Below, in pieces: positions 1 through 64,000 of a stretch of 64,000 bases of DNA (the first letter of the stretch is position 1; every line of letters begins with the position of its first letter). The DNA is taken from positions 248,001 through 312,000 of the forward strand of contig NZ_BMGT01000001.1 in assembly GCF_014640335.1 (NCBI RefSeq). The letters run 5' to 3'. The stretch is from Edaphobacter dinghuensis. GTDB lineage: Bacteria; Acidobacteriota; Terriglobia; Terriglobales; Acidobacteriaceae. A program made the position numbers and the translations under genes. The notes below the pieces were generated by a model. That model was not told where the DNA came from and did no database searches. It saw only the letters and a list, made by a program, of their open reading frames with translations.

Positions 1-903
1 CCAGCGGAGGCCAACGGGGGGAAACTTTCTCCTGATCTGGCGCGACGGGTGAAGGTTCTGATCCGGTCGCGGTCGGGTGTTCCGCCGGACTACGACATCG
101 CCGTCGGGCCTCGAACGAAGAGCGATGTTCCGGGATACGATGCCATCGCCGTGACGTTTTCGTCGGAGGGCAAGACGAGCAAGCCGGTGACGTTTCTGCT
201 GTCTGAGGACGGCAAGACGCTGGCGCAGTTCAGCAAGTTCGATATCAGCAAGGACCCGAAGCTGTTGGTGAGCGACGAGGGACGGCCTGCGCGTGGCGGC
301 CCGGAGAACGCTCCGGTGCTGATTGTGGGCTTCGACGACCTGGAGTGCCCGTACTGCGCGAAGATGCATGCGCAGTTGTTCCCGGCGCTGACCGAGCGCT
401 ACAAGAACCAGGTGCGCATTGTGTATAAGGATTTTCCGCTGAGCCAGCACCCGTGGGCGATGCACGCGGCGGTTGACGTGGAGTGCATGGCGGCACAGAG
501 CGCGACGGGATATTGGAACCTGGTGGACTACATCCACGCGCACGCGGCGGAGATGGGCGGAGCCGAGAGAAGCGTCGCCAAGGCGAACGAGACGATCGAC
601 TCGCTGACCAAGGCCGAGGGAGCGAAGCAGAAGGTGAATGAAGGCACGCTTGCGGCCTGCATCGCCAAGCAGGACGACACCGCCGTACAGGTCTCGATGA
701 AGCTGGGTGACGAGCTGGGAGTCGATTCGACACCGGCGCTGTTCGTCAACGGCGAAAGGATCGTGGGTGCGGTCCCGATGAAATATGTGTATAAGGCTAT
801 TGATGATGCGCTGATCGCCTCAGGCCAGACTCCGCCACCACCGCCGCCGGATGAAACTGTCCAACCAACCGAGACCACACCGGCGACCAAGCCCGGAAAC
901 TAG
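1..903 (+). CDS. DsbA-like thioredoxin-fold protein, 5' end outside window
   Basis: The reading frame is open from the first base (it reads PAEANGGKLSPDLARRV before the GTG at 49), so the true start and any signal peptide lie upstream. After about 95 residues of N-terminal extension comes a DsbA/thioredoxin-4 type domain. It has the redox motif CPYC (bases 346-357), a helical insertion, and the cis-proline loop STPALF near the C-terminus, then a Pro/Thr-rich tail. The family makes or isomerises disulfides in exported proteins. The next gene, 24 bases downstream, is a parvulin lipoprotein, so the two look like an extracytoplasmic folding operon. Reductant versus oxidant role cannot be told from sequence. 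Confidence 0.85.
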   Translation, partial: PAEANGGKLSPDLARRVKVLIRSRSGVPPDYDIAVGPRTKSDVPGYDAIAVTFSSEGKTSKPVTFLLSEDGKTLAQFSKFDISKDPKLLVSDEGRPARGGPENAPVLIVGFDDLECPYCAKMHAQLFPALTERYKNQVRIVYKDFPLSQHPWAMHAAVDVECMAAQSATGYWNLVDYIHAHAAEMGGAERSVAKANETIDSLTKAEGAKQKVNEGTLAACIAKQDDTAVQVSMKLGDELGVDSTPALFVNGERIVGAVPMKYVYKAIDDALIASGQTPPPPPPDETVQPTETTPATKPGN

Positions 904-927
904 CTTTGATGCAGGAGAATTGATTAC

Positions 928-2025
928 GTGAAGAGATTGTCGAGCGATATGAATACAGCCTTGCCCGCGCGCTTGCAGCGCCAGGTTTCGATTCCGGTTG
1001 TCCTGCTGATGGCTGCCGCCCTGCTCCCGGTTGCGGGTTGCAAGCAGGAGCACAAGGCCGACGTCGTGGCGACGGTAAACGGCCACGCCATCATGAAGTC
1101 GGAGATGGACAAGCAGTATGAGCAGCAGTTGGCCCAGCAGCAACAGCAGCCTCAGTCGGAGGACCAGGCCAACTCGCTGCGGCTGAATGTTCTGCGCGCG
1201 CTGATCGACGAAGAGATCGTGCAGCAGCGCGCCGCCAAGATGAACCTGACGGCGACCAGCGAAGAGGTCGACACCAAGCTGAATGAGATGAAAGCCCGCT
1301 ACACCGAGGACCAGTTCAATCAGCAACTGGCGGCCAACCATACGACGCTCGACGAGGTGAAGCACGACCTGCGCCGGTCGCTGACGCAGAACAAGCTGCT
1401 GAATAAAGAGATCAACTCGAAGATCACGGTGACGGATGCGGATGTTGCCAGTTACTACAACCAGCACAAGTCCGAGTACAACCTGATTCAGACGGAGTAT
1501 CACCTGGCAGAGATTCTTGTGACGGATGTGCCGTCACCACAGCCGGTAAATCTGCAAAACAGCAAAGCGACGAACGATGCCGATGCCAGGAAGAAGATCC
1601 AGGCACTGAAGAACCGGCTGGACAGTGGCGAGGACTTCGGCACGATGGCGATGAATTTCTCCGAAGATCCGGAGACGGCTCCCAATGGCGGCGATAAGGG
1701 TTTTGTTACGGTGGACCAGATGAAGGTAGAACCCGCGGTTCTGAACGCCGTACTAAAGCTGAAGCCGGGAGAGGTGACCCCGATTGTTCCGCTCGTGGAT
1801 CCTCAGAGCAAGAAGCCCGCAGCCTATGCGGTCTTTAAGTTGATTGCGATTGAGCCTGCGGGACAGCGCGAGCTGAAAGATCCTAGCGTGCAGCAGGCGA
1901 TCCGGCAGCAGCTTCACGAGGGCCGTTCGCAGCTGCTCAAGAACGCCTACTTCGAGATGCTGCGCGATCAGGCGAAGGTCGAGAACTTCTACGCCGAAGA
2001 GATCTTCAAGAACGACGCGCACTAA
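928..2025 (+). CDS. Parvulin-type peptidyl-prolyl isomerase lipoprotein (SurA/PrsA-like)
   Basis: The 365-residue protein starts at GTG with an AGGAG ribosome site about nine bases upstream. A hydrophobic segment ends in the lipobox PVAGC with Cys38, so it is probably a lipoprotein. Residues of about 45-190 are a Gln-rich SurA-N-like chaperone region. Residues of about 190-330 form a PPIC rotamase domain (AEILV, then a DFGTMAMNFSEDP segment, GGDKGF, and LKPGEV). Proteins of this kind assist folding of secreted or outer-membrane proteins. Its position right after the DsbA-like gene supports a shared envelope-folding role. The ATG at 949 is a possible alternative start but would shorten the charged N-terminus. 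Confidence 0.88.
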   Translation: MKRLSSDMNTALPARLQRQVSIPVVLLMAAALLPVAGCKQEHKADVVATVNGHAIMKSEMDKQYEQQLAQQQQQPQSEDQANSLRLNVLRALIDEEIVQQRAAKMNLTATSEEVDTKLNEMKARYTEDQFNQQLAANHTTLDEVKHDLRRSLTQNKLLNKEINSKITVTDADVASYYNQHKSEYNLIQTEYHLAEILVTDVPSPQPVNLQNSKATNDADARKKIQALKNRLDSGEDFGTMAMNFSEDPETAPNGGDKGFVTVDQMKVEPAVLNAVLKLKPGEVTPIVPLVDPQSKKPAAYAVFKLIAIEPAGQRELKDPSVQQAIRQQLHEGRSQLLKNAYFEMLRDQAKVENFYAEEIFKNDAH

Positions 2026-2040
2026 ACATCCTCTTTACCT

Positions 2041-2090
2041 GACCCCTGTGTTTGTCCTGCATATAAGGGCAAAATACAGGGGTCTTTTCC
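2041..2090 (+). terminator. Intrinsic terminator after the parvulin gene
   Basis: A 13-base-pair stem (GACCCCTGTGTTT at 2041-2053 with AAATACAGGGGTC at 2072-2084, one G-T pair) encloses an 18-base loop and is followed by TTTT. It lies 16 bases past the stop. The right arm, AAAATACAGGGGTC, matches the left end of the dispersed repeat described at 26119, 38650 and 52776. Confidence 0.8.
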
Positions 2091-2230
2091 ATTTGAGCGG
2101 CAAAGAATCCTCGCCACGAGAACTGAGAATTTGTTTACGTATTGGACATTCGACCTCCGGACAGCGGATGATGATCAGAAGCAGGACTTGAGGTCACTCG
2201 GTCCTGACCCCTGTCCTAAGGAATCTGCTG

Positions 2231-3520
2231 ATGTCTATCGAGCGCTACTCTCGCCGTCGCTTCAACTCTCTCCTCGCCTCGGCTGCTATCTGGCCGTTTG
2301 CCGCGAAAGCCTTCGCCGCGTCCACTCACGAGTTGCTCATTACTAAATCCGGCGCGGTCGCCGACGATTCCACCGTCAACACCAAGGCCATTCAGTCTGC
2401 CATCGATCAGCTTGCCTCCAGGGGCGGCGGTACAGTCGTTGTGCCTAAGGGCGTCTTTGTCTCCGGCGCTCTCTTTTTCAAACCGAAAGTTAACCTTCGC
2501 CTGACGGAAGGCGCTGTCCTCAAGTGTTCGACCGATCTCTCGAACTTCCCCGCGCAACGCACGCGCATCGAAGGCCACTTCCTGGAGCACTTCACCCCCG
2601 CCTTCATCAATGCGACCAACTGCGACGGATTCGAGCTCACCGGCGACGGAATTCTTGACGGCGCGGGTATGCCCATCTGGGAGGCGTTCTGGAAGGGACG
2701 AGCCGAGAACAAAAACTTTGCGAACACCGCACTGCCGCGCGCCCGTCTCGCGCTCATCGAAGGCTCGAAGAACGTCAGGATTGAAGGGATCACCTTCAAG
2801 GACTCCCAGTTCTGGAACTGCCATCTCTACAAGAACGACGGCGTTCTGGTGCGTAACGTTCACTTTCAGGTGCCGGACGATTACAGGCAGGCTCCCAGCA
2901 CCGATGGCATCGACATCGACAGCTCCCGCAACGTCACCGTCGATGGCTGCGTCTTCTCCGTCACGGACGACTGCATCGCCTGCAAGGGTTCCAAGGGGCC
3001 GCGCGCCATGGAGGACAAGGACAGCCCGGCCGTCGAGCACATCCGCGTCCGCAACTGCACCTTCAAGCGCGGCGGCGGCGTTCTCACCTGCGGCAGCGAG
3101 GCCACCATCATCCGAGACGTTATTGCTGAGGACTGCAAGATCACGGGCAAGGTTCGCATCGCAACCCTGAAGCTGCGCCCCGATACGCCCCAGCACTACG
3201 AGGACATCACCTTCCGCAACATCACCAGCGAAGGCCCCGCAAGCGGCATCATTCAGATGGCGCCATGGTCGCAGTACTTCGATCTGCAAGGCATGGCGCC
3301 GCCCAAGTCCATCGTCAAGAACCTGAAGATCACCGGCATCAAGGGCACGTTTACCTCGTTTGGCACCATCAAGCCCAACCCCGGTCAGACGGAGATCAGC
3401 GATGTCCTGTTGAAAGATTTTGACGTCACCATTACCAAGAACGACAAGCTCAACACGTCCGGCGTTACCGACCTCAAACTGGAAGACGTCATCGTCAACG
3501 GGAAGCCTTACACCGTTTAG
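2231..3520 (+). CDS. Secreted GH28 (polygalacturonase-like) glycoside hydrolase
   Basis: The 429-residue protein starts with a Tat-type signal (SRRRFNSLL, then an Ala-rich stretch ending near residue 30), so it is probably exported folded. The rest is a right-handed beta-helix. GH28 landmarks include GGGTVVVPKG near residue 65, STDGID at 223-228 and a catalytic Asp pair, TDD, at 245-247. The usual GHG histidine motif is not apparent; GGGVLTCGSE occupies that region. The usual RIK is replaced by RIATLKLR. It probably cleaves pectin-derived galacturonan or a related uronic polymer, but specificity is open. A strong hairpin follows the stop. Confidence 0.85.
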   Translation: MSIERYSRRRFNSLLASAAIWPFAAKAFAASTHELLITKSGAVADDSTVNTKAIQSAIDQLASRGGGTVVVPKGVFVSGALFFKPKVNLRLTEGAVLKCSTDLSNFPAQRTRIEGHFLEHFTPAFINATNCDGFELTGDGILDGAGMPIWEAFWKGRAENKNFANTALPRARLALIEGSKNVRIEGITFKDSQFWNCHLYKNDGVLVRNVHFQVPDDYRQAPSTDGIDIDSSRNVTVDGCVFSVTDDCIACKGSKGPRAMEDKDSPAVEHIRVRNCTFKRGGGVLTCGSEATIIRDVIAEDCKITGKVRIATLKLRPDTPQHYEDITFRNITSEGPASGIIQMAPWSQYFDLQGMAPPKSIVKNLKITGIKGTFTSFGTIKPNPGQTEISDVLLKDFDVTITKNDKLNTSGVTDLKLEDVIVNGKPYTV

Positions 3521-3530
3521 CGCAACCACA

Positions 3531-3560
3531 GGGAGCCGTGCCGTCTGCGGCACGGCTCCC
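3531..3560. terminator. Perfect GC-rich hairpin after GH28
   Basis: A perfect 13-base-pair stem (GGGAGCCGTGCCG at 3531-3543 with its complement at 3548-3560) has a TCTG loop. There is no T run, but it sits 11 bases past the GH28 stop and probably ends or protects the transcript. The GGCACGGCT core recalls the hairpin in the repeat at 11801 and 24161. Confidence 0.6.
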
Positions 3561-3642
3561 TGATAGCGGTTGCAGCGCCTTTGGTCGTGCGAGCATCGTG
3601 GCCTCTATTTGTGCGGGTCACATGAGAGCAATGGAAATGCTC

Positions 3643-3655
3643 TACACTCGAAATT
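3643..3655 (+). promoter_or_regulatory. Possible -10 element for a leaderless transcript
   Basis: TACACT at 3643-3648 ends exactly seven bases before the ATG at 3656, and no ribosome-binding sequence lies between. This is the layout of leaderless messages driven by a TANNNT -10 box. No clear -35 is seen. Confidence 0.35.
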
Positions 3656-4657
3656 ATGAGTCAGTCTCCGGTACGATATGCAATCCTTGGCTTTGGGCAT
3701 CACGCCGTGCGGCGGCTGCTGCCTGCTTTCGCTCAGTGTAAAGACGCAACGCTGGTGGGTATGTGGCGGCGCGATCAGACGGCCGCGGCGAAGAACTGTG
3801 CGGCCTACAAGATTCCGCATTGCTTTGCGACACGCGAGGAGCTGTGCGCTTCGCCGGAGGTGGATGCGGTCTTCATCACGTCGCCGGATGCGATGCACAA
3901 GGACGATACGCTGCTGGCTCTGAAGCATGGTAAAGCGGTGCTGTGCGAGAAGCCGCTCTCGATGAACACTGCCGAGGCAGAAGAGATGGCCGAGGCGGCG
4001 AAGGCGGCGGGTCTGCTGTTTGGCGTAGGGCAGAACTTTCGTTTCAACCATAGCCTTGACTGGATGCGGGAGCAGGTTGCTGCAGGCAGCATCGGGCAGC
4101 CGCAACTGGCCCATGCGCAGTATTCGTATCCGGCGGCCACCGCACCGAGGAAGTGGATTACCGATCCGACGCTGGCTTGCGGCGGCCCGATTGCCGATGT
4201 CGGCGTTCACTGCATCGACGCGTTGCGCTATGTGCTGGGCGAGGATGTTGTAAGCGTGAGCACGTTGGCGCGCAAGGACGACACATCAGGCAAGGTGGAG
4301 GCGGTCGCCTCGCTGCAGATGGAGATGACCGGCGGAGTCTATGCGAATGTGACGGCGAGTGCGCGCGCGCCGTACCGCACGCTGGTCGAGATTAACGGCA
4401 GCGACGGTGTGTTGGTTGCAGAGAACGGCTTGACGGTAGACCGTCCCGTTCAACTGCAGCTACGACGAGGCGGAGAGCTGATTGAGACAGTGACGGTCGA
4501 AAACGGCGATGGGTACACGCGGATGCTGGACAGCTTTGCGCGGGCGCTTCGCGGCGGCGAGACGTTTGCCGCGTCGGGCGAGGACGGCGTAAAGAATATG
4601 CGCGCGCTCGATGCAGCTTATAAGAGCTGGCAGAGTCGATTGCGCGAGCAGGTTTAA
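3656..4657 (+). CDS. Gfo/Idh/MocA family NAD(P)-dependent oxidoreductase
   Basis: This 333-residue protein has an N-terminal Rossmann fold starting ILGFGHHAVR. The family's catalytic EKP motif is present (CEKPLSMN), followed by the C-terminal alpha/beta domain (CGGPIADVGVHCIDALRY). Members oxidise or reduce sugars, inositols and related polyols with NAD(P). No signal peptide is present, so it is cytoplasmic. It follows the GH28 gene and may act on released uronic acids, but separate transcription is likely because of the intervening hairpin. The substrate cannot be named from sequence. Confidence 0.88.
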   Translation: MSQSPVRYAILGFGHHAVRRLLPAFAQCKDATLVGMWRRDQTAAAKNCAAYKIPHCFATREELCASPEVDAVFITSPDAMHKDDTLLALKHGKAVLCEKPLSMNTAEAEEMAEAAKAAGLLFGVGQNFRFNHSLDWMREQVAAGSIGQPQLAHAQYSYPAATAPRKWITDPTLACGGPIADVGVHCIDALRYVLGEDVVSVSTLARKDDTSGKVEAVASLQMEMTGGVYANVTASARAPYRTLVEINGSDGVLVAENGLTVDRPVQLQLRRGGELIETVTVENGDGYTRMLDSFARALRGGETFAASGEDGVKNMRALDAAYKSWQSRLREQV

Positions 4658-4668
4658 GAAAGCGAGCC

Positions 4669-5838
4669 CTAGCGGATGGCAGTTGCCAGAGCGCTGGCTT
4701 CGCTGCCGCGATGTGAGGCCAGGTTGCGTGTAGGCGCGTCGGCAGGCGGCAGGTAGCGCTTGTAGACGCTGATGTGGAAGCAGGACTGCTGAAACTCCTC
4801 TTCGACGTCGATCTTGCCTTCCTGAATCAGCGGCATCAGATAGCCTCGCATCCACGCGACCTCGGTACGCGAAAGCCCGTGCTTGGCGATATCGATTGCC
4901 TGCCCGGTGAGATGAGGTGACGCGGTGTCACCTTCTGCGGGAGCGGCGTTGCCGTTGATGTGAATAAGATGCTGCTGGAACTCGACGGTGCGAACGGCAG
5001 AGTTGATCTGCAGCGGCGTGTGGAAGTGGGCGTAGTGTGCCCGCGCCATGTTGCTGAGGAAGATCGCGGTCCAGGGGCGGGTGTAACGGCGGTTCTCGGG
5101 CAGACGCTCATCGACATCGAGGGCATAGCTTGTAGGCAGCGGCACCAGCATCCGCTTGCTGCGCATGTCGATGAGGTCGGCGTCGTCCTGAATGCGCTCG
5201 AGGCCTTCGCGGTCGGCAACTTCGTTCTGGTGGAGCAGGATCTCGTGCGAGCCCTTGAGCGGCGGGGGAATGATGAGGCGTCCGCGCTTGTTGTAGAGCG
5301 CGGGAAGGATGGCAGGAGCAGCAGCCTCATCGGCGATGCTCTTGAGCTGGGGCTTCTCTGCGGTGGGACGGATCACGTTGACGACGGAGACGGGGCGAGC
5401 CGCGGAACGCGACCGGCGAGAGCGGCGGGAGTGAGAGACGGCGACCTCGGTGTGGTCGGTGCTCTCGGTGCGCGCAGCGTGCTCGGCAGTGTGTCGGGCT
5501 GGAGTTGAGGCAGCAGCCTCGTGAGCATCGGGCTTCACCGCGGCGGCCTTCAGAAAGTCGTCCGAGGTGGCCTTGCGCGGCGTGTTGTCGGTGGGTCGCG
5601 CTTCGGCGCTGACGGTCTTAGAGAGATGGCGGCGGTTGCGGGTTGCGTGAACCGGGGTGATCCGGGGCTCTGCCTTGTGGCGCCGCGCGGCGGTGCGCTC
5701 GGGCTTTGCCGCGGCCTTGCGATGGACGGCGGACGTGCGCGCGCGGTGATGCGCAGGCTTGGCAAGCAGCGTGGCAGGGATCAAAAATAGGACTGCAAGC
5801 GCCAGGAAGGCCGGAAGTGTAGCGTTCAACCGCATCAT
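4669..5838 (-). CDS. DUF5715-type secreted protein with M15 peptidase-like C-terminus
   Basis: The 389-residue protein has a signal peptide (MMRLNATLPAFLALAV... to AKPAHH). A long, low-complexity Ala/Arg/His/Thr-rich region follows, to about residue 160. A folded C-terminal domain of about 200 residues comes last. That domain has a zinc-peptidase-like pattern, SPHLTGQAIDI (His, six residues, Asp), and a later CFHISVY His, matching the H-D-H layout of VanY/D-Ala-D-Ala carboxypeptidases. It is probably exported and acts on or binds peptidoglycan. DUF5715 is my family assignment from memory. Convergent with the upstream oxidoreductase, with stops only 11 bases apart. Confidence 0.7.
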   Translation of the reverse strand: MMRLNATLPAFLALAVLFLIPATLLAKPAHHRARTSAVHRKAAAKPERTAARRHKAEPRITPVHATRNRRHLSKTVSAEARPTDNTPRKATSDDFLKAAAVKPDAHEAAASTPARHTAEHAARTESTDHTEVAVSHSRRSRRSRSAARPVSVVNVIRPTAEKPQLKSIADEAAAPAILPALYNKRGRLIIPPPLKGSHEILLHQNEVADREGLERIQDDADLIDMRSKRMLVPLPTSYALDVDERLPENRRYTRPWTAIFLSNMARAHYAHFHTPLQINSAVRTVEFQQHLIHINGNAAPAEGDTASPHLTGQAIDIAKHGLSRTEVAWMRGYLMPLIQEGKIDVEEEFQQSCFHISVYKRYLPPADAPTRNLASHRGSEASALATAIR

Positions 5839-5946
5839 GTTGTGAGAGGCGCGGAACGCCAGAGCAATTCCTACCTTAGAGAGTCCTCAGAGATAGTGTA
5901 AGTAATCAGGTGGGTTCCGTATACTCATCAGTAAATAGGAGTGTGG

Positions 5947-6363
5947 ATGCGGAAGTTGCTGGTGGGCTTTGGGGTAGCTGGAGTTGCCTTGCTGGGATGG
6001 ACATTGCGAGTGGGGACGGTGCAGGCAGCGCAGGATCCGGCGGCGTCGCCGCAGTTCTATACGACCAGGGTACAGCCGATCTTCAAAGAGCATTGCTATC
6101 GCTGCCACGGCGGATTTAACCATCGCGGCGGTCTGAACCTCGCCACCAAAGCGGGGATGATGAAGGGCGGGCATGATGGCCCGGCGGTGATTCCAGGCGA
6201 TCCGACGAAGAGTCTGCTGGTGCGGCTGATCCGGCACGAGGGACCGGCGAAGGATCCTATGCCGATGCCGCCGAAGCTGCCGAAGATCTCTGACGCGGAT
6301 ATCGCAACGGTGACGCAGTGGGTGAAGGCGGGTGCGATTATGCCCGATGATGCCAGACGCTGA
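5947..6363 (+). CDS. Small exported cytochrome-like (planctomycete C-type) protein
   Basis: The ATG at 5947 is preferred over the GTG at 5941 because an AGGAG lies six bases before it. The protein, about 138 residues, has a signal sequence (MRKLLVGFGVAGVALLGW). It then has the PSCyt1-type motif FYTTRVQPIFKEHCYRCHGG with a CxxCH heme site, a GGLNLATKAG segment and a C-terminal WVKAGA. In planctomycetes, acidobacteria and relatives this domain usually leads a much larger DUF1549/DUF1553 protein; here it stands alone. It may be a periplasmic electron carrier. Heme attachment is inferred from the motif only. Confidence 0.75.
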   Translation: MRKLLVGFGVAGVALLGWTLRVGTVQAAQDPAASPQFYTTRVQPIFKEHCYRCHGGFNHRGGLNLATKAGMMKGGHDGPAVIPGDPTKSLLVRLIRHEGPAKDPMPMPPKLPKISDADIATVTQWVKAGAIMPDDARR

Positions 6364-6391
6364 GGCGCGGGATGACGTGGTAGAAGAGCGT

Positions 6392-7183
6392 CTAAGCGTT
6401 GATCAGTTTTTGCGGAAGAGACTTGAGGTGGCGCTGGTACTCGGCCAGCGAGCGTTCGCAGTGGCGCGTGATGGTTTGAGTGAGACGCGATGAGTCGCCG
6501 AGCCTGCGGTGGGCGATGTCGGAGAGGGTGAGCCAGTCGTGCCAGGTGCCTCCGGATTGCTGGAGCGATTCAAAGGTGCGGGCGAGGCTGCGCGTGGAGG
6601 TTGCGGTCGCCGATTCTGAGATATAGCGCGCAAGTTTGGCGGCTTTGCGAGTGCTGTGGAGCTGGCGATGGTTCTGCTCTGCCGCTGCGGCGGGAGCGTT
6701 GCGAGCGTACCAGTCGCGGGCCAGCGCGGCTAGTTCTTCAGTGGCGAGATTGAGAGATTCGACAGGAGCAAGAGTCTCGAGGATGTTCTCGAGGGCGCGG
6801 ATGAGTTTGGCCTGGTGCTTGTCGATGGCGGCGATGAGCCGATGCGCGGCCCGCTCGCGCTGGTGCTTGAAGAAGCTTTGGAGCTGCTCAGCCTCATCGG
6901 ACCTGGATGGAATGAGATCGCGCAGCACGTCGAGATCGCGGACACGTCCGGCGGCTCGTCGCAGCTTACGCAGCCGCTTGCGCGCCTTCACGGCAGGTTG
7001 GTCATGCTTGGGAAGATCGGGCAGCAGCGTCAGTAGCTCGAGCTGGGCTTCGATGCGGCGGGTGCCGGTGCGGAGATGGTGGACGGGGCGCGGTTTGGGA
7101 TCGGCAACCGTTAGGGTGATGGCAGCCTCGAGCGAGGTGACCAGCTCGCGCAGGGTCCGAACGGGATGGGCTTCGGCTGCCAT
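6392..7183 (-). CDS. CHAD domain protein
   Basis: The 263-residue all-helical protein carries the conserved histidine/arginine-rich helices of the CHAD family: VHHLRTGTRRIEAQLELL near the N-terminus, RKRLRKLRRAAGRVRDLDVLRDL in the middle and a LHSTRKAAKLARY segment later. CHAD proteins bind polyphosphate through these basic surfaces, and often sit near polyphosphate genes, though none is seen here. No signal peptide or membrane segment. It is convergent with the cytochrome-like gene upstream, leaving 28 bases between stops, and divergent from the NRAMP gene. Confidence 0.82.
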   Translation of the reverse strand: MAAEAHPVRTLRELVTSLEAAITLTVADPKPRPVHHLRTGTRRIEAQLELLTLLPDLPKHDQPAVKARKRLRKLRRAAGRVRDLDVLRDLIPSRSDEAEQLQSFFKHQRERAAHRLIAAIDKHQAKLIRALENILETLAPVESLNLATEELAALARDWYARNAPAAAAEQNHRQLHSTRKAAKLARYISESATATSTRSLARTFESLQQSGGTWHDWLTLSDIAHRRLGDSSRLTQTITRHCERSLAEYQRHLKSLPQKLINA

Positions 7184-7323
7184 GTGGATTTGGATGCTTG
7201 CAGGATGATACGGGAATCGGCATCCAAGAAGTGTGCGGGCGGATGTGTAGACAGGGCGACCGACATTGAAGTCTGACTGATATAGCCTTGTGCCGCTTCG
7301 ACGGGCAGATACAGGAGAAAGAA

Positions 7324-8655
7324 ATGGCGGCGATTGTTGAGCAGGAGCCGAAGCGTTCGGTGAGACAGAAGCTCATTGGATTCTTCAGTATTCTTGGCCC
7401 CGGCATTATTACCGGCGCGGCCGATGACGATCCGTCGGGCATTGCCACCTATTCGCAGACGGGCGCACAGTTCGGCTTCGGCCAGCTATGGACGGCGCTC
7501 TATCAGATACCGTTGCTGCTGGCCGTGCAGGAGACGTGCGCGCGCATCGGCGCGGTGACCGGCAAAGGGCTCGCCGGTGTGATCAAGGACCACTATTCAC
7601 GAAAGATCCTGATCGGCGTTGTGGTGCTGGTGGCTGTGGCCAACACCATCAACATTGGAGCCGATATCGGCGCAGTGGCAGCGGCGGCGCAACTGGTAGT
7701 GAACGTGCCGTTCTGGCTGCTGGCCATTGCAACCACTGCTCTGCTGGTAGTGTCGGAGGTAGTCATTACCTACAAGACCTATGCGAATGTGCTGAAGTGG
7801 CTGGCGTTGGCGCTGTTCTCGTATCCGGCGACGGCATTTATCGTGAAGCAGCCGTGGAGGGAGATTCTGTATGCCACGGTGGTGCCGCACATCGAGCTGA
7901 CGTTTGCCTTCTTCTTCATCATCACCGGCGTCTTTGGGACATCCATCTCGCCGTACATGTTCTTCTGGCAGGCCTCGGAGGAGGTGGAGGAAGAACGTGC
8001 TGTGGGAATGAGGTCGGGTCGGGATGGCAAACCGCGGCTGCCGCGAAGATTCATTCGCGACATGCGAATCGATACGCTGATCGGCATGGCAGCGGCGGAG
8101 CTGGCGCAGTGGTTCATCATCATTACAACGGCGACGGTGCTCTTCAAGCATGGGACTACGACGATCAACACCGCGGCCGATGCGGCTAAGGCGTTGGAGC
8201 CGCTGGTGCAGTCGTTTCCCAACGCCGGACAGGTGGCCAAAGACCTGTTCGCCGTCGGCGTGATCGGGCTGGGACTGCTGGGGATTCCTGTACTTGCGGG
8301 TTCGGCTGCGTATGCGTTGGCCGAGGCCTTTGGGTGGAAGGAGGGGCTGTCGAAGAAGTTCAAAAAGGCGCGCGGGTTTTATGGAGTCATCATCCTGTCG
8401 ATGCTGATCGGGCTGCTGCTGAACTTCGTCGGCATCGATCCGATCAAAGCGTTGGTCTTTACTGCGGTCTTCAACGGAATCGCCGCAGTGCCTTTGCTGT
8501 TTCTGATTGCGAAGATTAACGGCAGCGCGGAGATTCTGGGAGAGGAGCGCGGCGGCGGGCTGTCGCGCAGCTTTGTGTGGATTACCTTCGCGGTGATGGG
8601 GCTGTCCGCTGTGGCGCTGCTGTATACGCTGGTGGCCCACCATACGGCGCACTGA
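7324..8655 (+). CDS. Divergent NRAMP-family metal ion transporter
   Basis: The start is the ATG at 7324, six bases after AGGAG; an upstream TTG at 7288 is not supported. The 443-residue protein has about eleven membrane segments and the NRAMP opening GPGIITGAADDDPSG. The family's metal site is altered: the TM1 motif DPGN reads DPSG, and the TM6 segment usually containing MPH reads ISPYMFF. The metal-binding Asn and Met are therefore missing. A cytoplasmic loop at about residues 215-255 is highly charged. It may move Mg2+ or another ion rather than Mn2+/Fe2+. Inner-membrane location is expected. Confidence 0.85.
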   Translation: MAAIVEQEPKRSVRQKLIGFFSILGPGIITGAADDDPSGIATYSQTGAQFGFGQLWTALYQIPLLLAVQETCARIGAVTGKGLAGVIKDHYSRKILIGVVVLVAVANTINIGADIGAVAAAAQLVVNVPFWLLAIATTALLVVSEVVITYKTYANVLKWLALALFSYPATAFIVKQPWREILYATVVPHIELTFAFFFIITGVFGTSISPYMFFWQASEEVEEERAVGMRSGRDGKPRLPRRFIRDMRIDTLIGMAAAELAQWFIIITTATVLFKHGTTTINTAADAAKALEPLVQSFPNAGQVAKDLFAVGVIGLGLLGIPVLAGSAAYALAEAFGWKEGLSKKFKKARGFYGVIILSMLIGLLLNFVGIDPIKALVFTAVFNGIAAVPLLFLIAKINGSAEILGEERGGGLSRSFVWITFAVMGLSAVALLYTLVAHHTAH

Positions 8656-8736
8656 GCCGTAACGCCAAACCTGTACAATTGCCGCGCGGCCGGGAGGCCT
8701 GGCTGCGAACGTCAATCTCAGAGGTAAGGAGACACG

Positions 8737-9072
8737 ATGGCGGGTAAGTTTGTGCTCAAGACAGCGAAGGATGGAGAGTTCTACTTTGTGCTGGAGGCTG
8801 GAAACGGCCAGGTGATTTTAACCAGCGAGATGTACGTCGCCAAGGCTTCGGCTGAGAACGGGATTGCGTCGGTGCGAAAGAACGCCGGTAACGATGCGAA
8901 CTATGAACGGAAAGAGCAGCATGGCGGCCAAGCGATGTTCAACCTGAAGGCAGCGAACCATCAGGTGATCGGGACCAGCCAGGGTTATTCGTCGCATGCG
9001 GCGCGGGAAGAAGGCATCGCGTCGGTGAAGGCGAATGCCGAGAAGGCTGCGCTGGAAGACCTGACAGTATAA
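8737..9072 (+). CDS. DUF1508/YegP-like protein with two tandem repeats
   Basis: The 111-residue protein starts at ATG with AAGGAG upstream. It consists of two copies of the approximately 48-residue DUF1508 (UPF0339) unit. The first includes FYFVLEAGNGQVILTSEMY and GIASVRKNA; the second includes FNLKAANHQVIGTSQGY and GIASVKANA. No catalytic residues are known for the family, and no signal peptide is present. E. coli YegP has the same two-repeat build. A symmetrical terminator follows. Confidence 0.88.
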   Translation: MAGKFVLKTAKDGEFYFVLEAGNGQVILTSEMYVAKASAENGIASVRKNAGNDANYERKEQHGGQAMFNLKAANHQVIGTSQGYSSHAAREEGIASVKANAEKAALEDLTV

Positions 9073-9090
9073 AAACGGTCAAGGAAATTA

Positions 9091-9130
9091 AACAAAGATG
9101 GCCCCTGCAATTTGCGGGGCCATCTTTGTT
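9091..9130. terminator. Bidirectional terminator between convergent genes
   Basis: A perfect 15-base-pair stem (AACAAAGATGGCCCC at 9091-9105 with its complement at 9116-9130) ends in A and T runs on both sides. It separates the DUF1508 gene from the oppositely oriented lipoprotein gene and can serve both. Confidence 0.85.
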
Positions 9131-9137
9131 TGCGTAT

Positions 9138-9647
9138 TTACTTCGCAGCGGCGGGTTGACCGACCTTGCGAACGGCGTCGTCGACGATGGCGTAGAGAAG
9201 CTGATCGTGATCGGCCTTGGCCTTGGTCTTGATCTCTTCGCCGACCTGCTGACCTGCGGACTCGCTCTGCGGCAGGGTGAGGTTGCGGTTCTGCGCGGAG
9301 ATAGCGGCAAGCTGCTGGACGATATCGAAGAAGGTGTCTTCGCTCTTGTTAGAGAGCTGCCAGCACTGCGAGACGGTGCAGGTGAGGATCTGCTGATCCG
9401 TCCAGGGATGAGACTCCGATGCGCCGCCCGCGTCGGGATTGATGGTGACCGGCGACTGGCCGGGAGCGGCGCTTGGCGTGGTTGTCGAGGTTGGCGAAGT
9501 TGTCGAGGTCTCCGTCGTCGGGGTCGGTGTCTTGGGATTGCAGCCGACGGTGAGAAAAAGAGCGGCGGCAAGGATGAGGCAGGCGGGGAGCGGCTTCGAG
9601 ATCATCGTCTTCATTGTGTTCGCGGTCATCTTGTTCACAGTCTTCAT
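9138..9647 (-). CDS. Hypothetical lipoprotein
   Basis: The 169-residue protein has an N-terminal hydrophobic segment ending in the lipobox LTVGC. A Thr/Ser/Pro-rich linker follows, then a small conserved-looking domain with paired cysteines (ILTCTVSQCWQLS). The rest is helical (EDTFFDIVQQL, then ESAGQQVGEEIKTKAK). It is not recognised as a named family. Downstream ATGs (for example at 9614) are possible starts; the first is kept because an AAGGGA lies about ten bases upstream. It follows the glycine-zipper gene on the same strand and could share its transcript. Confidence 0.7.
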   Translation of the reverse strand: MKTVNKMTANTMKTMISKPLPACLILAAALFLTVGCNPKTPTPTTETSTTSPTSTTTPSAAPGQSPVTINPDAGGASESHPWTDQQILTCTVSQCWQLSNKSEDTFFDIVQQLAAISAQNRNLTLPQSESAGQQVGEEIKTKAKADHDQLLYAIVDDAVRKVGQPAAAK

Positions 9648-9680
9648 GGGTCGAGTTCCCTTTCTTGCTGAAGGTGGAGG

Positions 9681-10055
9681 CTAGCGGCGATGGTAGTGGT
9701 CGTAGCGGTTGTCGCGCTTGCTCTGTGCTGCCTGGCCGACGACTGCGCCGATACCTGCGCCAGCCGCGCCGCCGATGATGGTTCCTTTGAGGCCGCCGCC
9801 GAAGAGCGCGCCGAGAACGGCTCCTCCGCCGGCACCGATCAGTGCGCCTTTGCCGGGCCCGATGCCGCCCTGATCGCGGTGATGGTCGTCGTAGTGGCGG
9901 TTGTTGTCGTAGTAGTTGCCGCCGTGACCACCGTGGCGCACTCCGTTATAGAAGTTGGAATTCTGATTTCGATACTGGGCGCTGGCGCTCATGGGAAGAA
10001 GACTTGTGGCCAGCATGAGAGGGGCGATGAGTATAGCTTTTCGTATCTTCATCAT
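9681..10055 (-). CDS. Secreted glycine-zipper protein
   Basis: The 124-residue protein has a cleavable signal peptide (to SASAQYR), a His/Tyr/Asn/Asp-rich stretch (residues about 28-60), then a glycine-zipper segment (GKGALIGAGGGAVLGALFGG, continuing to GAVVGQ) of the YMGG/Omp-like type. Such segments pack as paired transmembrane or surface helices in outer-membrane-associated proteins. The C-terminus is again charged and His-rich. The role is unknown; envelope location is inferred. Confidence 0.72.
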   Translation of the reverse strand: MMKIRKAILIAPLMLATSLLPMSASAQYRNQNSNFYNGVRHGGHGGNYYDNNRHYDDHHRDQGGIGPGKGALIGAGGGAVLGALFGGGLKGTIIGGAAGAGIGAVVGQAAQSKRDNRYDHYHRR

Positions 10056-10112
10056 GCGGGGTTAGATGCGGGTTTGGTCGGCTGCGTCCGGATTTTTTCG
10101 CGGGCCGTCCAG

Positions 10113-10374
10113 GGTACCCCTCCCCTGGGGTACTTTAGTCTCAAAGTCTTCATTCTTTTTGACTTAGGTCTGGATACGTCTTGTAAAGTATTGATTTTAT
10201 TAGGCTCGTAATGCAACCTTTGGGCAAAGTCTTGATTCCAAAGGAGAAGGCATCGGATTGGTGCCGGGGCTTGGGATTTGGGCCTGCGTTAATTGTAGCG
10301 AATGGAGGGAAACGGAACTGCAATCGCTATGTCATTGATGAGATGTGAGATGAGCGCAGTTGGGGCTTGACAAG
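10113..10374. repeat. Intergenic element with degenerate 41-42 base repeats, shared with 50400-50602
   Basis: This 419-base gap between 10056 and 10474 holds three degenerate copies of CAAAGTCTTGATTC, starting at 10142, 10184 and 10225. It also holds GGTACCCC at 10113, TTAATTGTAGC at 10289 and GCTTGACA at 10365. The same blocks occur in the same order at 50400, 50421, 50520 and 50594. The last two blocks are 76 and 74 bases apart in the two loci. The element precedes a + strand gene in both cases. Confidence 0.6.
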
Positions 10375-10474
10375 GTTTGTTCATCCGATGGAAGTCGGCT
10401 GCAAATTTCCTTGTTTCGGTACTGAGGTTAGGGTACGGTTGAGCGTTTCTGATTTGGACCTTGGGGAGGTTGTT

Positions 10475-11020
10475 ATGAGGCCGATGCTTGCTGGTTCGCT
10501 GGTTTTAATCCTTGCGTTTGTTCAGGTTGGTTCGAGTCAGGAGACTTCTTCGGCGGCGGCTACGACGACGGCGGCTCCTGCTGCGGCGGTTGCACAGGCC
10601 CCGGAGAAGTACACGCTGGCGGAGGGGACCGATGTCGAGCTACAGTTCGCGCAGGATTTGAGTTCGTCGACTTCGTTCGAGGGCGATCCGGTGGCGCTGA
10701 CGCTGGTGAAGGACCTAAAGGTTGGGGATGTTGTGGTGGCGAAGGCGGGCAGCAGCGCATACGGCGTGGTGACCAAGGCGCATAAGTCGGGGATGATGGG
10801 CAAGTCGGGCCAGTTGGATATCCGGCTCGACTACTTGAAGGCGGGCGACAACAAGATCAAGCTGCGCGAGACCAAGGGCAAAGAGAGTGGGGGCGGAATC
10901 AAAGGGGCGCTGTCTTCTCCGTTTGGCCGGGTCAAGCATGGCAAGAATGTAGAGATCAACGTGGGTGATCCGCTGCATGCGTATGTGGCGCAGGATATTT
11001 TGCTGCCGCCGGTTTCGTAG
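10475..11020 (+). CDS. Hypothetical exported protein
   Basis: The ATG at 10475 is chosen because GGGGAGG lies just upstream and a signal peptide follows at once (MRPMLAGSLVLILAFVQVGS); the longer frame from 10367 lacks this. After an Ala/Thr-rich linker the mature protein, about 140 residues, is beta-rich: LAEGTDVELQFAQDLSS, then GDPVALTLVKDLKVGD, then QLDIRLDYLKAGDNKIKLR. The pattern resembles small secreted beta-sandwich proteins often found in acidobacteria, but I cannot name the family. It is 87 bases upstream of brnT and not obviously linked to it. Confidence 0.68.
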   Translation: MRPMLAGSLVLILAFVQVGSSQETSSAAATTTAAPAAAVAQAPEKYTLAEGTDVELQFAQDLSSSTSFEGDPVALTLVKDLKVGDVVVAKAGSSAYGVVTKAHKSGMMGKSGQLDIRLDYLKAGDNKIKLRETKGKESGGGIKGALSSPFGRVKHGKNVEINVGDPLHAYVAQDILLPPVS

Positions 11021-11081
11021 CGAGTACCTACTTCTTGGTAAATCGAGAGCCACTTCTTATCTGGTTGCTTGCCTAGACATT

Positions 11082-11103
11082 TTTGTATATACATATTTGT
11101 ATA
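11082..11103. promoter_or_regulatory. Putative BrnA operator upstream of brnT
   Basis: TTTGTATA occurs twice, at 11082-11089 and 11096-11103, 14 bases apart. Between them lies the perfect palindrome TGTATATACA (11084-11093). The AT-rich site ends five bases before the brnT GTG. BrnA antitoxins are known to repress their own operons, so this is the expected operator position. Confidence 0.45.
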
Positions 11104-11107
11104 GGCG

Positions 11108-11401
11108 GTGCAAGTGCGCTTTGAATGGGATGAAGCAAAGAGCAAGAGCAACCTGCGGAAGCATCGGATCAGCTTTGAGACGGCGATGCTTGCATTCAAG
11201 GATCCAAACTCTTTGACGGAGCAAGATCGGGAGATTGGTGGCGAAGTACGATGGCGAACGATTGGGATGGTAGGTGGCCAGCTGATCCTGTTCGTCGCGC
11301 ATACGGTAGTGGAGCGGGAAGAAGAGATTGTGCGAATTATTTCCGCGCGAAAAGCGAGCCCAACCGAGAGGAGGGAATATGAAGAAGAGCCGTATCGTTA
11401 G
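11108..11401 (+). CDS. brnT: BrnT family ribonuclease toxin
   Basis: The 97-residue protein matches BrnT well: FEWDEAKSKSNLRKHRISFE at the N-terminus (the catalytic-region Lys/His cluster), RWRTIG in the middle, VVEREEEIVRIISARKAS and an ERREYEE tail. BrnT is a RelE-like RNase neutralised by BrnA. The start is GTG, and the spacing to the AT-rich operator suggests a very short leader. Toxin-first order is normal for brnTA. Confidence 0.9.
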   Translation: MQVRFEWDEAKSKSNLRKHRISFETAMLAFKDPNSLTEQDREIGGEVRWRTIGMVGGQLILFVAHTVVEREEEIVRIISARKASPTERREYEEEPYR

Positions 11402-11687
11402 TTACACCCTAGAGCCGGAAACGCCTCTGACAGCGAAGCAGAAGAAGGAGATCAAGGCGCTGAGCCAGATGAAGGACAGCGAGATTGATTTGTCTGATAT
11501 TCCAGAGATGCCTGCGGACGCGTGGAAGAATGCGGTGCGAGGAAGGTTCTATCGCCCGGTGAAGAAGGCGGTGAGCCTGCGGTTGGATGCGGATGTGATT
11601 GCGTGGCTAAAGAAAGATGGGGAAGGGTATCAGACGCGGGCGAACCGGATTTTGCGGGAGCGGATGCTGGGGGATAAGGCCAGTTAG
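11379..11687 (+). CDS. brnA: BrnA family antitoxin
   Basis: The ATG at 11379 follows GAGGAGGGA and overlaps the end of brnT by 23 bases, so the two are translationally coupled. The 102-residue product has the BrnA layout. An N-terminal toxin-binding region (with DSEIDLSDIPEMPADAW) leads to a C-terminal ribbon-helix-helix DNA-binding part (KKAVSLRLDADVIAWLKK, GYQTRANRILRERM). It should bind BrnT and the operator upstream. Confidence 0.9.
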   Translation: MKKSRIVSYTLEPETPLTAKQKKEIKALSQMKDSEIDLSDIPEMPADAWKNAVRGRFYRPVKKAVSLRLDADVIAWLKKDGEGYQTRANRILRERMLGDKAS

Positions 11688-11752
11688 TGTTGCACTTAGT
11701 GTACGAATCTCCGCCAAAGGTGTGGGATTATGTATAGCGCGAGCAAGTGGAA

Positions 11753-11787
11753 GAGGGCGCGAGTTTCAACTCGCGCCCTCTTCTTTT
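11753..11787 (+). terminator. Terminator after brnTA
   Basis: GAGGGCGCGAGTT (11753-11765) pairs perfectly with AACTCGCGCCCTC (11768-11780), followed by TTCTTTT. Confidence 0.85.
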
Positions 11788-11800
11788 ACTTGGGAATCGC

Positions 11801-11870
11801 TGCGGCACGGCTGAAGCCGTGCCCTTAAGCAATCCAAACGCAGATTCCCTTTCAGGGGATGACAACAAGA
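11801..11870. repeat. Composite dispersed repeat (two modules)
   Basis: Module one is a 32-base block holding the hairpin GGCACGGCTGAAGCCGTGCC (11801-11832). It is identical to 24161-24192. Module two is ACGCAGATTCCC...GGGGATGACAAC (about 11838-11865), which recurs at 53230-53257. It lies between the brnTA terminator and the end of gyrA. Confidence 0.75.
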
Positions 11871-11883
11871 ACAGCAACGGTGG

Positions 11884-14601
<2,718 letters not shown>

Positions 14602-14615
14602 GAGTTTATGTATCC

Positions 14616-14621
14616 ATTATA
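14616..14621 (-). promoter_or_regulatory. -10 box of gyrA
   Basis: A perfect TATAAT on the minus strand ends 14 bases before the gyrA ATG. The predicted leader is only about eight bases, with no Shine-Dalgarno sequence. A convincing -35 is not seen. Confidence 0.5.
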
Positions 14622-14867
14622 GAGCGTTTAGCGGGCGAATTCTCGCGTGTTTGCCTCGCGACTCCGGAAGGATGCCCCCTGAAGCAGAAACTATGCCGGG
14701 AGAGCCTCGGACAGGCGTTCTGGAAGGCAATGGAGGGCGTCATTTTGGCGAAGGAAATTGAAGTGACATCACAATCAGAAACTTTTATAAGGCAACTATT
14801 GTCGGTTTTATACCCCCAAATCACACTATTTCCCGGGTTAGATAAATATATGGTTAATAATATTCAG

Positions 14868-14905
14868 GATTGAATGACCACTCAAAAATGAGTGGGTATT
14901 CAATC
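14868..14905. promoter_or_regulatory. Inverted repeat upstream of the Oar-like receptor
   Basis: GATTGAATGACCACTC (14868-14883) and GAGTGGGTATTCAATC (14890-14905) pair at 14 of 16 positions around a six-base loop. A smaller related dyad, TGAATGGCTGTTCA, lies at 14925-14938. The dyads sit about 55-125 bases upstream of a sigma-54-like promoter, the usual place for an activator site. The rest of the 508-base gap (14602-15109) is AT-rich with no gene. Confidence 0.5.
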
Positions 14906-14991
14906 GCACTGCGAGATGATCGCCTGAATGGCTGTTCAATAAGTTGTTTGATTACTTGAGTCAGGCCGATAAACGATCAGCTTTTTCAGGC

Positions 14992-15007
14992 TGGCATAAG
15001 AAATGCA
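14992..15007 (+). promoter_or_regulatory. Candidate sigma-54 (RpoN) promoter
   Basis: TGGCATAAGAAATGCA carries GG and GC exactly ten bases apart. It matches the consensus TGGCACG-N4-TTGCW except at three less conserved positions. Initiation would be near 15018, giving a leader of about 92 bases for the receptor gene at 15110. Confidence 0.5.
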
Positions 15008-15109
15008 CTTCATATGGTCACGAAATTGGTTCACTGAGCTTGAGCACTGTCTGCTGAAAGACAGGAATCGGCCAAGCGGATTCGATGACGATTAGGGGGA
15101 GTTGACCAT

Positions 15110-18100
15110 ATGAAAAAAGTTCTTGGGTTGGTTGCGATATTATTCACAACCTTGGTAATGAGTTACGGTCAGGCTATTTCGGTAAACGGCGGATCGATCC
15201 AGGGAACGATTACGGATCAAACCGGAGCCGTGGTACCGGGAGCCAATGTCACGATTACGGGCATCGATACCGGATCGGTCAAGGTTTTGACGACGGACTC
15301 TGCGGGGTTCTATAGCCTTGGGCCACTGAATCCTGGCAGATATAACGTCACGATTACGATGAACGGCTTTCAGAAGCTTTCTGTAGCGACAAGAATACAG
15401 ACGGGCACAGCGACAAGCGGCAACTTCAAGCTGACGGTGGGTGAGTCGAGCCAGACCATTGAGGTGAATGCGGGCGCTGTCCAGATCAATACCGAACAGG
15501 CTGGAGTCTCCGGCGTCATTACGACAGCACAGCTGGAGACACTGCCGGTAAATGGACGCAACATTCTGGATTATGCGCAGCTCCAGCCTGGTGTTCAGTT
15601 GCAACCGGGCGGAAGCGGCGACGGAGGATTTGACCCGACGAAGGCAGGATATTCGGCACTCTCGTTCAGCGGCGTTTCGGGCCGCACGACACGCATCCTT
15701 CTGGACGGACAGGATGTCACTGACGAAACAGTTGGAACGACGATCTTCAATATCTCAGCAGGCTCGATTGGGGAGCTGCAAGTAAACCGCGCAACAGCCG
15801 ACCCTTCGACGGACATTACGTCTTCCGGTTCTGTGCTGATGTCGACACGCTCCGGCACGAACGGCTACCATGGACAGCTTTTTTATGATTTCCAGGACCA
15901 GCGGGTGGGTGCAGCATCGTTTCAGGGAGTAGACGGTCCCTTCCAGCGCAATCAGTTTGGCGGCAACTTTGGCGGACCGATTCTCAAAGACAAGCTCTTC
16001 TTCTTTGCCAGCGCGGAGAGATTGAAGCAGGACCAGTCGGCGGTGGTTAATCTTCCCTCAATCTTCTCCGGCGTTCAAAGCGCGTTTCCAAGCGTTGGGA
16101 GCCCTGCTCGGGACACCTATTCGGCTGGCCGCGTGGACTATAACGGCCCCTGGGGCACCCACATGTTCGCTCGCATTAACTACGAGGCGAACTTTTTCGA
16201 TACAGGTCAGGAGTACTCGACCTATGCTAACCGGGACAATGCACCGGGCATCGCGGGTGGCGTGGACTACGCTCGTGGACGGTTCACCCATAGCTTCCGA
16301 GGAAGCTATGAGAAGTTCCACAACCTGATTGTGGATACAACGGAAGGAAATACCTCTCTCTACAACCCCATCCCGGGATTGGGCCTTAGCTACGGCTCTA
16401 ACTTTAACAGTGGTCCGAATGCTAATGCGCCACAGCAAACCTACCAGGTAGACAAGCAGATCCGGTATGACGGGAGCTGGACCAAGGGTGCGCACAATAT
16501 TCGTTATGGCGCGAGCCTGAACCGTATTACCGGTGGTGGACTGGCAGCCTTCTTTGGCTATGGCCCCATTGCTACTCTGACCAGCAGCACGGCTCTGGCC
16601 AATTGCGGAGGCGTTGCCGGTGCTGCAGCCTGCCCGAACGATCCAGTCAATGGTTATTCGGCGGCAGTGATTCAAATTTCAAACGATCAGGGATACGCCT
16701 CAGAGAAGCCGGGTTTCGGCCTTCCCGGCGGTTTCCAGGAAGACTGGCGCACCGGATTTTATCTTGTAGATTCCTGGAAGATCCGGCCCACGTTTACATT
16801 GACCATCGGAGCACGTTATGACCGGGACACTGGCCGCACGAACTCCGATCTGGCTGCTGTTCCCTGCTCCGAGATCGTAACGGCAAACTTTACGACTGCT
16901 CCTCCGTGCACGGGAAGCACGCCGTTGTTCGATCAGTGGGGTGTTGGGCTTGGCGCGCGCGTCAGCCAGCCGAACCGGAACGTCGGACCGCAGCTTGGCT
17001 TTACCTATAATCCTGCTGCCTCGCCGAAGACAGTGCTTCGCGGTGGCATCGGGCTCTACTTTGAGAGCAACGTCTTCAACAATGTGCAGTTCGATCGGTC
17101 GTCGAGATTGCCGGTTGGAAAGTTTGCAGCATATCCAACGATCTGCGAAAACGGAACTTACAGTTATCCGATCCCGGGTAAAGGAAACGTCACCCAGACG
17201 AGTACCGGCATTCCCATCTCGACGATCTGCACGGAATCAATCGCCCAGGCCGCGCCTGCGATCTTGCAGCTACAGGCCGATGCGCGCGCCGGCGGAGCGC
17301 AGAACATTCCCAATACCTCGTTTATGGGCTATGCACTGAACACTCCGACTGGCACGATTGCATACGCACCCAAGTACCAGTCTCCTTATTCCATCAACAT
17401 CAACTTTGGCATTCAGCGTGAGCTTGCGCCGGGAGTTGTTCTTTCGGCCGATTATGTTCACTCCGCAACTCTTCGAATCCAGCAGACGATCGATGCGAAC
17501 CACGTAGGCGATTCGAGATACTTTGACGTGGGTCTTGCAAAGACAGCTATCGCGAATACCCTTGCCCAATGCGGAGCAAGCTCCATTGACGTAGCACTGA
17601 GCCCAGGAGGCTGCCCGACCGGTTCCGGAGCAAATGGCAATGCAACCATGGTCGATTTCGCCAAAAACGGACTCGATTCTGGCCTGGCAGTCAATGGAGG
17701 CGCGCCGAACTCGATCCTTGGCAGCGGTGCAGCAGCCGCATTTGATGGAATCAACCCGGCAGTTGGAGTCGGCATTTTCTCGTACCCGATGGGTAAGGCG
17801 GCCTATGACGGGCTCCAGCTAAATCTCACCGAACAGAAGGCCCATCCCTTCCGCGGAGTGGCACAGACCAATCTTGAAGTTTCGTACGCTTACTCCCGGA
17901 TGATTACGACAACGGCTTATAACAACGTCGGCACTTCCGATCCGTTCTTCTCGGCACCGTCTTATAACAACCGGAACCCGACGCAGAACATGGGCTATGG
18001 CGGCCTTGATCGCACCCACATCTTCTCGCTGGGTGGAGCGATTCAACCGAAGTATGGCCCTCGGATCGGCCTGATTGCGCACTTTGATTCCGCGGTGCCA

Positions 18101-18724
18101 ACAAACCTTACTCTCGATGAGCAAGGTTCTGCCCCGGGTGAGATCTTCCGCAGCGACGTCGATGGTGACGGACAGATCGGAGATCTTGTTCCGGGAACAG
18201 ATCCTGGAGCATATATGAGGAAGGTCAAGCCGGGAACTCTGAACAACCTGATCGCTAACTACAACACCACCCATGCAGGAACGCTGACACCGGCGGGACA
18301 GGCTGTGGTTGCGGCAGGCCTGTTTACTCCTGCTGAAATGGCCGCGGCAGGCGCTGTTGAGCCGACGTTGGCCCCTGGTCCAAGCAGGGCTTTTGCAAAC
18401 TCCATGCTGAAGACCTTCGATGCCAACTTCTCCTACCCCATTCGCTGGAAGAAGCTGCCGGAACAATGGAGCCTTGAGCCATCGGTGTCGATCTACAACA
18501 TATTCAACTTTGCAAATTACGATACGCTCGCGGTTGGCGGTGCCAATATTTCGGGAGGAACGATTCTGACGCCTGCTGACTTAGCTGCCAGCGGTGGCGC
18601 CGGAAACGTCAATGGGCCATCCGATTATGAGGCATACAACTCGCTGCGTATTTCACGCAAGACTGGAACGTTCGACCAGGGCGCACCACGCGCCACGGAG
18701 TTCCAGTTGAAGTTGAACTTCTAA
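15110..18724 (+). CDS. Oar-like TonB-dependent receptor with carboxypeptidase-regulatory domain
   Basis: The 1204-residue outer-membrane protein starts with a signal peptide (MKKVLGLVAILFTTLVMSYG). Residues about 27-105 are a carboxypeptidase-regulatory-like beta-sandwich (GSIQGTITDQTGAVVPGANV). A TonB plug and a large beta-barrel follow, ending in an aromatic C-terminal residue (QLKLNF). GGGGGA lies upstream of the ATG. Acidobacteria carry many such genes; they are thought to import oligosaccharides or other large nutrients. No neighbouring SusD, permease or hydrolase gene indicates the ligand. A terminator follows directly. Confidence 0.9.
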   Translation: MKKVLGLVAILFTTLVMSYGQAISVNGGSIQGTITDQTGAVVPGANVTITGIDTGSVKVLTTDSAGFYSLGPLNPGRYNVTITMNGFQKLSVATRIQTGTATSGNFKLTVGESSQTIEVNAGAVQINTEQAGVSGVITTAQLETLPVNGRNILDYAQLQPGVQLQPGGSGDGGFDPTKAGYSALSFSGVSGRTTRILLDGQDVTDETVGTTIFNISAGSIGELQVNRATADPSTDITSSGSVLMSTRSGTNGYHGQLFYDFQDQRVGAASFQGVDGPFQRNQFGGNFGGPILKDKLFFFASAERLKQDQSAVVNLPSIFSGVQSAFPSVGSPARDTYSAGRVDYNGPWGTHMFARINYEANFFDTGQEYSTYANRDNAPGIAGGVDYARGRFTHSFRGSYEKFHNLIVDTTEGNTSLYNPIPGLGLSYGSNFNSGPNANAPQQTYQVDKQIRYDGSWTKGAHNIRYGASLNRITGGGLAAFFGYGPIATLTSSTALANCGGVAGAAACPNDPVNGYSAAVIQISNDQGYASEKPGFGLPGGFQEDWRTGFYLVDSWKIRPTFTLTIGARYDRDTGRTNSDLAAVPCSEIVTANFTTAPPCTGSTPLFDQWGVGLGARVSQPNRNVGPQLGFTYNPAASPKTVLRGGIGLYFESNVFNNVQFDRSSRLPVGKFAAYPTICENGTYSYPIPGKGNVTQTSTGIPISTICTESIAQAAPAILQLQADARAGGAQNIPNTSFMGYALNTPTGTIAYAPKYQSPYSININFGIQRELAPGVVLSADYVHSATLRIQQTIDANHVGDSRYFDVGLAKTAIANTLAQCGASSIDVALSPGGCPTGSGANGNATMVDFAKNGLDSGLAVNGGAPNSILGSGAAAAFDGINPAVGVGIFSYPMGKAAYDGLQLNLTEQKAHPFRGVAQTNLEVSYAYSRMITTTAYNNVGTSDPFFSAPSYNNRNPTQNMGYGGLDRTHIFSLGGAIQPKYGPRIGLIAHFDSAVPTNLTLDEQGSAPGEIFRSDVDGDGQIGDLVPGTDPGAYMRKVKPGTLNNLIANYNTTHAGTLTPAGQAVVAAGLFTPAEMAAAGAVEPTLAPGPSRAFANSMLKTFDANFSYPIRWKKLPEQWSLEPSVSIYNIFNFANYDTLAVGGANISGGTILTPADLAASGGAGNVNGPSDYEAYNSLRISRKTGTFDQGAPRATEFQLKLNF

Positions 18725-18751
18725 CCCGCTCTGGAGACAGGGCAATGGAGA

Positions 18752-18785
18752 GGCGGAGAGCTTCGGCTCTTCGCCTTTTTTCTTT
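18752..18785 (+). terminator. Terminator after the Oar-like receptor
   Basis: GGCGGAGAGC and GCTCTTCGCC pair with one mismatch around a TTCG loop, followed by a T-rich run (TTTTTTCTTTT). Confidence 0.85.
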
Positions 18786-18841
18786 TAAAACGCGCTTTCT
18801 CGAGGAGATGTGGCCGATTTTCGAACACGGACAAAATTAGT

Positions 18842-18884
18842 CTTATATTTTCATTGAACTAGGACTTATATTGTCGTATATTCG
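18842..18884 (+). promoter_or_regulatory. 22-base-spaced direct repeats upstream of the STN receptor
   Basis: CTTATATTTTC (18842-18852) and CTTATATTGTC (18864-18874) are 22 bases apart, two helical turns. A weaker copy, GTATATTCG, follows immediately. They lie in an AT-rich island inside a GC-rich gap, about 430 bases upstream of the chosen receptor start, and could be promoter or regulator sites. No good match to a Fur box was found. Confidence 0.35.
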
Positions 18885-19302
18885 ATTTATCGAGTTTGCA
18901 AGACGCTTTTGCTTTTGAAAGAGAAGCAGGGATCGAGTAGAAGGTCCAGATCCCCGTGGGTTTATCTCTTGGCGGAGACCACAGGGACCTGGAGGCTGCA
19001 AGCCGTTTGGACGGCTGCAGGTTGTCTGGATTATAGGGTCGGCTCTCGGCCCGGGCAACTGCGGCAATCCGCATCGGTTCCACTCCTTCCATAAAAATTT
19101 GGGTTTTGAGCTTTGAAGTTTTTCGCTGGCTTTGACCGGCGGCGGGGGCTTCAGGGATGAGCGGTCAACGCCGAAGTATGCGTTTTTTCGGTACTGGGGG
19201 GCTGGCTGCATGGATGTGAACTGCAGGGAACGCATGGTGGTTTCGATTTTAGGGTGCGGTCTTTGCCAGGGCCTTTGGATGTTTGATTTGAGGAGAATGC
19301 GC
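18885..19302 (+). other. Long non-coding leader with hairpin potential
   Basis: No convincing gene fills this stretch. It includes a near-perfect hairpin at 18996-19020 (CTGCA/GCCGT arms, TTGG loop, one bulged A). Further GC-rich complementary segments run to about 19080. Overlapping frames exist on both strands but have no family features. It could be the untranslated leader of the receptor gene, possibly structured. Confidence 0.35.
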
Positions 19303-21954
19303 GTGAAGCGAAGTTTGAAGACGGTGGGGAAGAGCAAGAAGAAGGCCGGCTGGAAGGTGGGGAGTCGGCGTGGGTGGTTGGCGATGGGGACGCTGGCGGC
19401 GTATGCGATGGTGGGTTCGAGCGGACGCTCAGCAGCCGCTATGGCGGCGGTGACCAACGATGCCGGAGCGGGCGCGGCGGGTGCGGGTGCACCGGCGGCG
19501 AACCTTCCGGTGAAGCGCTTTCATATCGGCGCGGGGCCTTTGGATGAGGCCATCAAAGATTATGAGCAGGTAACCGGGCTGAAGGTGAATGTGACGCTGC
19601 CTTCGGGCACGCTGTCGGGATTTCAGACGCATGGCGTGAACGGGCTGCACACCGAGGAAGAAGGGCTGCGGCTGCTGCTGGAAGGCACGGGGCTGAGCTA
19701 TGCGGCGCAGGATGCATCGACGATGGTGGTGGGGCTGCGCTACTCGGACTCGGTGAATGTGACGTCTTCGGGGCTGGCAGATGCGGTGTCGATGACGAAG
19801 TTTTCGCAGCCGCTGATTGATACTCCACAAACGGTAGAGGTGGTGCCGCAGTTTGTGCTGCACGATGAGGGCAACTCGACGCTGCGCGATGCGCTGCGGA
19901 ATGTTCCGGGCATCAGCATGGCAGCGGGTGAGAGCGGAGCGCAGGGCGACAACCTGACGATTCGCGGCTTTACGGCGCGCAACGATATCTTTCTCGATGG
20001 CATTCGCGACTTTGGCAGCTACTACCGCGACAGCTTCAACTTCGACCAGGTTGAGGTGCTGGAAGGACCTGCGGGCGTGCAGTTTGGGCGCGGAGCGACG
20101 GGCGGCGTCATCAACCAGGAGAGCAAGGTTCCTGAGCTGCAGAAGTTTGTGAATGTGCAGACGCAGTTTGGCACGGACGCGACGCGCAGAATTACGGCCG
20201 ACATCAACGAGCCGCTGACGGATGTGGGGCATGGTGGATCGGCGTTTCGGTTGAATGCGGTAGGGCAGGAGGGCGGCGTGGCTGGCCGTCCGCATGCCGA
20301 GATTCGCCGGTTTGGAATCGCGCCTTCGGTCTCGTTCGGGTTGAACTCGACGACGCCGTTTACGATCAGCTACTTCCACTACACCGAGAGCGACACGCCC
20401 GACTACGGTCTACCTTGGCTGCTGAATGGCGTGGCTCCGGGGCCGATTCGGCATAACTACTATGGCTTCCCTGACCAGAACTATCTGAGGACGAACGACG
20501 ATATTCTGACTGCGAAGGTGAGCCATGCCTTTGGCGAGAATGTGAGCCTGCACAGCATTGCGCGGTGGGCGAACTATCCGCGACAGGCACAGATTACGGA
20601 GCCGCAGATCTGTTCGAACGCTGCGTTGAGCGTGCCTGTGGGCGGTGTGGTTGCTTCCCTGCCGACGAATGCGGCCAATCCGTCACTGCCTTGTACCTAT
20701 ACACCGGCAACTGATCCGGCGACGATTGCGGTGAACCGGAATCAGCTGCAGATCAAGAGCGTTGAAGGAGATCTTTGGGACCAGACGGAGTTGACGGCAC
20801 GCTTTAAGGTTCTGGGGATGCGGAACGATTTTGATGGCGGCGTGGAAGGCGGGCAGGAGGTATCGAACCCGATTCGCACCAGCTACACGATCAAGGGAGT
20901 CAACACTGTTCCTTCGACGAACCTGCTGCATCCGAATGCTGCCGACTCTTTTGGCGGGACTGGATACATCACAACGGTGGTGCATACGAAGTCGCAGACT
21001 GCGGGAATCTACTTCGTCGATACGGTTCATCTTGGAAATCTGTTTGAGCTGAGCGGCGGCGTTCGTTGGGACTACTTCGATACGGTCTTTAATTCTTATC
21101 AGCCGGTTGCTCCACCGGCAGGCGGCACGGTGAGCGCGCCGATTGGGCCGATCAGCAGGCTGGACAAGCAGCCGAGCTATCGTGCGGCGTTTGTGTACAA
21201 GCCGACGAAGCATGGCAGCGTGTACTTCGACTATGGAACGAGCTTCGATCCGGCGGCTGAGTCGCTGAGTTTGAGCGTGCCTACGGCGGCCAGCTCGCTG
21301 GCTCCGGAAAAGAATGAGACGTATGAGGCGGGCGCGAAGTACAGCTTGTTGCATGAGCGGCTGCTGCTGGATGGCGCGTGGTTCCGCACGGAGAAGGACA
21401 ATGCCAAGGAGACCGATCCGACGAACTCGAACAACATCGTGAACTCGGGCAACCAGTTGGTGAAGGGCGTGCAGTTCAGCATGGTGGGCAGGCTGCCGCA
21501 GGGTACCGACGTTGTGCTGGGCTATGCGTATCTCGATAGCGCGGTGATCTCGTCGAAGTACTATCCGACTTCGGTTGGGTATCAACTGGCGAACGTGCCG
21601 AAGCAGACGTTCAATGCGTTCATCACGCAGCGGCTTCCGCTGCGGTTGAGCGCGGGGCTGGGCGGCAACTATGTTGCCAGCCGCACGGCGAGCTCCACGG
21701 TGCCGTTTGTGCCGACTGGCTATGCGCCGAATCCGAATGGACCGGGATATGTCGTGACCAGCGTGGCGATGAAGCAGGTGCCGGGCTACTGGGTCTTCAA
21801 CGCAATGATGCGGCGGCCAGTGACGGACAGGCTGGAGTTGCAGGCCAACGTCTACAACCTGCTGAACCGGTTCTATATCGATCAACCGCATCCGAGCCAC
21901 CTGATTCCGGGAGCTGGTCTGAGTGCGCTGATCGGAGTGAACTTCAAGTTCTGA
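19303..21954 (+). CDS. TonB-dependent siderophore receptor with STN signalling domain
   Basis: The GTG at 19303 lies seven bases after AGGAG and is the best-supported start, though ATGs at 19279 and 19297 are possible. After a basic signal region, residues of about 65-140 are an STN domain (FHIGAGPLDEAIKDYEQ..., LLLEGTGLSY), as in FecA-type receptors. The plug (VPQFVLHDEGNSTLRDALRN, TIRGFTARNDIFLDG) and a barrel follow, ending with LIGVNFKF. It resembles Fiu/PiuA catecholate-siderophore receptors. The next gene is PiuC/YbiX, the usual partner. No FecI/FecR genes are adjacent. Confidence 0.88.
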   Translation: MKRSLKTVGKSKKKAGWKVGSRRGWLAMGTLAAYAMVGSSGRSAAAMAAVTNDAGAGAAGAGAPAANLPVKRFHIGAGPLDEAIKDYEQVTGLKVNVTLPSGTLSGFQTHGVNGLHTEEEGLRLLLEGTGLSYAAQDASTMVVGLRYSDSVNVTSSGLADAVSMTKFSQPLIDTPQTVEVVPQFVLHDEGNSTLRDALRNVPGISMAAGESGAQGDNLTIRGFTARNDIFLDGIRDFGSYYRDSFNFDQVEVLEGPAGVQFGRGATGGVINQESKVPELQKFVNVQTQFGTDATRRITADINEPLTDVGHGGSAFRLNAVGQEGGVAGRPHAEIRRFGIAPSVSFGLNSTTPFTISYFHYTESDTPDYGLPWLLNGVAPGPIRHNYYGFPDQNYLRTNDDILTAKVSHAFGENVSLHSIARWANYPRQAQITEPQICSNAALSVPVGGVVASLPTNAANPSLPCTYTPATDPATIAVNRNQLQIKSVEGDLWDQTELTARFKVLGMRNDFDGGVEGGQEVSNPIRTSYTIKGVNTVPSTNLLHPNAADSFGGTGYITTVVHTKSQTAGIYFVDTVHLGNLFELSGGVRWDYFDTVFNSYQPVAPPAGGTVSAPIGPISRLDKQPSYRAAFVYKPTKHGSVYFDYGTSFDPAAESLSLSVPTAASSLAPEKNETYEAGAKYSLLHERLLLDGAWFRTEKDNAKETDPTNSNNIVNSGNQLVKGVQFSMVGRLPQGTDVVLGYAYLDSAVISSKYYPTSVGYQLANVPKQTFNAFITQRLPLRLSAGLGGNYVASRTASSTVPFVPTGYAPNPNGPGYVVTSVAMKQVPGYWVFNAMMRRPVTDRLELQANVYNLLNRFYIDQPHPSHLIPGAGLSALIGVNFKF

Positions 21955-21972
21955 TTTGCGTGGTGGGGCTGT

Positions 21973-22009
21973 AAAGTGCGGCGAGGTCTTTCGGACTTCG
22001 CCGCACTTT
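21973..22009 (+). terminator. Hairpin between receptor and piuC
   Basis: AAAGTGCGGCGAGGTC pairs with GGACTTCGCCGCACTTT around TTTC, ending in TTTGTTTG. It suggests that piuC may receive only read-through or have its own promoter. Confidence 0.75.
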
Positions 22010-22050
22010 GTTTGGGAGTGATAAGGTTTTTGCGATAGGGAGAGACGACG

Positions 22051-22731
22051 ATGCTGATTACGATTCCTGATGTGTTGACCGCCGCGCAGGTGCAGCAGGC
22101 GCGGGCAAAGCTCGATGCCGCCGATTGGGTGGACGGCAAGGTGACGGCGGGATATCAGGCGCAGAAGGTAAAGGAGAACCATCAGTTGCCGGAGGGGCAT
22201 CCGGTAGCGGTGGAGTTGGGCGAGATGGTGTTGGGTGGACTGGCACGTTCTCCGCTGTTTATGTCGGCAGCGCTGCCGCTTCGCGTGTTTCCACCGATGT
22301 TCAACCGCTACACCGGCGGCGGACGGTTTGGCACGCATGTCGATACCGCGATTCGGCAACTGGTGACGACCGGGCAGAGGATTCGCACGGATATTTCAGC
22401 GACGCTTTTTTTGACGAAGCCCGAGGACTATGACGGCGGTGAGCTGATCGTCGAGGACACGTATGGATCGCACTCGGTGAAGCTGCCTGCGGGGCATATG
22501 GTGCTGTATCCCGCGACGAGTCTGCATCGTGTGGAGCCGGTGACGCGGGGCGCGCGGGTGTCGAGCTTCTTCTGGATTCAGAGCATGATTCGCAGCGATG
22601 CGGATCGGTCGATGCTGTATGACCTCGATACAGCGATTCAAACGCTGGCGAAGGATGTTCCGGGAAGTCCGGTAGGCGTGCAATTGACCGGGGTTTATCA
22701 CAATCTGCTGCGGCGATGGGCTGAGATGTAG
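22051..22731 (+). CDS. piuC: PKHD-type Fe(II)/2-oxoglutarate hydroxylase, PiuC/YbiX family
   Basis: The 226-residue protein carries the double-stranded beta-helix iron site: His96 and Asp98 in GTHVDTA and His159 in SLHRVEP, with Arg169 for 2-oxoglutarate. These numbers agree with the annotated YbiX residues as I remember them. The opening [11 protein letters not shown] is typical. In E. coli and Pseudomonas the gene lies beside the siderophore receptor fiu/piuA, as here. It may modify siderophores or help iron release, though the exact reaction is not settled. An AGGGAGA lies upstream of the ATG. Confidence 0.93.
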
Positions 22732-22812
22732 CGGACTACGGGAGCTGGAAAGTTGTAGACACCGGTGAGATTTACGCTCACAATGGCGCCACTCGATTTC
22801 TGGAGGGTTTCT

Positions 22813-24078
22813 ATGAACCGGAGATTTGGGCCCTCTCTTTTATTTGTAAACATTCTGGCGCTGCTTCTGATGCCTGCTGCGTGTTGGAGCGCGCCGCAGG
22901 CGGCTGCCGATGCAACCTATGCGAAAAAAATTGAAGCCATGCTGCCGCCAAAGGTGGAGTGCGTCGCTTCTTCGACGACCGTAACCGCCGGGCAGATCGT
23001 GACCCTAACCGCCCGGGTGCAGGGCGTCTCGGCAGGGCTGCAATATAGCTTTTCGAGCAGCGGCGGAAGGCTTTATCCCGATGGCCCTGTGGCGCGGCTG
23101 GACACAAAGGGCGTGGCTGTCGGAAGCACGATCTCGGCCACCTGTCAGGTGACGAATGGAGCCGGGCGACGGGGGGCGGGCAACGTTGTTGTGCATGTTG
23201 TGGCGATGCAGACTGTCACCGCAGAAGAGCATGCGTCTGTGCCCGAATCTGCAGAAGTTGCGGCTAAGAACGGTCTGGGGGGAAGCGGCGGTTCGCCTCA
23301 GGGCGGAGCGGCAATTCATGCTTCGCATAAGCACGTTGTTCAGACCTCACCGGCTACAGCGGAGCAAGCTCAATCTGAGGCCATTGAGGGCTCTGTATCG
23401 GTGGGGGGATTGGCAGGGGGAGTGACGGCGCCTTCAGCGGCCTCTACAGCGGCTGCGCCGCCGCCGTCGTCAGCAAGCGGCGGCGATCCATATCAAGCGG
23501 CTGAAGCGCGAGCGCAGTGGGTGAAGGCGCTTAAGAATGGAAAGATCGAATACAACATTCCTGGCCAGATGGAGCTGCATGAGACGTCTGTCGTCACGGT
23601 CGTGATCCATGGCTTTGCGGATACGAGCCAAAACATCCTGCCCGGAGCTACCACAGGAACCCTTAAGGTCTCCCCTTATATGCGGATGCAACTCACGGCT
23701 GATAATCCAGATGAGTTTGAGATTGATCCGAAGGTCGGGGCCGTCTTGCCTGTGCCGATTGACAGTTCGGCGAAATGGACGTGGAACGTCGTACCGAAAC
23801 AGCCTGCTAAAAGTCAGACACTGACGATTGAAGCTTTCCTTGTCTACTCCGAGAATGGGGATAATCCTCAAGAGTTGCTCCCAAGTTATGTCGCAACCGT
23901 CAATGTAAGCGTGCCGGGATTTTGGGAGTCGGCGCGGGAAGAGTTCTGGAACAATCCGTCTGCGGCGATCAAGTATGTGTTGCCGGGAGGGGCAGGGTTT
24001 ACGGTTGCGGCGGGGCTGATCGTATGGTGGTGGAAGCGACGGCATCCGGAGGAGAGCAAGCAGAAGAAAGAGGAATAG
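22813..24078 (+). CDS. Hypothetical exported protein with C-terminal membrane anchor
   Basis: The ATG at 22813 follows CTGGAGGG; the longer frame from 22765 is not supported. The 421-residue product has a signal peptide (to CWSAPQ). It then has an Ig-like region with a cysteine pair (VECVASSTTVTAGQIV, SATCQVTNG) and a Ala/Ser/Gly-rich low-complexity linker (about 130-230). A second beta-rich domain follows. A single membrane helix (AGFTVAAGLIVWWW) and a Lys/Glu-rich tail finish the protein. The topology suggests an inner-membrane protein with a large periplasmic part. No family is recognised. Confidence 0.7.
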   Translation: MNRRFGPSLLFVNILALLLMPAACWSAPQAAADATYAKKIEAMLPPKVECVASSTTVTAGQIVTLTARVQGVSAGLQYSFSSSGGRLYPDGPVARLDTKGVAVGSTISATCQVTNGAGRRGAGNVVVHVVAMQTVTAEEHASVPESAEVAAKNGLGGSGGSPQGGAAIHASHKHVVQTSPATAEQAQSEAIEGSVSVGGLAGGVTAPSAASTAAAPPPSSASGGDPYQAAEARAQWVKALKNGKIEYNIPGQMELHETSVVTVVIHGFADTSQNILPGATTGTLKVSPYMRMQLTADNPDEFEIDPKVGAVLPVPIDSSAKWTWNVVPKQPAKSQTLTIEAFLVYSENGDNPQELLPSYVATVNVSVPGFWESAREEFWNNPSAAIKYVLPGGAGFTVAAGLIVWWWKRRHPEESKQKKEE

Positions 24079-24099
24079 AGCGAAGTCATCGTGGGGACG

Positions 24100-24192
24100 C
24101 CCCGAGGCACTTCCAAAGACGTACCTCGGGGGCTAAAGCCCCTTTCATTTTTATTAAACTTGCGGCACGGCTGAAGCCGTGCCCTTAAGCAA
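24100..24192. repeat. Intergenic hairpin cluster and dispersed repeat
   Basis: The gap holds CCCCGAGG/CCTCGGGG arms (24100-24107, 24124-24131), the hairpin GGGGCTAAAGCCCC with a T run (24129-24145), and the 32-base repeat block of 24161-24192 that is identical to 11801-11832. GGGGCTAAAGCCCC also occurs near 50657. Confidence 0.7.
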
Positions 24193-24201
24193 AACGACGG
24201 G

Positions 24202-26064
24202 TCATTCGGCTTTGCCTAGAGTCTTGTCTTTGTAGGCTTTTTGCAGGACGAAGAAGGCTTGCTTCTTTTCGCCCTGGTCGGAGATGAGGCCCTTGCGGTT
24301 GAAGTTGTCCTGCAGGCCGGGCAGCGTGCGCATGGGAGAGCGGAAGTCCATGAGCACCCACGCGCTGGTACCGCGAAGCTGCGGGATGCGGTTGAGCATG
24401 GGGATCTGGTGCTTGTAGACGTCGGCCTGATACTCCTCGGTCCAGCGCTCGGTGGCGGGGCCGTGGTGACCGGCGCGAGCAGCGGCTCCGAACTCGGACA
24501 TAATGACGGGCTTCTGGTAGTGGATGTCCCATGTCGTCGTATCGGCACCGGCGGGCTTCTGCTCGTACCAGCCGATGTACTCGTTGGTGCCGATGACGTC
24601 GAGCGCCTGACCGAGCGGGTCATCGACGATTTTGTTGGAGCCGGTCGCGGTCTTCTGCGTTTTGACGAGCAGAGCGGCGGTGACGAGGCGGGTGGGGTCG
24701 AGCTGGCGGGTAAGGTTCGCCATAGTGGTGAGGTACTTGGTGCGCGCCTCGGTGTCAGGGGTTTCGTTGGCGACGGACCAGAGGATGATGGAGGCCTTGT
24801 CGCGGTCGCGGCGGATCATCTCGCCGAGCTGTTGCTTAGACTTGGCGAGGACGGCGGGGTTGTCGAACTGGAGCGCCCAGTAGTCGGGAATCTCCGACCA
24901 GACGAGGATGCCAAGGCGGTCGCTGGCGCGGGTCATGCGCTGGTCGTGTGGATAGTGGGCGAGGCGGACGTAGTTGCAACCCATCTCTTTGGCCCATCCG
25001 AGGAGTGTATCGACGTCCTTTTCGCTGTAGGCGCGGCCGGTGCGGTAGGGAGCTTCGGCGTGGACGGAGACTCCGCGAAGAAAGATGGGTTTGCCATTGA
25101 GCAGAATCTCTGTGCCGCGAGTTTCGATGGTGCGGAAGCCCATCTCGTCTTCGAGGTGGTCGGAGCCGGAGGCGAGGTTGACCTTGTAGAGTTTGGGATT
25201 GTCGGGCGACCAGAGGCTGAGGGATTTGACTGGAAGCTTAATGTCGGCGCGGTCGTCGGTGCCGACGGTGGCGTGCGTGGTGGCGTGCAGCTCGGGGATG
25301 GAGACAGTGACGTCTGTGCCGGGGTTCGCACCTTCTACGTGGACGTAGCCTTCGATGAGGTCGTGGTTGGCGCGGCTGAGATGGAGGTCGTAGTCATCGA
25401 TGAACTGCTGAGGCACGTCGACGAGTGAGACGTCGCGGGTGAGGCCGCCGTAGTTCCACCAGTCGGTCTGGAGAGTGGGAACGCCGTCGGCGGAGCGGGT
25501 GTTGTCGACGGCGACGACGACGAAGTTATCGCCATCTTTGACGACGCCGGTGACGTCGCAGTCGAAGGGAGTGAAGCCGCCCTCGTGCTCGCAGACGGCT
25601 TTGGTGTTGACCCAGACGTGGCTGCGATAGTTGGCTGCGCCGAAGTGGATGAAGGTGTGGGTGTTGGGTTTGGGGCTGTACTTGAAGTCCTTCTCGTACC
25701 ACATCACGCCTTCGTAGTAGAAGAGGTCGCGGCGCTGGGTGTTCCAATCGCCGGGGACCTTGAGCGTGGGGGAGAGGGCGAAGTTGTACTCGAGCGGCTC
25801 GCCGTTGTAGGCCTTGGTGCCGTTCATGAAGTAGCCGTCGGCCTTGATCTCGTGGTGAAAGTTGTAGAGGCCGGTGGAGTAGGGATCGACGATGGTGTGC
25901 CAGTCGCCGTCGAGCGAGGTGGCGGCACGATGGTCGATGTCGACGAGTAGCGTGGTGTCGGAAGTTTGTGCATGGGCGACGACGGCGAAGGAGGAGAACA
26001 GGAGGGCGATGCTTAAAGTGGGGAGGAGGATTTTGCGGAGGCGGCAGCAGGCTTCAGTGAACAT
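24202..26064 (-). CDS. GH2 family beta-glucuronidase-like glycosidase
   Basis: The ATG at 26064 is chosen; ATGs at 26073 and 26076, and a frame to 26139, are possible. The 620-residue protein has a signal peptide (ILLPTLSIALLFSSFAVVAHA). It then has the GH2 sugar-binding, Ig-like and TIM-barrel domains. The acid/base glutamate is in LWSVANETPDT and the nucleophile glutamate in IMSEFGAAA. The overall layout, including LRGVSVHAEAPYRTGRAY, fits beta-glucuronidases better than beta-galactosidases. It is likely periplasmic and acts on uronic-acid-containing glycans, but linkage is unproven. Confidence 0.85.
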   Translation of the reverse strand: MFTEACCRLRKILLPTLSIALLFSSFAVVAHAQTSDTTLLVDIDHRAATSLDGDWHTIVDPYSTGLYNFHHEIKADGYFMNGTKAYNGEPLEYNFALSPTLKVPGDWNTQRRDLFYYEGVMWYEKDFKYSPKPNTHTFIHFGAANYRSHVWVNTKAVCEHEGGFTPFDCDVTGVVKDGDNFVVVAVDNTRSADGVPTLQTDWWNYGGLTRDVSLVDVPQQFIDDYDLHLSRANHDLIEGYVHVEGANPGTDVTVSIPELHATTHATVGTDDRADIKLPVKSLSLWSPDNPKLYKVNLASGSDHLEDEMGFRTIETRGTEILLNGKPIFLRGVSVHAEAPYRTGRAYSEKDVDTLLGWAKEMGCNYVRLAHYPHDQRMTRASDRLGILVWSEIPDYWALQFDNPAVLAKSKQQLGEMIRRDRDKASIILWSVANETPDTEARTKYLTTMANLTRQLDPTRLVTAALLVKTQKTATGSNKIVDDPLGQALDVIGTNEYIGWYEQKPAGADTTTWDIHYQKPVIMSEFGAAARAGHHGPATERWTEEYQADVYKHQIPMLNRIPQLRGTSAWVLMDFRSPMRTLPGLQDNFNRKGLISDQGEKKQAFFVLQKAYKDKTLGKAE

Positions 26065-26118
26065 GACGATCATCATACGAGGTCGTACCAATGAGTGGCT
26101 ATTGCTACGAAACAAAGC

Positions 26119-26166
26119 AAAATACAGGGGTCTCTCCACTACGCTGCGCTTCGGTCGAGATGACGT
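26119..26166. repeat. Dispersed repeat A, copy 1
   Basis: This 48-base copy begins AAAATACAGGGGTCTCTCC and ends CTTCGGTCGAGATGACGT. Other copies lie at 30498, 38650 and 52776, all in gaps between genes. It sits upstream of the GH2 gene and downstream of the PAS kinase gene. Confidence 0.85.
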
Positions 26167-26193
26167 GCATTCGGGGTTAGCTAAAGCAAATTC

Positions 26194-28833
26194 TTACTGA
26201 GAGACTGGCGGGGATGGTTCTTCTGCCCAGGGCAGGAAGAGCGAGAAGATGGTGCCGTGATGGATCGGATGCTGCGTGCTGCGAAAGCTGAGACGGCCCT
26301 GGTGGCGACGCACGATTCCGGCGGAGATCCAGAGGCCGAGGCCGGTGCCGTTGAGGTCTTTGGTGGTGTAGAAGGGTTCGAAGAGGCGCGCACGCACCTC
26401 GGGCGACATGCCGTGACCGGTGTCGGCGATGGTGATGCGGATGCCATGACGGCTCTTGCCGCGTGACTCGTCGGTGGCATCGTGGGCGCGAACGATGAGA
26501 CGGCCGCCCTGACGCATGGCGTCGATGGCGTTAGCGATCAGGTTGTTGAGCACCTGGCGGATGTCGTTTTCGAAGCAGAGGATGCGCGTCGTGGTGGCGT
26601 AGCAGGCTTCGACCTTGATGCTCGAGTTGGCGAGACGGCCCTGATAGAGATTGAGCACGGCGTTGACAAGCTCGGCTGCCGTAACATTGGTGGCGCGGAC
26701 AGCCTGACGATGGAAGCGGAGTGTCTGCGTGGCGATCTGGCAGACGCGGGAGAGCTCGCTCTGCGCCGTCTGCACGTAGGCCCGCGCGGATGGCGATAGA
26801 TCGTCGGTGAGTGCGATCAGGTAGAGCAGATTGGTGATGGCTTCGAGCGGGTTATTGATCTCGTGCGAGATGGAGCTGGCGAGGCGACCGACAGCGGCGA
26901 GCTTCTCGCTTTGAATGAGGGCGTTCTCCGCCTTCTTTTGATGAGTGATCTCGACGACGACGGCGGCGATGGCCTCGATCTTTCCATCGGCACTGTAAAT
27001 GGGAGAGTAGTTAACGCTCCAGAAGCGATGCTGGCCGGGACGGGTGGGCAGTTCGCCTTCGAGGATGTTATTTCTGACGGTATTGCCTGCGGCGACCTGT
27101 TGAAACAGCTCCTTCAGCCCTTCCAGCGGCGCGATCTCGAGGATGGAGCGACCGAGAATCTTATCTTTGGGCAGGCCAATGACCGCGGCCTGATGGTCGT
27201 TGACGCGCAGGTAGCGGAACTCGACCGGATCGAAGAGCGCAAGGCCGACGGGAGCGGTGTCGTAGATGGTCTCAAGCTCGGCGCGCTGGCGCTCGGTCTC
27301 GGCCTGCTTTTGCAGCAGCATCTCGGCGAAGGTCTTGCGGTCGTCGATGTCGATGGCGACGCCGAGCCAGTGGAGGACGGCGCCGGATGCATCGCGGATG
27401 GGCCGTGCGCGGATCCACCACCAACGCGACTGGCCATCGCGGGCGCGGATGAGGCGGGCTTCGTTGTCGTACTCGGAGCCGGCAGCGACACATTGGCTCC
27501 ATGTTTCGAGGATGCGGGCGCGGTCGTCGCGATGGAAGGCGGTGATCCAGTGATCGAGGTCTGCGGTGGTAAAGCCGAGATAGTCGCTGAACCCACGGTT
27601 GGCGTAAGTGATCTTGCCATGGGCGTCGCTCATCCAAAGGGCCTGCGGGTTGAGCTCGATCAATGCGCGGTAGCGGGCCTCGCTGGTGCCCAACGCTTCG
27701 ACGGTGAGCCGGTAGTCGTGGATGTCGATGCAGACGCCCAGCCAGCGGCGGCCAGTGGTGAAGTCGTCGGGAACGGGAAGCGCACGGCAGAGAAACCAGC
27801 GGTACTCTCCCGTAGACTTCTGCCGGAGGCGAAGCTGAACGTCCAGCATCTCGCCGCTGGCATGAACGCGCTGCCAGGCGGCGAGCAGCAGCGGCTGGTC
27901 CTCCGGATGAATGATGGCGAGCCAGTCCCGGTTGGAGTTGTCGTTGGGAGAGAGGCCGGCGTAGTCGAGCAGACGCTGGTTGGTGTAGCTGACGCCGGTG
28001 CCGTCCGAAGCCATCCAGATCATCTGGGGGTTGAGCTCGGTGAGCAGGCGATAGCGGGCCTCGCTTTCGCGAAGGGCTTCTTCTCCGCGGCGGCGCTCGG
28101 TGATATTGCGGAAGAAGACGATGATGCCGTCGTCGGTGGGGACCGACTGGATGTTGAGCCAGAGGTTGACCGGCTCGGGATAGTAGGCCTCGAACTCGGT
28201 TGGGACGCGCTGCTCCATGGCTTTGCGATAGTTGGAGCGGAAGGGCTCCAATACGCCGCGATGCAGGGAGTACCAAAAATTTTCACCAGTTAATGGGCCC
28301 GAGGCAAACATATCGACCGCGCGCCAGTTGGCGAAGGTGAAGTTCCAGGCGCGATCGAGGCAGACGATCGAATCCGGCATCGCATCGAACATCTGCTGGA
28401 GACGCTTGGTTGCGATGTCGCGAGTGTCTCTGGCCAGTTTCGCGACAGAGATGTCCTTATAGAAGACGGCGACGCCGTCCGCAAAGGGCATTACAAGAAC
28501 ATCCATCCAGACGCCGATGGGAGCACAATAAAACTCGAACTGGCGCGAGACGCGATGGCGCATGGCAGCCAGAAAGTTTTCTTCGAGGATGGTGCCGCGC
28601 GATTCCGGACGTATGTCCCAGTAGGTTTTTCCGATGGAACCGTCCGCGTCCAACTGGCTGATACGAATGGCCTGAGGGTTCGCGTAGAGGATACGGAAGT
28701 CGCGGTCGTAGGTGATGATGGCGTCGGGCGCGGCGTCGAGAAGCGCGGCGAAGTCCAGACCCGATGCCGCAGAAGAGCCCGCTTGCGGAGAAGATGCAGG
28801 TGACGCCGTATTCACGAAAGGCGTTTGTGGCAT
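26194..28833 (-). CDS. Soluble hybrid sensor histidine kinase with five PAS domains
   Basis: The 879-residue protein has no membrane segment. About five PAS modules can be seen in series: residues about 25-145, 145-260, 265-385, 390-510 and 525-645 (repeated ALRESEARYRLLTELNPQ and RYRALIELNPQALWMSD pairs mark the middle ones). A HisKA domain follows, with phospho-acceptor His657 in SSISHEINNPLEA, then a HATPase domain with GTGLGLWIS. No receiver domain or partner regulator is adjacent, so the output is unknown. Multiple PAS modules suggest integration of redox, light or ligand cues. The N-terminus is Ser/Ala-rich. Confidence 0.9.
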   Translation of the reverse strand: MPQTPFVNTASPASSPQAGSSAASGLDFAALLDAAPDAIITYDRDFRILYANPQAIRISQLDADGSIGKTYWDIRPESRGTILEENFLAAMRHRVSRQFEFYCAPIGVWMDVLVMPFADGVAVFYKDISVAKLARDTRDIATKRLQQMFDAMPDSIVCLDRAWNFTFANWRAVDMFASGPLTGENFWYSLHRGVLEPFRSNYRKAMEQRVPTEFEAYYPEPVNLWLNIQSVPTDDGIIVFFRNITERRRGEEALRESEARYRLLTELNPQMIWMASDGTGVSYTNQRLLDYAGLSPNDNSNRDWLAIIHPEDQPLLLAAWQRVHASGEMLDVQLRLRQKSTGEYRWFLCRALPVPDDFTTGRRWLGVCIDIHDYRLTVEALGTSEARYRALIELNPQALWMSDAHGKITYANRGFSDYLGFTTADLDHWITAFHRDDRARILETWSQCVAAGSEYDNEARLIRARDGQSRWWWIRARPIRDASGAVLHWLGVAIDIDDRKTFAEMLLQKQAETERQRAELETIYDTAPVGLALFDPVEFRYLRVNDHQAAVIGLPKDKILGRSILEIAPLEGLKELFQQVAAGNTVRNNILEGELPTRPGQHRFWSVNYSPIYSADGKIEAIAAVVVEITHQKKAENALIQSEKLAAVGRLASSISHEINNPLEAITNLLYLIALTDDLSPSARAYVQTAQSELSRVCQIATQTLRFHRQAVRATNVTAAELVNAVLNLYQGRLANSSIKVEACYATTTRILCFENDIRQVLNNLIANAIDAMRQGGRLIVRAHDATDESRGKSRHGIRITIADTGHGMSPEVRARLFEPFYTTKDLNGTGLGLWISAGIVRRHQGRLSFRSTQHPIHHGTIFSLFLPWAEEPSPPVSQ

Positions 28834-28857
28834 AGCGGATGTCTCAGTGTACTGAGA

Positions 28858-29583
28858 CTATTCTATGGCCTCGGTACTGGGAAGAGGCTGCGAGAGATGG
28901 CGGGACTCGAGCTGCTCGATACGCGACTCGAGCGCGGCGACCGTGGCGCGCAGGGCCACGACCTCTTGTTCGAGGGCGGCGAGCAGCTCCCGCGAAGAGC
29001 TTGCGCCGTGGCTGGTATCGGGAAGAGGCTGCGACCACGAGGCCCGGGGTGCAGTTACTGCGATGGGTCCGCCGAGCAGATGCATGTAACGGGACTCGCG
29101 TGCACCGGGTTGACGCGACAGCATGACGACGAGCGGGCCGGTGGCGTCGGGAGTCTGCGTGGCGTCGGATGGTTCGGGACGGGAGGCGAGGCGCTCGAGC
29201 GTGCTGGTGACGGCTCCGATGTCGTCGAAGGTGTAGAGGCGGTCGGCGCGGCTGCGCAGCTCGCCGGGAGTCTGCGGGCCGCGCAGCATCAGCAGGCAGA
29301 GAACGGCGGTCTCGTCGCGGCGAAGGTTCAGCACGGTGCGGATGCGGTGCTCGTACTTGGGCACCCGGCTATCGTGGACGGACGAGGTAAGCTTGAGGTC
29401 TTCGAGCGAGTGGATCGCCTGACGCACCTCATCCTCGGTCAGATTGAGCACGGGATCGCGGCTCGATCGCTGATTGCAGGCGTTGACCAGAGCGTTGAGC
29501 GAGAGCGGATAATTTTCCGGCGTGGCAATCTCTTTTTCGATCAATGAACCGAGCACGCGAAGCTGGATGGGGTCGAGCGTCAT
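28858..29583 (-). CDS. yceH: YceH family protein (DUF480)
   Basis: The 241-residue protein begins MTLDPIQLRVLGSLIEKE and continues TPENYPLSLNALVNACNQRSS, the family signature. Two winged-helix-like domains follow, with GPQTPGELRSRADRLYTF in the second, and a C-terminal coiled coil (LLAALEQEVVALRATVAALE). It is about 25 residues longer than E. coli YceH, mainly in the tail. The molecular role of the family is not established; the fold suggests nucleic-acid binding. It lies 24 bases upstream of the kinase gene on the same strand. Confidence 0.92.
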   Translation of the reverse strand: MTLDPIQLRVLGSLIEKEIATPENYPLSLNALVNACNQRSSRDPVLNLTEDEVRQAIHSLEDLKLTSSVHDSRVPKYEHRIRTVLNLRRDETAVLCLLMLRGPQTPGELRSRADRLYTFDDIGAVTSTLERLASRPEPSDATQTPDATGPLVVMLSRQPGARESRYMHLLGGPIAVTAPRASWSQPLPDTSHGASSSRELLAALEQEVVALRATVAALESRIEQLESRHLSQPLPSTEAIE

Positions 29584-29801
29584 AACTTAATGATTACACA
29601 ATGGATCGTAGGCAGACTGATGACTCTTGTCAGAGCGCCGAAGTAACTGAGATGGAACTGTGACCGAAAAGTTACATTTGGCGGGGGCATTTTGGAGCCT
29701 AAGCTGTGTTTGCGGAAGATAAAATCGGATTAGCGAATGGCATTTGGCGAAAGCCATTTAAGTGTGACCATTTGATGAAATCAGACCCTGGGGTAGTGTG
29801 G

Positions 29802-30431
29802 ATGAAGCTTCGTTTTAACAGGTGGGCGGCGATGGTTGCCGTTGCGGCGATGGTATTGGCGCTGAGTGGATCGGCGAACGCGGAGGAGCCGACAGAGACA
29901 TTGCAAGTCCCGCAGGGCAAACAGTATTCGCTGCACCTCTACCAATTGCATACGCGCGAGAGCATTGACGTGGTGTACCGGGTGGGTGACACGTATATTC
30001 CGGAGGCACTCGATAAGCTGAACCACTTTTTGCGCGACTACCGTACCGACACGGTCAAGACATACGATCCGAAAGAGTTCGATGTGCTGCACGCGCTGAT
30101 GACAAAGCTGCGACGGCCCAATGGGGTGATCGATATCGTCTGCGGCTACAGAACTCCGGAGACCAATAACTTTTTGCGAACGCGCTCGGCCAACACCGGC
30201 GTCGCCGAACATAGCCAGCATATGCAGGCGAAGGCGATTGATATTCGCGTGCCGGGCGTCTCGACGGCCAGGCTGCGGAATGCGGCGCTGAGCCTGCATG
30301 AAGGCGGCGTGGGGTATTATCCGGTATCGAAGTTCGTGCACGTGGATGTGGGGCCGGTGCGGGAGTGGTCGTATGGGGTGCGGACGCGGCATCGTCGCTC
30401 GCGGGCTCGGGTAAGGGCGATTGGGGAGTAA
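29802..30431 (+). CDS. DUF882/YcbK-like M15-type peptidase, exported
   Basis: The ATG at 29802 gives a standard signal peptide (MKLRFNRWAAMVAVAAMVLA to SANAEE); upstream starts at 29706 and 29775 are less likely. Of the 209 residues, the C-terminal domain carries a zinc-site pattern: CGYRTPETNN, then SQHMQAKAIDIRV (His and Asp), then KFVHVDVG (second His). This is the M15/DUF882 fold, related to MepK/YcbK murein endopeptidases. It probably cleaves peptidoglycan crosslinks in the periplasm. The Arg-rich tail is unusual. Confidence 0.85.
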   Translation: MKLRFNRWAAMVAVAAMVLALSGSANAEEPTETLQVPQGKQYSLHLYQLHTRESIDVVYRVGDTYIPEALDKLNHFLRDYRTDTVKTYDPKEFDVLHALMTKLRRPNGVIDIVCGYRTPETNNFLRTRSANTGVAEHSQHMQAKAIDIRVPGVSTARLRNAALSLHEGGVGYYPVSKFVHVDVGPVREWSYGVRTRHRRSRARVRAIGE

Positions 30432-30497
30432 GGCTAGCTTTTACTAACTGCCGCTGCGGTGGTGGAGTTGGCAGGAAGAACAGGCAAAGGCAGAGGC

Positions 30498-30545
30498 AAA
30501 ATACAGGGATCTCTCCACTGCGCTGCGCTTCGGTCGAGATGACGT
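30498..30545. repeat. Dispersed repeat A, copy 2
   Basis: The copy reads AAAATACAGGGATCTCTCC at its left end (one base different from other copies) and ends CTTCGGTCGAGATGACGT. It lies in the gap between the DUF882 gene and the terminator of the radical SAM gene. Confidence 0.85.
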
Positions 30546-30570
30546 TTAGAGTGAGGAGCTTCGGGTAAAT

Positions 30571-30600
30571 AAAAGGCCGCCATTGCTGGCGGCCTTCTTT
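30571..30600. terminator. Bidirectional terminator
   Basis: AAGGCCGCCA and TGGCGGCCTT pair perfectly around TTGC, flanked by AAAA and TCTTT. It separates the convergent DUF882 and radical SAM genes. Confidence 0.85.
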
Positions 30601-30640
30601 GTTGTTGGTTTTGCGCGAAGCGCGGCTGCTGCATGCAATG

Positions 30641-32740
30641 CTAGTCGCCGGCTACGGTCTCTTCGGTTTCGACCTTGGGAGCGGCGGGCTTGATTTCGCC
30701 CAGGGAGATGAAGCCCGGAACTTCCTTCTCGCCCAGCACTTCCTTGCGGTAGAGCTTGGCCATCTTGGCGTTCTCGGCGTCCTGCTTGATCTTCGCGTCG
30801 CGGGCCCGGATCTTCTCTTCGCGGGCGTTCTTGGCGATACCGGACTTGTCGAAGGTATCGTTGGCCGCTGAGTTGACGTGGGCTTCGTTGAGCACGAGGT
30901 CGTACTTGGACTCCTTCTCCAGACCGACCTTCTTACCACCGGCGAAGATCTCGTGACGGCCATGCTCCTCGTACCACTTGGTGAGGGTGGAGGTCATGTG
31001 CATCTTCTCGATGATATTGCGCCAGCCTACGCCGGTGTTGTACGCGCAGAAGCTGATCTCACCCTCTTGTGTGGCATAGGGGATGATGCACTGCTCGGTG
31101 CGGCGGAAGTCGTAGTTGAAGAGGTCCTGGAACCACATGCCGGCGATGAAGAGGAAGTTCCAGCGGTCAGCGCGGCGCTTCTCGATGTCGGCCATGGTGC
31201 GGTCGCCGGTCACTTTGCCGTAGTCGCGGCCAGTGGCGCCGAAGCACTTGTCGAACTTCTGCAGCAGGTCCACGATCTTGAAGTGCGTCGGAGCCTTGGT
31301 GGGATCGTAGTTGCGCAGCAGCGCCAGCGAGACGCCGACGATGGAGAGGAACTTGCCGCGAGCAGCATCGTTGACGCGAGCGACGTCGCGGGCGAGCTGG
31401 GTGGCGTTGAGGAATGCTGTGACCGGAACAGCTTCCTTGGTCTCCTTGTCGATCATCAGCGCCATGCCGATACCGCAGTTCGGGTGGCAACCGCAGGAGA
31501 GCTGGCCCCAGTCGTGGTTCGGCCCGTGAACGAGGTCGGCCCAGTCGCTGAAGGTGCTCATAAAGGAGATGGGGAACCAGTCGCGGGTGCTCTCGCCGAG
31601 GCCGGTCTGGTTGCGGATGTCGTGCGCCAGGTGCGACAGCGTGTAGCGCTGAGCGGCGCGGCGCTCATCGGAGATATCCTCGTCGCGGCCAGTGAAGCTG
31701 ACCGGCTGGAAGCTGAGGAAGTTGATCTTCTTCGGGTTGTCGAGCGCGAACTCGATGATGCGGCCAACCTGCTCGTTGTTGATGCCGTTGACGATGGTGG
31801 TGACGGGAACGATGTCCACGCCGGCCTCGTGCAGGTTATGGATGGCCTGGAGCTTGACGTCGAATGCGTTACCGACCTTGCGGTGCGAGTTGGCCGCGTT
31901 GCCGATACCGTCGAACTGGAGGTAGGCGTAGCGGAGACCGGCATCGGCGGCAGCCTTGGCGAACTCCTTGGACTTGGCGAACTCGATGCCGTTGGTTGCG
32001 GCCTGCACCGAGTTGTAGCCAACCTTGCGGGCGTAGGCGACAGCGTCGAGGAAGTACGGCGACAGCGTGGGCTCGCCACCCGAGAACTGCACGCTCATCT
32101 GACGACGCGGCTTGATGGTGATGGCGTTGTCGAGCATGGTCTTGATCTCGTCCCACGTAAGCTCGTGGACGAAGCCGACCTGGTTGGCGTCCATGAAGCA
32201 GGGGTCGCACATCATGTTGCAACGGTTGGTCAGGTCGATGGTCAGGACCGATCCGCGGCCGTGGGTCACGGTCGAGGTGCCGTGGTTGTGCAGCTTCTCG
32301 TCGTTGTGGGCACGGATGTCGCGGCCGGGGAAGACGTCTTCGAGGTGCTTCATCATCGGCGGGTCGATGGACATGACGTCCTCGAAGTGGCCGTGGATGG
32401 GGCAGTCCTTCACCATCAGGATCTGGTTATCGCGCTCGATGATCTGCGCCTTGATCTCACCGACCTTCTCGTTGAGAAGGATCTCGTGGGGCAGCTTGCC
32501 GTCGACGATCTGCTGGCGGATCTCAGGGATGCACTTGGGGCAGAGGGAGTCGGTGGTACGCGGCCAGCCGAGGGGCGGCTTCTCCTTCTGGTAGCTCTTG
32601 AGCAGAGGTTTGTCGCTCCACTTGGGGGTAAAGCTCTCGTTGGGGCTGATCGAGTTCAGCTTATTGAAGACAACCCAACCGGCCTTGGCTACCTGCGTGA
32701 GAGATTTCTCGAAGAACTTCGATGGCTTTGCTTGTGACAT
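30641..32740 (-). CDS. Large radical SAM protein of the Tes/MJ0619-like (membrane-spanning lipid synthase) type
   Basis: The 699-residue protein begins after AGGAG. An N-terminal CPKC (Cys67, Cys70) and KDCPIHGH (Cys113) form a rubredoxin- or zinc-like site. The radical SAM cluster motif CNMMCDPC is at Cys174, 178 and 181, followed by SAM-binding GGEPT (221-225). Further cysteines occur at 416, 418 and 422 (SCGCHPNC), 499, 551 and 565, enough for extra Fe-S clusters. This layout, and the split CPxC/CPxHG start, match the archaeal tetraether synthase and related bacterial enzymes that join lipid tails. The C-terminal 80 residues are a charged helical extension. Function is inferred. Confidence 0.75.
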   Translation of the reverse strand: MSQAKPSKFFEKSLTQVAKAGWVVFNKLNSISPNESFTPKWSDKPLLKSYQKEKPPLGWPRTTDSLCPKCIPEIRQQIVDGKLPHEILLNEKVGEIKAQIIERDNQILMVKDCPIHGHFEDVMSIDPPMMKHLEDVFPGRDIRAHNDEKLHNHGTSTVTHGRGSVLTIDLTNRCNMMCDPCFMDANQVGFVHELTWDEIKTMLDNAITIKPRRQMSVQFSGGEPTLSPYFLDAVAYARKVGYNSVQAATNGIEFAKSKEFAKAAADAGLRYAYLQFDGIGNAANSHRKVGNAFDVKLQAIHNLHEAGVDIVPVTTIVNGINNEQVGRIIEFALDNPKKINFLSFQPVSFTGRDEDISDERRAAQRYTLSHLAHDIRNQTGLGESTRDWFPISFMSTFSDWADLVHGPNHDWGQLSCGCHPNCGIGMALMIDKETKEAVPVTAFLNATQLARDVARVNDAARGKFLSIVGVSLALLRNYDPTKAPTHFKIVDLLQKFDKCFGATGRDYGKVTGDRTMADIEKRRADRWNFLFIAGMWFQDLFNYDFRRTEQCIIPYATQEGEISFCAYNTGVGWRNIIEKMHMTSTLTKWYEEHGRHEIFAGGKKVGLEKESKYDLVLNEAHVNSAANDTFDKSGIAKNAREEKIRARDAKIKQDAENAKMAKLYRKEVLGEKEVPGFISLGEIKPAAPKVETEETVAGD

Positions 32741-32959
32741 TGATTTCTGTCTCCTGACAGTGGCCTGAAGCGGAAGATATACACGTCGCTTCTTCCAGCC
32801 AATCTAACTATTTATCTTCCAGCCTACCTAGCTATTGCTTGGATGCGGAAGTGCACATCCAGGTGCCCATTTTGTGTCCCTTTTCCTAGCAGGCACAACA
32901 GCTTACGACGCTTTCAAGAGTACGATTTTGTCGCCAGACTTTGAACAACTGAACGCCGA

Positions 32960-34384
32960 TTGGCGAGAATTTACATTGAATGGCGAATTCCGGCAGCGAA
33001 AGTGACTGCCCGGCAAAGCCGTTGGGTTTCACTTTCGTCTAAAAATGTGATCGGATGGGTGCCGGTTATCGCACCAGGAGAGTCTGATTCGGGATCGGGG
33101 TTGAATCTGCCAAATCTTGTCGAGCCTCAGGAATTGCTGCCGCGGGTTCCACCCGCATGGGTGACGGGGCTGGCGTGGCTTCCCTTTGGCATTGTGGTGG
33201 GGTTCACCATTACGGCGCTGCCGTTTCTGGTGACGAGGATGGGCGTCAGCCTGGACCGCGCCGCTGCCATGAGCGCGACGGTGATGACACCGACGTTCTG
33301 GGCGTTTCTGCTGAACCCGATCCTCGATGTTGGGCTGACGCGCAGAGCGTACTGCTGGCTGACGGCGCTGGTGGCGGCTGCCTGCATGGCTTCGGGGCTG
33401 TGGGTGCTCTCACCTGCGCGGCTGGGGGCGGCGACGATCCTGTTGCTGCTGGGAGAGCTGTCCATCGTGCTGTTCAGCTCGGCGCTCTTTGGATGGCAGA
33501 CGGAGTTTGTGCCAGAACGGATGCGCGGCATGGTGGGCGGATGGACGAACGTCGCTAACCTTGGCGGAGGCGCGCTGGGGTCGCTGGCCATCATGTCGTT
33601 GGCCTCGCGGGTGGATGCTCGCTGGATTGGCCTTGGACTGATGGGTGCAATCCTTGTGGGGCTGGTGCCTGCGCTGTGGTTTCCGTCGCCGCATCAGTCG
33701 AAGTTTGGTCTGAAGCAGATCTTTGTGGACGCGATGAAGGCTACGTGGCAGGCCACCAAACAAAAGCAGTGCCTGGTGGGGTTTGCCCTGTTTCTTGCTC
33801 CGGCCAGTTCGCTTGCCGCCATCAATCTGTTCTCAGGCATTGGAAAAGACTTCCATGCCAGCGATCATGTAGTGATTCTGGTGACGGGTGCGGGATGCGC
33901 CATCACCGCTTCGATAGGGTCGCTGTTGGGAGGATGGGCGTCACACCGGTTCAACCGCGGCTATGTCTATCTCTTGTCGGGGATTCTTGGAGCGAGTTTT
34001 GGATTGATCGTCGCGTTTTTGCCTCATGTGCCGGCTAACTTTGTATGGCTGGCGCTGGCTTATAACGGCGTGGCGGGATGCAGCTATGCGGCGTTTACCT
34101 CGCTTTGCCTGCAACTGGTGGGGCACAGCAGTCCGGTGGCGAGCACGCAGCTTGGCCTGTTCTCGGCCTCGACCAACGGAGCGATTGTGTTTATGACGGC
34201 GATGGATGGGCTTGGGTATCGGCACTTTGGCGTGCGTGGGCTGCTGCTGACCGATGGGCTGATGAGCCTTGCGGCGGCGATACCGTTGCTGTTCCTGGTG
34301 CGACGTTATCTGCGTAGACCGTCTATTGACGATGTAACAGATGCTGTGGCACCTGATGCGGCAGCCGATGCGGCAATCAGCTAG
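32960..34384 (+). CDS. Major facilitator superfamily transporter (AmpG-like)
   Basis: About twelve membrane segments are visible, starting at WVTGLAWLPFGIVVGF, with an RRAYCWLT loop after TM4 and PERMRGMVGGWTNVAN around TM6. The central loop is short. The protein resembles the AmpG/PucC-type branch of the MFS. The start is uncertain: the frame opens at TTG 32960, leaving about 65 residues before TM1, and GTG 33047 or TTG 33101 would give a more usual length. No ribosome-binding site decides it. It is divergent from the radical SAM gene, with 219 bases between. Substrate unknown. Confidence 0.75.
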   Translation: MARIYIEWRIPAAKVTARQSRWVSLSSKNVIGWVPVIAPGESDSGSGLNLPNLVEPQELLPRVPPAWVTGLAWLPFGIVVGFTITALPFLVTRMGVSLDRAAAMSATVMTPTFWAFLLNPILDVGLTRRAYCWLTALVAAACMASGLWVLSPARLGAATILLLLGELSIVLFSSALFGWQTEFVPERMRGMVGGWTNVANLGGGALGSLAIMSLASRVDARWIGLGLMGAILVGLVPALWFPSPHQSKFGLKQIFVDAMKATWQATKQKQCLVGFALFLAPASSLAAINLFSGIGKDFHASDHVVILVTGAGCAITASIGSLLGGWASHRFNRGYVYLLSGILGASFGLIVAFLPHVPANFVWLALAYNGVAGCSYAAFTSLCLQLVGHSSPVASTQLGLFSASTNGAIVFMTAMDGLGYRHFGVRGLLLTDGLMSLAAAIPLLFLVRRYLRRPSIDDVTDAVAPDAAADAAIS

Positions 34385-34389
34385 CGACA

Positions 34390-35283
34390 CTAGAACGTTG
34401 GGTTAACCCCTGCCTGCTGTTGGCTGGCGACCTGGTTGAGGATGCGCTGCACGAAGATGATGCGGATGCTGATGTGCTTGGCCACGTCGGGCAGAAATTC
34501 GGTGACGAGGTTGTTGGCAGGATCGGTTGCAAGCCCGGTGGCGATGCGCTGAATAGTGGATGCTGGATCGGCATGGATGCCGGGGACATACAGGTTGCTC
34601 AGCTCCGCGTTGATGGGATAACCGAGAAGGTTGGCGTAGTTGGGCATCAGGCTGCCGTCGTCGTGGTTGGCAACGAAGGTATGAGAGACGGCGTGCCCGA
34701 GCCGCCGTGGGATGCTTGCTTTGGGCATGCGGAAGTAGCGCGGGTCCTGATGCGCGATCGAAGGGATGAGAAAGGCGCCGAAGAACTCACCTGTCGCATC
34801 CTGCAGAAGGCTGACACCGGTATTTTTGCCGAAGCCTTTGAGGCCTGGGCCGTAGGGGCTATCGGGGTCGACGGCGATGGTAAAGCCGGAGAGGGCGACG
34901 ATGGTGAGCAGATTGGCCGGGTCGGTAAGGTTATGGATCGCGAGGTAGCCCTTCTGTTTCGCCGTCAGCGGAATGATGAGGTTGGTATCGAGAAAGCGCT
35001 GGGAGGGATTGATGAGCTCGTTGCAAGGAACGTGAACCGGCACGATGGTTCGCGAGTGCGAAGGGATGGGGAGCATGGCGTGGCGCAGAGTGCAGGGTGC
35101 GACACCGCTGCCGTCGGTCCTGAGCGAGTTCTCGGCAACGGTGACAACGTCCTGCTGCTGCGAGAGAAGAGCGCTGGGAGCATCGGGCAAGGAGGCTTGC
35201 AGAGTACTGGTTTGGGCGCAGGTCGCTGCAGCAGTCCAAGCAACCGTCAAAACCAGGAGAGATCGAATCACCGTATAGCCCAT
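34390..35283 (-). CDS. Hypothetical exported protein, DPRYFRM family (paralogue 1)
   Basis: The 297-residue protein has a signal peptide (MGYTVIRSLLVLTVAWTAAA) and a Ser/Thr/Gln-rich region. From about residue 105 it has a helical, Ala/Gly-rich domain containing SPYGPGLKGFGKNTGVS, IPSIAHQDPRYFRM, RRLGHAVSHTF and ELSNLYVPG. The same blocks recur in the neighbouring gene at 35317-36162, 33 bases away on the same strand. The composition suggests an outer-membrane or surface protein. No named family is recognised. Confidence 0.7.
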   Translation of the reverse strand: MGYTVIRSLLVLTVAWTAAATCAQTSTLQASLPDAPSALLSQQQDVVTVAENSLRTDGSGVAPCTLRHAMLPIPSHSRTIVPVHVPCNELINPSQRFLDTNLIIPLTAKQKGYLAIHNLTDPANLLTIVALSGFTIAVDPDSPYGPGLKGFGKNTGVSLLQDATGEFFGAFLIPSIAHQDPRYFRMPKASIPRRLGHAVSHTFVANHDDGSLMPNYANLLGYPINAELSNLYVPGIHADPASTIQRIATGLATDPANNLVTEFLPDVAKHISIRIIFVQRILNQVASQQQAGVNPTF

Positions 35284-35316
35284 CCGCTATGTTCTATAAC
35301 CCCGGCGAGGTATGAG

Positions 35317-36162
35317 TCACTCGCTCTTTTTAATATGTGCAAGCTCGAGCGCGTCACCGAGAAATTCGCTGACGCCGAAGCCGATCATAGAGCCTCCAAG
35401 GGAAGCGCCGAATGTCAGCATGGTCTGGCTGGCACCGCGATTTCGTGCAGGATAATAGGCATTGGTCAGCGCCGCGGCTTCCAGATTTCCTGTGAACAGA
35501 GCCAGATTGGGTGTCGCACGACCGCTATCTGTCCTTGTGATGAAGAGGCGAGTCGCTGCGTACACGGCCCTCCGAGTAACGCTGTGGCCCCGGCCCATCC
35601 TGTAGTAGCGAGGATCTTCTCGCAAGATAGGAGCCATGACCGAGGTGCCGAAGATATCTTCACTGATATTGCGGATGGATGCTGCTCCCAGCCGCTGCCC
35701 GTAGGCTCCTTTGTCGGTACCATAGTTCGGAGTTTTATTTAAAAGCTGGGAAAATCCCGCAGAAAAAACCCAGCCCGTCATCGAGTACAAGGAGACCGAA
35801 TCTTTTGCACCCAGCAAAAATTTGTCTTTATCGGTAAGAACAGGGGCCTGCTGGCCGGGAAGAACTAATTTGGACCAGCGCGAAGCTGTCGCCCTTTGCG
35901 GCGCACGTTGCGCTGTCGGCATGGCATCGGAGGAAGCCTCGGCTGAGGTGGAAGAGCTGTCGACTACTTCAACGCTGTTGTTGCCGATTGACCTGAATGC
36001 TTCCCCGGGCGCGTCGGGGAGCGCAGCCACTTCGGCATGCGGCGTAGCCTCCGGCTGCAATGCGGATTGCGCGAGTGCAACAGGCATTACCGCCACACTG
36101 AGCGCGAGAAGCAGTATGGATTGTCGTGCCGTGAAAGACTTTGAAATACGCTTTCCATTCAA
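35317..36162 (-). CDS. Hypothetical exported protein, DPRYYRM family (paralogue 2)
   Basis: The start is TTG at 36162, chosen because it gives a proper signal peptide (KRISKSFTARQSILLLALSV to ALAQSA); no in-frame ATG does so. The 281-residue product shares with the next gene the blocks YGQRLGAASIRNISEDIFG, APILREDPRYYRM, RRAVYAATRLF and ALTNAYYPA. The C-terminus is Gly/Ala-rich with possible membrane-associated helices (GASLGGSMIGFGV). The two genes look like an operon arising from duplication. Location in the outer membrane is inferred, and the function is unknown. Confidence 0.7.
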   Translation of the reverse strand: MNGKRISKSFTARQSILLLALSVAVMPVALAQSALQPEATPHAEVAALPDAPGEAFRSIGNNSVEVVDSSSTSAEASSDAMPTAQRAPQRATASRWSKLVLPGQQAPVLTDKDKFLLGAKDSVSLYSMTGWVFSAGFSQLLNKTPNYGTDKGAYGQRLGAASIRNISEDIFGTSVMAPILREDPRYYRMGRGHSVTRRAVYAATRLFITRTDSGRATPNLALFTGNLEAAALTNAYYPARNRGASQTMLTFGASLGGSMIGFGVSEFLGDALELAHIKKSE

Positions 36163-36352
36163 AAGAAATAACCTCGAAGTCTTTCGGGAAAAAAGAGAAC
36201 AAGCAGACTATATACGCGCAGATTCAGCGTATCTATACCTTTAAAAAGACGCGATTTTGAGGCCTCAGGTTGTACCCGCAAAGCCGGCATGGGCCTGCGA
36301 TATGGCACCGTTACCACGTCGGCACTGCACGGCGAATATGCGGCAATCGCGG

Positions 36353-36382
36353 TTGACCGTGCATTTTATCCATCTTCATAAT
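36353..36382 (+). promoter_or_regulatory. Sigma-70-type promoter for the small protein/rlpA operon
   Basis: TTGACC (36353-36358) and CATAAT (36377-36382) are 18 bases apart and each matches consensus at five of six bases. Transcription would start near 36389, 40 bases before the ATG at 36429. The remaining gap 36163-36352 shows no gene. Confidence 0.6.
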
Positions 36383-36428
36383 TAAAGAGTAGCGAGGCAC
36401 GCATGATTCAAGGCTAGGGAGGTAGCGC

Positions 36429-36671
36429 ATGGCTTTTGAAGATTCCACAGCCCCAAAGCGCCCCTGGGAACAGCGTCTGCACGAGGCCGGAACCCGTGTC
36501 GAGGAAGACCTTCGCCGCTTTGTGACCTACTTCAACGAAGAGATTGTGCCTGATGTGCGCCGCAACGGTTCCGCAGCGCTTCGTTCAGCGGCGGCAGAGT
36601 TGAACCGGCTGGCCCAGCGGATGGATGACACAGCGCGCAAGACTCCGCCGCAGGATGAGCCAAAATTTTGA
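36429..36671 (+). CDS. Small hypothetical protein preceding rlpA
   Basis: The 80-residue protein has a strong ribosome site (GGGAGG). It is highly charged and mostly helical (LHEAGTRVEEDLRRFVTYFN, then LRSAAAELNRLAQRMDD), with no signal peptide or membrane segment. Its stop overlaps the TTG start of rlpA, so the two are translationally coupled. A cytoplasmic coiled-coil partner or regulator is possible. I do not recognise a family. Confidence 0.72.
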   Translation: MAFEDSTAPKRPWEQRLHEAGTRVEEDLRRFVTYFNEEIVPDVRRNGSAALRSAAAELNRLAQRMDDTARKTPPQDEPKF

Positions 36672-37429
36672 GCCGCTCGCGCCTCGCTTACGCGGTTACC
36701 CTGTCAGCGCTGATGCTGCTGGCGAGCGGGTGTCACCGAGAGACGCCTCGCGCCTATCGCCAGCCTCCGCCGCCGGCGCTGCCGAGTGCGGACACCTCTA
36801 ACCGCGCGAGCAATGCCCCAAGCCGCAATCGTGATCGTGACATGGAAGAGACTCCGCCGCAGCCTTATACGGAAGGCAGGCCGGTTTCGAGCGAGGTTGG
36901 ACTGGCGAGCTGGTATGGGCCGCCCTACGCCGGACGCAAGGGTGCAGACGGTACTGTCTACGACCAGAATGCGATGACAGCGGCCCACCTGACGCTGCCG
37001 CTGGGAACGCTGGTGCGCGTGACGAACCTGACCACCAACCAATCTGCCGTCGTGCGCATTACCGACCGCGGGCCCTTTGTTCGCGGCCGCATCATCGACC
37101 TCTCGCTTGCGGCTGCCAAGGCGATCGGCGTCTATCGCGTCGGCGTCGCCAGGGTACGGGTCGAGGCGTTTGCCTCTGCTACGCCGCAGGTCGCCGGACG
37201 ATGGTGCGTCCAGGTCGGTGCCTTCTCGCGCGAGAAGGATGCTGTGAAGCTGAAGGACCAACTGAGCCGCCGCTACACCACCGCCAAGGTGATTGAGTTT
37301 GCCGGGCCTACTGGCCATTGGGTTCGCATCAATCCATTGCAGCCCGACCGTACTCACGCCAACGAGGTCGCCGAGAGCATTCACTCCGCTGACCCCGATG
37401 CGCTGCCTTACATCGTCCGAACCAACTAA
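36668..37429 (+). CDS. rlpA: RlpA family septal lytic transglycosylase lipoprotein with SPOR domain
   Basis: Translation starts at TTG, overlapping the preceding stop. The 253-residue lipoprotein has lipobox LLASGC (Cys22) and a Pro/Arg-rich linker to about residue 70. A double-psi beta-barrel RlpA domain follows, with VGLASWYGPPYAGRKGADG, the catalytic-type Asp in ITDRGPFVRGRIIDLS, and AAHLTLPLGT. A C-terminal SPOR domain (GRWCVQVGAFSREKDAVKL) binds denuded septal glycan. RlpA cleaves such glycans during division in Pseudomonas. Outer-membrane lipoprotein location is expected. Confidence 0.93.
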   Translation: MSRSRLAYAVTLSALMLLASGCHRETPRAYRQPPPPALPSADTSNRASNAPSRNRDRDMEETPPQPYTEGRPVSSEVGLASWYGPPYAGRKGADGTVYDQNAMTAAHLTLPLGTLVRVTNLTTNQSAVVRITDRGPFVRGRIIDLSLAAAKAIGVYRVGVARVRVEAFASATPQVAGRWCVQVGAFSREKDAVKLKDQLSRRYTTAKVIEFAGPTGHWVRINPLQPDRTHANEVAESIHSADPDALPYIVRTN

Positions 37430-37509
37430 TGTCTTCTATAGTTGTTGCGGACCATTTCTACATGAGAACTATGTAGAGAATTCTTTAACCAAGGGCCTGT
37501 TTATTTTCG

Positions 37510-38631
37510 ATGACACTCTTCAGAACAAACTCTATCGCCCGTATCCTTCCCGCCTTCCTCTCAGCCTGCATGGCAGCGCAAGCATTTGCTGCACCATCAG
37601 CAGACAATGCCGCGCGGAAGCACGCACATGAGGCGGTGAACGTATTGCAGCAGTGGTACACGCCGCAGAGCGGGCTGTATCGCACAACAGGATGGTGGAA
37701 TTCCGCCAACGCGATCACCGCGCTTGCGAACTACAGCCGCATGAGCCACACGAAAAAATATCTGCCCATCTTTGCGAACACGCTGCACGCCGCGCAGACT
37801 GGACATGATGGATTCCCGGGATTCATCAACGACTACTATGACGACGAAGGCTGGTGGGCGCTGGCCTGGATCGATGTCTATGATCTGACCGGAAAGACTG
37901 AGTATCTTCAGGCTGCAGGCTCCATCTTCGACAACATGCAAAAGGGATGGGAGACCGAGACCTGCGGCGGAGGCGTGTGGTGGAGCAAAAAGAGCAAGGA
38001 TAAAAATGCGATTGAGAATGAGCTGTTTCTCGCAGTTGCTGCTTCGCTGGCAAACCGCGCAAAGATGCCTGAAGATCGCCAGAGATATCTAAGCTGGGCG
38101 CAGAAGGAGTGGGTCTGGTTTCGTGACTCGGGCATGATCAACGGGGAGCACCTGGTCAACGATGGGCTCAACATCTCGAACCCGGCGCACTGTACGAACA
38201 ATGGCAAGGCGACCTGGAGCTATAACCAGGGCGTGATTCTTGGTGCGCTGGTAGAACTGAATAAAGCCGCGCCAGACCCGGCGCTGACAGAGACGGCCTC
38301 GGCCATCGCACATGCGGCGATCGAGCATCTTGTCGACGGCCAGGGCGTGTTGCATGAGCCTAACGGCGCGCATACTGGCGGAGACGTGCCGCAGTTCAAA
38401 GGTATCTTCAGCCGCAATCTGATGCTGCTCAATAATGCGTTTCCCGATGATCGTTACCAGGCATTTGCCCGAGCCAACGCGGAGAGCATCTGGGCCAAAG
38501 ATCGGGATGCGGCCAATCATCTGGGCTTCTGGTGGGCAGGGCCGTTCGACCTGGCCGATGCGGCACGTCAGAGCTCTGCGCTCGATGCTCTGACGGCTGC
38601 GGCTGTTGTGGGCCGTGCGAAGCATCGTTGA
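37510..38631 (+). CDS. Secreted GH76 alpha-1,6-mannanase-like enzyme
   Basis: The 373-residue protein has a signal peptide (to AFAAPSA) and an (alpha/alpha)6-barrel GH76 domain. The catalytic Asp pair is Asp111-Asp112 in DYYDDEGWWALAW. Other family blocks are GGGVWWSK, ENELFLAVAASL and WSYNQGVILGALVEL. GH76 enzymes cut alpha-1,6-mannan backbones such as fungal cell-wall mannan, so this is a candidate for using fungal necromass. It is separated from rlpA by 80 bases, without clear regulatory signals. Repeat A follows. Confidence 0.9.
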   Translation: MTLFRTNSIARILPAFLSACMAAQAFAAPSADNAARKHAHEAVNVLQQWYTPQSGLYRTTGWWNSANAITALANYSRMSHTKKYLPIFANTLHAAQTGHDGFPGFINDYYDDEGWWALAWIDVYDLTGKTEYLQAAGSIFDNMQKGWETETCGGGVWWSKKSKDKNAIENELFLAVAASLANRAKMPEDRQRYLSWAQKEWVWFRDSGMINGEHLVNDGLNISNPAHCTNNGKATWSYNQGVILGALVELNKAAPDPALTETASAIAHAAIEHLVDGQGVLHEPNGAHTGGDVPQFKGIFSRNLMLLNNAFPDDRYQAFARANAESIWAKDRDAANHLGFWWAGPFDLADAARQSSALDALTAAAVVGRAKHR

Positions 38632-38649
38632 TGCAACAAAAGCAAGAAC

Positions 38650-38731
38650 AAATACAGGGGTCTCTCCACTGCGCTTCGCTTCGGTCGAGATGACGTGTGG
38701 TTGGGATCGATAGCCGCGGTAGAGATGACGT
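38650..38731. repeat. Dispersed repeat A, copy 3, plus a partial copy
   Basis: A full copy (38650-38696) begins AAATACAGGGGTCTCTCC and ends TTCGGTCGAGATGACGT. A degenerate right-end fragment, CGGTAGAGATGACGT, follows at about 38716. The gap lies between convergent GH76 and TldE-like genes. Confidence 0.8.
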
Positions 38732-38742
38732 GGTTTTTGGTT

Positions 38743-40425
38743 TTACTTTTTCTCTGGTAAGGGCGGAGGAGGATAGTAGGGCAGCTTCTGCTGTTCTTCA
38801 ACGGCACGCTTGACGCCCACATCGTCAAACAACATGCTCGGCGCGATCATGGTCTGCGGCACCGGACCAAGTGAATTGTCGACGTAGTCGTCATTGCCCA
38901 CCGCCACGATATCCGAGCGCAGGCTGCGGTTGTCCAGCTCGTCAAAGACTGCTCCGCGCACCAGCTCTCTGCTGCCGTCGGCGTGGACACGGTAGAGAAG
39001 GCGCGGCTCAAGCGCGCCGGCCAGCGTCTCGACAGCATAGACGTCGCGGCCCTGCTCCTTCGCCATGGCGAGCAGCTTCTTATTCAACTCGCTGACGGGG
39101 ACGGCCTCGCTCGATTTAACGATCATGACGCCGGAGCGCGAGTGAGCCACCTGTCCCGGTGCGGACCGGCCATGACCGTTCGAAGCTGGAAAGTCTCTTA
39201 CCGGCTCTCGCCCGATGAGGTAGCTCTGCAACATGCCTTTGGCCACCACATCGACGGACTGCGCGGGCACACCTTCGTCGTCGACCGCGTAGGCACCCAG
39301 CAGGGTCTTGCCTGCGAACTTCGTCATCAGCGGATCGTCGGTGACATCCAACATCGCCGGCAACACGCGCGACTTGTAGCTCGAGGCATAGACGCCGGTC
39401 GTCCTGGCCGTCGTGCCCATCGCGGGACGGTCCGCCTCGACGTTGGGAACGAAGAGGCGCGTCATCACGTCGGACGCGGCATCACCGCTGAAGAGGATGG
39501 GGCCGTGGTAGTCCTCGGCCGGAACGACTGGAGCCGCTCGCAGAGCTTCAAGGCTTTTGAGATCGTCGATCACACGCTGGCGAAATATCGGCCAGCTCTC
39601 CAGCTCCTTCGCATCGGCTGTGGTGGGCCCGTTATCGCGACTCAGGCGCATTCCGTCAGGCGCCTGACCGCCGACGCTGATGCCCGCGGAATATCCGGAG
39701 TATCCCTGCCGGACCGCTGTGCCTTCGGTGTTGACCAGGTATCGGTTGACGGCGACGGCGCGCACGTTCGCGGTCGAGTACTGCACATACTCGGCCGACG
39801 CGCGAACCTCGGGCGCAGTCTCGAACAGCCCGCTGGCGTCAATGATCCTCTGCTTCCATGCCTTGCGATCGAGATCGATGCCGACCAGCGGAGCTATGTG
39901 CACCACCGGTTTCGCTTCTGCAAAGTCGTGCTCCATCTGCGGTGTCTGGAACTGCTTCAAAGCGGCTTGCTTGGCGGCATAAGCCTGGAGAGCATTTTTG
40001 TATGCTGTGTCGGTCGCAGTCCAAAGAGCGTAGCGCAACGCCTCGGGATTGTTGTCGCTGGGCGCAAGCGCGATGGCGCCGTCTCCCCTGCTGGTGCTGC
40101 TGTCGGCAGCATAATCGCCAACCCGAACGGTGACACGCACCACGCGCTGATGATTCGACTCCTCGCGGGTGAGTGCGCCGTAGTTGGCAACGGCCTCGTA
40201 GCTGTTCAGATCGTCGAGCTGATACTCGATGAAGTAAGGGCGCTGCATTCCGGGCAATACAAGATTCGCCTTTTCACGGGCAAGTTCTGTCTGCATGGCC
40301 TTCAGCATGGGATCGTTGCTCTGCTGCGCGAAGCTGGGCATTGCAGAGGCAACGCAGACACAGGATGCGACGGTAAGCAGCGAGGAGTTGCGGAGGCGGC
40401 GAGAGAAGAAGGATCGGTTGTTCAT
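38743..40425 (-). CDS. Exported TldE/PmbA-like protein lacking the metal site
   Basis: The 560-residue protein starts with a signal peptide (SLLTVASCVCVASAM to SFAQQ), unlike cytosolic E. coli PmbA. It aligns along its length with the preceding tldD-like gene, for example DYHGPILFSGDAASDVMTRL against the site where the partner has HEVLGH. It has no HExxxH, as expected for the non-catalytic TldE partner of a heterodimer. It retains the family blocks DDEGVPAQSVDVV and SNGHGRSAPGQ. The C-terminus is Pro-rich. Its ATG overlaps the partner's stop by four bases. Confidence 0.85.
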   Translation of the reverse strand: MNNRSFFSRRLRNSSLLTVASCVCVASAMPSFAQQSNDPMLKAMQTELAREKANLVLPGMQRPYFIEYQLDDLNSYEAVANYGALTREESNHQRVVRVTVRVGDYAADSSTSRGDGAIALAPSDNNPEALRYALWTATDTAYKNALQAYAAKQAALKQFQTPQMEHDFAEAKPVVHIAPLVGIDLDRKAWKQRIIDASGLFETAPEVRASAEYVQYSTANVRAVAVNRYLVNTEGTAVRQGYSGYSAGISVGGQAPDGMRLSRDNGPTTADAKELESWPIFRQRVIDDLKSLEALRAAPVVPAEDYHGPILFSGDAASDVMTRLFVPNVEADRPAMGTTARTTGVYASSYKSRVLPAMLDVTDDPLMTKFAGKTLLGAYAVDDEGVPAQSVDVVAKGMLQSYLIGREPVRDFPASNGHGRSAPGQVAHSRSGVMIVKSSEAVPVSELNKKLLAMAKEQGRDVYAVETLAGALEPRLLYRVHADGSRELVRGAVFDELDNRSLRSDIVAVGNDDYVDNSLGPVPQTMIAPSMLFDDVGVKRAVEEQQKLPYYPPPPLPEKK

Positions 40426-42188
40426 TGGCCAGCCTTTCCGGTAGCGTTCGTCGCGTCATCGGCGTTGGGAGGGGGAAGGATAGGCGGCCTGGCCGTACCC
40501 TGTGCCTGCTTCTGCGTCTCGATCTCGCTGACCAGCATCGCCGGCGCGACCGCGCTGACCGGGATGCTGCCGGATTCGGCACCGCAAATTCCGTTGAAGA
40601 CCTCGGGCTTATCGTCGGTTGCGACGATTCGGGCCAGAGCCGCCTGCGGCGTGCCTACGATGCTCACGCCGCGCACCAGTTCATCGGGACGCCCGTCCAC
40701 ATACACGCGATAGACGACCAAGGGGATGACCTGAAAGGCCTGCGGCGAGCGGCGCGTTGTTACAGCGAATCCGGAGGAGATGTCTTCGAAGTAAAGACCG
40801 TAGGCTTTGCCCTGCTTCTTCGCTTCGGCGATCAGCATCTGCCGCAGCTCGGCATCGCTGACCGTCTTCGACGAGCTGACAATCAGATTTCCCTGACGGC
40901 CGGTGGGCATGTGGCCAACCTCGGCGCGTCCGTGCGCGTTACTGTGAGCAAAGCCGGCGACCGGCTGACGGGACATCAGAAAGGTCTTCAGAATGCCGTT
41001 TTGGATCAGGTCGACACGCCTGGCCTGCTGGCCTTCGTCGTCATAGTCGTAGTGCCCGCTTAGCCACGTTCCGTCAAATTTTTCGAGCGTGGGATCGTCG
41101 GAGACACTCATAAAGGATGGAAGAATCTGCTTGCCCATCAGTTTGGTAAACGTCTGGCCCTCGTCGTCGCCGCGCTGCCGCTGGCCTTCGAGGCGATGGC
41201 CGAGAACCTCGTGAAAGAAGACCGCCGCTGCTCGTCCGCTTAGAATCGCGGGGCCGTTGTACGGATCGGTCACCGGAGCTACGCGCAATGCTTCGAGATT
41301 CTTGCCCATCTCGGTGATCTTTGCGGCAAGCACCTTCTGGTCGGGCAGATGCCCGGTCTCATCGGCCTCGAACGTCTCGGCGCGGAACATGTCCATGCCG
41401 TCGGCGGCCCGTGTTCGGCCCAGAATGACCAGGCGGGCAACGTGGTTCGGCGTGGCAGTCTTCGCGCCCTCCGACGAGACGAAGTAGTCGGTCTCGGAGC
41501 TGGCCTCGAGCGCCACGGTGTTATAGAAGACATCGGGATATTGCTTGAACAGACCGGAGAGATCACGCAGGCGCTGCTCCCACTGTGCGGTGTCGACCTT
41601 GAGCGCAGGAGCGGGCGGCAGCAGGGCAACCTTCGGATCTTCGGTCGAAAAATCCGGCGACGCATCCTCTTCCTTCGCCCGAACCTCCTGGTCCGTCTTG
41701 ACTTTGAGATAGCCGTCGAGCGCTTTGCCATAGCCGCGATTGGTCGCAAACCAGAGGCTGCGCGCGATGGCGTTGTTGTCGTCGGTCAGCGGCATGGGGA
41801 TGGTTGTCAGCGCGCTGTTGCGATGGTCGCCGTGGGTGTTGTCTTCGGCGGGAGAACCGATGCGGACCTGCACGTCGGCAAACCTGCGACGGCTCTGGTT
41901 CGAATTGGTGATCGCGCCAAACTGGGCGGCGATGCTGACCTGTTCACCATCGGCGATCGAATAGCTGAGGAAGTAAGGCTTCGGCTGCTGCGCTGTCGGG
42001 CTTGCACTACCCAGCGAGTTCATGGCGCGGTGCAACTCCGACTCCATCGCATCTACGAGGATGCTGGAGGTCTGTCCTGCCTGCGGATGCGCTTCCGCCG
42101 CTCGAACCACTCGCCCCGGAAGGGCCACCCCTGCCAGCCCCAAAACCGCCAGCCCGACACCGGCAACTACAACTCTTTGTCTTGTCAT
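40422..42188 (-). CDS. Exported TldD-like zinc metalloprotease
   Basis: The ATG at 42188 gives a 588-residue protein with a signal peptide (VVVAGVGLAVLGLAGVALPG); the longer frame to 42317 is not supported. The zinc motif HExxxH is present as HEVLGHRLEG, with His326, Glu327 and His331, and the family's later Cys-containing block is NGICGAESG. Together with the TldE-like gene just downstream it should form a heterodimeric protease in the periplasm. Cytosolic TldD/E acts on unfolded peptides; the substrate of exported forms is unknown. Divergent from the ECF sigma gene. Confidence 0.88.
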   Translation of the reverse strand: MTRQRVVVAGVGLAVLGLAGVALPGRVVRAAEAHPQAGQTSSILVDAMESELHRAMNSLGSASPTAQQPKPYFLSYSIADGEQVSIAAQFGAITNSNQSRRRFADVQVRIGSPAEDNTHGDHRNSALTTIPMPLTDDNNAIARSLWFATNRGYGKALDGYLKVKTDQEVRAKEEDASPDFSTEDPKVALLPPAPALKVDTAQWEQRLRDLSGLFKQYPDVFYNTVALEASSETDYFVSSEGAKTATPNHVARLVILGRTRAADGMDMFRAETFEADETGHLPDQKVLAAKITEMGKNLEALRVAPVTDPYNGPAILSGRAAAVFFHEVLGHRLEGQRQRGDDEGQTFTKLMGKQILPSFMSVSDDPTLEKFDGTWLSGHYDYDDEGQQARRVDLIQNGILKTFLMSRQPVAGFAHSNAHGRAEVGHMPTGRQGNLIVSSSKTVSDAELRQMLIAEAKKQGKAYGLYFEDISSGFAVTTRRSPQAFQVIPLVVYRVYVDGRPDELVRGVSIVGTPQAALARIVATDDKPEVFNGICGAESGSIPVSAVAPAMLVSEIETQKQAQGTARPPILPPPNADDATNATGKAGQ

Positions 42189-42373
42189 TGGAAAGAAAAC
42201 TCGATTCACGTACAAAAAATTCAACTGAAGCAGAGTGTAGCGGAAATATCTTCCCTTCGGCTTCGCCAATACAAAAGCCTGCCGCCATGCTGGCCGGAAG
42301 CCCCTCGACCGGGCCAAAAATAAACCAAATTTCGTACCTAACCGCGGCCCGGGGCTGTTGTCTAATCGGGCGG

Positions 42374-42958
42374 ATGAACAAAGTCGACGCAGAAGCGATT
42401 CAGCAGATCCTGTCCGGAGATCGAGACGCCTACCGCGTCCTGATGGACCGTCACTTCTGCACCGTGCATCGCATCGCCTTCCGCATCACCGGCAACGAGG
42501 CCGACGCGGAAGAAGCCGCGCAGGAGGCGTTTCTCCGCGCCTACAACAAGCTTCCGGGCTTCCGTCAGGACGCCTCTTTTTCCACCTGGATTACGCGAAT
42601 TGTTATGAATACCGCCTTCAATCTCGTCGAACGCCGCGGCCGCGATCTCTCACAGAACGGCCTTCGCATCGCCGATACTCCCTCGCCGGCTGAACAGACC
42701 GTGCAGTTGGCCGGAACGCAACCCGATCCGGAACGGCAGCTGCTCGACCATGAAGCTGCCTCGCTTCGCCAGCGGGCTCTGGCCGACCTTACCCACATGG
42801 AGCGGACCGCCTTTACGCTGCGCCACATGGAAGACCTTCCCATCGCCGAGATCGCCGCAGCGCTGAACGTGCCTGCGAATTCTGCCAAACAGGCCGTCTT
42901 TCGTGCCGTCGGCAAACTGCGGCGCTCCCTTGCCCCTATTGCAGGAGGCCAGTCATGA
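42374..42958 (+). CDS. ECF-type RNA polymerase sigma factor
   Basis: The 194-residue protein has region 2 (RDAYRVLMDRHFCTVHRIAF, DAEEAAQEAFLRAYNKLPGF, STWITRIVMNTAFN) and region 4 (LTHMERTAFTLRHMEDLPIA, AAALNVPANSAKQAVFRAVG). No ribosome site precedes the ATG; TCTAAT ends seven bases upstream, so the message may be leaderless. The gene ends in a four-base ATGA overlap with a zinc-finger anti-sigma gene, and two HEAT-type envelope proteins follow. The pair probably responds to an envelope signal and controls at least this operon. Confidence 0.93.
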   Translation: MNKVDAEAIQQILSGDRDAYRVLMDRHFCTVHRIAFRITGNEADAEEAAQEAFLRAYNKLPGFRQDASFSTWITRIVMNTAFNLVERRGRDLSQNGLRIADTPSPAEQTVQLAGTQPDPERQLLDHEAASLRQRALADLTHMERTAFTLRHMEDLPIAEIAAALNVPANSAKQAVFRAVGKLRRSLAPIAGGQS

Positions 42959-43695
42959 CCCACTTCTCTGAAGAAGAACTGATTGCCTATCAGCTTCATG
43001 AAAGCCCTGACGAAGCTGCCATCCAGCGCCATGTCGAGCAATGTGCCCAGTGCGCTGCGCTATCGGAGTCCATTGCCGAGACCCTGCGCGTCTTCTCCTC
43101 CGACCCGGTTCCCACGCCAGACCTCGATCGTAACTGGCGGCGACTGCGCGGCAACCTCTCGGTTCTCTCCGCCGAGCCGCGACGCAGCTTCTTTCCACGC
43201 TTCGCGCTGTGGTCGGGAGCAGGTTTGGCGGCTGCAGCATTGCTTCTCGTGGTCTTCGTCGGCGTTCACGTTACCCGCGACCGCGACCACATCGCCGCGT
43301 TGCTGCCTGCCCTCAATCGTGTCAACCATACCAACACTGCGATTAACGGACATGGTCCACTTACCTCCGAGCCCACCGACCCTGGCGTGGCCAATCACCT
43401 TGATGCCGCCGAGCGCCTGCTGACGGAGGTCAACCACACCTCCGGCGCGCTCGATCCGGCAACGCGTGCGCAGGCGCATGACCTGCTACTCAGCAACGCC
43501 GTGTATGTGCGCACCGCGCGCGACCACGGCGACCTGGCGCAGGCAGCGGTGCTCGACGATCTGGGCCGCGTCCTGACCACGCTCGACAACGAACCCTCTT
43601 CGCCACATAGCACATTGCAGCTTCGCCTCGAGATGAATACCTCCGGCCTGCTGCTCGACATTCGCATCCTCCGCCAGAACCAGACCGCTCAATAA
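42955..43695 (+). CDS. Zinc-finger anti-sigma factor, membrane anchored
   Basis: The 246-residue protein starts inside the sigma gene's stop. The N-terminal anti-sigma domain has the HxxxCxxC motif His26-Cys30-Cys33. One membrane helix lies at about residues 84-106 (GAGLAAAALLLVVFVGVHV). A periplasmic domain of about 140 residues follows, with a repeated helical character (DAAERLLTEVNHTSGALDPA, ARDHGDLAQAAVLDDLGRVL). It should hold the ECF sigma factor at the membrane until a signal reaches the outer domain. Whether release is by proteolysis cannot be seen here. Confidence 0.88.
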   Translation: MTHFSEEELIAYQLHESPDEAAIQRHVEQCAQCAALSESIAETLRVFSSDPVPTPDLDRNWRRLRGNLSVLSAEPRRSFFPRFALWSGAGLAAAALLLVVFVGVHVTRDRDHIAALLPALNRVNHTNTAINGHGPLTSEPTDPGVANHLDAAERLLTEVNHTSGALDPATRAQAHDLLLSNAVYVRTARDHGDLAQAAVLDDLGRVLTTLDNEPSSPHSTLQLRLEMNTSGLLLDIRILRQNQTAQ

Positions 43696-43704
43696 GGACC
43701 AGCC

Positions 43705-44673
43705 ATGACCAACGCAATGACTACAACTACGACAAAACGAATCGGCAGCAAACTTCTCTCTCCGGCACTTCTGCTCGTCCTCGCGGCTGCGCAACCGCTG
43801 TACGGAATGATCTTCTCGCCGGAGCCTCTTCCCGCCGCAGCAGCTAACGATAACAGCCCTTACGCCGATGGAACCCGCGCCATGAATGAGCATCGCTGGC
43901 AGGATGCCATTCGCTCATTCGACAAGGTGATTGCGGCGAAAGAGAAGCGCTCGGATGCCGCCCTCTATTGGAAGGCGTACTCGCTCAATAAGCTGCAGCG
44001 CCACTCCGATGCGGCGGCGATCTGCAACACACTGCATGCGCAGTATGCCGACAGCCCCTGGAATAAGGACTGCGATGCGCTCTCCATCGACAATCCCAAC
44101 ATCAACATCGATCTCGGCGATATCAATCAAAGCCTGAACATTCACGTCCATCCCGATGTTCACATTGATCCCATCACCATCCCCAATATCAATGTCGATA
44201 TTAAGAACAATCCTGATATCAAGATCCTTGCTCTCAACTCCATGCTCAATCAGGACCCCGCCAAGGCGATCCCGGTCCTGCGCGACATTCTCAATGGAAA
44301 TCAGCCTATCGGAGTGAAGAAGCATGCCATCTTTGTGCTCGCCCAAAGCAAGTCTCCCGAAGCCCAGGCCATACTGCACGATGCCGTCACCGGCAAGATG
44401 GATCCCGAGCTTCAACGCCAAGCCATCATGATGATGGCAATCTTTCAGGGCAAGCGGGACAACGATACGCTCGCCGAGATTTACCGCACCACGTCAGACC
44501 GCCAGATTAAGCGATCGGTCATCTCCGCTTTATTCATTACGCAGGATGCCCCGCATCTTGTAGAGCTGGCCCGCAGCGAGAAGGACATGGAGTTGAAGCG
44601 CTCCATCGTCTCGCAGCTTGCGATCATGCACGACAAGGCTGCGACCGACTACATGATGGAACTTCTCAAGTGA
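43705..44673 (+). CDS. Exported TPR/HEAT-repeat protein
   Basis: The 322-residue protein has a signal or anchor segment (LLSPALLLVLAAAQPLYG). Residues of about 54-125 are TPR-like (DGTRAMNEHRWQDAIRSFDK, LYWKAYSLNKLQRHSDAAAI). Then comes an Asn/Ile/Asp-rich linker with alternating hydrophobics (IDLGDINQSLNIHVHPDVHI). HEAT-like repeats follow to the end (KKHAIFVLAQSKSPEAQAIL, LQRQAIMMMAIFQGKRD, IKRSVISALFIT). It is nine bases after the anti-sigma gene, so it may be sensor, scaffold or regulon member of the pathway. AAGGA precedes its ATG. Confidence 0.8.
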   Translation: MTNAMTTTTTKRIGSKLLSPALLLVLAAAQPLYGMIFSPEPLPAAAANDNSPYADGTRAMNEHRWQDAIRSFDKVIAAKEKRSDAALYWKAYSLNKLQRHSDAAAICNTLHAQYADSPWNKDCDALSIDNPNINIDLGDINQSLNIHVHPDVHIDPITIPNINVDIKNNPDIKILALNSMLNQDPAKAIPVLRDILNGNQPIGVKKHAIFVLAQSKSPEAQAILHDAVTGKMDPELQRQAIMMMAIFQGKRDNDTLAEIYRTTSDRQIKRSVISALFITQDAPHLVELARSEKDMELKRSIVSQLAIMHDKAATDYMMELLK

Positions 44674-44711
44674 TTCACCTCGGCTCAATCGAATCGATCA
44701 GGAGAAAGAAC

Positions 44712-45734
44712 ATGCGCCATCTTGCCCGCACTCTCGCCGCTATCGCTGTCTTTTCTGCTGCCACAGTCCTGGCACAACAACCGCAGTTCGTCCATGCGCG
44801 CCTCACTACCGTTGCCGCCCATGGTCTCAATGCCGAACTCGATACGCTCAAAGGCGAAGCAACGCCGCTGTGGGTCGGCTATAGTGTCCCTGTGGTGGAA
44901 AAAAGCTTCTCTAGCTGGGACTCGCGTATCAGCTACCTTGAGGGCGATCATCCGAACGTGAATGACAACACCTTAAACTCCAATCGCTCCTACGACCACG
45001 CCGTTATTCTCTTTCGCATCGCCGACCACAGCATCGTGAAGATACATGTGGACAATCCCGACCGTCAGCTCGATGCAGGCGACCTTCGGGTGGTGTGGCT
45101 CACCAATGTCACACCCGATGAAAGCATCGCTAATCTGAAATCGCTAGCGCTTCAAAGCGACGCAAAGAAGCTCCGCGACAGTGCTGTCTTCGCCATCTCG
45201 ATCCATCAGTCTCCGGCCACTGTTCCCGCCCTTATCAGCCTTGCATCTCCTACGAATGACCTGCAACTGCGTGAGCAGGCCGCTTTCTGGCTTGCCAATC
45301 AGCACGGCGCTGAGGGCTTCGCTGCACTGAAGCGCTTTGCCCGCGAAGATCCTGATGCAGGCTTCCGCGAAAAGCTGGCTTTCGATTTCACCCTTACGAA
45401 AGACCCCGGAGCGATTGGCGAGCTGATTCGCATGGCCCATGAGGACTCCTCTCCGCAGGTGCGGAAACAGGCCCAGTTCTGGATGGCGATGAAGGGCGGC
45501 AAAGTTGTTGCGGGCGATCTTCGCGAGATCAGCGAAAACGATCCGGATACGCAGCTCCGCAAATCGGCGGTCTTCGCGCTCTCGCGCCTGCCCGGAGACG
45601 AAGCGGCTACACAGCTTATCCAAGTTGCCAACACCAGCAAAGATCCTGCCGTACGCAAACAGGCTGTCTTCTGGCTCGGTCAGTCACGCGATCCCCGCGC
45701 GCTCGATTACCTCACCAAGCTGCTCAAGCAATAG
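44712..45734 (+). CDS. Exported HEAT-repeat protein
   Basis: The ATG at 44712 follows AGGAG by about seven bases. The 340-residue protein has a signal peptide (RTLAAIAVFSAATVLA), a beta-rich N-terminal domain to about residue 140, then about six HEAT repeats of 31-33 residues. Each repeat has a motif like RKQAVFWLGQSRDP or LREQAAFWLANQ. The first domain contains an odd SHORT block, GEATPLWVGYSVPVVEKSF. It shares repeat style with the preceding gene, suggesting paralogy of the HEAT part. Protein-protein interaction in the periplasm is likely. Confidence 0.8.
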   Translation: MRHLARTLAAIAVFSAATVLAQQPQFVHARLTTVAAHGLNAELDTLKGEATPLWVGYSVPVVEKSFSSWDSRISYLEGDHPNVNDNTLNSNRSYDHAVILFRIADHSIVKIHVDNPDRQLDAGDLRVVWLTNVTPDESIANLKSLALQSDAKKLRDSAVFAISIHQSPATVPALISLASPTNDLQLREQAAFWLANQHGAEGFAALKRFAREDPDAGFREKLAFDFTLTKDPGAIGELIRMAHEDSSPQVRKQAQFWMAMKGGKVVAGDLREISENDPDTQLRKSAVFALSRLPGDEAATQLIQVANTSKDPAVRKQAVFWLGQSRDPRALDYLTKLLKQ

Positions 45735-45754
45735 TCCGGCTGTGATCGCTCGCT

Positions 45755-48037
45755 CTACTTCTTCTCCAGCGGCTTGCGGGCGAAGTAGTAGAGCGAGAAG
45801 GCCAGCAGAGCGAACATAATGACGCTGATCCAATCGTGGTAGAAGGGGTTGTGGTCGCTGAAGCGTGGAAACATCTTGTCGGTAGCCGCTTCGTAGAGCC
45901 GCACGCCTACTCCCATCAAACCGACGATGCCGCCTGCCGCAATAAGCCCGGAGGCATAGAGTGAGCCGGAGCTGATCTCTGATTCTGAATCGAGTGCAGG
46001 CGTGACGCTGGTAGGAACAGGCAGCCCGGTATCAGGATCGATCTCTTCGGGGTTCGTCGCAGCGCGTTTTGCGAGGGTGCGATCCACCATCCAGCGCATG
46101 AGGCCGCCGATGAAGATAGCCAGCGTCGTGGCGATGGAGAGATAGGCTCCCACTGCGAAGGTGAGGCTGCGGATGCCGAGCATCTCGATGCAGATGACGA
46201 GGGCGACTCCGAGCAGGACTAATCCCCAGGGCAGTTTGCGCGTAAGGATGCCGTTGATGACGGTGGCCATGAGACGGCCTTGCGGAGCGGCGGCCTTTTC
46301 GCTGCCGATGCCCTGTATCCACTGGATCTCGATCTCTCCCGTCTGCGGGTTGTAGAGGTACTTGCCGTCTTCGAGTGTCGAGGAGCCGATGGAGTTGAGC
46401 AGGATGAACTGGCGGGCGTTCGAGACCTCTTCGTGGGTGGGGTTGTCGGTGTTGTGCGAGCTGAGCTGGAGATGATCGCGCTTGAAGTTGCCTTCGTTCT
46501 GTACGCCGTCGGGTAGCGCGTTGAGCGAGAAGACGATGGGCTTCTGCATGCGCTGGAAGGTCTCGAGGCCGGTGTTCATGGCGTTGAGCGTGGCTCCGAT
46601 GGAGAAGACGGAGACGATGACGCCGATCATGATGGCGAGCTGCTGCTTCCACGGCGTGGCTCCGATGAGGAAGCCGGTCTTGAGGTCTTGCGAGGTGTCG
46701 CCTGCGTTGGACGCGGCGATGCAGACGATGCCGCCGATGGTGATGGCCAGCGCTCCGAAGGCCGGAGCCGTCCAGCCGCGGACGAGAAAGATGGCGGCGG
46801 TGGCCATGAGCGTTGCAATAGTCATGCCGGAGACCGGCGAGGCGCTGCTGCCGACGATGCCCACGATGCGGGCGGAGACGGTGACGAATAAAAATCCGAA
46901 GACGATGACGAGCAGCGCGGCGGCGAGGTTGGCAAGGGCACCGACCTGCGCTCCGGGGACGGGGTGGAACTGCAGGAAGGCCCACATCAGGACGATCAGC
47001 AGAGCGCTGCCGCCGAGGACGATCGACATGGGAATGTCGCGTTCGGTGCGGATGGTTTGAGCGGATTGCTTGCCTGCGCGATTTTTGCCCATGCTGCCGA
47101 GTCCTTCAGTAAGCGCGGAAAGGATTGTCGGCGCGGTGCGGAGGAGCGTGATGAGGCCCGAAGCGGCGACGGCTCCCGCACCCATGGGGCGGACGTAGGT
47201 GCTCCAGAGATCGGAGGGCGTCATGTTGCTGATGAGCGTGGTGCCGGGATAGATCGGGCTGGTGAGGTGGGAGCCAAAGAAATAAATCGCCGGCATCAAG
47301 ACAAGCCACGAGAAGACGCCACCGGCGAGCATGATGGCGGAGACGCGGACGCCGATGATGTAGCCGACTCCGAGATACTCCGACGTGCAGTCGGCGCGGA
47401 TGGCCGAGCCTTTGAGCAGATGCTGCGCGCCGAGGTTGGGCTGGTAGTCGGGCTGCGAGGGCCAGAGGGAGAAGAGGTTGTCGTTCTGGAAGAGGGTATA
47501 GAGGCCGCCGAGACCAAGGCCGAGGAAGACCCGGCTGGCAAAAGAGCCGCCGCGCTCACCAGCCTCGAGGACGTCGGCGCAGGCGGTGCCTTCGGGATAA
47601 GTTAAGGAACCGTGCTCTTCGACGATGAGCTGGCGGCGCAACGGAATCATGAAGAGGACGCCGAGCCAGCCTCCGAAGAGTGCGAGCGCGAAGATGCGGG
47701 TGGATTCAAGATCGAAGCCTAAAAAGATGAGCGCAGGCAACGTGAAGATAACGCCTGAAGCAATGGACTGGCCGGCGTTTCCGGTGGTCTGGACGATGTT
47801 GTTCTCAAGAATGCTGGCTCGTCCGAAGGCGCGCAGAATGCTGATGGAGAGCACCGAAATGGGGATCGACGCCGCTACGGTGAGACCGGCGCGGAGACCG
47901 ACATAGACAGTTACCGCTCCGAAGAGAACACCGAAGAGACTGCCGAGAATAAGCGCGCGGGGAGTGAGTTCGCGGCGGGATTCGCCTGCGCCTACGAAAG
48001 GCTGGTAGGTAGTTTTGGTGATGGTAGGCGTTGCCAT
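45755..48037 (-). CDS. OPT family oligopeptide/metal-chelate transporter
   Basis: The 760-residue inner-membrane protein has many membrane segments. It has OPT landmarks such as GSLFGVLFGAVTVYVGLRAG near the start and ENNIVQTTGNAGQSIASG, then PLRRQLIVEEHGSLTYPEGT. A large internal soluble loop (residues about 510-580) interrupts the C-terminal half. Family members import peptides, or iron-siderophore or nicotianamine complexes with protons; the substrate here is unknown. The gene is convergent with the HEAT gene, leaving 20 bases between stops. Confidence 0.9.
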   Translation of the reverse strand: MATPTITKTTYQPFVGAGESRRELTPRALILGSLFGVLFGAVTVYVGLRAGLTVAASIPISVLSISILRAFGRASILENNIVQTTGNAGQSIASGVIFTLPALIFLGFDLESTRIFALALFGGWLGVLFMIPLRRQLIVEEHGSLTYPEGTACADVLEAGERGGSFASRVFLGLGLGGLYTLFQNDNLFSLWPSQPDYQPNLGAQHLLKGSAIRADCTSEYLGVGYIIGVRVSAIMLAGGVFSWLVLMPAIYFFGSHLTSPIYPGTTLISNMTPSDLWSTYVRPMGAGAVAASGLITLLRTAPTILSALTEGLGSMGKNRAGKQSAQTIRTERDIPMSIVLGGSALLIVLMWAFLQFHPVPGAQVGALANLAAALLVIVFGFLFVTVSARIVGIVGSSASPVSGMTIATLMATAAIFLVRGWTAPAFGALAITIGGIVCIAASNAGDTSQDLKTGFLIGATPWKQQLAIMIGVIVSVFSIGATLNAMNTGLETFQRMQKPIVFSLNALPDGVQNEGNFKRDHLQLSSHNTDNPTHEEVSNARQFILLNSIGSSTLEDGKYLYNPQTGEIEIQWIQGIGSEKAAAPQGRLMATVINGILTRKLPWGLVLLGVALVICIEMLGIRSLTFAVGAYLSIATTLAIFIGGLMRWMVDRTLAKRAATNPEEIDPDTGLPVPTSVTPALDSESEISSGSLYASGLIAAGGIVGLMGVGVRLYEAATDKMFPRFSDHNPFYHDWISVIMFALLAFSLYYFARKPLEKK

Positions 48038-48122
48038 TCTTCGATTCTCTCCCGGCGCCCGGTTTTTGCCCGCGGCGGGATGAGTGTATCAAGGCATCTC
48101 TCGGCTGACTAACGTCTGAAAA

Positions 48123-48533
48123 TTAGTCGTTCCAAACAGGTTTGATATCCAGAATGGGCGTTCCGTCGACAGCTTCGAGCGGTTGAACGCGCAGACCCGT
48201 CCCAGGATCAATCTCAAGCACCGTGACGCGGTGCAGTCCGATCGGATTCGGGCGGTCGGGCGAGCGAGTGGCAAAGACGCCGGTGAGTGGAGTATGCGCA
48301 TCGTTCCGCGGATGCACCTCGAGAGATCCACGGTCGGCAAGATGCAGCCAGGTCAGGACGACGATCTCCGCGCCCGTCTGAAGCCCCTTGAGCGCTGGAA
48401 GAAAGGGGATCGACAGGTGCAGCCACGCCTCCGGGGCATCTTCATTGCCCTGACGCGGTGCGTCTTCGCGGCGGCGAAGCTGGGAATGGACAAAGCCGAT
48501 GGGTTCGAGGGTATAAGTGACTGGATCGGTCAT
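48123..48533 (-). CDS. trmO: tRNA-Thr m6t6A37 methyltransferase-like protein, TrmO/TsaA core
   Basis: The ATG at 48533 gives a 136-residue protein (MTDPVTYTLEPIGFVHSQLR). The characteristic TrmO block TRSPDRPNPIGLHRV and the beta-barrel blocks LTWLHLADRG and DGTPILDIKP are present. E. coli TrmO (235 residues) has an added C-terminal domain absent here, so the tRNA-binding mode may differ. It would use SAM to methylate t6A at position 37. The longer open frame upstream (to 48830) has no family features and is not used. Confidence 0.83.
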   Translation of the reverse strand: MTDPVTYTLEPIGFVHSQLRRREDAPRQGNEDAPEAWLHLSIPFLPALKGLQTGAEIVVLTWLHLADRGSLEVHPRNDAHTPLTGVFATRSPDRPNPIGLHRVTVLEIDPGTGLRVQPLEAVDGTPILDIKPVWND

Positions 48534-48821
48534 GTGTAAGTTATTGATGCGAGGCACAAAGGTGCCGTCGCAGGAATCACGAAAGGTGCAGGCGGCGTGC
48601 CGATTCACTGGGAATTGATTGGCGCTGCCGTTGAGGTTGGGACTATACTGCGGGCATGGCGCGGTCCGACCGACCTGGAGCGCCGGCGAGTGAGGTGAGT
48701 CTTCAGCGAATGCTGGAACGACAATGCGCTCGGGAGTAGAACCGGGGGTCCGCCGGGTGCGGGTTCCAGCGCGCCGCCTGGTTTCGATGCCAGAGGGGCC
48801 GACAGTGGCGCGACGACGCGC
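48534..48821 (+). promoter_or_regulatory. Promoter region and 27-codon open frame upstream of comF
   Basis: TATACT at 48644-48649 is a strong -10 box without a clear -35. Six bases later an ATG (48656) opens a 27-codon frame (MARSDRPGAPASEVS...) ending at TAG 48739. The rest is GC-rich with no other support for a gene. The micro-frame might be a leader peptide or chance. Confidence 0.35.
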
Positions 48822-49682
48822 TTGCTTCAAAAGCCGGGATGGGTGATCCGGGCTGTTGTCGACGATTTAGTAACAACTTTGTTTCCCGCCGATTGCAGGG
48901 TTTGTGGTGGACCGTTGCTTCGGGCTGGCCTTTCTCCTGTTTGCGAAACATGTTTAGGCGCAGTTGCCGCACAGACGGCGATGTTGTGCAGGCGCTGCGG
49001 GGAAGCTCTTGATCTGGAAGGAGTTCGGTTTGCCGGGCAGTTTCCTGCCGAGGGTTTGCTGTGCTCGCCTTGCCGGATGGTTTCGCCGGAGTTTGAGCGA
49101 GCTGTCGCTTATGGGGTTTATCAGGATGGACTGCGGGAGATGGTGCATCTGCTGAAGTACGAGCGGATGAGCGCTGTCGCACGTCCGCTGGGAAGAATGC
49201 TGGCTTGCGCGATCGAGATGCTGAACGGGCAGATTGGCGCAGAGTTGATGGTCGTTGCGGTGCCGCTGTTTCCGTCCAAAGAGAGGCAGCGGGGCTATAA
49301 CCAGGCGGTTTTGCTTGCGGATGCGGCGCTGGCTAAGTTGAAGGAAACGCAGCCGGAGTGGAAGCTGCGGGCGGCGCACAGCGTCATTCGCCGGGTGCGC
49401 GATACGGAGAGCCAGTTTGCGCTGACAACGCATGGCCGCAGACGGAACCTGAAGGGCGCATTTGCGGTGCGGGATGGCGCTACGCTCGCAGGACGCGAGG
49501 TTCTGCTAGTAGACGACATTTATACGACTGGAGCGACGGCTCGGGAGTGCGCGCGGGTTTTGCGACGAGCTGGAGCGGCGAAAGTTTGGGTCGCTACGCT
49601 GGCGCGGGCGCAGCGAGAGATGGTTGAGTTCTGGGATGCAGAACAGGAACAAGGGAGCTTCAAAGATACGGCATTGCGCTAA
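48822..49682 (+). CDS. comF: ComF family phosphoribosyltransferase-like protein
   Basis: The frame opens at TTG 48822; GTG 48843 is an equally possible start and no ribosome site decides. Two zinc-type cysteine pairs occur near the N-terminus (DCRVCGG, CRRCG and CSPC). The C-terminal PRTase core has the PRPP-binding loop VLLVDDIYTTGAT, with a preceding QRGYNQAVLLA. ComF proteins help single-strand DNA uptake in competent bacteria, but many in other bacteria have unknown roles. The downstream HNH gene is close. Confidence 0.88.
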   Translation: MLQKPGWVIRAVVDDLVTTLFPADCRVCGGPLLRAGLSPVCETCLGAVAAQTAMLCRRCGEALDLEGVRFAGQFPAEGLLCSPCRMVSPEFERAVAYGVYQDGLREMVHLLKYERMSAVARPLGRMLACAIEMLNGQIGAELMVVAVPLFPSKERQRGYNQAVLLADAALAKLKETQPEWKLRAAHSVIRRVRDTESQFALTTHGRRRNLKGAFAVRDGATLAGREVLLVDDIYTTGATARECARVLRRAGAAKVWVATLARAQREMVEFWDAEQEQGSFKDTALR

Positions 49683-49709
49683 TGATGATTTGAACCGGAG
49701 GGCAGGACG

Positions 49710-50369
49710 ATGCAATCGGGCAAGACGCGGAAGCAGAGACTGACTGGAAATCGGCACGCAGGACATGGAAGCTCGCATGCGAGCGGGAGACTGCTGTCGG
49801 ATGTGGACGTCCGGATTGGAGTGTTCCGGCAGCCAGCGATGCAGACACCGGTGCTGGTGTTGAATGCGAGCTATGAGCCGATCAATATCTGCGGAGCGCG
49901 ACGTGCGCTGGTGCTGGTGTTGAAGGGCGTAGCGCGCACCGAGGAGGAGCAAGGCGCGATTCTGCATGCGGCGCGAGTGAATGTGGCGATGCCGAGCGTG
50001 ATCCGATTGCTGGAGTATCGTCGGATTCCTCACCAGACAAGGGCGCTCTCGCGAAAGAACATTTTGCTGCGAGACCGGAATAGCTGCCAGTATTGCTCGG
50101 TTGTACTGACGGCCAGCGAGCTGACGCTGGATCATGTGATTCCACGGTCGCGGGGAGGGCTTTCGACCTGGGAGAATCTTGTAGCGTGCTGCCATGACTG
50201 CAACCGGCGCAAGGGCAATCAGTTGCTGCACGAGCTGACAGACATGAAGCTGCAGCGGGAGCCAAGGCCGTTCAGCCTGCATACCTCGCGACATATTATG
50301 CGGATGATCGGCAGCGCCGATGCGGCTTGGCGGAAGTACCTGTACTTTGAGGCGGGTGACGCGGCTTAG
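49710..50369 (+). CDS. HNH family endonuclease
   Basis: The 219-residue protein has a ribosome site (GGAGGGCAGGA) before the ATG. After a family-typical block ([20 protein letters not shown]) comes an HNH domain: CQYC at the zinc site, [19 protein letters not shown] with His-Asn and [11 protein letters not shown]. Proteins of this widespread group nick or cut DNA, but their biological role is unclear. The comF-HNH order (27 bases between) suggests a joint role in DNA uptake, transfer or repair, which is only inferred. An initial 45-residue stretch is His/Ser-rich. Confidence 0.85.
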
Positions 50370-50399
50370 CTTGCCTATTTGCCATTCACCGGTCTAAGA

Positions 50400-50602
50400 G
50401 GTACCCCCTGTACTTAAGTCCTAAAGTCTTCGAAAGAAGAGACTTAAGTCTGGACCTCGAGTGACCTCGGTTAAGTGCAAAAGCCCGGCGTTGGCCCGGG
50501 CTTTGTGTTGATTGCTGATTTAATTGTAGCAACGCTGGTGTAACTCTTTTGCAATCTTATGTTATTGATTTGAAAAGAGTTGTGCAATTTAGAGCTTGAC
50601 AG
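50400..50602. repeat. Intergenic element shared with 10113-10374
   Basis: It holds GGTACCCC at 50400, TAAAGTCTTCGAAAGAAG from 50422, GACTTAAGTCTGG, TTAATTGTAGC at 50520 and GCTTGACA at 50594, in the same order as at 10113-10372. The element lies 354 bases upstream of the blaI-like start, in a 586-base gap (50370-50955). Confidence 0.6.
50480..50504. terminator. Terminator after comF-HNH
   Basis: AAAGCCCGG and CCGGGCTTT pair perfectly around a seven-base loop. The flanking T and A runs make it bidirectional. It is embedded in the shared element. Confidence 0.7.
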
Positions 50603-50649
50603 CTTTTACATCTCGTCTAAATGGCGCAGATGTGGCACAGGAAAAGAAA

Positions 50650-50770
50650 GGCCCGGGGCTAAAGCCCCTTTTGCGTTTTTCGACAAGCTTCGTAGGGCTA
50701 AAGCCCTACGCTAATCCTGAACCCTACGCTGATGCTAAAGTCCTACGACAATCCTGGGACCTGCTAATCA
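50650..50770. repeat. Cluster of TAAAG hairpins and GGACCCTACG blocks
   Basis: GGGGCTAAAGCCCC (about 50657) is identical to the hairpin core at 24129. TAGGGCTAAAGCCCTACG follows near 50693, then four short CCTACG-type blocks interrupted by TGATGCTAAAGTCCTACG. No gene is supported here. Confidence 0.6.
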
Positions 50771-50888
50771 TGGACCCTACGCTAATTCTGGAATCCTGTG
50801 CTGACCCTGGAAACAAAGACGGTAGCTTCTGAGGGTTCTATGGGAATTGGGTCTTCGTGGATGGATTGTGAAAGATCTTGAATCTATC

Positions 50889-50948
50889 TCCTAAGTTTTT
50901 AGTTGACACGAACCGAAGCTGCGGCGTAATGTCCTAACTCGTTAGGAG
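50889..50948 (+). promoter_or_regulatory. Promoter with two BlaI-type operators
   Basis: TTGACA (50903-50908) and TAATGT (50927-50932), 18 bases apart, form a promoter. TCCTAACTCGTTAGGA (50932-50947) is a perfect dyad over the start site and ends in the AGGAG ribosome site. TCCTAAGTTTTTAGTT (50889-50904) shares its layout and overlaps the -35. The centres are 43 bases apart, about four turns. Confidence 0.65.
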
Positions 50949-50955
50949 ATAAGCC

Positions 50956-51345
50956 ATGGGCGAGCAGGACAAAGAGGGTTTGACGAAGCTGGAGTTGCAG
51001 ATCATGCAGGTGATCTGGCGGCGGGGTACGAGCAATGTGGGCGAGGTGCAGGAGGGGCTGGAGCAGCAACTGGCCTACACAACCGTGCAGACGATGCTGA
51101 ATATTCTGCACCGCAAAGGGAAGCTGAAGCGGAAGCTGCAGGGGCGGGCGTATGAGTACAGCGCCACCGTGACTGAGGCCAAGGCTTTGAGCCATGCGCT
51201 GCGCGATGTGGTGGATCGCATGTTCGGCGGATCGAGCGAAGAGCTGGTGATGAGTCTGATCAAGAACAAGCAGATCGACGCGAAGAAGATTGCGGAGCTG
51301 AGCCGCAGGCTGGAAGAAGCGGAAGAGAGCGGAGGCGAGCGATGA
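50956..51345 (+). CDS. BlaI/MecI family transcriptional repressor
   Basis: The 129-residue protein has the N-terminal winged-helix domain of BlaI/MecI/CopY proteins (LTKLELQIMQVIWRRGTSNV, YTTVQTMLNILHRKGKLKR) and a C-terminal dimerisation helix (IAELSRRLEEAEE). In staphylococci the repressor is cleaved when the M56 sensor detects beta-lactam. Here the next gene, overlapping by four bases, is an M56 protease. The region upstream carries two matching dyads, so autorepression is likely. No beta-lactamase gene is adjacent; related acidobacterial pairs are common and their inducers are unknown. Confidence 0.9.
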   Translation: MGEQDKEGLTKLELQIMQVIWRRGTSNVGEVQEGLEQQLAYTTVQTMLNILHRKGKLKRKLQGRAYEYSATVTEAKALSHALRDVVDRMFGGSSEELVMSLIKNKQIDAKKIAELSRRLEEAEESGGER

Positions 51346-52682
51346 ACGGACTCGAATCGTTCGTGTTGGGGTATCTGGTGAACTCGCTGTGGCAGGTTCC
51401 GCTGATCTGCGTGGCCGCATACGGCTGCGCACGGCTGGTGCGTCGGATGGGGCCGCAGGCGGAGCACAGGGTGTGGGTGACGGCGTTGCTGATTGCGGCA
51501 GTCTTACCGGCCTGTGCCGGGACCGGAGCATGGCTGCCGCATGGCTTTGGCACGAGCGCTTCGGCTGCCGGATCGGTACAGGTTGAGATGGGAAGATTCA
51601 CGCAGATCACAGGCACGGCGCTGCATCTGCCGACGGGGCTGCGTCATGGAGCCGCGCTCCTGTATATGGGGCTGGTGATTTTCTTCTGTGGACGGCTTAT
51701 TTGGGGAGTCATCCAAAGCGTGGGCCTGCGCCGGGGATCGCGGCGGCTGGAGCTTACCGGCGAGTGGCAGAACATGTGGGAGCGGTGCTGCTGCGTCTTC
51801 GATGTAACCAATGTGGAGATTGCGAGTACGCCGAGGATCACAGGCCCGATGACGGTTGGGTTTCGGTGGCGAACGCTGTTGGTGCCTTCTGATTTTCTGG
51901 AGACTGCGGAGGCAAACGATGTGGAAGCTGCGCTGGGGCATGAGCTGGCGCACATGCAGAGGCGCGACTTCGCCAAGAACCTGTTCTACGAACTGATCTC
52001 GCTGCCGGTAAGTTATCACCCGATGACGCGATGGCTGAAGTCGCAGATCAGGCAGAGCCGTGAGCTGGTGTGCGATGCGATGGCAGCGGAATTTGTAACC
52101 ACGAGAGAACTCTATGCACGATCGCTATTGCGGTTGGCGTCGATGATGCTGAACCAGACGCAGACCGTAAACATTCACGCCATCGGAATCTTCGATGCCA
52201 ACATTCTGGAGAGGAGAGTTATGAATCTGATGACGAAACCGAGAGAGACGAGAGGACTGTTGCGGATTGGCTTTGCGGCGGTATGCGTTGCAGTGGGAGT
52301 CGCTACCTGCGGATCGGCGCTGGCGCTGCGGCTGGATGTGAGTGAGCCGCCTGCACCTGCTGTTGCGGCTGCGACCCATGACCATCCTGTGAAGGTACAA
52401 GGCGCGATTATGGCCGGGAGCAAGATCGGAGGGGAAAACCCGGTATATCCAGCGAAGGCTAGGGCTGAAAAGAACACCGTGGATGGCACATGCACTCTGC
52501 AGGCCACGATCAACAAAGAGGGATATATCACCCGTCTGCGTGTGGTGAAGAGCCTCCGCAAAGACTATGACGAGAGCGCTCTTACTGCGGTGAAGACCTG
52601 GCGATATAAACCGTATCTACTGAATGGAGAGCCAGTAGCAGTGCAGACGACGATTAATATTAATTACTCCATTGGTGGTTAG
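51342..52682 (+). CDS. M56 family membrane metalloprotease with C-terminal TonB-like domain
   Basis: The 446-residue protein has four membrane segments, including VWVTALLIAAVLPACAGTG and LYMGLVIFFCGRLIWGV. The zinc motif is His200-Glu-Leu-Ala-His204 (GHELAHMQRRDFAKN). After another hydrophobic segment (IGFAAVCVAVGVATCGSAL, residues about 305-325) comes a periplasmic C-terminal TonB-C-like domain (TCTLQATINKEGYITRLRVV, TWRYKPYLLNGEPVAVQT). BlaR1 instead carries a penicillin-binding sensor there. The fusion suggests sensing of an envelope or TonB-related signal. The start overlaps the blaI-like stop. Confidence 0.88.
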   Translation: MNGLESFVLGYLVNSLWQVPLICVAAYGCARLVRRMGPQAEHRVWVTALLIAAVLPACAGTGAWLPHGFGTSASAAGSVQVEMGRFTQITGTALHLPTGLRHGAALLYMGLVIFFCGRLIWGVIQSVGLRRGSRRLELTGEWQNMWERCCCVFDVTNVEIASTPRITGPMTVGFRWRTLLVPSDFLETAEANDVEAALGHELAHMQRRDFAKNLFYELISLPVSYHPMTRWLKSQIRQSRELVCDAMAAEFVTTRELYARSLLRLASMMLNQTQTVNIHAIGIFDANILERRVMNLMTKPRETRGLLRIGFAAVCVAVGVATCGSALALRLDVSEPPAPAVAAATHDHPVKVQGAIMAGSKIGGENPVYPAKARAEKNTVDGTCTLQATINKEGYITRLRVVKSLRKDYDESALTAVKTWRYKPYLLNGEPVAVQTTININYSIGG

Positions 52683-52703
52683 AAAACCTCAACAAGATAG
52701 TGC

Positions 52704-52761
52704 TGCATTGAAAGCAGAGTGGCTGGCGAGTCAGATTGCCGGCCACTCTGCTTTCAATGCA
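52704..52761. terminator. Exceptionally long hairpin after the M56 gene
   Basis: TGCATTGAAAGCAGAGTGGC (52704-52723) pairs perfectly with 52742-52761. The stem can extend four more bases with one G-T pair, leaving a ten-base loop. No T run follows, so it may block degradation or both strands' transcription. Repeat A follows 14 bases later. Confidence 0.6.
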
Positions 52762-52775
52762 ACCGGAAAGAGATG

Positions 52776-52822
52776 AAATACAGGGGTCTCTCCACTGCGC
52801 TTCGCTTCGGTCGAGATGACGT
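52776..52822. repeat. Dispersed repeat A, copy 4
   Basis: The 47-base copy is nearly identical to 38650-38696 (AAATACAGGGGTCTCTCC ... TTCGGTCGAGATGACGT). It lies between the long hairpin and the small Cys-rich gene. Confidence 0.85.
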
Positions 52823-52922
52823 GAGTTGAGTGGTGCAAGAGTGTCGGTTGGCCGACTAACACTTTGTTGTCGTATAGGACGTTCTGCAAGTGTGATAATT
52901 TCAGCGGCAGGAGAGTTCCTGA

Positions 52923-53189
52923 ATGGCGCGAAGCGAAAGTTTTCAGTGCGATGTATGTGGTAGCCAGAAAAATCACAATGATCTTTGGTGGCTGGCGTGG
53001 ACCGATTGCTTCGAGGGCATCAGCCCGGGTGACGACCAGCCGCTGATCAAGCTGACGCGATGGCAGCAGCGGCAGGCCCATGAAGAAGGGGTGAAGCATC
53101 TGTGCGGCGCGCGCTGTGCAGGCACCCTGATCGACCGCTGGATGACAGCGCAGCACGAAGACCCCAGCGCGCACTGCGAGTCTGTCTAG
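52923..53189 (+). CDS. Small cysteine-containing hypothetical protein
   Basis: The 88-residue protein follows an AGGAG site. It begins MARSESFQCDVCGSQKN with CxxC, then DCFEG, and later HLCGARCAGTLIDRWM. The paired cysteines and His residues suggest a zinc-ribbon-like domain. No signal peptide or membrane segment is present. It stands alone with repeats on both sides. I do not recognise a named family. Confidence 0.68.
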   Translation: MARSESFQCDVCGSQKNHNDLWWLAWTDCFEGISPGDDQPLIKLTRWQQRQAHEEGVKHLCGARCAGTLIDRWMTAQHEDPSAHCESV

Positions 53190-53227
53190 GGCGGTTGCCC
53201 TCCTGATGTAGCTTTGGTGAATCGAGC

Positions 53228-53263
53228 AAAACGCAGATTCCCTTCGGGAATGACAACCAAAAG
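53228..53263. repeat. Dispersed repeat module two, second copy
   Basis: ACGCAGATTCCCTTCGGGAATGACAAC matches the module at about 11838-11865 (ACGCAGATTCCC ... GGGGATGACAAC). The preceding GAGCAAAACG resembles the end of module one. A weak hairpin, GCGGGTTAAAGCCGC, follows near 53293. Confidence 0.65.
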
Positions 53264-53337
53264 GAAGCCACGACTGAGAGGAAGCAGCTACAGCGGGTTA
53301 AAGCCGCTTTATCAAGGCGGCGAGATCGAGAGGAAGA

Positions 53338-54261
53338 TCAGGGTTTGGATGCCGGCGGCGGTTGCTGCTTGTTGTCGTCGGGGGCCTTGTTGTCGGTGAT
53401 GTCCTGACCGTTGTAGATGATGCGGCTGGTGGCGCGGAACTGCTTGTAGTCGGTGTATTTGACGACGGTGCGCAGGTGAACGTCTTCGCTTAAAGCACCC
53501 TGTTGTGCATCGAAGTGCAGGGTGCCTTCGGCCTTGGTGTAGGTGGGGAACCAATATTTTCCGTCAACCTGTTGATAGTAGGTGGTGTAGGGCGGGGAGA
53601 GGTCTTCGTGGCCCTTGCGCTTGTCATCGGGGACTGACCTGCCGTTGATGAGGACGATCTGGAAGTCTTGCTGATCGACCCAGACCTTGCCCTGGAAGTA
53701 GCGCTTCCCTTTTTCGAGGACCTTGGGCTTGGCGTCGAAGACGTAAGTGTCGATCTCGTCGATGTGCTGGCGGCCGAGGTAGGTTATGTCGTACTGGGGC
53801 AGGTCTTCGGTGGTGAGAACGAAGGGGAGGCGGTGCTCGATGTCCTGAAAGTCGGAGGGGGACATCATGACGCGCTCGAGGGTGTTTTGGGGGGCGAAGA
53901 CGACGTGCTCATCGCGTTTACCGTTGGAATCAAAGAGGATATCGGTGACCTGGAGGTATTGGCCATCGACTTTGTTGGTGTCGTCATCGATGGTGTCGAC
54001 CTTTACCGTCTGGCGGAAGGTGTAGTTCTGGCGGGCGGTGTTGAAGACGGACTCGCGAGCGGCAAATTTGGTGATGATCTGCTGCGGGGTCATGTCTTTA
54101 GGAGGAGTGGGGTCGAGCGGTCCGAAGCCTGCGGGTTCCTGCGCTATGGCTGCCGGGGGCGTGGTGATGGCGGCTAAGGTGAGGCAGGACACGGCCAGCA
54201 GCGGCAGGAGCGACGCCGCGAAGAGACTGGCCGAGGCGCGAAGGCGGATAAGCTTCGTCAT
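53338..54261 (-). CDS. Exported LolA-like outer-membrane lipoprotein-sorting family protein
   Basis: The 307-residue protein has a signal region (SLFAASLLPLLAVSCLTLAA to AAIAQEP). The mature part resembles proteins annotated as outer-membrane lipoprotein-sorting (LolA-like half-barrel): YTFRQTVKVDTIDDD, VWVDQQDFQIVLINGRSVPD, KYWFPTYTKAEGTLHFDAQ. The end is disordered and rich in Pro/Gln/Lys. The role may be carriage of lipids or lipoproteins in the periplasm, but many acidobacterial members are uncharacterised. Divergent from the next histidine kinase, 89 bases away. Confidence 0.75.
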   Translation of the reverse strand: MTKLIRLRASASLFAASLLPLLAVSCLTLAAITTPPAAIAQEPAGFGPLDPTPPKDMTPQQIITKFAARESVFNTARQNYTFRQTVKVDTIDDDTNKVDGQYLQVTDILFDSNGKRDEHVVFAPQNTLERVMMSPSDFQDIEHRLPFVLTTEDLPQYDITYLGRQHIDEIDTYVFDAKPKVLEKGKRYFQGKVWVDQQDFQIVLINGRSVPDDKRKGHEDLSPPYTTYYQQVDGKYWFPTYTKAEGTLHFDAQQGALSEDVHLRTVVKYTDYKQFRATSRIIYNGQDITDNKAPDDNKQQPPPASKP

Positions 54262-54350
54262 TTTTGCTGGGACTCCAATAAAAAGGGCGGGGCAACGGTA
54301 CCTCCCCCATCCTCTATCTAAAGAATAGACGCTAAAAGTGAGGGTTGGTG

Positions 54351-55721
54351 ATGTTGGGCTGGGTTAGTAATATGTGGGCTCTTCATTGGGGATGCGTTAT
54401 CGGCATCGCGGGCCTGGCGGGAGCGGTGTTGTTGATGGCACATGATCAACGTCTTCATGCCAAGGAACGTCGGCGGGATCGCAGGATCCGTGAGGAGTTC
54501 GAGGCTTACGCCGCTCTTGATGCCGCTTTGCACGGAGAAGACCTGCATGGGCTGGCCAGGCGGGTGTGCCGGCTGGTGTCCAAAAAGAGCGCGTTTCAGC
54601 GAGTCGCCATGCTGACGCAGGATGCCGAAGGACAGATGCAGGTGGTGGGCAGCGTGGGCATCGATGAACTGACCGTTCAGGAGCTTCAAGTGTGCAGCGA
54701 GTGCTGCATGGAAGAAGCGAACGGCGAAGAACCTACGCCCGACACAGTGGGGATGCATCTGGGTGAGAGGAGCTTTGCGGTGGTGCTGGGCAAAGATGCC
54801 ACCGATGCAGGATGTGGACGGGCGATCCTCATTCCGTTGCAGACGTCGATGGGAAAGGTACAGGGCGCGCTGGCAGTCTGTGCGGATGGGCTGATGAGCC
54901 TGCGGCGGCAGACGGTGGAAGAGACGATTTCGCCGCTGGAGGCGCTCGCAGTGAAGCTGGGGCGAGCCATCGAAAACGCCGAGACGGTGGAACAGCTGCA
55001 ACAGGCAGAGAAGCTGGCAGGCTTTGGCATGCTGGCCAATGGGGTTGCGCACGAGTTGAGCGATCCGCTGACGGCGGTGCTGGAGTTTGCAGAACAGATT
55101 GCCGAGACAGCCGAGGACAGCCGCATACGGTCCGATGCGGAGACGATCGTCAACGAGGCGCTGCGGATGCAGCAGACGGTGCAAGGGCTGGTGAAGTTCG
55201 GACACTCCGAGGCCCGTATCGATGAGCCGGTCGAGATCGTAGGGTTGCTGCGGGAGCTGGCGGTTGAGTGCGAGGAGAAGCTGGAGAGCCGAGGCGTTCA
55301 CCTGGTAGTGGATGCCGAGGACAATGTGCCCGCGGTGCGGGGAGATGAGGATGCGTTGCGTCAGGTATTGGAGCATCTGCTGAACAACTCCGCGCAGGCG
55401 ATCGATTCGATTAGCCAGTCAATTAGCGAGGACGCCGAGCGGGAGCGAGAGATACGTGTTTCGGTGAGCCATGATGCGAACTCGATACAAATGATTGTGA
55501 GCGATACCGGGCCGGGCTTTGCGGAGCCGGGGCGCATCTTCGATCCGTTTGGGTCAGGCGCAGGGATGGGACTTGGGATCTGCTACGGGATCGTGCATGC
55601 ACATGGCGGAGAGATCAGCGCATTCAACCTTCACCCGTATGGGGCTGCGGTGATGGTGGAGCTGCCTTTAGGAGAGGTCTCCACGCAGAACTACTCCAGT
55701 GCAGCGCGCGAGGTCGCTTAG
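54351..55721 (+). CDS. Sensor histidine kinase with GAF domain
   Basis: The ATG at 54351 follows GAGGG by six bases. The 456-residue protein has one N-terminal membrane helix (GCVIGIAGLAGAVLLMA), a GAF-like sensor (residues about 45-200), a HisKA domain with His234 in VAHELSDPLTA, and a HATPase with NNSAQAIDS, DTGPGF and GMGLGICYGIV. In this family the GGHG lid is often short. No response regulator lies nearby. The LolA-like protein diverges from it and the S9 peptidase follows 54 bases after. The signal sensed is unknown. Confidence 0.88.
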   Translation: MLGWVSNMWALHWGCVIGIAGLAGAVLLMAHDQRLHAKERRRDRRIREEFEAYAALDAALHGEDLHGLARRVCRLVSKKSAFQRVAMLTQDAEGQMQVVGSVGIDELTVQELQVCSECCMEEANGEEPTPDTVGMHLGERSFAVVLGKDATDAGCGRAILIPLQTSMGKVQGALAVCADGLMSLRRQTVEETISPLEALAVKLGRAIENAETVEQLQQAEKLAGFGMLANGVAHELSDPLTAVLEFAEQIAETAEDSRIRSDAETIVNEALRMQQTVQGLVKFGHSEARIDEPVEIVGLLRELAVECEEKLESRGVHLVVDAEDNVPAVRGDEDALRQVLEHLLNNSAQAIDSISQSISEDAEREREIRVSVSHDANSIQMIVSDTGPGFAEPGRIFDPFGSGAGMGLGICYGIVHAHGGEISAFNLHPYGAAVMVELPLGEVSTQNYSSAAREVA

Positions 55722-55775
55722 AAGGCAACACAATTTTCGGGGCTTGAGAGAGGGCTACGGGAGTAGACTGGCGCG

Positions 55776-58001
55776 ATGAAGATGCTTGCGGGGTTGGTTC
55801 TGGGATCGCTCTTAGGCGGGGTGACTTTAGCGTACGGTGCGGGGATAGCTTCGACCGAAGCCTCAGTGGCAGATGCGGGATCAGTTTTAAACGAACATCC
55901 GATGACGTTTGCCGATTTACAACGAATGAAGCGCCTCGACGATCCGCAGGTTTCGCCGAGCGGCAAGTGGGTGATGTTTGCAGCGACGGATGTCGACCTT
56001 GCAGCGAATACCAAGGTGAGCCATCTTTGGGTGGTACCGCTGAAGGGTGGTCAGGAGAGACAGCTGACCTTTTGGAAGGAGGGCGAGAGCGAAGGCCGTT
56101 TTTCGCCTGACGGTAAGCAGGTGGCGTTTGTGGCGACCGATACCGCGACCGGACACTCTCAAATATTTCTGGCGTCGTGGGACGGGGCCGCGGGAACGCT
56201 GGGAACACCGAAGCTGCTGACCAATATAAGCACCGAGGCTGATGGACCGGTGTGGTCGCCAGACTCGCAGAGAATCTTGTTTGTGTCGCGGGTCTATCCA
56301 GAGTGCAGTGATGAGGAGTCGTGGGTCGAAGAGGATGCCTGCGACAAGCGGAAGGACGATGCGGCGGCAGCGAGTCCGGTGAAGGCGATGATCTTTACGC
56401 ACCTGTTGTACCGGCACTGGGACCACTACATCGGTGACAAGCGCAGCCATGTGCTGGTGGTGAACACAACGGATGGCAATGCGGTGCGCGACCTTACGCC
56501 GCGGCGGGAGATCGGCGACACCGAGGCTCCGGTGTTTTCGTTGGGTGGGCCGGTGGACTATGCGTGGGCTCCCGACTCGAAGGAGATTGCGTATGTAACG
56601 AACCTTGACCCGGTTCCGGCAGCGAGCACGAACAACGACGTGATCACGTTGCGACTGGACGATCCCGGCGCGCGGGCGGTGAAGATTTCGACCTCGCCTG
56701 GAAGCGACGACGCTCCCGCCTATTCGCCGGACGGAAAGTACATTGCATTTCGGTCGCAGGCGCGGGCAGGGTTTGAGAGCGACCGTTTTCGGCTGATGCT
56801 GTTTGACCGGCAAGCGAAGACGATTACGGAGATGCTGCCGAAGTTCGACAACTGGGTGGACGAGTTCACGTGGGCCCCGAACTCGCAGACCATCTACTTT
56901 GCCAGCGAAGAGATGGGCGAGGAGAACATCCTGTCGACGCAGGTGGGGCTGCCGGAGGCGACGGCGGTAGCGAACAAGGCAGAGTATGGCGGGTTGCAGG
57001 TCTCGCCGAACGGAAGAACGCTGGTTGCAATGGTGCAGACAGTGCGGCACCCTGCGGCGGTTGCCTCGATTGCGTTGAATGCGGCGGGCGGTGGTGGCGC
57101 TCCGGTGGTGCGTTTGACTCACCTGAATGATGCGTTGCTGAGATCGCTGGACCTGCCGAGGATGGAGAGCTTCATCTTTCCCGGCGCGGGAAATACATCG
57201 GTGCAGGGATTTATTATTCGGCCGCCGAAGTTTGATCCGGCAAAGAAGTATCCGCTGAAGTTCCTGATGCATGGCGGGCCACAGACGGCGTGGGGCGATG
57301 CGTGGAGCTATCGCTGGAACGCAGAGCTGTTTGCCGCCGACGGATATGTAGTCGTGATGATCAATCGGCGCGGCTCGACCGGGTATGGGCAGAAGTTTGT
57401 CGATGAGGTGAGCGGCGACTGGGGCGGTAAGGCCTATGTCGATCTGATGAAGGGGCTGGACTATGCGGAGAAGCAGTACCCCTTTATCGATAAGACGCGG
57501 GAGTGCGCGCTGGGTGCGAGCTATGGCGGATATATGGCCGACTGGGTGCTGACTCACACCGACCGCTTTAAGTGCATTGTGACGCACGACGGTATGTACA
57601 ACCCGCAGAGCGCGTATGGAACCACCGAGGAGCTTTGGTTCAACGAGTGGGAGTTCAAGCGGCCAGGAACGACTGGGCCGGGGCAGCCGTGGAAGTATGC
57701 TTCGGGGCCGGTGGCGGACGATCCGTTCAGGAAATGGTCGCCGATGCTGTCGATCGAGAATGCGAAGACGCCTACGCTGATCATTCACTCGCAGAAGGAT
57801 TATCGGCTGGATGTGTCGGAGGGGTTCCAGTTGTTTACAGCTTTGCAGCAATTGCATGTGCCGAGCAAGATGCTCTACTTCCCGGATGAGGGACACTGGG
57901 TGTTGAAGCCGCAGAACTCCGAGCTTTGGTACAAGACCGTGAATGACTGGTGCGATCGGTGGACGCATAGCGGAGCCTATGCGTCTGACCTAAGCAGATA
58001 A
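55776..58001 (+). CDS. S9 family prolyl oligopeptidase-type peptidase, exported
   Basis: The 741-residue protein has a signal peptide (MKMLAGLVLGSLLGGVTLAY). A beta-propeller region follows (LWVVPLKGGQERQLTF, AYSPDGKYIAFRS), then an alpha/beta-hydrolase domain. The triad is Ser582 in GASYGGYM, Asp675 in SQKDYRLD and His707 in EGHWV. The oxyanion region is GGPQTAWGD. It probably removes dipeptides or cuts after Pro or acidic residues in the periplasm. It follows the histidine kinase gene, but no operon link is shown. Confidence 0.92.
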   Translation: MKMLAGLVLGSLLGGVTLAYGAGIASTEASVADAGSVLNEHPMTFADLQRMKRLDDPQVSPSGKWVMFAATDVDLAANTKVSHLWVVPLKGGQERQLTFWKEGESEGRFSPDGKQVAFVATDTATGHSQIFLASWDGAAGTLGTPKLLTNISTEADGPVWSPDSQRILFVSRVYPECSDEESWVEEDACDKRKDDAAAASPVKAMIFTHLLYRHWDHYIGDKRSHVLVVNTTDGNAVRDLTPRREIGDTEAPVFSLGGPVDYAWAPDSKEIAYVTNLDPVPAASTNNDVITLRLDDPGARAVKISTSPGSDDAPAYSPDGKYIAFRSQARAGFESDRFRLMLFDRQAKTITEMLPKFDNWVDEFTWAPNSQTIYFASEEMGEENILSTQVGLPEATAVANKAEYGGLQVSPNGRTLVAMVQTVRHPAAVASIALNAAGGGGAPVVRLTHLNDALLRSLDLPRMESFIFPGAGNTSVQGFIIRPPKFDPAKKYPLKFLMHGGPQTAWGDAWSYRWNAELFAADGYVVVMINRRGSTGYGQKFVDEVSGDWGGKAYVDLMKGLDYAEKQYPFIDKTRECALGASYGGYMADWVLTHTDRFKCIVTHDGMYNPQSAYGTTEELWFNEWEFKRPGTTGPGQPWKYASGPVADDPFRKWSPMLSIENAKTPTLIIHSQKDYRLDVSEGFQLFTALQQLHVPSKMLYFPDEGHWVLKPQNSELWYKTVNDWCDRWTHSGAYASDLSR

Positions 58002-58038
58002 CTAGCGCAAGGTTTGCATGCAAAGACTATAGAACAAA

Positions 58039-58635
58039 CTACTGGAGCAGGCGGCGACGCACTGCTCCCATCGCGGCAAGTACACCGGTGCCGAAAAGCA
58101 GGAGACTGCTGGGTTCTGGAACAGCGGAGGTCTGGTCGACTGCCTCAAACCAGTTCTCCGAGTAGATATCGTCCCACACGATGTCTCCTGAACCGTCCAT
58201 AAAGATCGATCCTCCGCCGCTTCCACTGAGAAGATCGGGTACAGGAGCAGCACCGATATAGACAGCCGCAAAAAATTGGTCAGGGGTGAGCTTTCCGGTA
58301 AATGCTTCATGATCGCCATTACAGACTCCGTTCAAAACGACGCTACCGGAGGGAACGGCTGGGGTGCATGGAGTTCCGCTGTCGGCGACGATGGTCGGCG
58401 TCGAAGAAGAGTAACCTGTGCTTATGCCATCAACAAAGGTCTGGTAGCGATCGTGCTCAAGATTATTGATCACGACGTTGCCGGAGTCATCCATCCCGTA
58501 GAAAAGGTAACCTTGATCGCTGCTCAGATTGAATATCTGATAGGTGTCAGCAGATGCAGGCTTTACCGCTGCGAACAGGATAACGATAGCAGTGGCAATG
58601 CCTATTCCCTTTGAGCAAAGGTTCACAATTCTCAT
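58039..58635 (-). CDS. PEP-CTERM sorting domain protein
   Basis: The ATG at 58635, nine bases after GAGG, gives a 198-residue protein with signal peptide MRIVNLCSKGIGIATAIVIL. The mature part is beta-rich (IFNLSSDQGYLFYGMDDSGN). It ends in a PEP-CTERM signal: VPEPSSLLLFGTGVLAAMGA and a basic tail RRRLLQ. Exosortase would cut this and attach the protein to the cell surface. No exosortase gene is in the window. The stop is 38 bases from that of the convergent S9 gene. Confidence 0.85.
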   Translation of the reverse strand: MRIVNLCSKGIGIATAIVILFAAVKPASADTYQIFNLSSDQGYLFYGMDDSGNVVINNLEHDRYQTFVDGISTGYSSSTPTIVADSGTPCTPAVPSGSVVLNGVCNGDHEAFTGKLTPDQFFAAVYIGAAPVPDLLSGSGGGSIFMDGSGDIVWDDIYSENWFEAVDQTSAVPEPSSLLLFGTGVLAAMGAVRRRLLQ

Positions 58636-58650
58636 GGACATGTTCCTCAA

Positions 58651-58841
58651 ACAAAGTTATTGACGGAACGAAACGTTTGCATTTGAAGCTCCAAACTTTT
58701 GTGTGCAAATACTTACCTATAAGGTCTCGTTGTCTTTATCACTTTGCAAAATTTTGCAGCATATAGGAGTCAAGTTATCTTTCTTTATGCTTTCTGCGAC
58801 GGTGGAAATTGAGACAGTGAGTCAACAGGACGAAATACGCG
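58651..58841 (-). promoter_or_regulatory. Candidate operator and sigma-54-like site for the PEP-CTERM gene
   Basis: TGCAAAATTTTGCA (58745-58758) is a perfect 14-base palindrome. Related TTTGCA/TGCAAA half-sites occur near 58676 and 58702. On the minus strand TGGAGCTTCAAATGCA has GG and GC ten bases apart, as in sigma-54 promoters, but lacks the CA of the -24 box. It sits about 40 bases upstream of the PEP-CTERM start. Confidence 0.3.
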
Positions 58842-59435
58842 ATGACTTTTAATAGAACGAAAAAAAAGCGCGAGCCTGTGGGAGAAGCTGGCCTGTTTGA
58901 GTATGCCGTGGGCGTGCTTGCACGCAGGATGCGGACGGTGCGCGATCTGCGCCGGTTAATGAAGAACCGCGCCGAAGAAGGTGAGGCCGGGGAGCGGGCG
59001 ATGGATGCTGTGATCGTTCGGCTAACGGAGCTGAAGTATCTCAGCGATACGCGGTTTGCCGCCGACTACACGCGGCTGCGCAAGGAGAATGAGAAGCATG
59101 GGCGGCGGCGGGTGCAGCAGGACCTGATGCAGAAGGGCGTCCACAAAGATCTGGTGGCTTCTACGCTGGCGCAGGCGTATGACGATGTGGATGAGGTGGC
59201 TCTGGCTCGAGCGTATGTTGCACGGAAGCGAATCAAGCAGCCGAGCGGTCCCGACGCGCAGAAGCAGACGACGCGGATCATGGGGAGGCTGATGCGGGCG
59301 GGTTTCTCTTCTTCGGCCATCTTCAAGGTGCTGCGGGAGTGGCATCTGCCTGAGGAAGCGCTGGAAGGCATCGAAGAGGGTGGGCGGGATTCGGACTCGT
59401 ATGCGGAACGGGATGAGGATCTGCCGGAGTTCTAG
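58842..59435 (+). CDS. recX: RecX family regulator of RecA
   Basis: The 197-residue protein has the three-helix repeats of RecX: residues 20-45 (EYAVGVLARRMRTVRDLRRL), DAVIVRLTELKYLSDTRFAA, then a KHGRRRVQQDLMQKGVHKDL block. RecX blocks or shapes RecA filaments after DNA damage. No recA lies here. It is basic and cytoplasmic, and slightly longer than E. coli RecX (166 residues) with an acidic tail. The ATG has an AGGACG site about 11 bases upstream. Confidence 0.9.
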   Translation: MTFNRTKKKREPVGEAGLFEYAVGVLARRMRTVRDLRRLMKNRAEEGEAGERAMDAVIVRLTELKYLSDTRFAADYTRLRKENEKHGRRRVQQDLMQKGVHKDLVASTLAQAYDDVDEVALARAYVARKRIKQPSGPDAQKQTTRIMGRLMRAGFSSSAIFKVLREWHLPEEALEGIEEGGRDSDSYAERDEDLPEF

Positions 59436-59466
59436 TGAGTCAACTCTTATCGCTGCGAACTCGCAG

Positions 59467-59658
59467 CTAGATAGCGCGGAGAGCCTTTGCCGGAAGAAAG
59501 AAGATGGCGGCGATGAGTGCGAAGGCGCCTTCGACAACGATGCCCACTAAGCGGAACGGCAGCAGGCACAGCCAGATAAATGGATAGAGGATGAGGGCAA
59601 GAAGCGCGAGCGGCCAGCAGACAACAAGGAGGAGGCAAAAGAGAAGGAGTTTGAGCAT
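59467..59658 (-). CDS. Small hydrophobic membrane protein
   Basis: The 63-residue protein is almost entirely hydrophobic with two membrane segments (LLFCLLLVVCWPLALLALIL, FALIAAIFFLPA) and few charged residues. The ATG has GGAG-type bases upstream in the sense of the gene. It stands between the recX and DUF429-like genes in opposite orientation. Small proteins of this kind are common and unassigned; the call is weak. Confidence 0.5.
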   Translation of the reverse strand: MLKLLLFCLLLVVCWPLALLALILYPFIWLCLLPFRLVGIVVEGAFALIAAIFFLPAKALRAI

Positions 59659-59705
59659 GACGTCTCCGGTTGCGCACGATGGCGCATAGAAGGTTACGCT
59701 GAAAG

Positions 59706-60686
59706 GTGGGCAAAGGTTCCGGACAGATGGAGAAACGGGCAGAGTCGCTAGAACGCGTGGTCGCGGTGGACTGGTCGGGGCGGGTGGATGCCGCGGGGCA
59801 GCGGCGGCATATCTGGGCCGGGGTGTGGACGCGCGGTGTGGTGACGCTGGAGGCCGGGCGCACGCGTGAGGAGTTGATGGAGTGGCTGGTGGAGATGGCG
59901 CGGGAGACTCCGCGGATGGTAGTGGGGATCGATTGCTGCTTCAGCTTTCCGGCGTGGTTTCTCAAGGAGCATGGGTGCGCCACGGTCTTCGACTTCTGGC
60001 AGCATGTTGCGGCAGGGCATGGCGAGCGTTGGCTGGCGCGGGAGTGCGAGGATGTGAAGCGCGATGAGCGGTTCTGGGGCAAGCCGCATAAACGGCCAGC
60101 ACAGTTTTGCGGCGCGGGGCTGCACCGGTCGATGCGGTGGACGGATATGGATAACAAGTTTGCTCCGGAGCTGCTGACCCGAGATCCGGAGCGTGCGGCA
60201 AAGGTGAAGGGGATTACGCCGAAATCGCCGTTTCAGATTGGGGGCTCGGGCAGCGTGGGGACGGGATCGTTACGGGCGATGCCGTTTTTGCTGAAGCTGC
60301 GGGAGGCGGGGTTTCGGGTGTGGCCGTATGAAGATGCTGCACTGGGCACGAAGAAGCCGCAACCGCTGCTGGTGGAGATGTATACGCGACTGCTGACGGG
60401 CGCGGTGGCGAAGAGTAATCCTGCGGCGCGGAAGGCTTATCTGGCGGCGAAGAAAAAGACGGATGAGGCTTATGTCGGGTTGTCGCGTGGGGTGATGGCG
60501 AAGGCATTGGGTAGCGAGGATGCTTTTGATGCTCTGGTGTGTGCGATGGAGATGGTGCGCTGGCAGGGTGAGTTTGCTGGGCTGAAGGCTACGAAGGATG
60601 CAGCGTTGCGGCTGGAGGGGATTACCTGGCGGCCTGGGGTGCAGGAGGGGTTGAGGCTGGGCACGCTTGAGGGCGAATCAGGCTGA
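59706..60686 (+). CDS. DUF429-like (RNase H-fold) protein
   Basis: The start is either GTG 59706 or ATG 59727; TACGCT five bases before the GTG hints at a leaderless start. The 326-residue protein opens RVVAVDWSGR and has MVVGIDCCFSFPAWFL, with acidic residues that recall the metal site of RNase H-like DUF429 proteins. The C-terminus has DAFDALVCAMEMVRW. No motif for a precise reaction is present. It is 15 bases upstream of alaS, so the two may be co-transcribed. Confidence 0.65.
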   Translation: MGKGSGQMEKRAESLERVVAVDWSGRVDAAGQRRHIWAGVWTRGVVTLEAGRTREELMEWLVEMARETPRMVVGIDCCFSFPAWFLKEHGCATVFDFWQHVAAGHGERWLARECEDVKRDERFWGKPHKRPAQFCGAGLHRSMRWTDMDNKFAPELLTRDPERAAKVKGITPKSPFQIGGSGSVGTGSLRAMPFLLKLREAGFRVWPYEDAALGTKKPQPLLVEMYTRLLTGAVAKSNPAARKAYLAAKKKTDEAYVGLSRGVMAKALGSEDAFDALVCAMEMVRWQGEFAGLKATKDAALRLEGITWRPGVQEGLRLGTLEGESG

Positions 60687-60701
60687 TAAACTTTTAGCCA
60701 T

Positions 60702-63380
60702 ATGGAATATCGTTCGGGAAGCCAGATTCGGGAAGATTTTTTGCGGTTTTTTGAGACTAAGGGGCACCGCCGCGTGCACTCTTCTTCGCTGGTGCCGGCG
60801 AACGATCCTACGCTGCTGTTTACCAATGCGGGGATGAACCAGTTCAAGGACGTCTTTCTGGGTGCCGAGAAGCGCGAATACTCGCGGGCGGCAAGCTCGC
60901 AGAAGTGCGTGCGCGCGGGCGGCAAGCATAACGATCTGGAGAACGTCGGCTTCACGCGGCGGCACCATACCTTCTTCGAGATGCTGGGCAACTTCAGCTT
61001 TGGAGACTACTTCAAGAAGGACGCCATTGCCTATGCGTGGGAGCTGCTCACCTCGCCGGAGTGGTTCGGCATCGATAAGGCGAAGCTGTATGTGACGATC
61101 TTTGAGGGCGACGCCGCCGTGCCGCGAGATGCGGAGGCGTATCAGTTCTGGCTCGATGTGGGCGTTCCTGCGGAGCGCATCTTCGAGATGGGCGCGGCAG
61201 ATAACTTCTGGGCGATGGGCGATACCGGGCCGTGCGGGCCGTGCTCGGAGATTTATTACGACCTTGGTATTGCGGCTTCGGAGACGGGTGAGGACCTGCC
61301 ATTCCCCAAGGACGAGCAGCGTTATGTCGAGATCTGGAACCTGGTGTTCATGCAGTTCGACCGCTCGGTTACAGCCAATGGGCCGGTGCTGGCTCCGTTG
61401 CCCAAGCCTTCGATTGATACGGGCATGGGGCTGGAACGGGTTTCAGCGGTATTGCAGGGTGTGCTGTCGAACTTCGAGACGGACTTGTTTACTCCGCTGA
61501 TTAAGCGGGCGGAGCAGCTGACCGGACATAAGGTTGAGGCGGACCACGAGGTGGATGATCGCTCGCGTGCTTCGTTGCGGATTATCGCCGACCATGCGCG
61601 GGCAGCTACATTTTTGATCTCGGATGGTGTATTGCCAGCGAATGAGGGCAGAGGCTATGTGCTGCGAAAGATTCTGCGGCGCGGGATTCGGCATGGACGG
61701 CTGCTGGGGCAGGAGAAGCCGTTTATGCACGAGATGGTGTTTGCCGTTCGCGATGAGATGGGCGTGGCTTATCCGGAGTTGAAGGAGTCGGCGGAGCGGG
61801 TGGCGAAGGTGGTGCTGGCCGAGGAGCAGCAGTTTGCGCGGACGCTGGAGCTTGGTCTGCGGCAGATGAATGAAGAGACGCTGCGGTCAGGTGCTCTGGC
61901 GTTTCGGCTGTATGAGACGTTCGGCATGCCGCTTGACTTCATGGTCGATGCAGCGCGGGATGCTGGCATTGCATTTGATATGGCCGGTTTCGATGCGGCG
62001 AAGGAAGAGGAGCAGCAGCGGGCTCGGGCTTCGTGGAAGGGCGGATCGCAGAAGTCGGCGGCGCCGGTCTATCGGGAGTTGGCGAAGACAGAGTTTGAGG
62101 GCTACTCGGCGCTGCGGGTGGATGGCGCACGGGTGCTTGCGCTGGTGAAGGATGGCGTCGGCGTGCCGGAGCTGAAGGCCGGGGAGCAGGGAGAGGTCGT
62201 GCTCGATGCGACCAGCTTCTATGCGGACTCGGGCGGACAGGTGGGCGATATTGGCTGGCTGTATTCGGGCGACCACAATACGGTCGTTGCCGATGTCAGC
62301 GGAGCGACCAAGCCGGTGCAGGGAGTGTTCGCGCATAAGGTAGTGGCGCGGCAGACTCTGGCTGTGGGCGATGTGGTGGATACGGTGGTCGATGTGGAGA
62401 ATCGCCGGGCCACAGAGCGCAACCACACCGGGACGCATCTTTTGCACGCCGCGTTGCGCGAAGTTTTGGGCAAGCATGTGAAGCAGGCTGGTTCGCTGGT
62501 GAACGCTTCGCGGCTGCGGTTCGACTTTTCGCACTTCACCGGCGTTGCTGAGGAAGAGTTGCAGCAGATTGAGGACATTGTGAACCGGCAGGTGCTGGGG
62601 AACGCTGCTGTACAGACGCTGGTTGATGTGCCCATCGATGTTGCGGTGAATGAGCTGGGTGCGATGGCGCTGTTTGGCGAGAAGTATGGCGACCGCGTGC
62701 GCGTTGTCAAGATCGGCGACTTCTCGACCGAGCTCTGCGGCGGAACTCATACAGGAGCGACGGGAGAGATTGGCCTGATCAAGCTGGTTGGCGAGGGTTC
62801 GGTTTCATCGGGCGTGCGCCGTGTCGAAGCGGTGAGCGGAACTGGAGCTTTGAGCGAGTTCCGGCGCGGGTTCGACGTCGCACGCGTCGTAGGGCAGATG
62901 ATTGGGGTTACGGATACGGCTCCGGCTGATGCGCTGCGGCACAGGATCTCCGCACAGGAAGAGGAGATGAAGAAGCTGCGGCGCGAACTGGACCAGGTTC
63001 GCATGAAGTCGGCTTCGGCCTCTGTCTCGGATGCAGCTTCCGCTGCGGTCGAAGTAAAGGGCGTCAAGGTGTTGGCGCAGCGGGTAGATGCACTGGATAA
63101 AGGTCAGATGAGGACGCTGGTCGATAGTCTGCGCACGAAACTCGGTAGCGGCGTTGTGGTTCTCGGCGCCGGTGTGGACGGCAAGGTCTCGTTGATCGTC
63201 GGCGTCACCAAGGATCTGACCGCGAAGGTGCAGGCAGGAAAGATCGTCGGTGCGCTGGCAGGGATGGTGGGAGGCAAAGGCGGAGGGCGCCCTGATCTGG
63301 CAGAGGCTGGTGGAAGCGATGTCGCTGCGCTGGATGGCGCACTTGCAAAGGCGGCTTCGGTTGTTGAGGGCTTGTTGTAA
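60702..63380 (+). CDS. alaS: Alanyl-tRNA synthetase
   Basis: The 892-residue protein is full length. The catalytic core has [33 protein letters not shown] and [16 protein letters not shown]. The editing domain has [17 protein letters not shown] and the zinc-type [12 protein letters not shown]-terminal oligomerisation and DHHA1 region ends [13 protein letters not shown]. It charges tRNA-Ala and corrects Ser and Gly misacylation. The gene is preceded by a possible TAAACT box nine bases before the ATG with no clear ribosome site. A terminator follows. Confidence 0.98.
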
Positions 63381-63400
63381 ACCACTGCGGTCAACAGGAA

Positions 63401-63442
63401 AAAGAAGAACGGCAATAGCCTTCGCTGTTGCCGTTCTTCTTT
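63401..63442 (+). terminator. Terminator after alaS
   Basis: AAGAAGAACGGCAATAGC pairs with GCTGTTGCCGTTCTTCTT (one mismatch) around CTTC, flanked by A and T runs. It can also stop the convergent membrane-protein gene. Confidence 0.85.
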
Positions 63443-63468
63443 GTGTATCCAGTCCGGATTGAATCGAG

Positions 63469-64000
63469 TTATGCAGAGATGGAGCGGAGGTTGGACTGCG
63501 TATCGATCTGCTTCGCAGGCATCATCGCCGAGGCCCGCTTCATGATCTCAATCTCAGCAGGAGCAAAGAGCTCGGGAGCAATGCCGCCTACTGCAACATA
63601 GCCCGGTTCGTCGCCAAGAGCCATCGATATCTGGTTCCAACGCAGGAAGGGCGACGTTGTTGGCAGAACAATGAGGCGACGCTTGGGCTCCGGGAAGGCA
63701 AAGTATGCTGTCCAGATTGCAAGAGTGGCGCAGATAGCCAAGCCATTGATTACGTTGACGGTGGATTGCATGTTCAGATTGTGTGATAGCCATGCAGCAT
63801 CAACCAAGCTCACCGTAGCCATGAGACCAAGCCCTAAGCTAACACCGAAGATCCGGCTACGATAAGAAAGGCCCATCGGACGGATGGCGAAGCAGACAAA
63901 GAGAAGCAGGCAGAGCGTAAGAATGCTCGAAGTCTGCTGAACCTGCGTAACCAACCCAATAACGAATTCCAGGCCTGAATGGTGAGGTGCCATGGCAACC
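63469..64000 (-). CDS. Membrane protein, 5' part outside window
   Basis: An ATG at 63993 is possible, but the frame is open to the edge of the window. The opening (GLEFVIGLVTQVQQTSSILTL) looks like the middle of a larger protein rather than a start, so it is called partial. Four membrane helices are visible (LCLLLFVCFAIRPM, FGVSLGLGLMATVSLVDA, VINGLAICATLAIWTAYFAF). The tail contains an acidic-aromatic soluble end with FLRWNQISMALGDEP. It resembles a family of unnamed 200-230-residue acidobacterial membrane proteins, by memory only. Confidence 0.6.
   Translation of the reverse strand, partial: VAMAPHHSGLEFVIGLVTQVQQTSSILTLCLLLFVCFAIRPMGLSYRSRIFGVSLGLGLMATVSLVDAAWLSHNLNMQSTVNVINGLAICATLAIWTAYFAFPEPKRRLIVLPTTSPFLRWNQISMALGDEPGYVAVGGIAPELFAPAEIEIMKRASAMMPAKQIDTQSNLRSISA

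Follow-up and report, generated by a model that had tools for sequence, protein, structure and literature searches.

Iso-diabolic acid is a presumed building block of the brGDGTs that underlie soil and lake temperature proxies, and the question raised by this locus is which protein makes it. The window analyzed here, a term used throughout for the whole stretch of 64,000 nucleotides from Edaphobacter dinghuensis, encodes a radical SAM protein akin to archaeal tetraether synthase (Tes, MJ0619), which fuses a pair of lipid tails into a single chain across the membrane. The protein departs from standard Tes in falling into a separate clade under the equivalog cut-off, hereafter the long form. By analogy with MJ0619, we give a probability of roughly 0.73 to the reading that it is a Tes-type membrane-spanning-lipid synthase that lacks the N-terminal auxiliary [Fe4S4] cluster ([Fe4S4]N) and joins iso-C15 tails into iso-diabolic acid. 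The long form is a strong candidate for the maker of this lipid, on which a much-used climate proxy draws. The enzyme that joins the two acids has been termed “still unknown” (PMC10087280).

The open reading frame, with an ATG start, was read as the single 699-residue gene of the preliminary description, with the following features at its ends:

30641..32740, minus strand: long-form Tes-like radical SAM gene, 699 aa (open reading frame, searches, fold)
32751..32755, minus strand: ribosome-binding site AGGAG, 10 nt 5' of the ATG (sequence read directly)
30573..30596, minus strand: perfect 10-bp hairpin, then a T-rich run (TTATTTA), a probable intrinsic terminator as judged from the letters (sequence read directly)

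The divergent MFS neighbor described earlier was found (PF07690; 32960-34384, plus strand), and an M15 peptidase-like gene (29706-30431, plus strand) is convergent with the Tes-like gene, which therefore stands alone. Across 40 loci (39 relatives and the window) there was no conserved operon or neighborhood: an rlpA-like gene and few other genes recurred, in at most 5 of the 40. One “conserved” neighbor group in this comparison was rejected as false, having been produced by antisense ORFs. Such a frame, 619 aa long, lies opposite the Tes-like gene itself (30878-32737, plus strand), with comparable frames opposite other long-form copies; it is most likely an artifact of codon composition. The window's own RlpA-like gene (DPBB_1 and SPOR; 36668-37429, plus strand) lies about 4 kb from the Tes-like gene, and because several family members also have one close to their long-form gene, local order is partly preserved. 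A histidine kinase with several PAS-fold stretches is encoded at 26194-28833 (minus strand).

Kinship with Tes was evident in both sequence and fold. A sequence search of solved structures matched residues 95-589 to MJ0619, the tetraether/macrocyclic archaeol synthase GDGT-MAS (7tol, 7tom; E = 3.1e-58), the sole whole-length match; 5 other PDB matches were to the radical SAM core only. Pfam recognized Radical_SAM and the zinc ribbon PF23545. Among NCBIfam models, Tes (NF045702) ranked first with 314.7 bits (313.7 in the genome search), below its cut-off of 450; the runner-up, TrsS (NF045646), has the radical SAM core in common with the window protein, which at 212.3 bits stays under the TrsS cut-off of 490. 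An AlphaFold2 model built from 30 family members (mean pLDDT 78.6, pTM 0.84) aligned with 7tom over 468 residues (Z 34.1, rmsd 3.5, 28% identity), the next fold match after 7tom and 7tol being MoaA (Z 18.3), and Foldseek matched the model to the Tes fold with an E of 1.8e-26. Of the 3 Tes-model matches in the genome, only the window gene was whole length, and it was also the only match to the PF23545 zinc ribbon.

MJ0619 holds a rubredoxin-type site (C9/C12/C33/H36), [Fe4S4]N (C73/C77/C80 and a histidine, taken here as H83), the SAM cluster, and a C-terminal [Fe4S4] cluster ([Fe4S4]C) with Met439 as a labile ligand (PMC9433317, in part). The corresponding and additional features of the window protein are as follows:

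32654..32725, minus strand: amphipathic N-terminal helix, residues 6-29, absent from MJ0619 (structure model, hydrophobic moment)
32393..32542, minus strand: rubredoxin-type iron site C67, C70 (CPKC), C113, and H116 (CPIHG), aligned with MJ0619 C9, C12, C33, and H36 (40/40 long rows, PF23545)
32273..32293, minus strand: LHNHGTS, residues 150-156, at the place of the Tes [Fe4S4]N ligands (alignment)
32198..32221, minus strand: radical SAM cluster motif C174-x3-C178-x2-C181 (Pfam, alignment)
32066..32080, minus strand: GGEPT, residues 221-225, which we take to be the SAM-binding motif of the radical SAM family (open reading frame translation, alignment)
31475..31495, minus strand: CGCHPNC, with C416, C418, H419, and C422, the last aligned with MJ0619 C338 (alignment)
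31136..31138, minus strand: M535, counterpart of MJ0619 Met439 (alignment and PMC9433317, in part)
31088..31090, minus strand: C551, counterpart of MJ0619 C455 (alignment)
31076..31078, minus strand: Y555, counterpart of the active-site Tyr459 of MJ0619 (alignment and PMC9433317, in part)
31046..31048, minus strand: C565, counterpart of MJ0619 C470 (alignment)
30641..30958, minus strand: C-terminal extension past the part aligned to solved Tes, from about residue 595, with a helix at 639-667 (model)

The rubredoxin-type, SAM-cluster, and C-cluster positions were kept in 40/40 long-form rows, as were the counterparts of Met439, Tyr459, Gln268, Ser271, and Arg275. Since Met439 and Tyr459 can each be altered in MJ0619 with activity remaining (PMC9433317, in part), their conservation by itself is no proof of mechanism. 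C422, C551, and C565 are probable [Fe4S4]C ligands, given their invariance. Within the N-terminal helix, 18-residue hydrophobic moments were mostly 0.4-0.5, compared to a protein mean of 0.22, and this helix may contact the membrane surface.

Much of the preliminary description was borne out by these comparisons. Its CPxC/CPxHG site, CxxxCxxC motif (174-181), and GGEPT lie at C67/C70, C113/H116, C174/C178/C181, and 221-225, and the kinship it proposed with Tes/MJ0619 agrees with the structure search, the top NCBIfam score, the fold, and the conserved ligand positions. The extra cysteines it listed (416-422, 499, 551, and 565) are all present; C416, C418, C422, C551, and C565 are conserved in 40/40 long-form rows, while position 499 is Cys in just 4/40. 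The Tes cysteine layout that it recognized holds at the rubredoxin-type, SAM, and C-cluster positions and breaks down at [Fe4S4]N, whose ligands are absent from 40/40 long rows. The profile check placed the Tes model first, yet with a score short of the cut-off, and in the tree the long form was a separate clade (100/100).

None of the four [Fe4S4]N ligands was present in any of the 40 long rows, versus four of four in 30/30 canonical rows. At the ligand positions the window protein has K149, H153, S156, and T159. Among the 40 long rows, the C73 position held K in 24, a gap in 6, H in 4, T in 3, D in 2, and E in 1; the C77 position held H in all 40; the C80 position held S in 39 and A in 1; and the H83 position held K in 23, T in 11, R in 3, Q in 2, and L in 1. 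H151 and H153 were invariant (40/40), and a single Cys elsewhere in the stretch was seen in 2/40. The best 80 of 580 named loci all carried an LHxHG[TS]S-type motif before TNRCN, and none of these 80 had a Cys within the 30 residues N-terminal of TNRCN. In addition to lacking C73, C77, C80, and H83, the long form differs from Tes/GDGT-MAS in having an additional helix at its N terminus and some 100 more residues at its C terminus.

At the level of the phylum, the Tes model matched 167 of 297 Acidobacteriota genomes (completeness of at least 85%) in two score groups; among the matches listed, none scored between 350 and 472 bits. The canonical group comprised 31 genomes above the cut-off (472 to 619 bits), and the window gene fell within the other group. 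Rows of the long form spanned 647-853 aa (n = 40) and canonical rows 464-638 aa (n = 30), counted from stop to stop, the window excepted. In a tree of these 70 rows and 1 archaeal row, the long form made up one side of a branch with a support of 100/100, its stem measuring 2.18 changes per column. Canonical rows did not form a single clade, as 6 of the 30 (families f4 and f50) grouped with the long side (100/99); the program warned of long branches meeting, so where the long form arises in this tree is uncertain. Some genomes of family f20 encode two long-form paralogues, the second of which forms its own deep branch (L054, L073, L075).

The long form proved widespread. Its profile matched 147/297 genomes, and with 6 canonical or partial matches set aside (G002, G017, G091, G099, G108, G262), about 141 carried it, including every sampled genome of family f1, to which the window belongs (34/34), and of family f2 (2/2). 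Within the class, 367/379 genomes with at least 95% completeness had a Tes-type match and 49 had the canonical form, of which 39 also had the long form and 10 did not. Among the dual genomes, the long form was split or partial in G325, G491, G522, G530, and G572, ran past the contig end in G331, and had an internal stop in G346. The 12 matchless class genomes included 3 with long-form pieces and 9 with nothing (E <= 1e-20, long-form profile). In family f2, the long form was found in 66/68 genomes at 98% completeness, the other 2 having canonical Tes alone, and in 153/170 at 90% completeness. A canonical-Tes search took in 9 of the 17 f2 genomes without a long-form match: 4 had canonical Tes (G329, G552, G556, G582), 1 had a piece (G534), and 4 had neither (G353, G383, G439, G584). 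Absence of the long form was commoner beside canonical Tes (10/49 versus 9 or 12/330; Fisher 2e-5 and 1e-4, a test that ignores kinship, draws on a capped match list, and treats as carriers the 318 class genomes whose matches all scored below the cut-off, of which a few, namely G623, G581, and G603, had unusual frames or scores), suggesting that the two forms can substitute for each other. A COX1-family match occurred in 125/131 long-only versus 13/21 canonical-only genomes (kinship ignored); because it was also common in genomes with neither form (99/135), and the COX1 family is broader than respiratory oxidases, the link to oxygen is only a hint.

The canonical acidobacterial Tes occurs in the same phylum as the long form, at times in the same genome, and in 11/39 dual genomes the two genes lay 0.3-11 kb apart on the same contig (G614, G346, G418, G496, G592, G479, G526, G245, G585, G102, G056). 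Pairs within 15 kb spanned 9 genera and 3 families, compared with a chance expectation of about 0.2-0.4. Because contigs are fragmented, 11/39 is a lower bound; because 8 of the 11 pairs belong to family f1, the cases are not independent and their true independent number is smaller. Apart from its [Fe4S4]N ligands, what distinguishes the canonical form is its association with DUF2229, presumably a domain of PlsA/Ger and used here as a proxy for ether-bond makers. DUF2229 was found in 22/31 canonical carriers versus 46/266 other genomes, in 10/10 genomes of the 297 that hold both forms, and in 27/141 long-form carriers versus 41/156 others (kinship ignored in both comparisons). In the window's genome, there was no DUF2229 match. 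At two loci (L185/L186; G184 C20 and G262 C59), canonical tes adjoins a gene of 1032-1046 aa with BadFG and DUF2229, an arrangement suggestive of a tes-plsA unit that serves ether lipids; a 475-aa gene also lies beside tes there, the L185 copy being without a Pfam match.

Iso-diabolic acid, the product named in the preliminary description, is consistent with lipid measurements on the nearest relatives in culture (PMC11354219 and PMC12935467, both in part). The closest named copy among the matches listed, 94% identical, is that of Edaphobacter modestus DSM 18101 (L082), in which iso-diabolic acid made up 30.4%; the figure for E. aggregans was 26.4% (Table 1 of PMC11354219, in part). Six Edaphobacter strains, E. 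aggregans included, had 11.8-30.4% with ethers undetected, an absence that contrasts with earlier work and that the authors blame on growth conditions (PMC11354219, in part). Strains of the Occallatibacter group had 26.8-49.2% (PMC12935467, in part), and across the cultured Terriglobia tabulated in these two papers the acid was 12 to 49% of fatty acids (PMC11354219 and PMC12935467, in part). It has also been reported from Chloracidobacterium and Pyrinomonas (PMC12816986 and PMC4644332, in part). Solibacter usitatus, which makes brGDGTs and has PlsAR homologues and two Tes homologues, had undetectable iso-diabolic acid (PMC10087280); it weighs against a simple rule if one of these homologues is the long form.

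As for the chemistry, the reaction, the substrate, and the order of steps would follow MJ0619 by analogy. Two iso-C15 acyl tails, both belonging to ester phospholipids, would enter a hydrophobic pocket with their branched ends, and the fold match suggests a hydrophobic tunnel for these tails. A 5'-deoxyadenosyl radical from SAM would abstract a hydrogen at the end of the first tail, whose carbon would be held as a carbon-sulfur adduct on the C-terminal [Fe4S4]; a second SAM would yield a second radical, and the tails would couple, sp3 carbon to sp3 carbon, to give ester-bound iso-diabolic acid. MJ0619 purified from E. coli held two bound ester phospholipids (PMC9433317, in part), so a pocket of the Tes type accepts ester lipids. 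The N-terminal cluster of MJ0619 is located at the surface (PMC9433317, in part) and might deliver electrons; its loss from the long form suggests another electron path, perhaps via the rubredoxin-type site. A broader scheme, which we hold only tentatively, would have two Tes-type synthases divide the work: a cluster-stripped long form, fitted to cells in contact with air, making iso-diabolic acid from the iso-C15 tails of ester phospholipids, and the canonical form together with ether-bond makers producing brGDGTs. If that is so, Csp3-Csp3 coupling of the archaeal type can proceed without the third auxiliary metal site and has been tailored to the ester lipids of aerobic bacteria.

The tested bacterial synthase, Mss of Thermotoga, seems from control-genome searches to be another protein or a more distant one. 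The window protein is Tes-type, and the T. maritima control genome lacked matches to PF23545 and, at E <= 1e-40, to the Tes model (at E <= 1e-3, the model matched 14/14 control genomes, T. maritima included); the comparison was made through this genome. Mss (Thermotoga, Bacillota) resembles the long form in its proposed product type, and its models are said to retain the architecture of Tes, catalytic architecture included (PMC13274423, in part). PF04055 matched 17 times in the E. dinghuensis genome, counting the window gene. One of the remaining 16 proteins could be an Mss; 9 of the 16 pass an NCBIfam cut-off (MoaA, MiaB, RimO, HpnJ, HpnH, HemW, MqnE, LipA, RlmN) and 7 pass none; 4 of these match the MqnC, Rv2578c/PA0069, QueE, and RaSEA models below cut-off, and L005, L007, and L167 are without a usable family call. 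L007 (G000 C3:1030962-1031447) is a B12-binding type radical SAM protein; as a guess, it might act as a methylase that installs the C5/C6 methyl groups of iso-diabolic acid.

The same fold and radical chemistry might instead serve a different lipid reaction, such as an intramolecular chain bond (as in H-shaped lipids, cf. Gms), ring formation, or chain methylation, with iso-diabolic acid made by another enzyme. Because the [Fe4S4]N ligands are lost and the stem branch is very long, chemistry or substrate may indeed differ from those of Tes, and any of L005, the B12-type L007, and L167 could do another lipid job. We nonetheless consider this unlikely: the C-cluster positions, where the first tail is presumably stored, are invariant in 40/40 long rows, the genome offers no second whole-length Tes or zinc-ribbon match, and the 2 of 68 f2 genomes at 98% completeness that lack the long form carry canonical Tes, although some genomes in the wider sets have neither.

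Less probable still is a brGDGT synthase that, like archaeal Tes, acts mainly on ether lipids. E. aggregans has one Tes homologue (32% identity), presumably the long form, and forms brGDGTs when oxygen-limited, and bacterial homologues have been proposed as brGDGT makers (PMC8941075, in part). Against this, the DUF2229 proxy is missing from the window's genome and tracks canonical Tes rather than the long form (kinship ignored), and the six Edaphobacter strains had iso-diabolic acid without ethers, with the authors' caveat on growth conditions. A non-lipid enzyme, for instance a maturase or one that modifies pterins or peptides, appears very improbable. The zinc-ribbon model PF23545 does carry a pterin-methylase name, and models for NirJ, MoaA, and peptide maturases recognize the radical SAM core as well, all under their cut-offs; yet only GDGT-MAS matched over the whole length, and the pterin-methylase annotation first given to MJ0619 was deemed incorrect on the basis of its structure (PMC9433317, in part). 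Joining of iso-C15 tails into iso-diabolic acid remains the reading we prefer.

Bacterial Tes homologues in Acidobacteria, E. aggregans included, were already in print in 2022, and GDGT-MAS homologues have been noted in bacteria without known biphytanyl chains (PMC9433317, in part). In the open-licence literature, we found no paper on the loss of [Fe4S4]N, the split into two forms, or the linkage of long and canonical genes; the missing cluster, the distribution, the gene linkage, and the ester/ether split are new here. With a single widespread gene, the sole whole-length Tes-type gene in its genome, the iso-diabolic acid question is open to genetic test, and the cluster-less long form provides a natural test of the role of the auxiliary clusters in tetraether synthase. 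Viral sequences gave 3 weak matches to the long-form core (25-33% identity) and none to canonical Tes. Two records titled Rhodanobacteraceae (L102, L106) carried an acidobacterial-type copy at 85-89% identity and are probably mislabelled metagenome bins.
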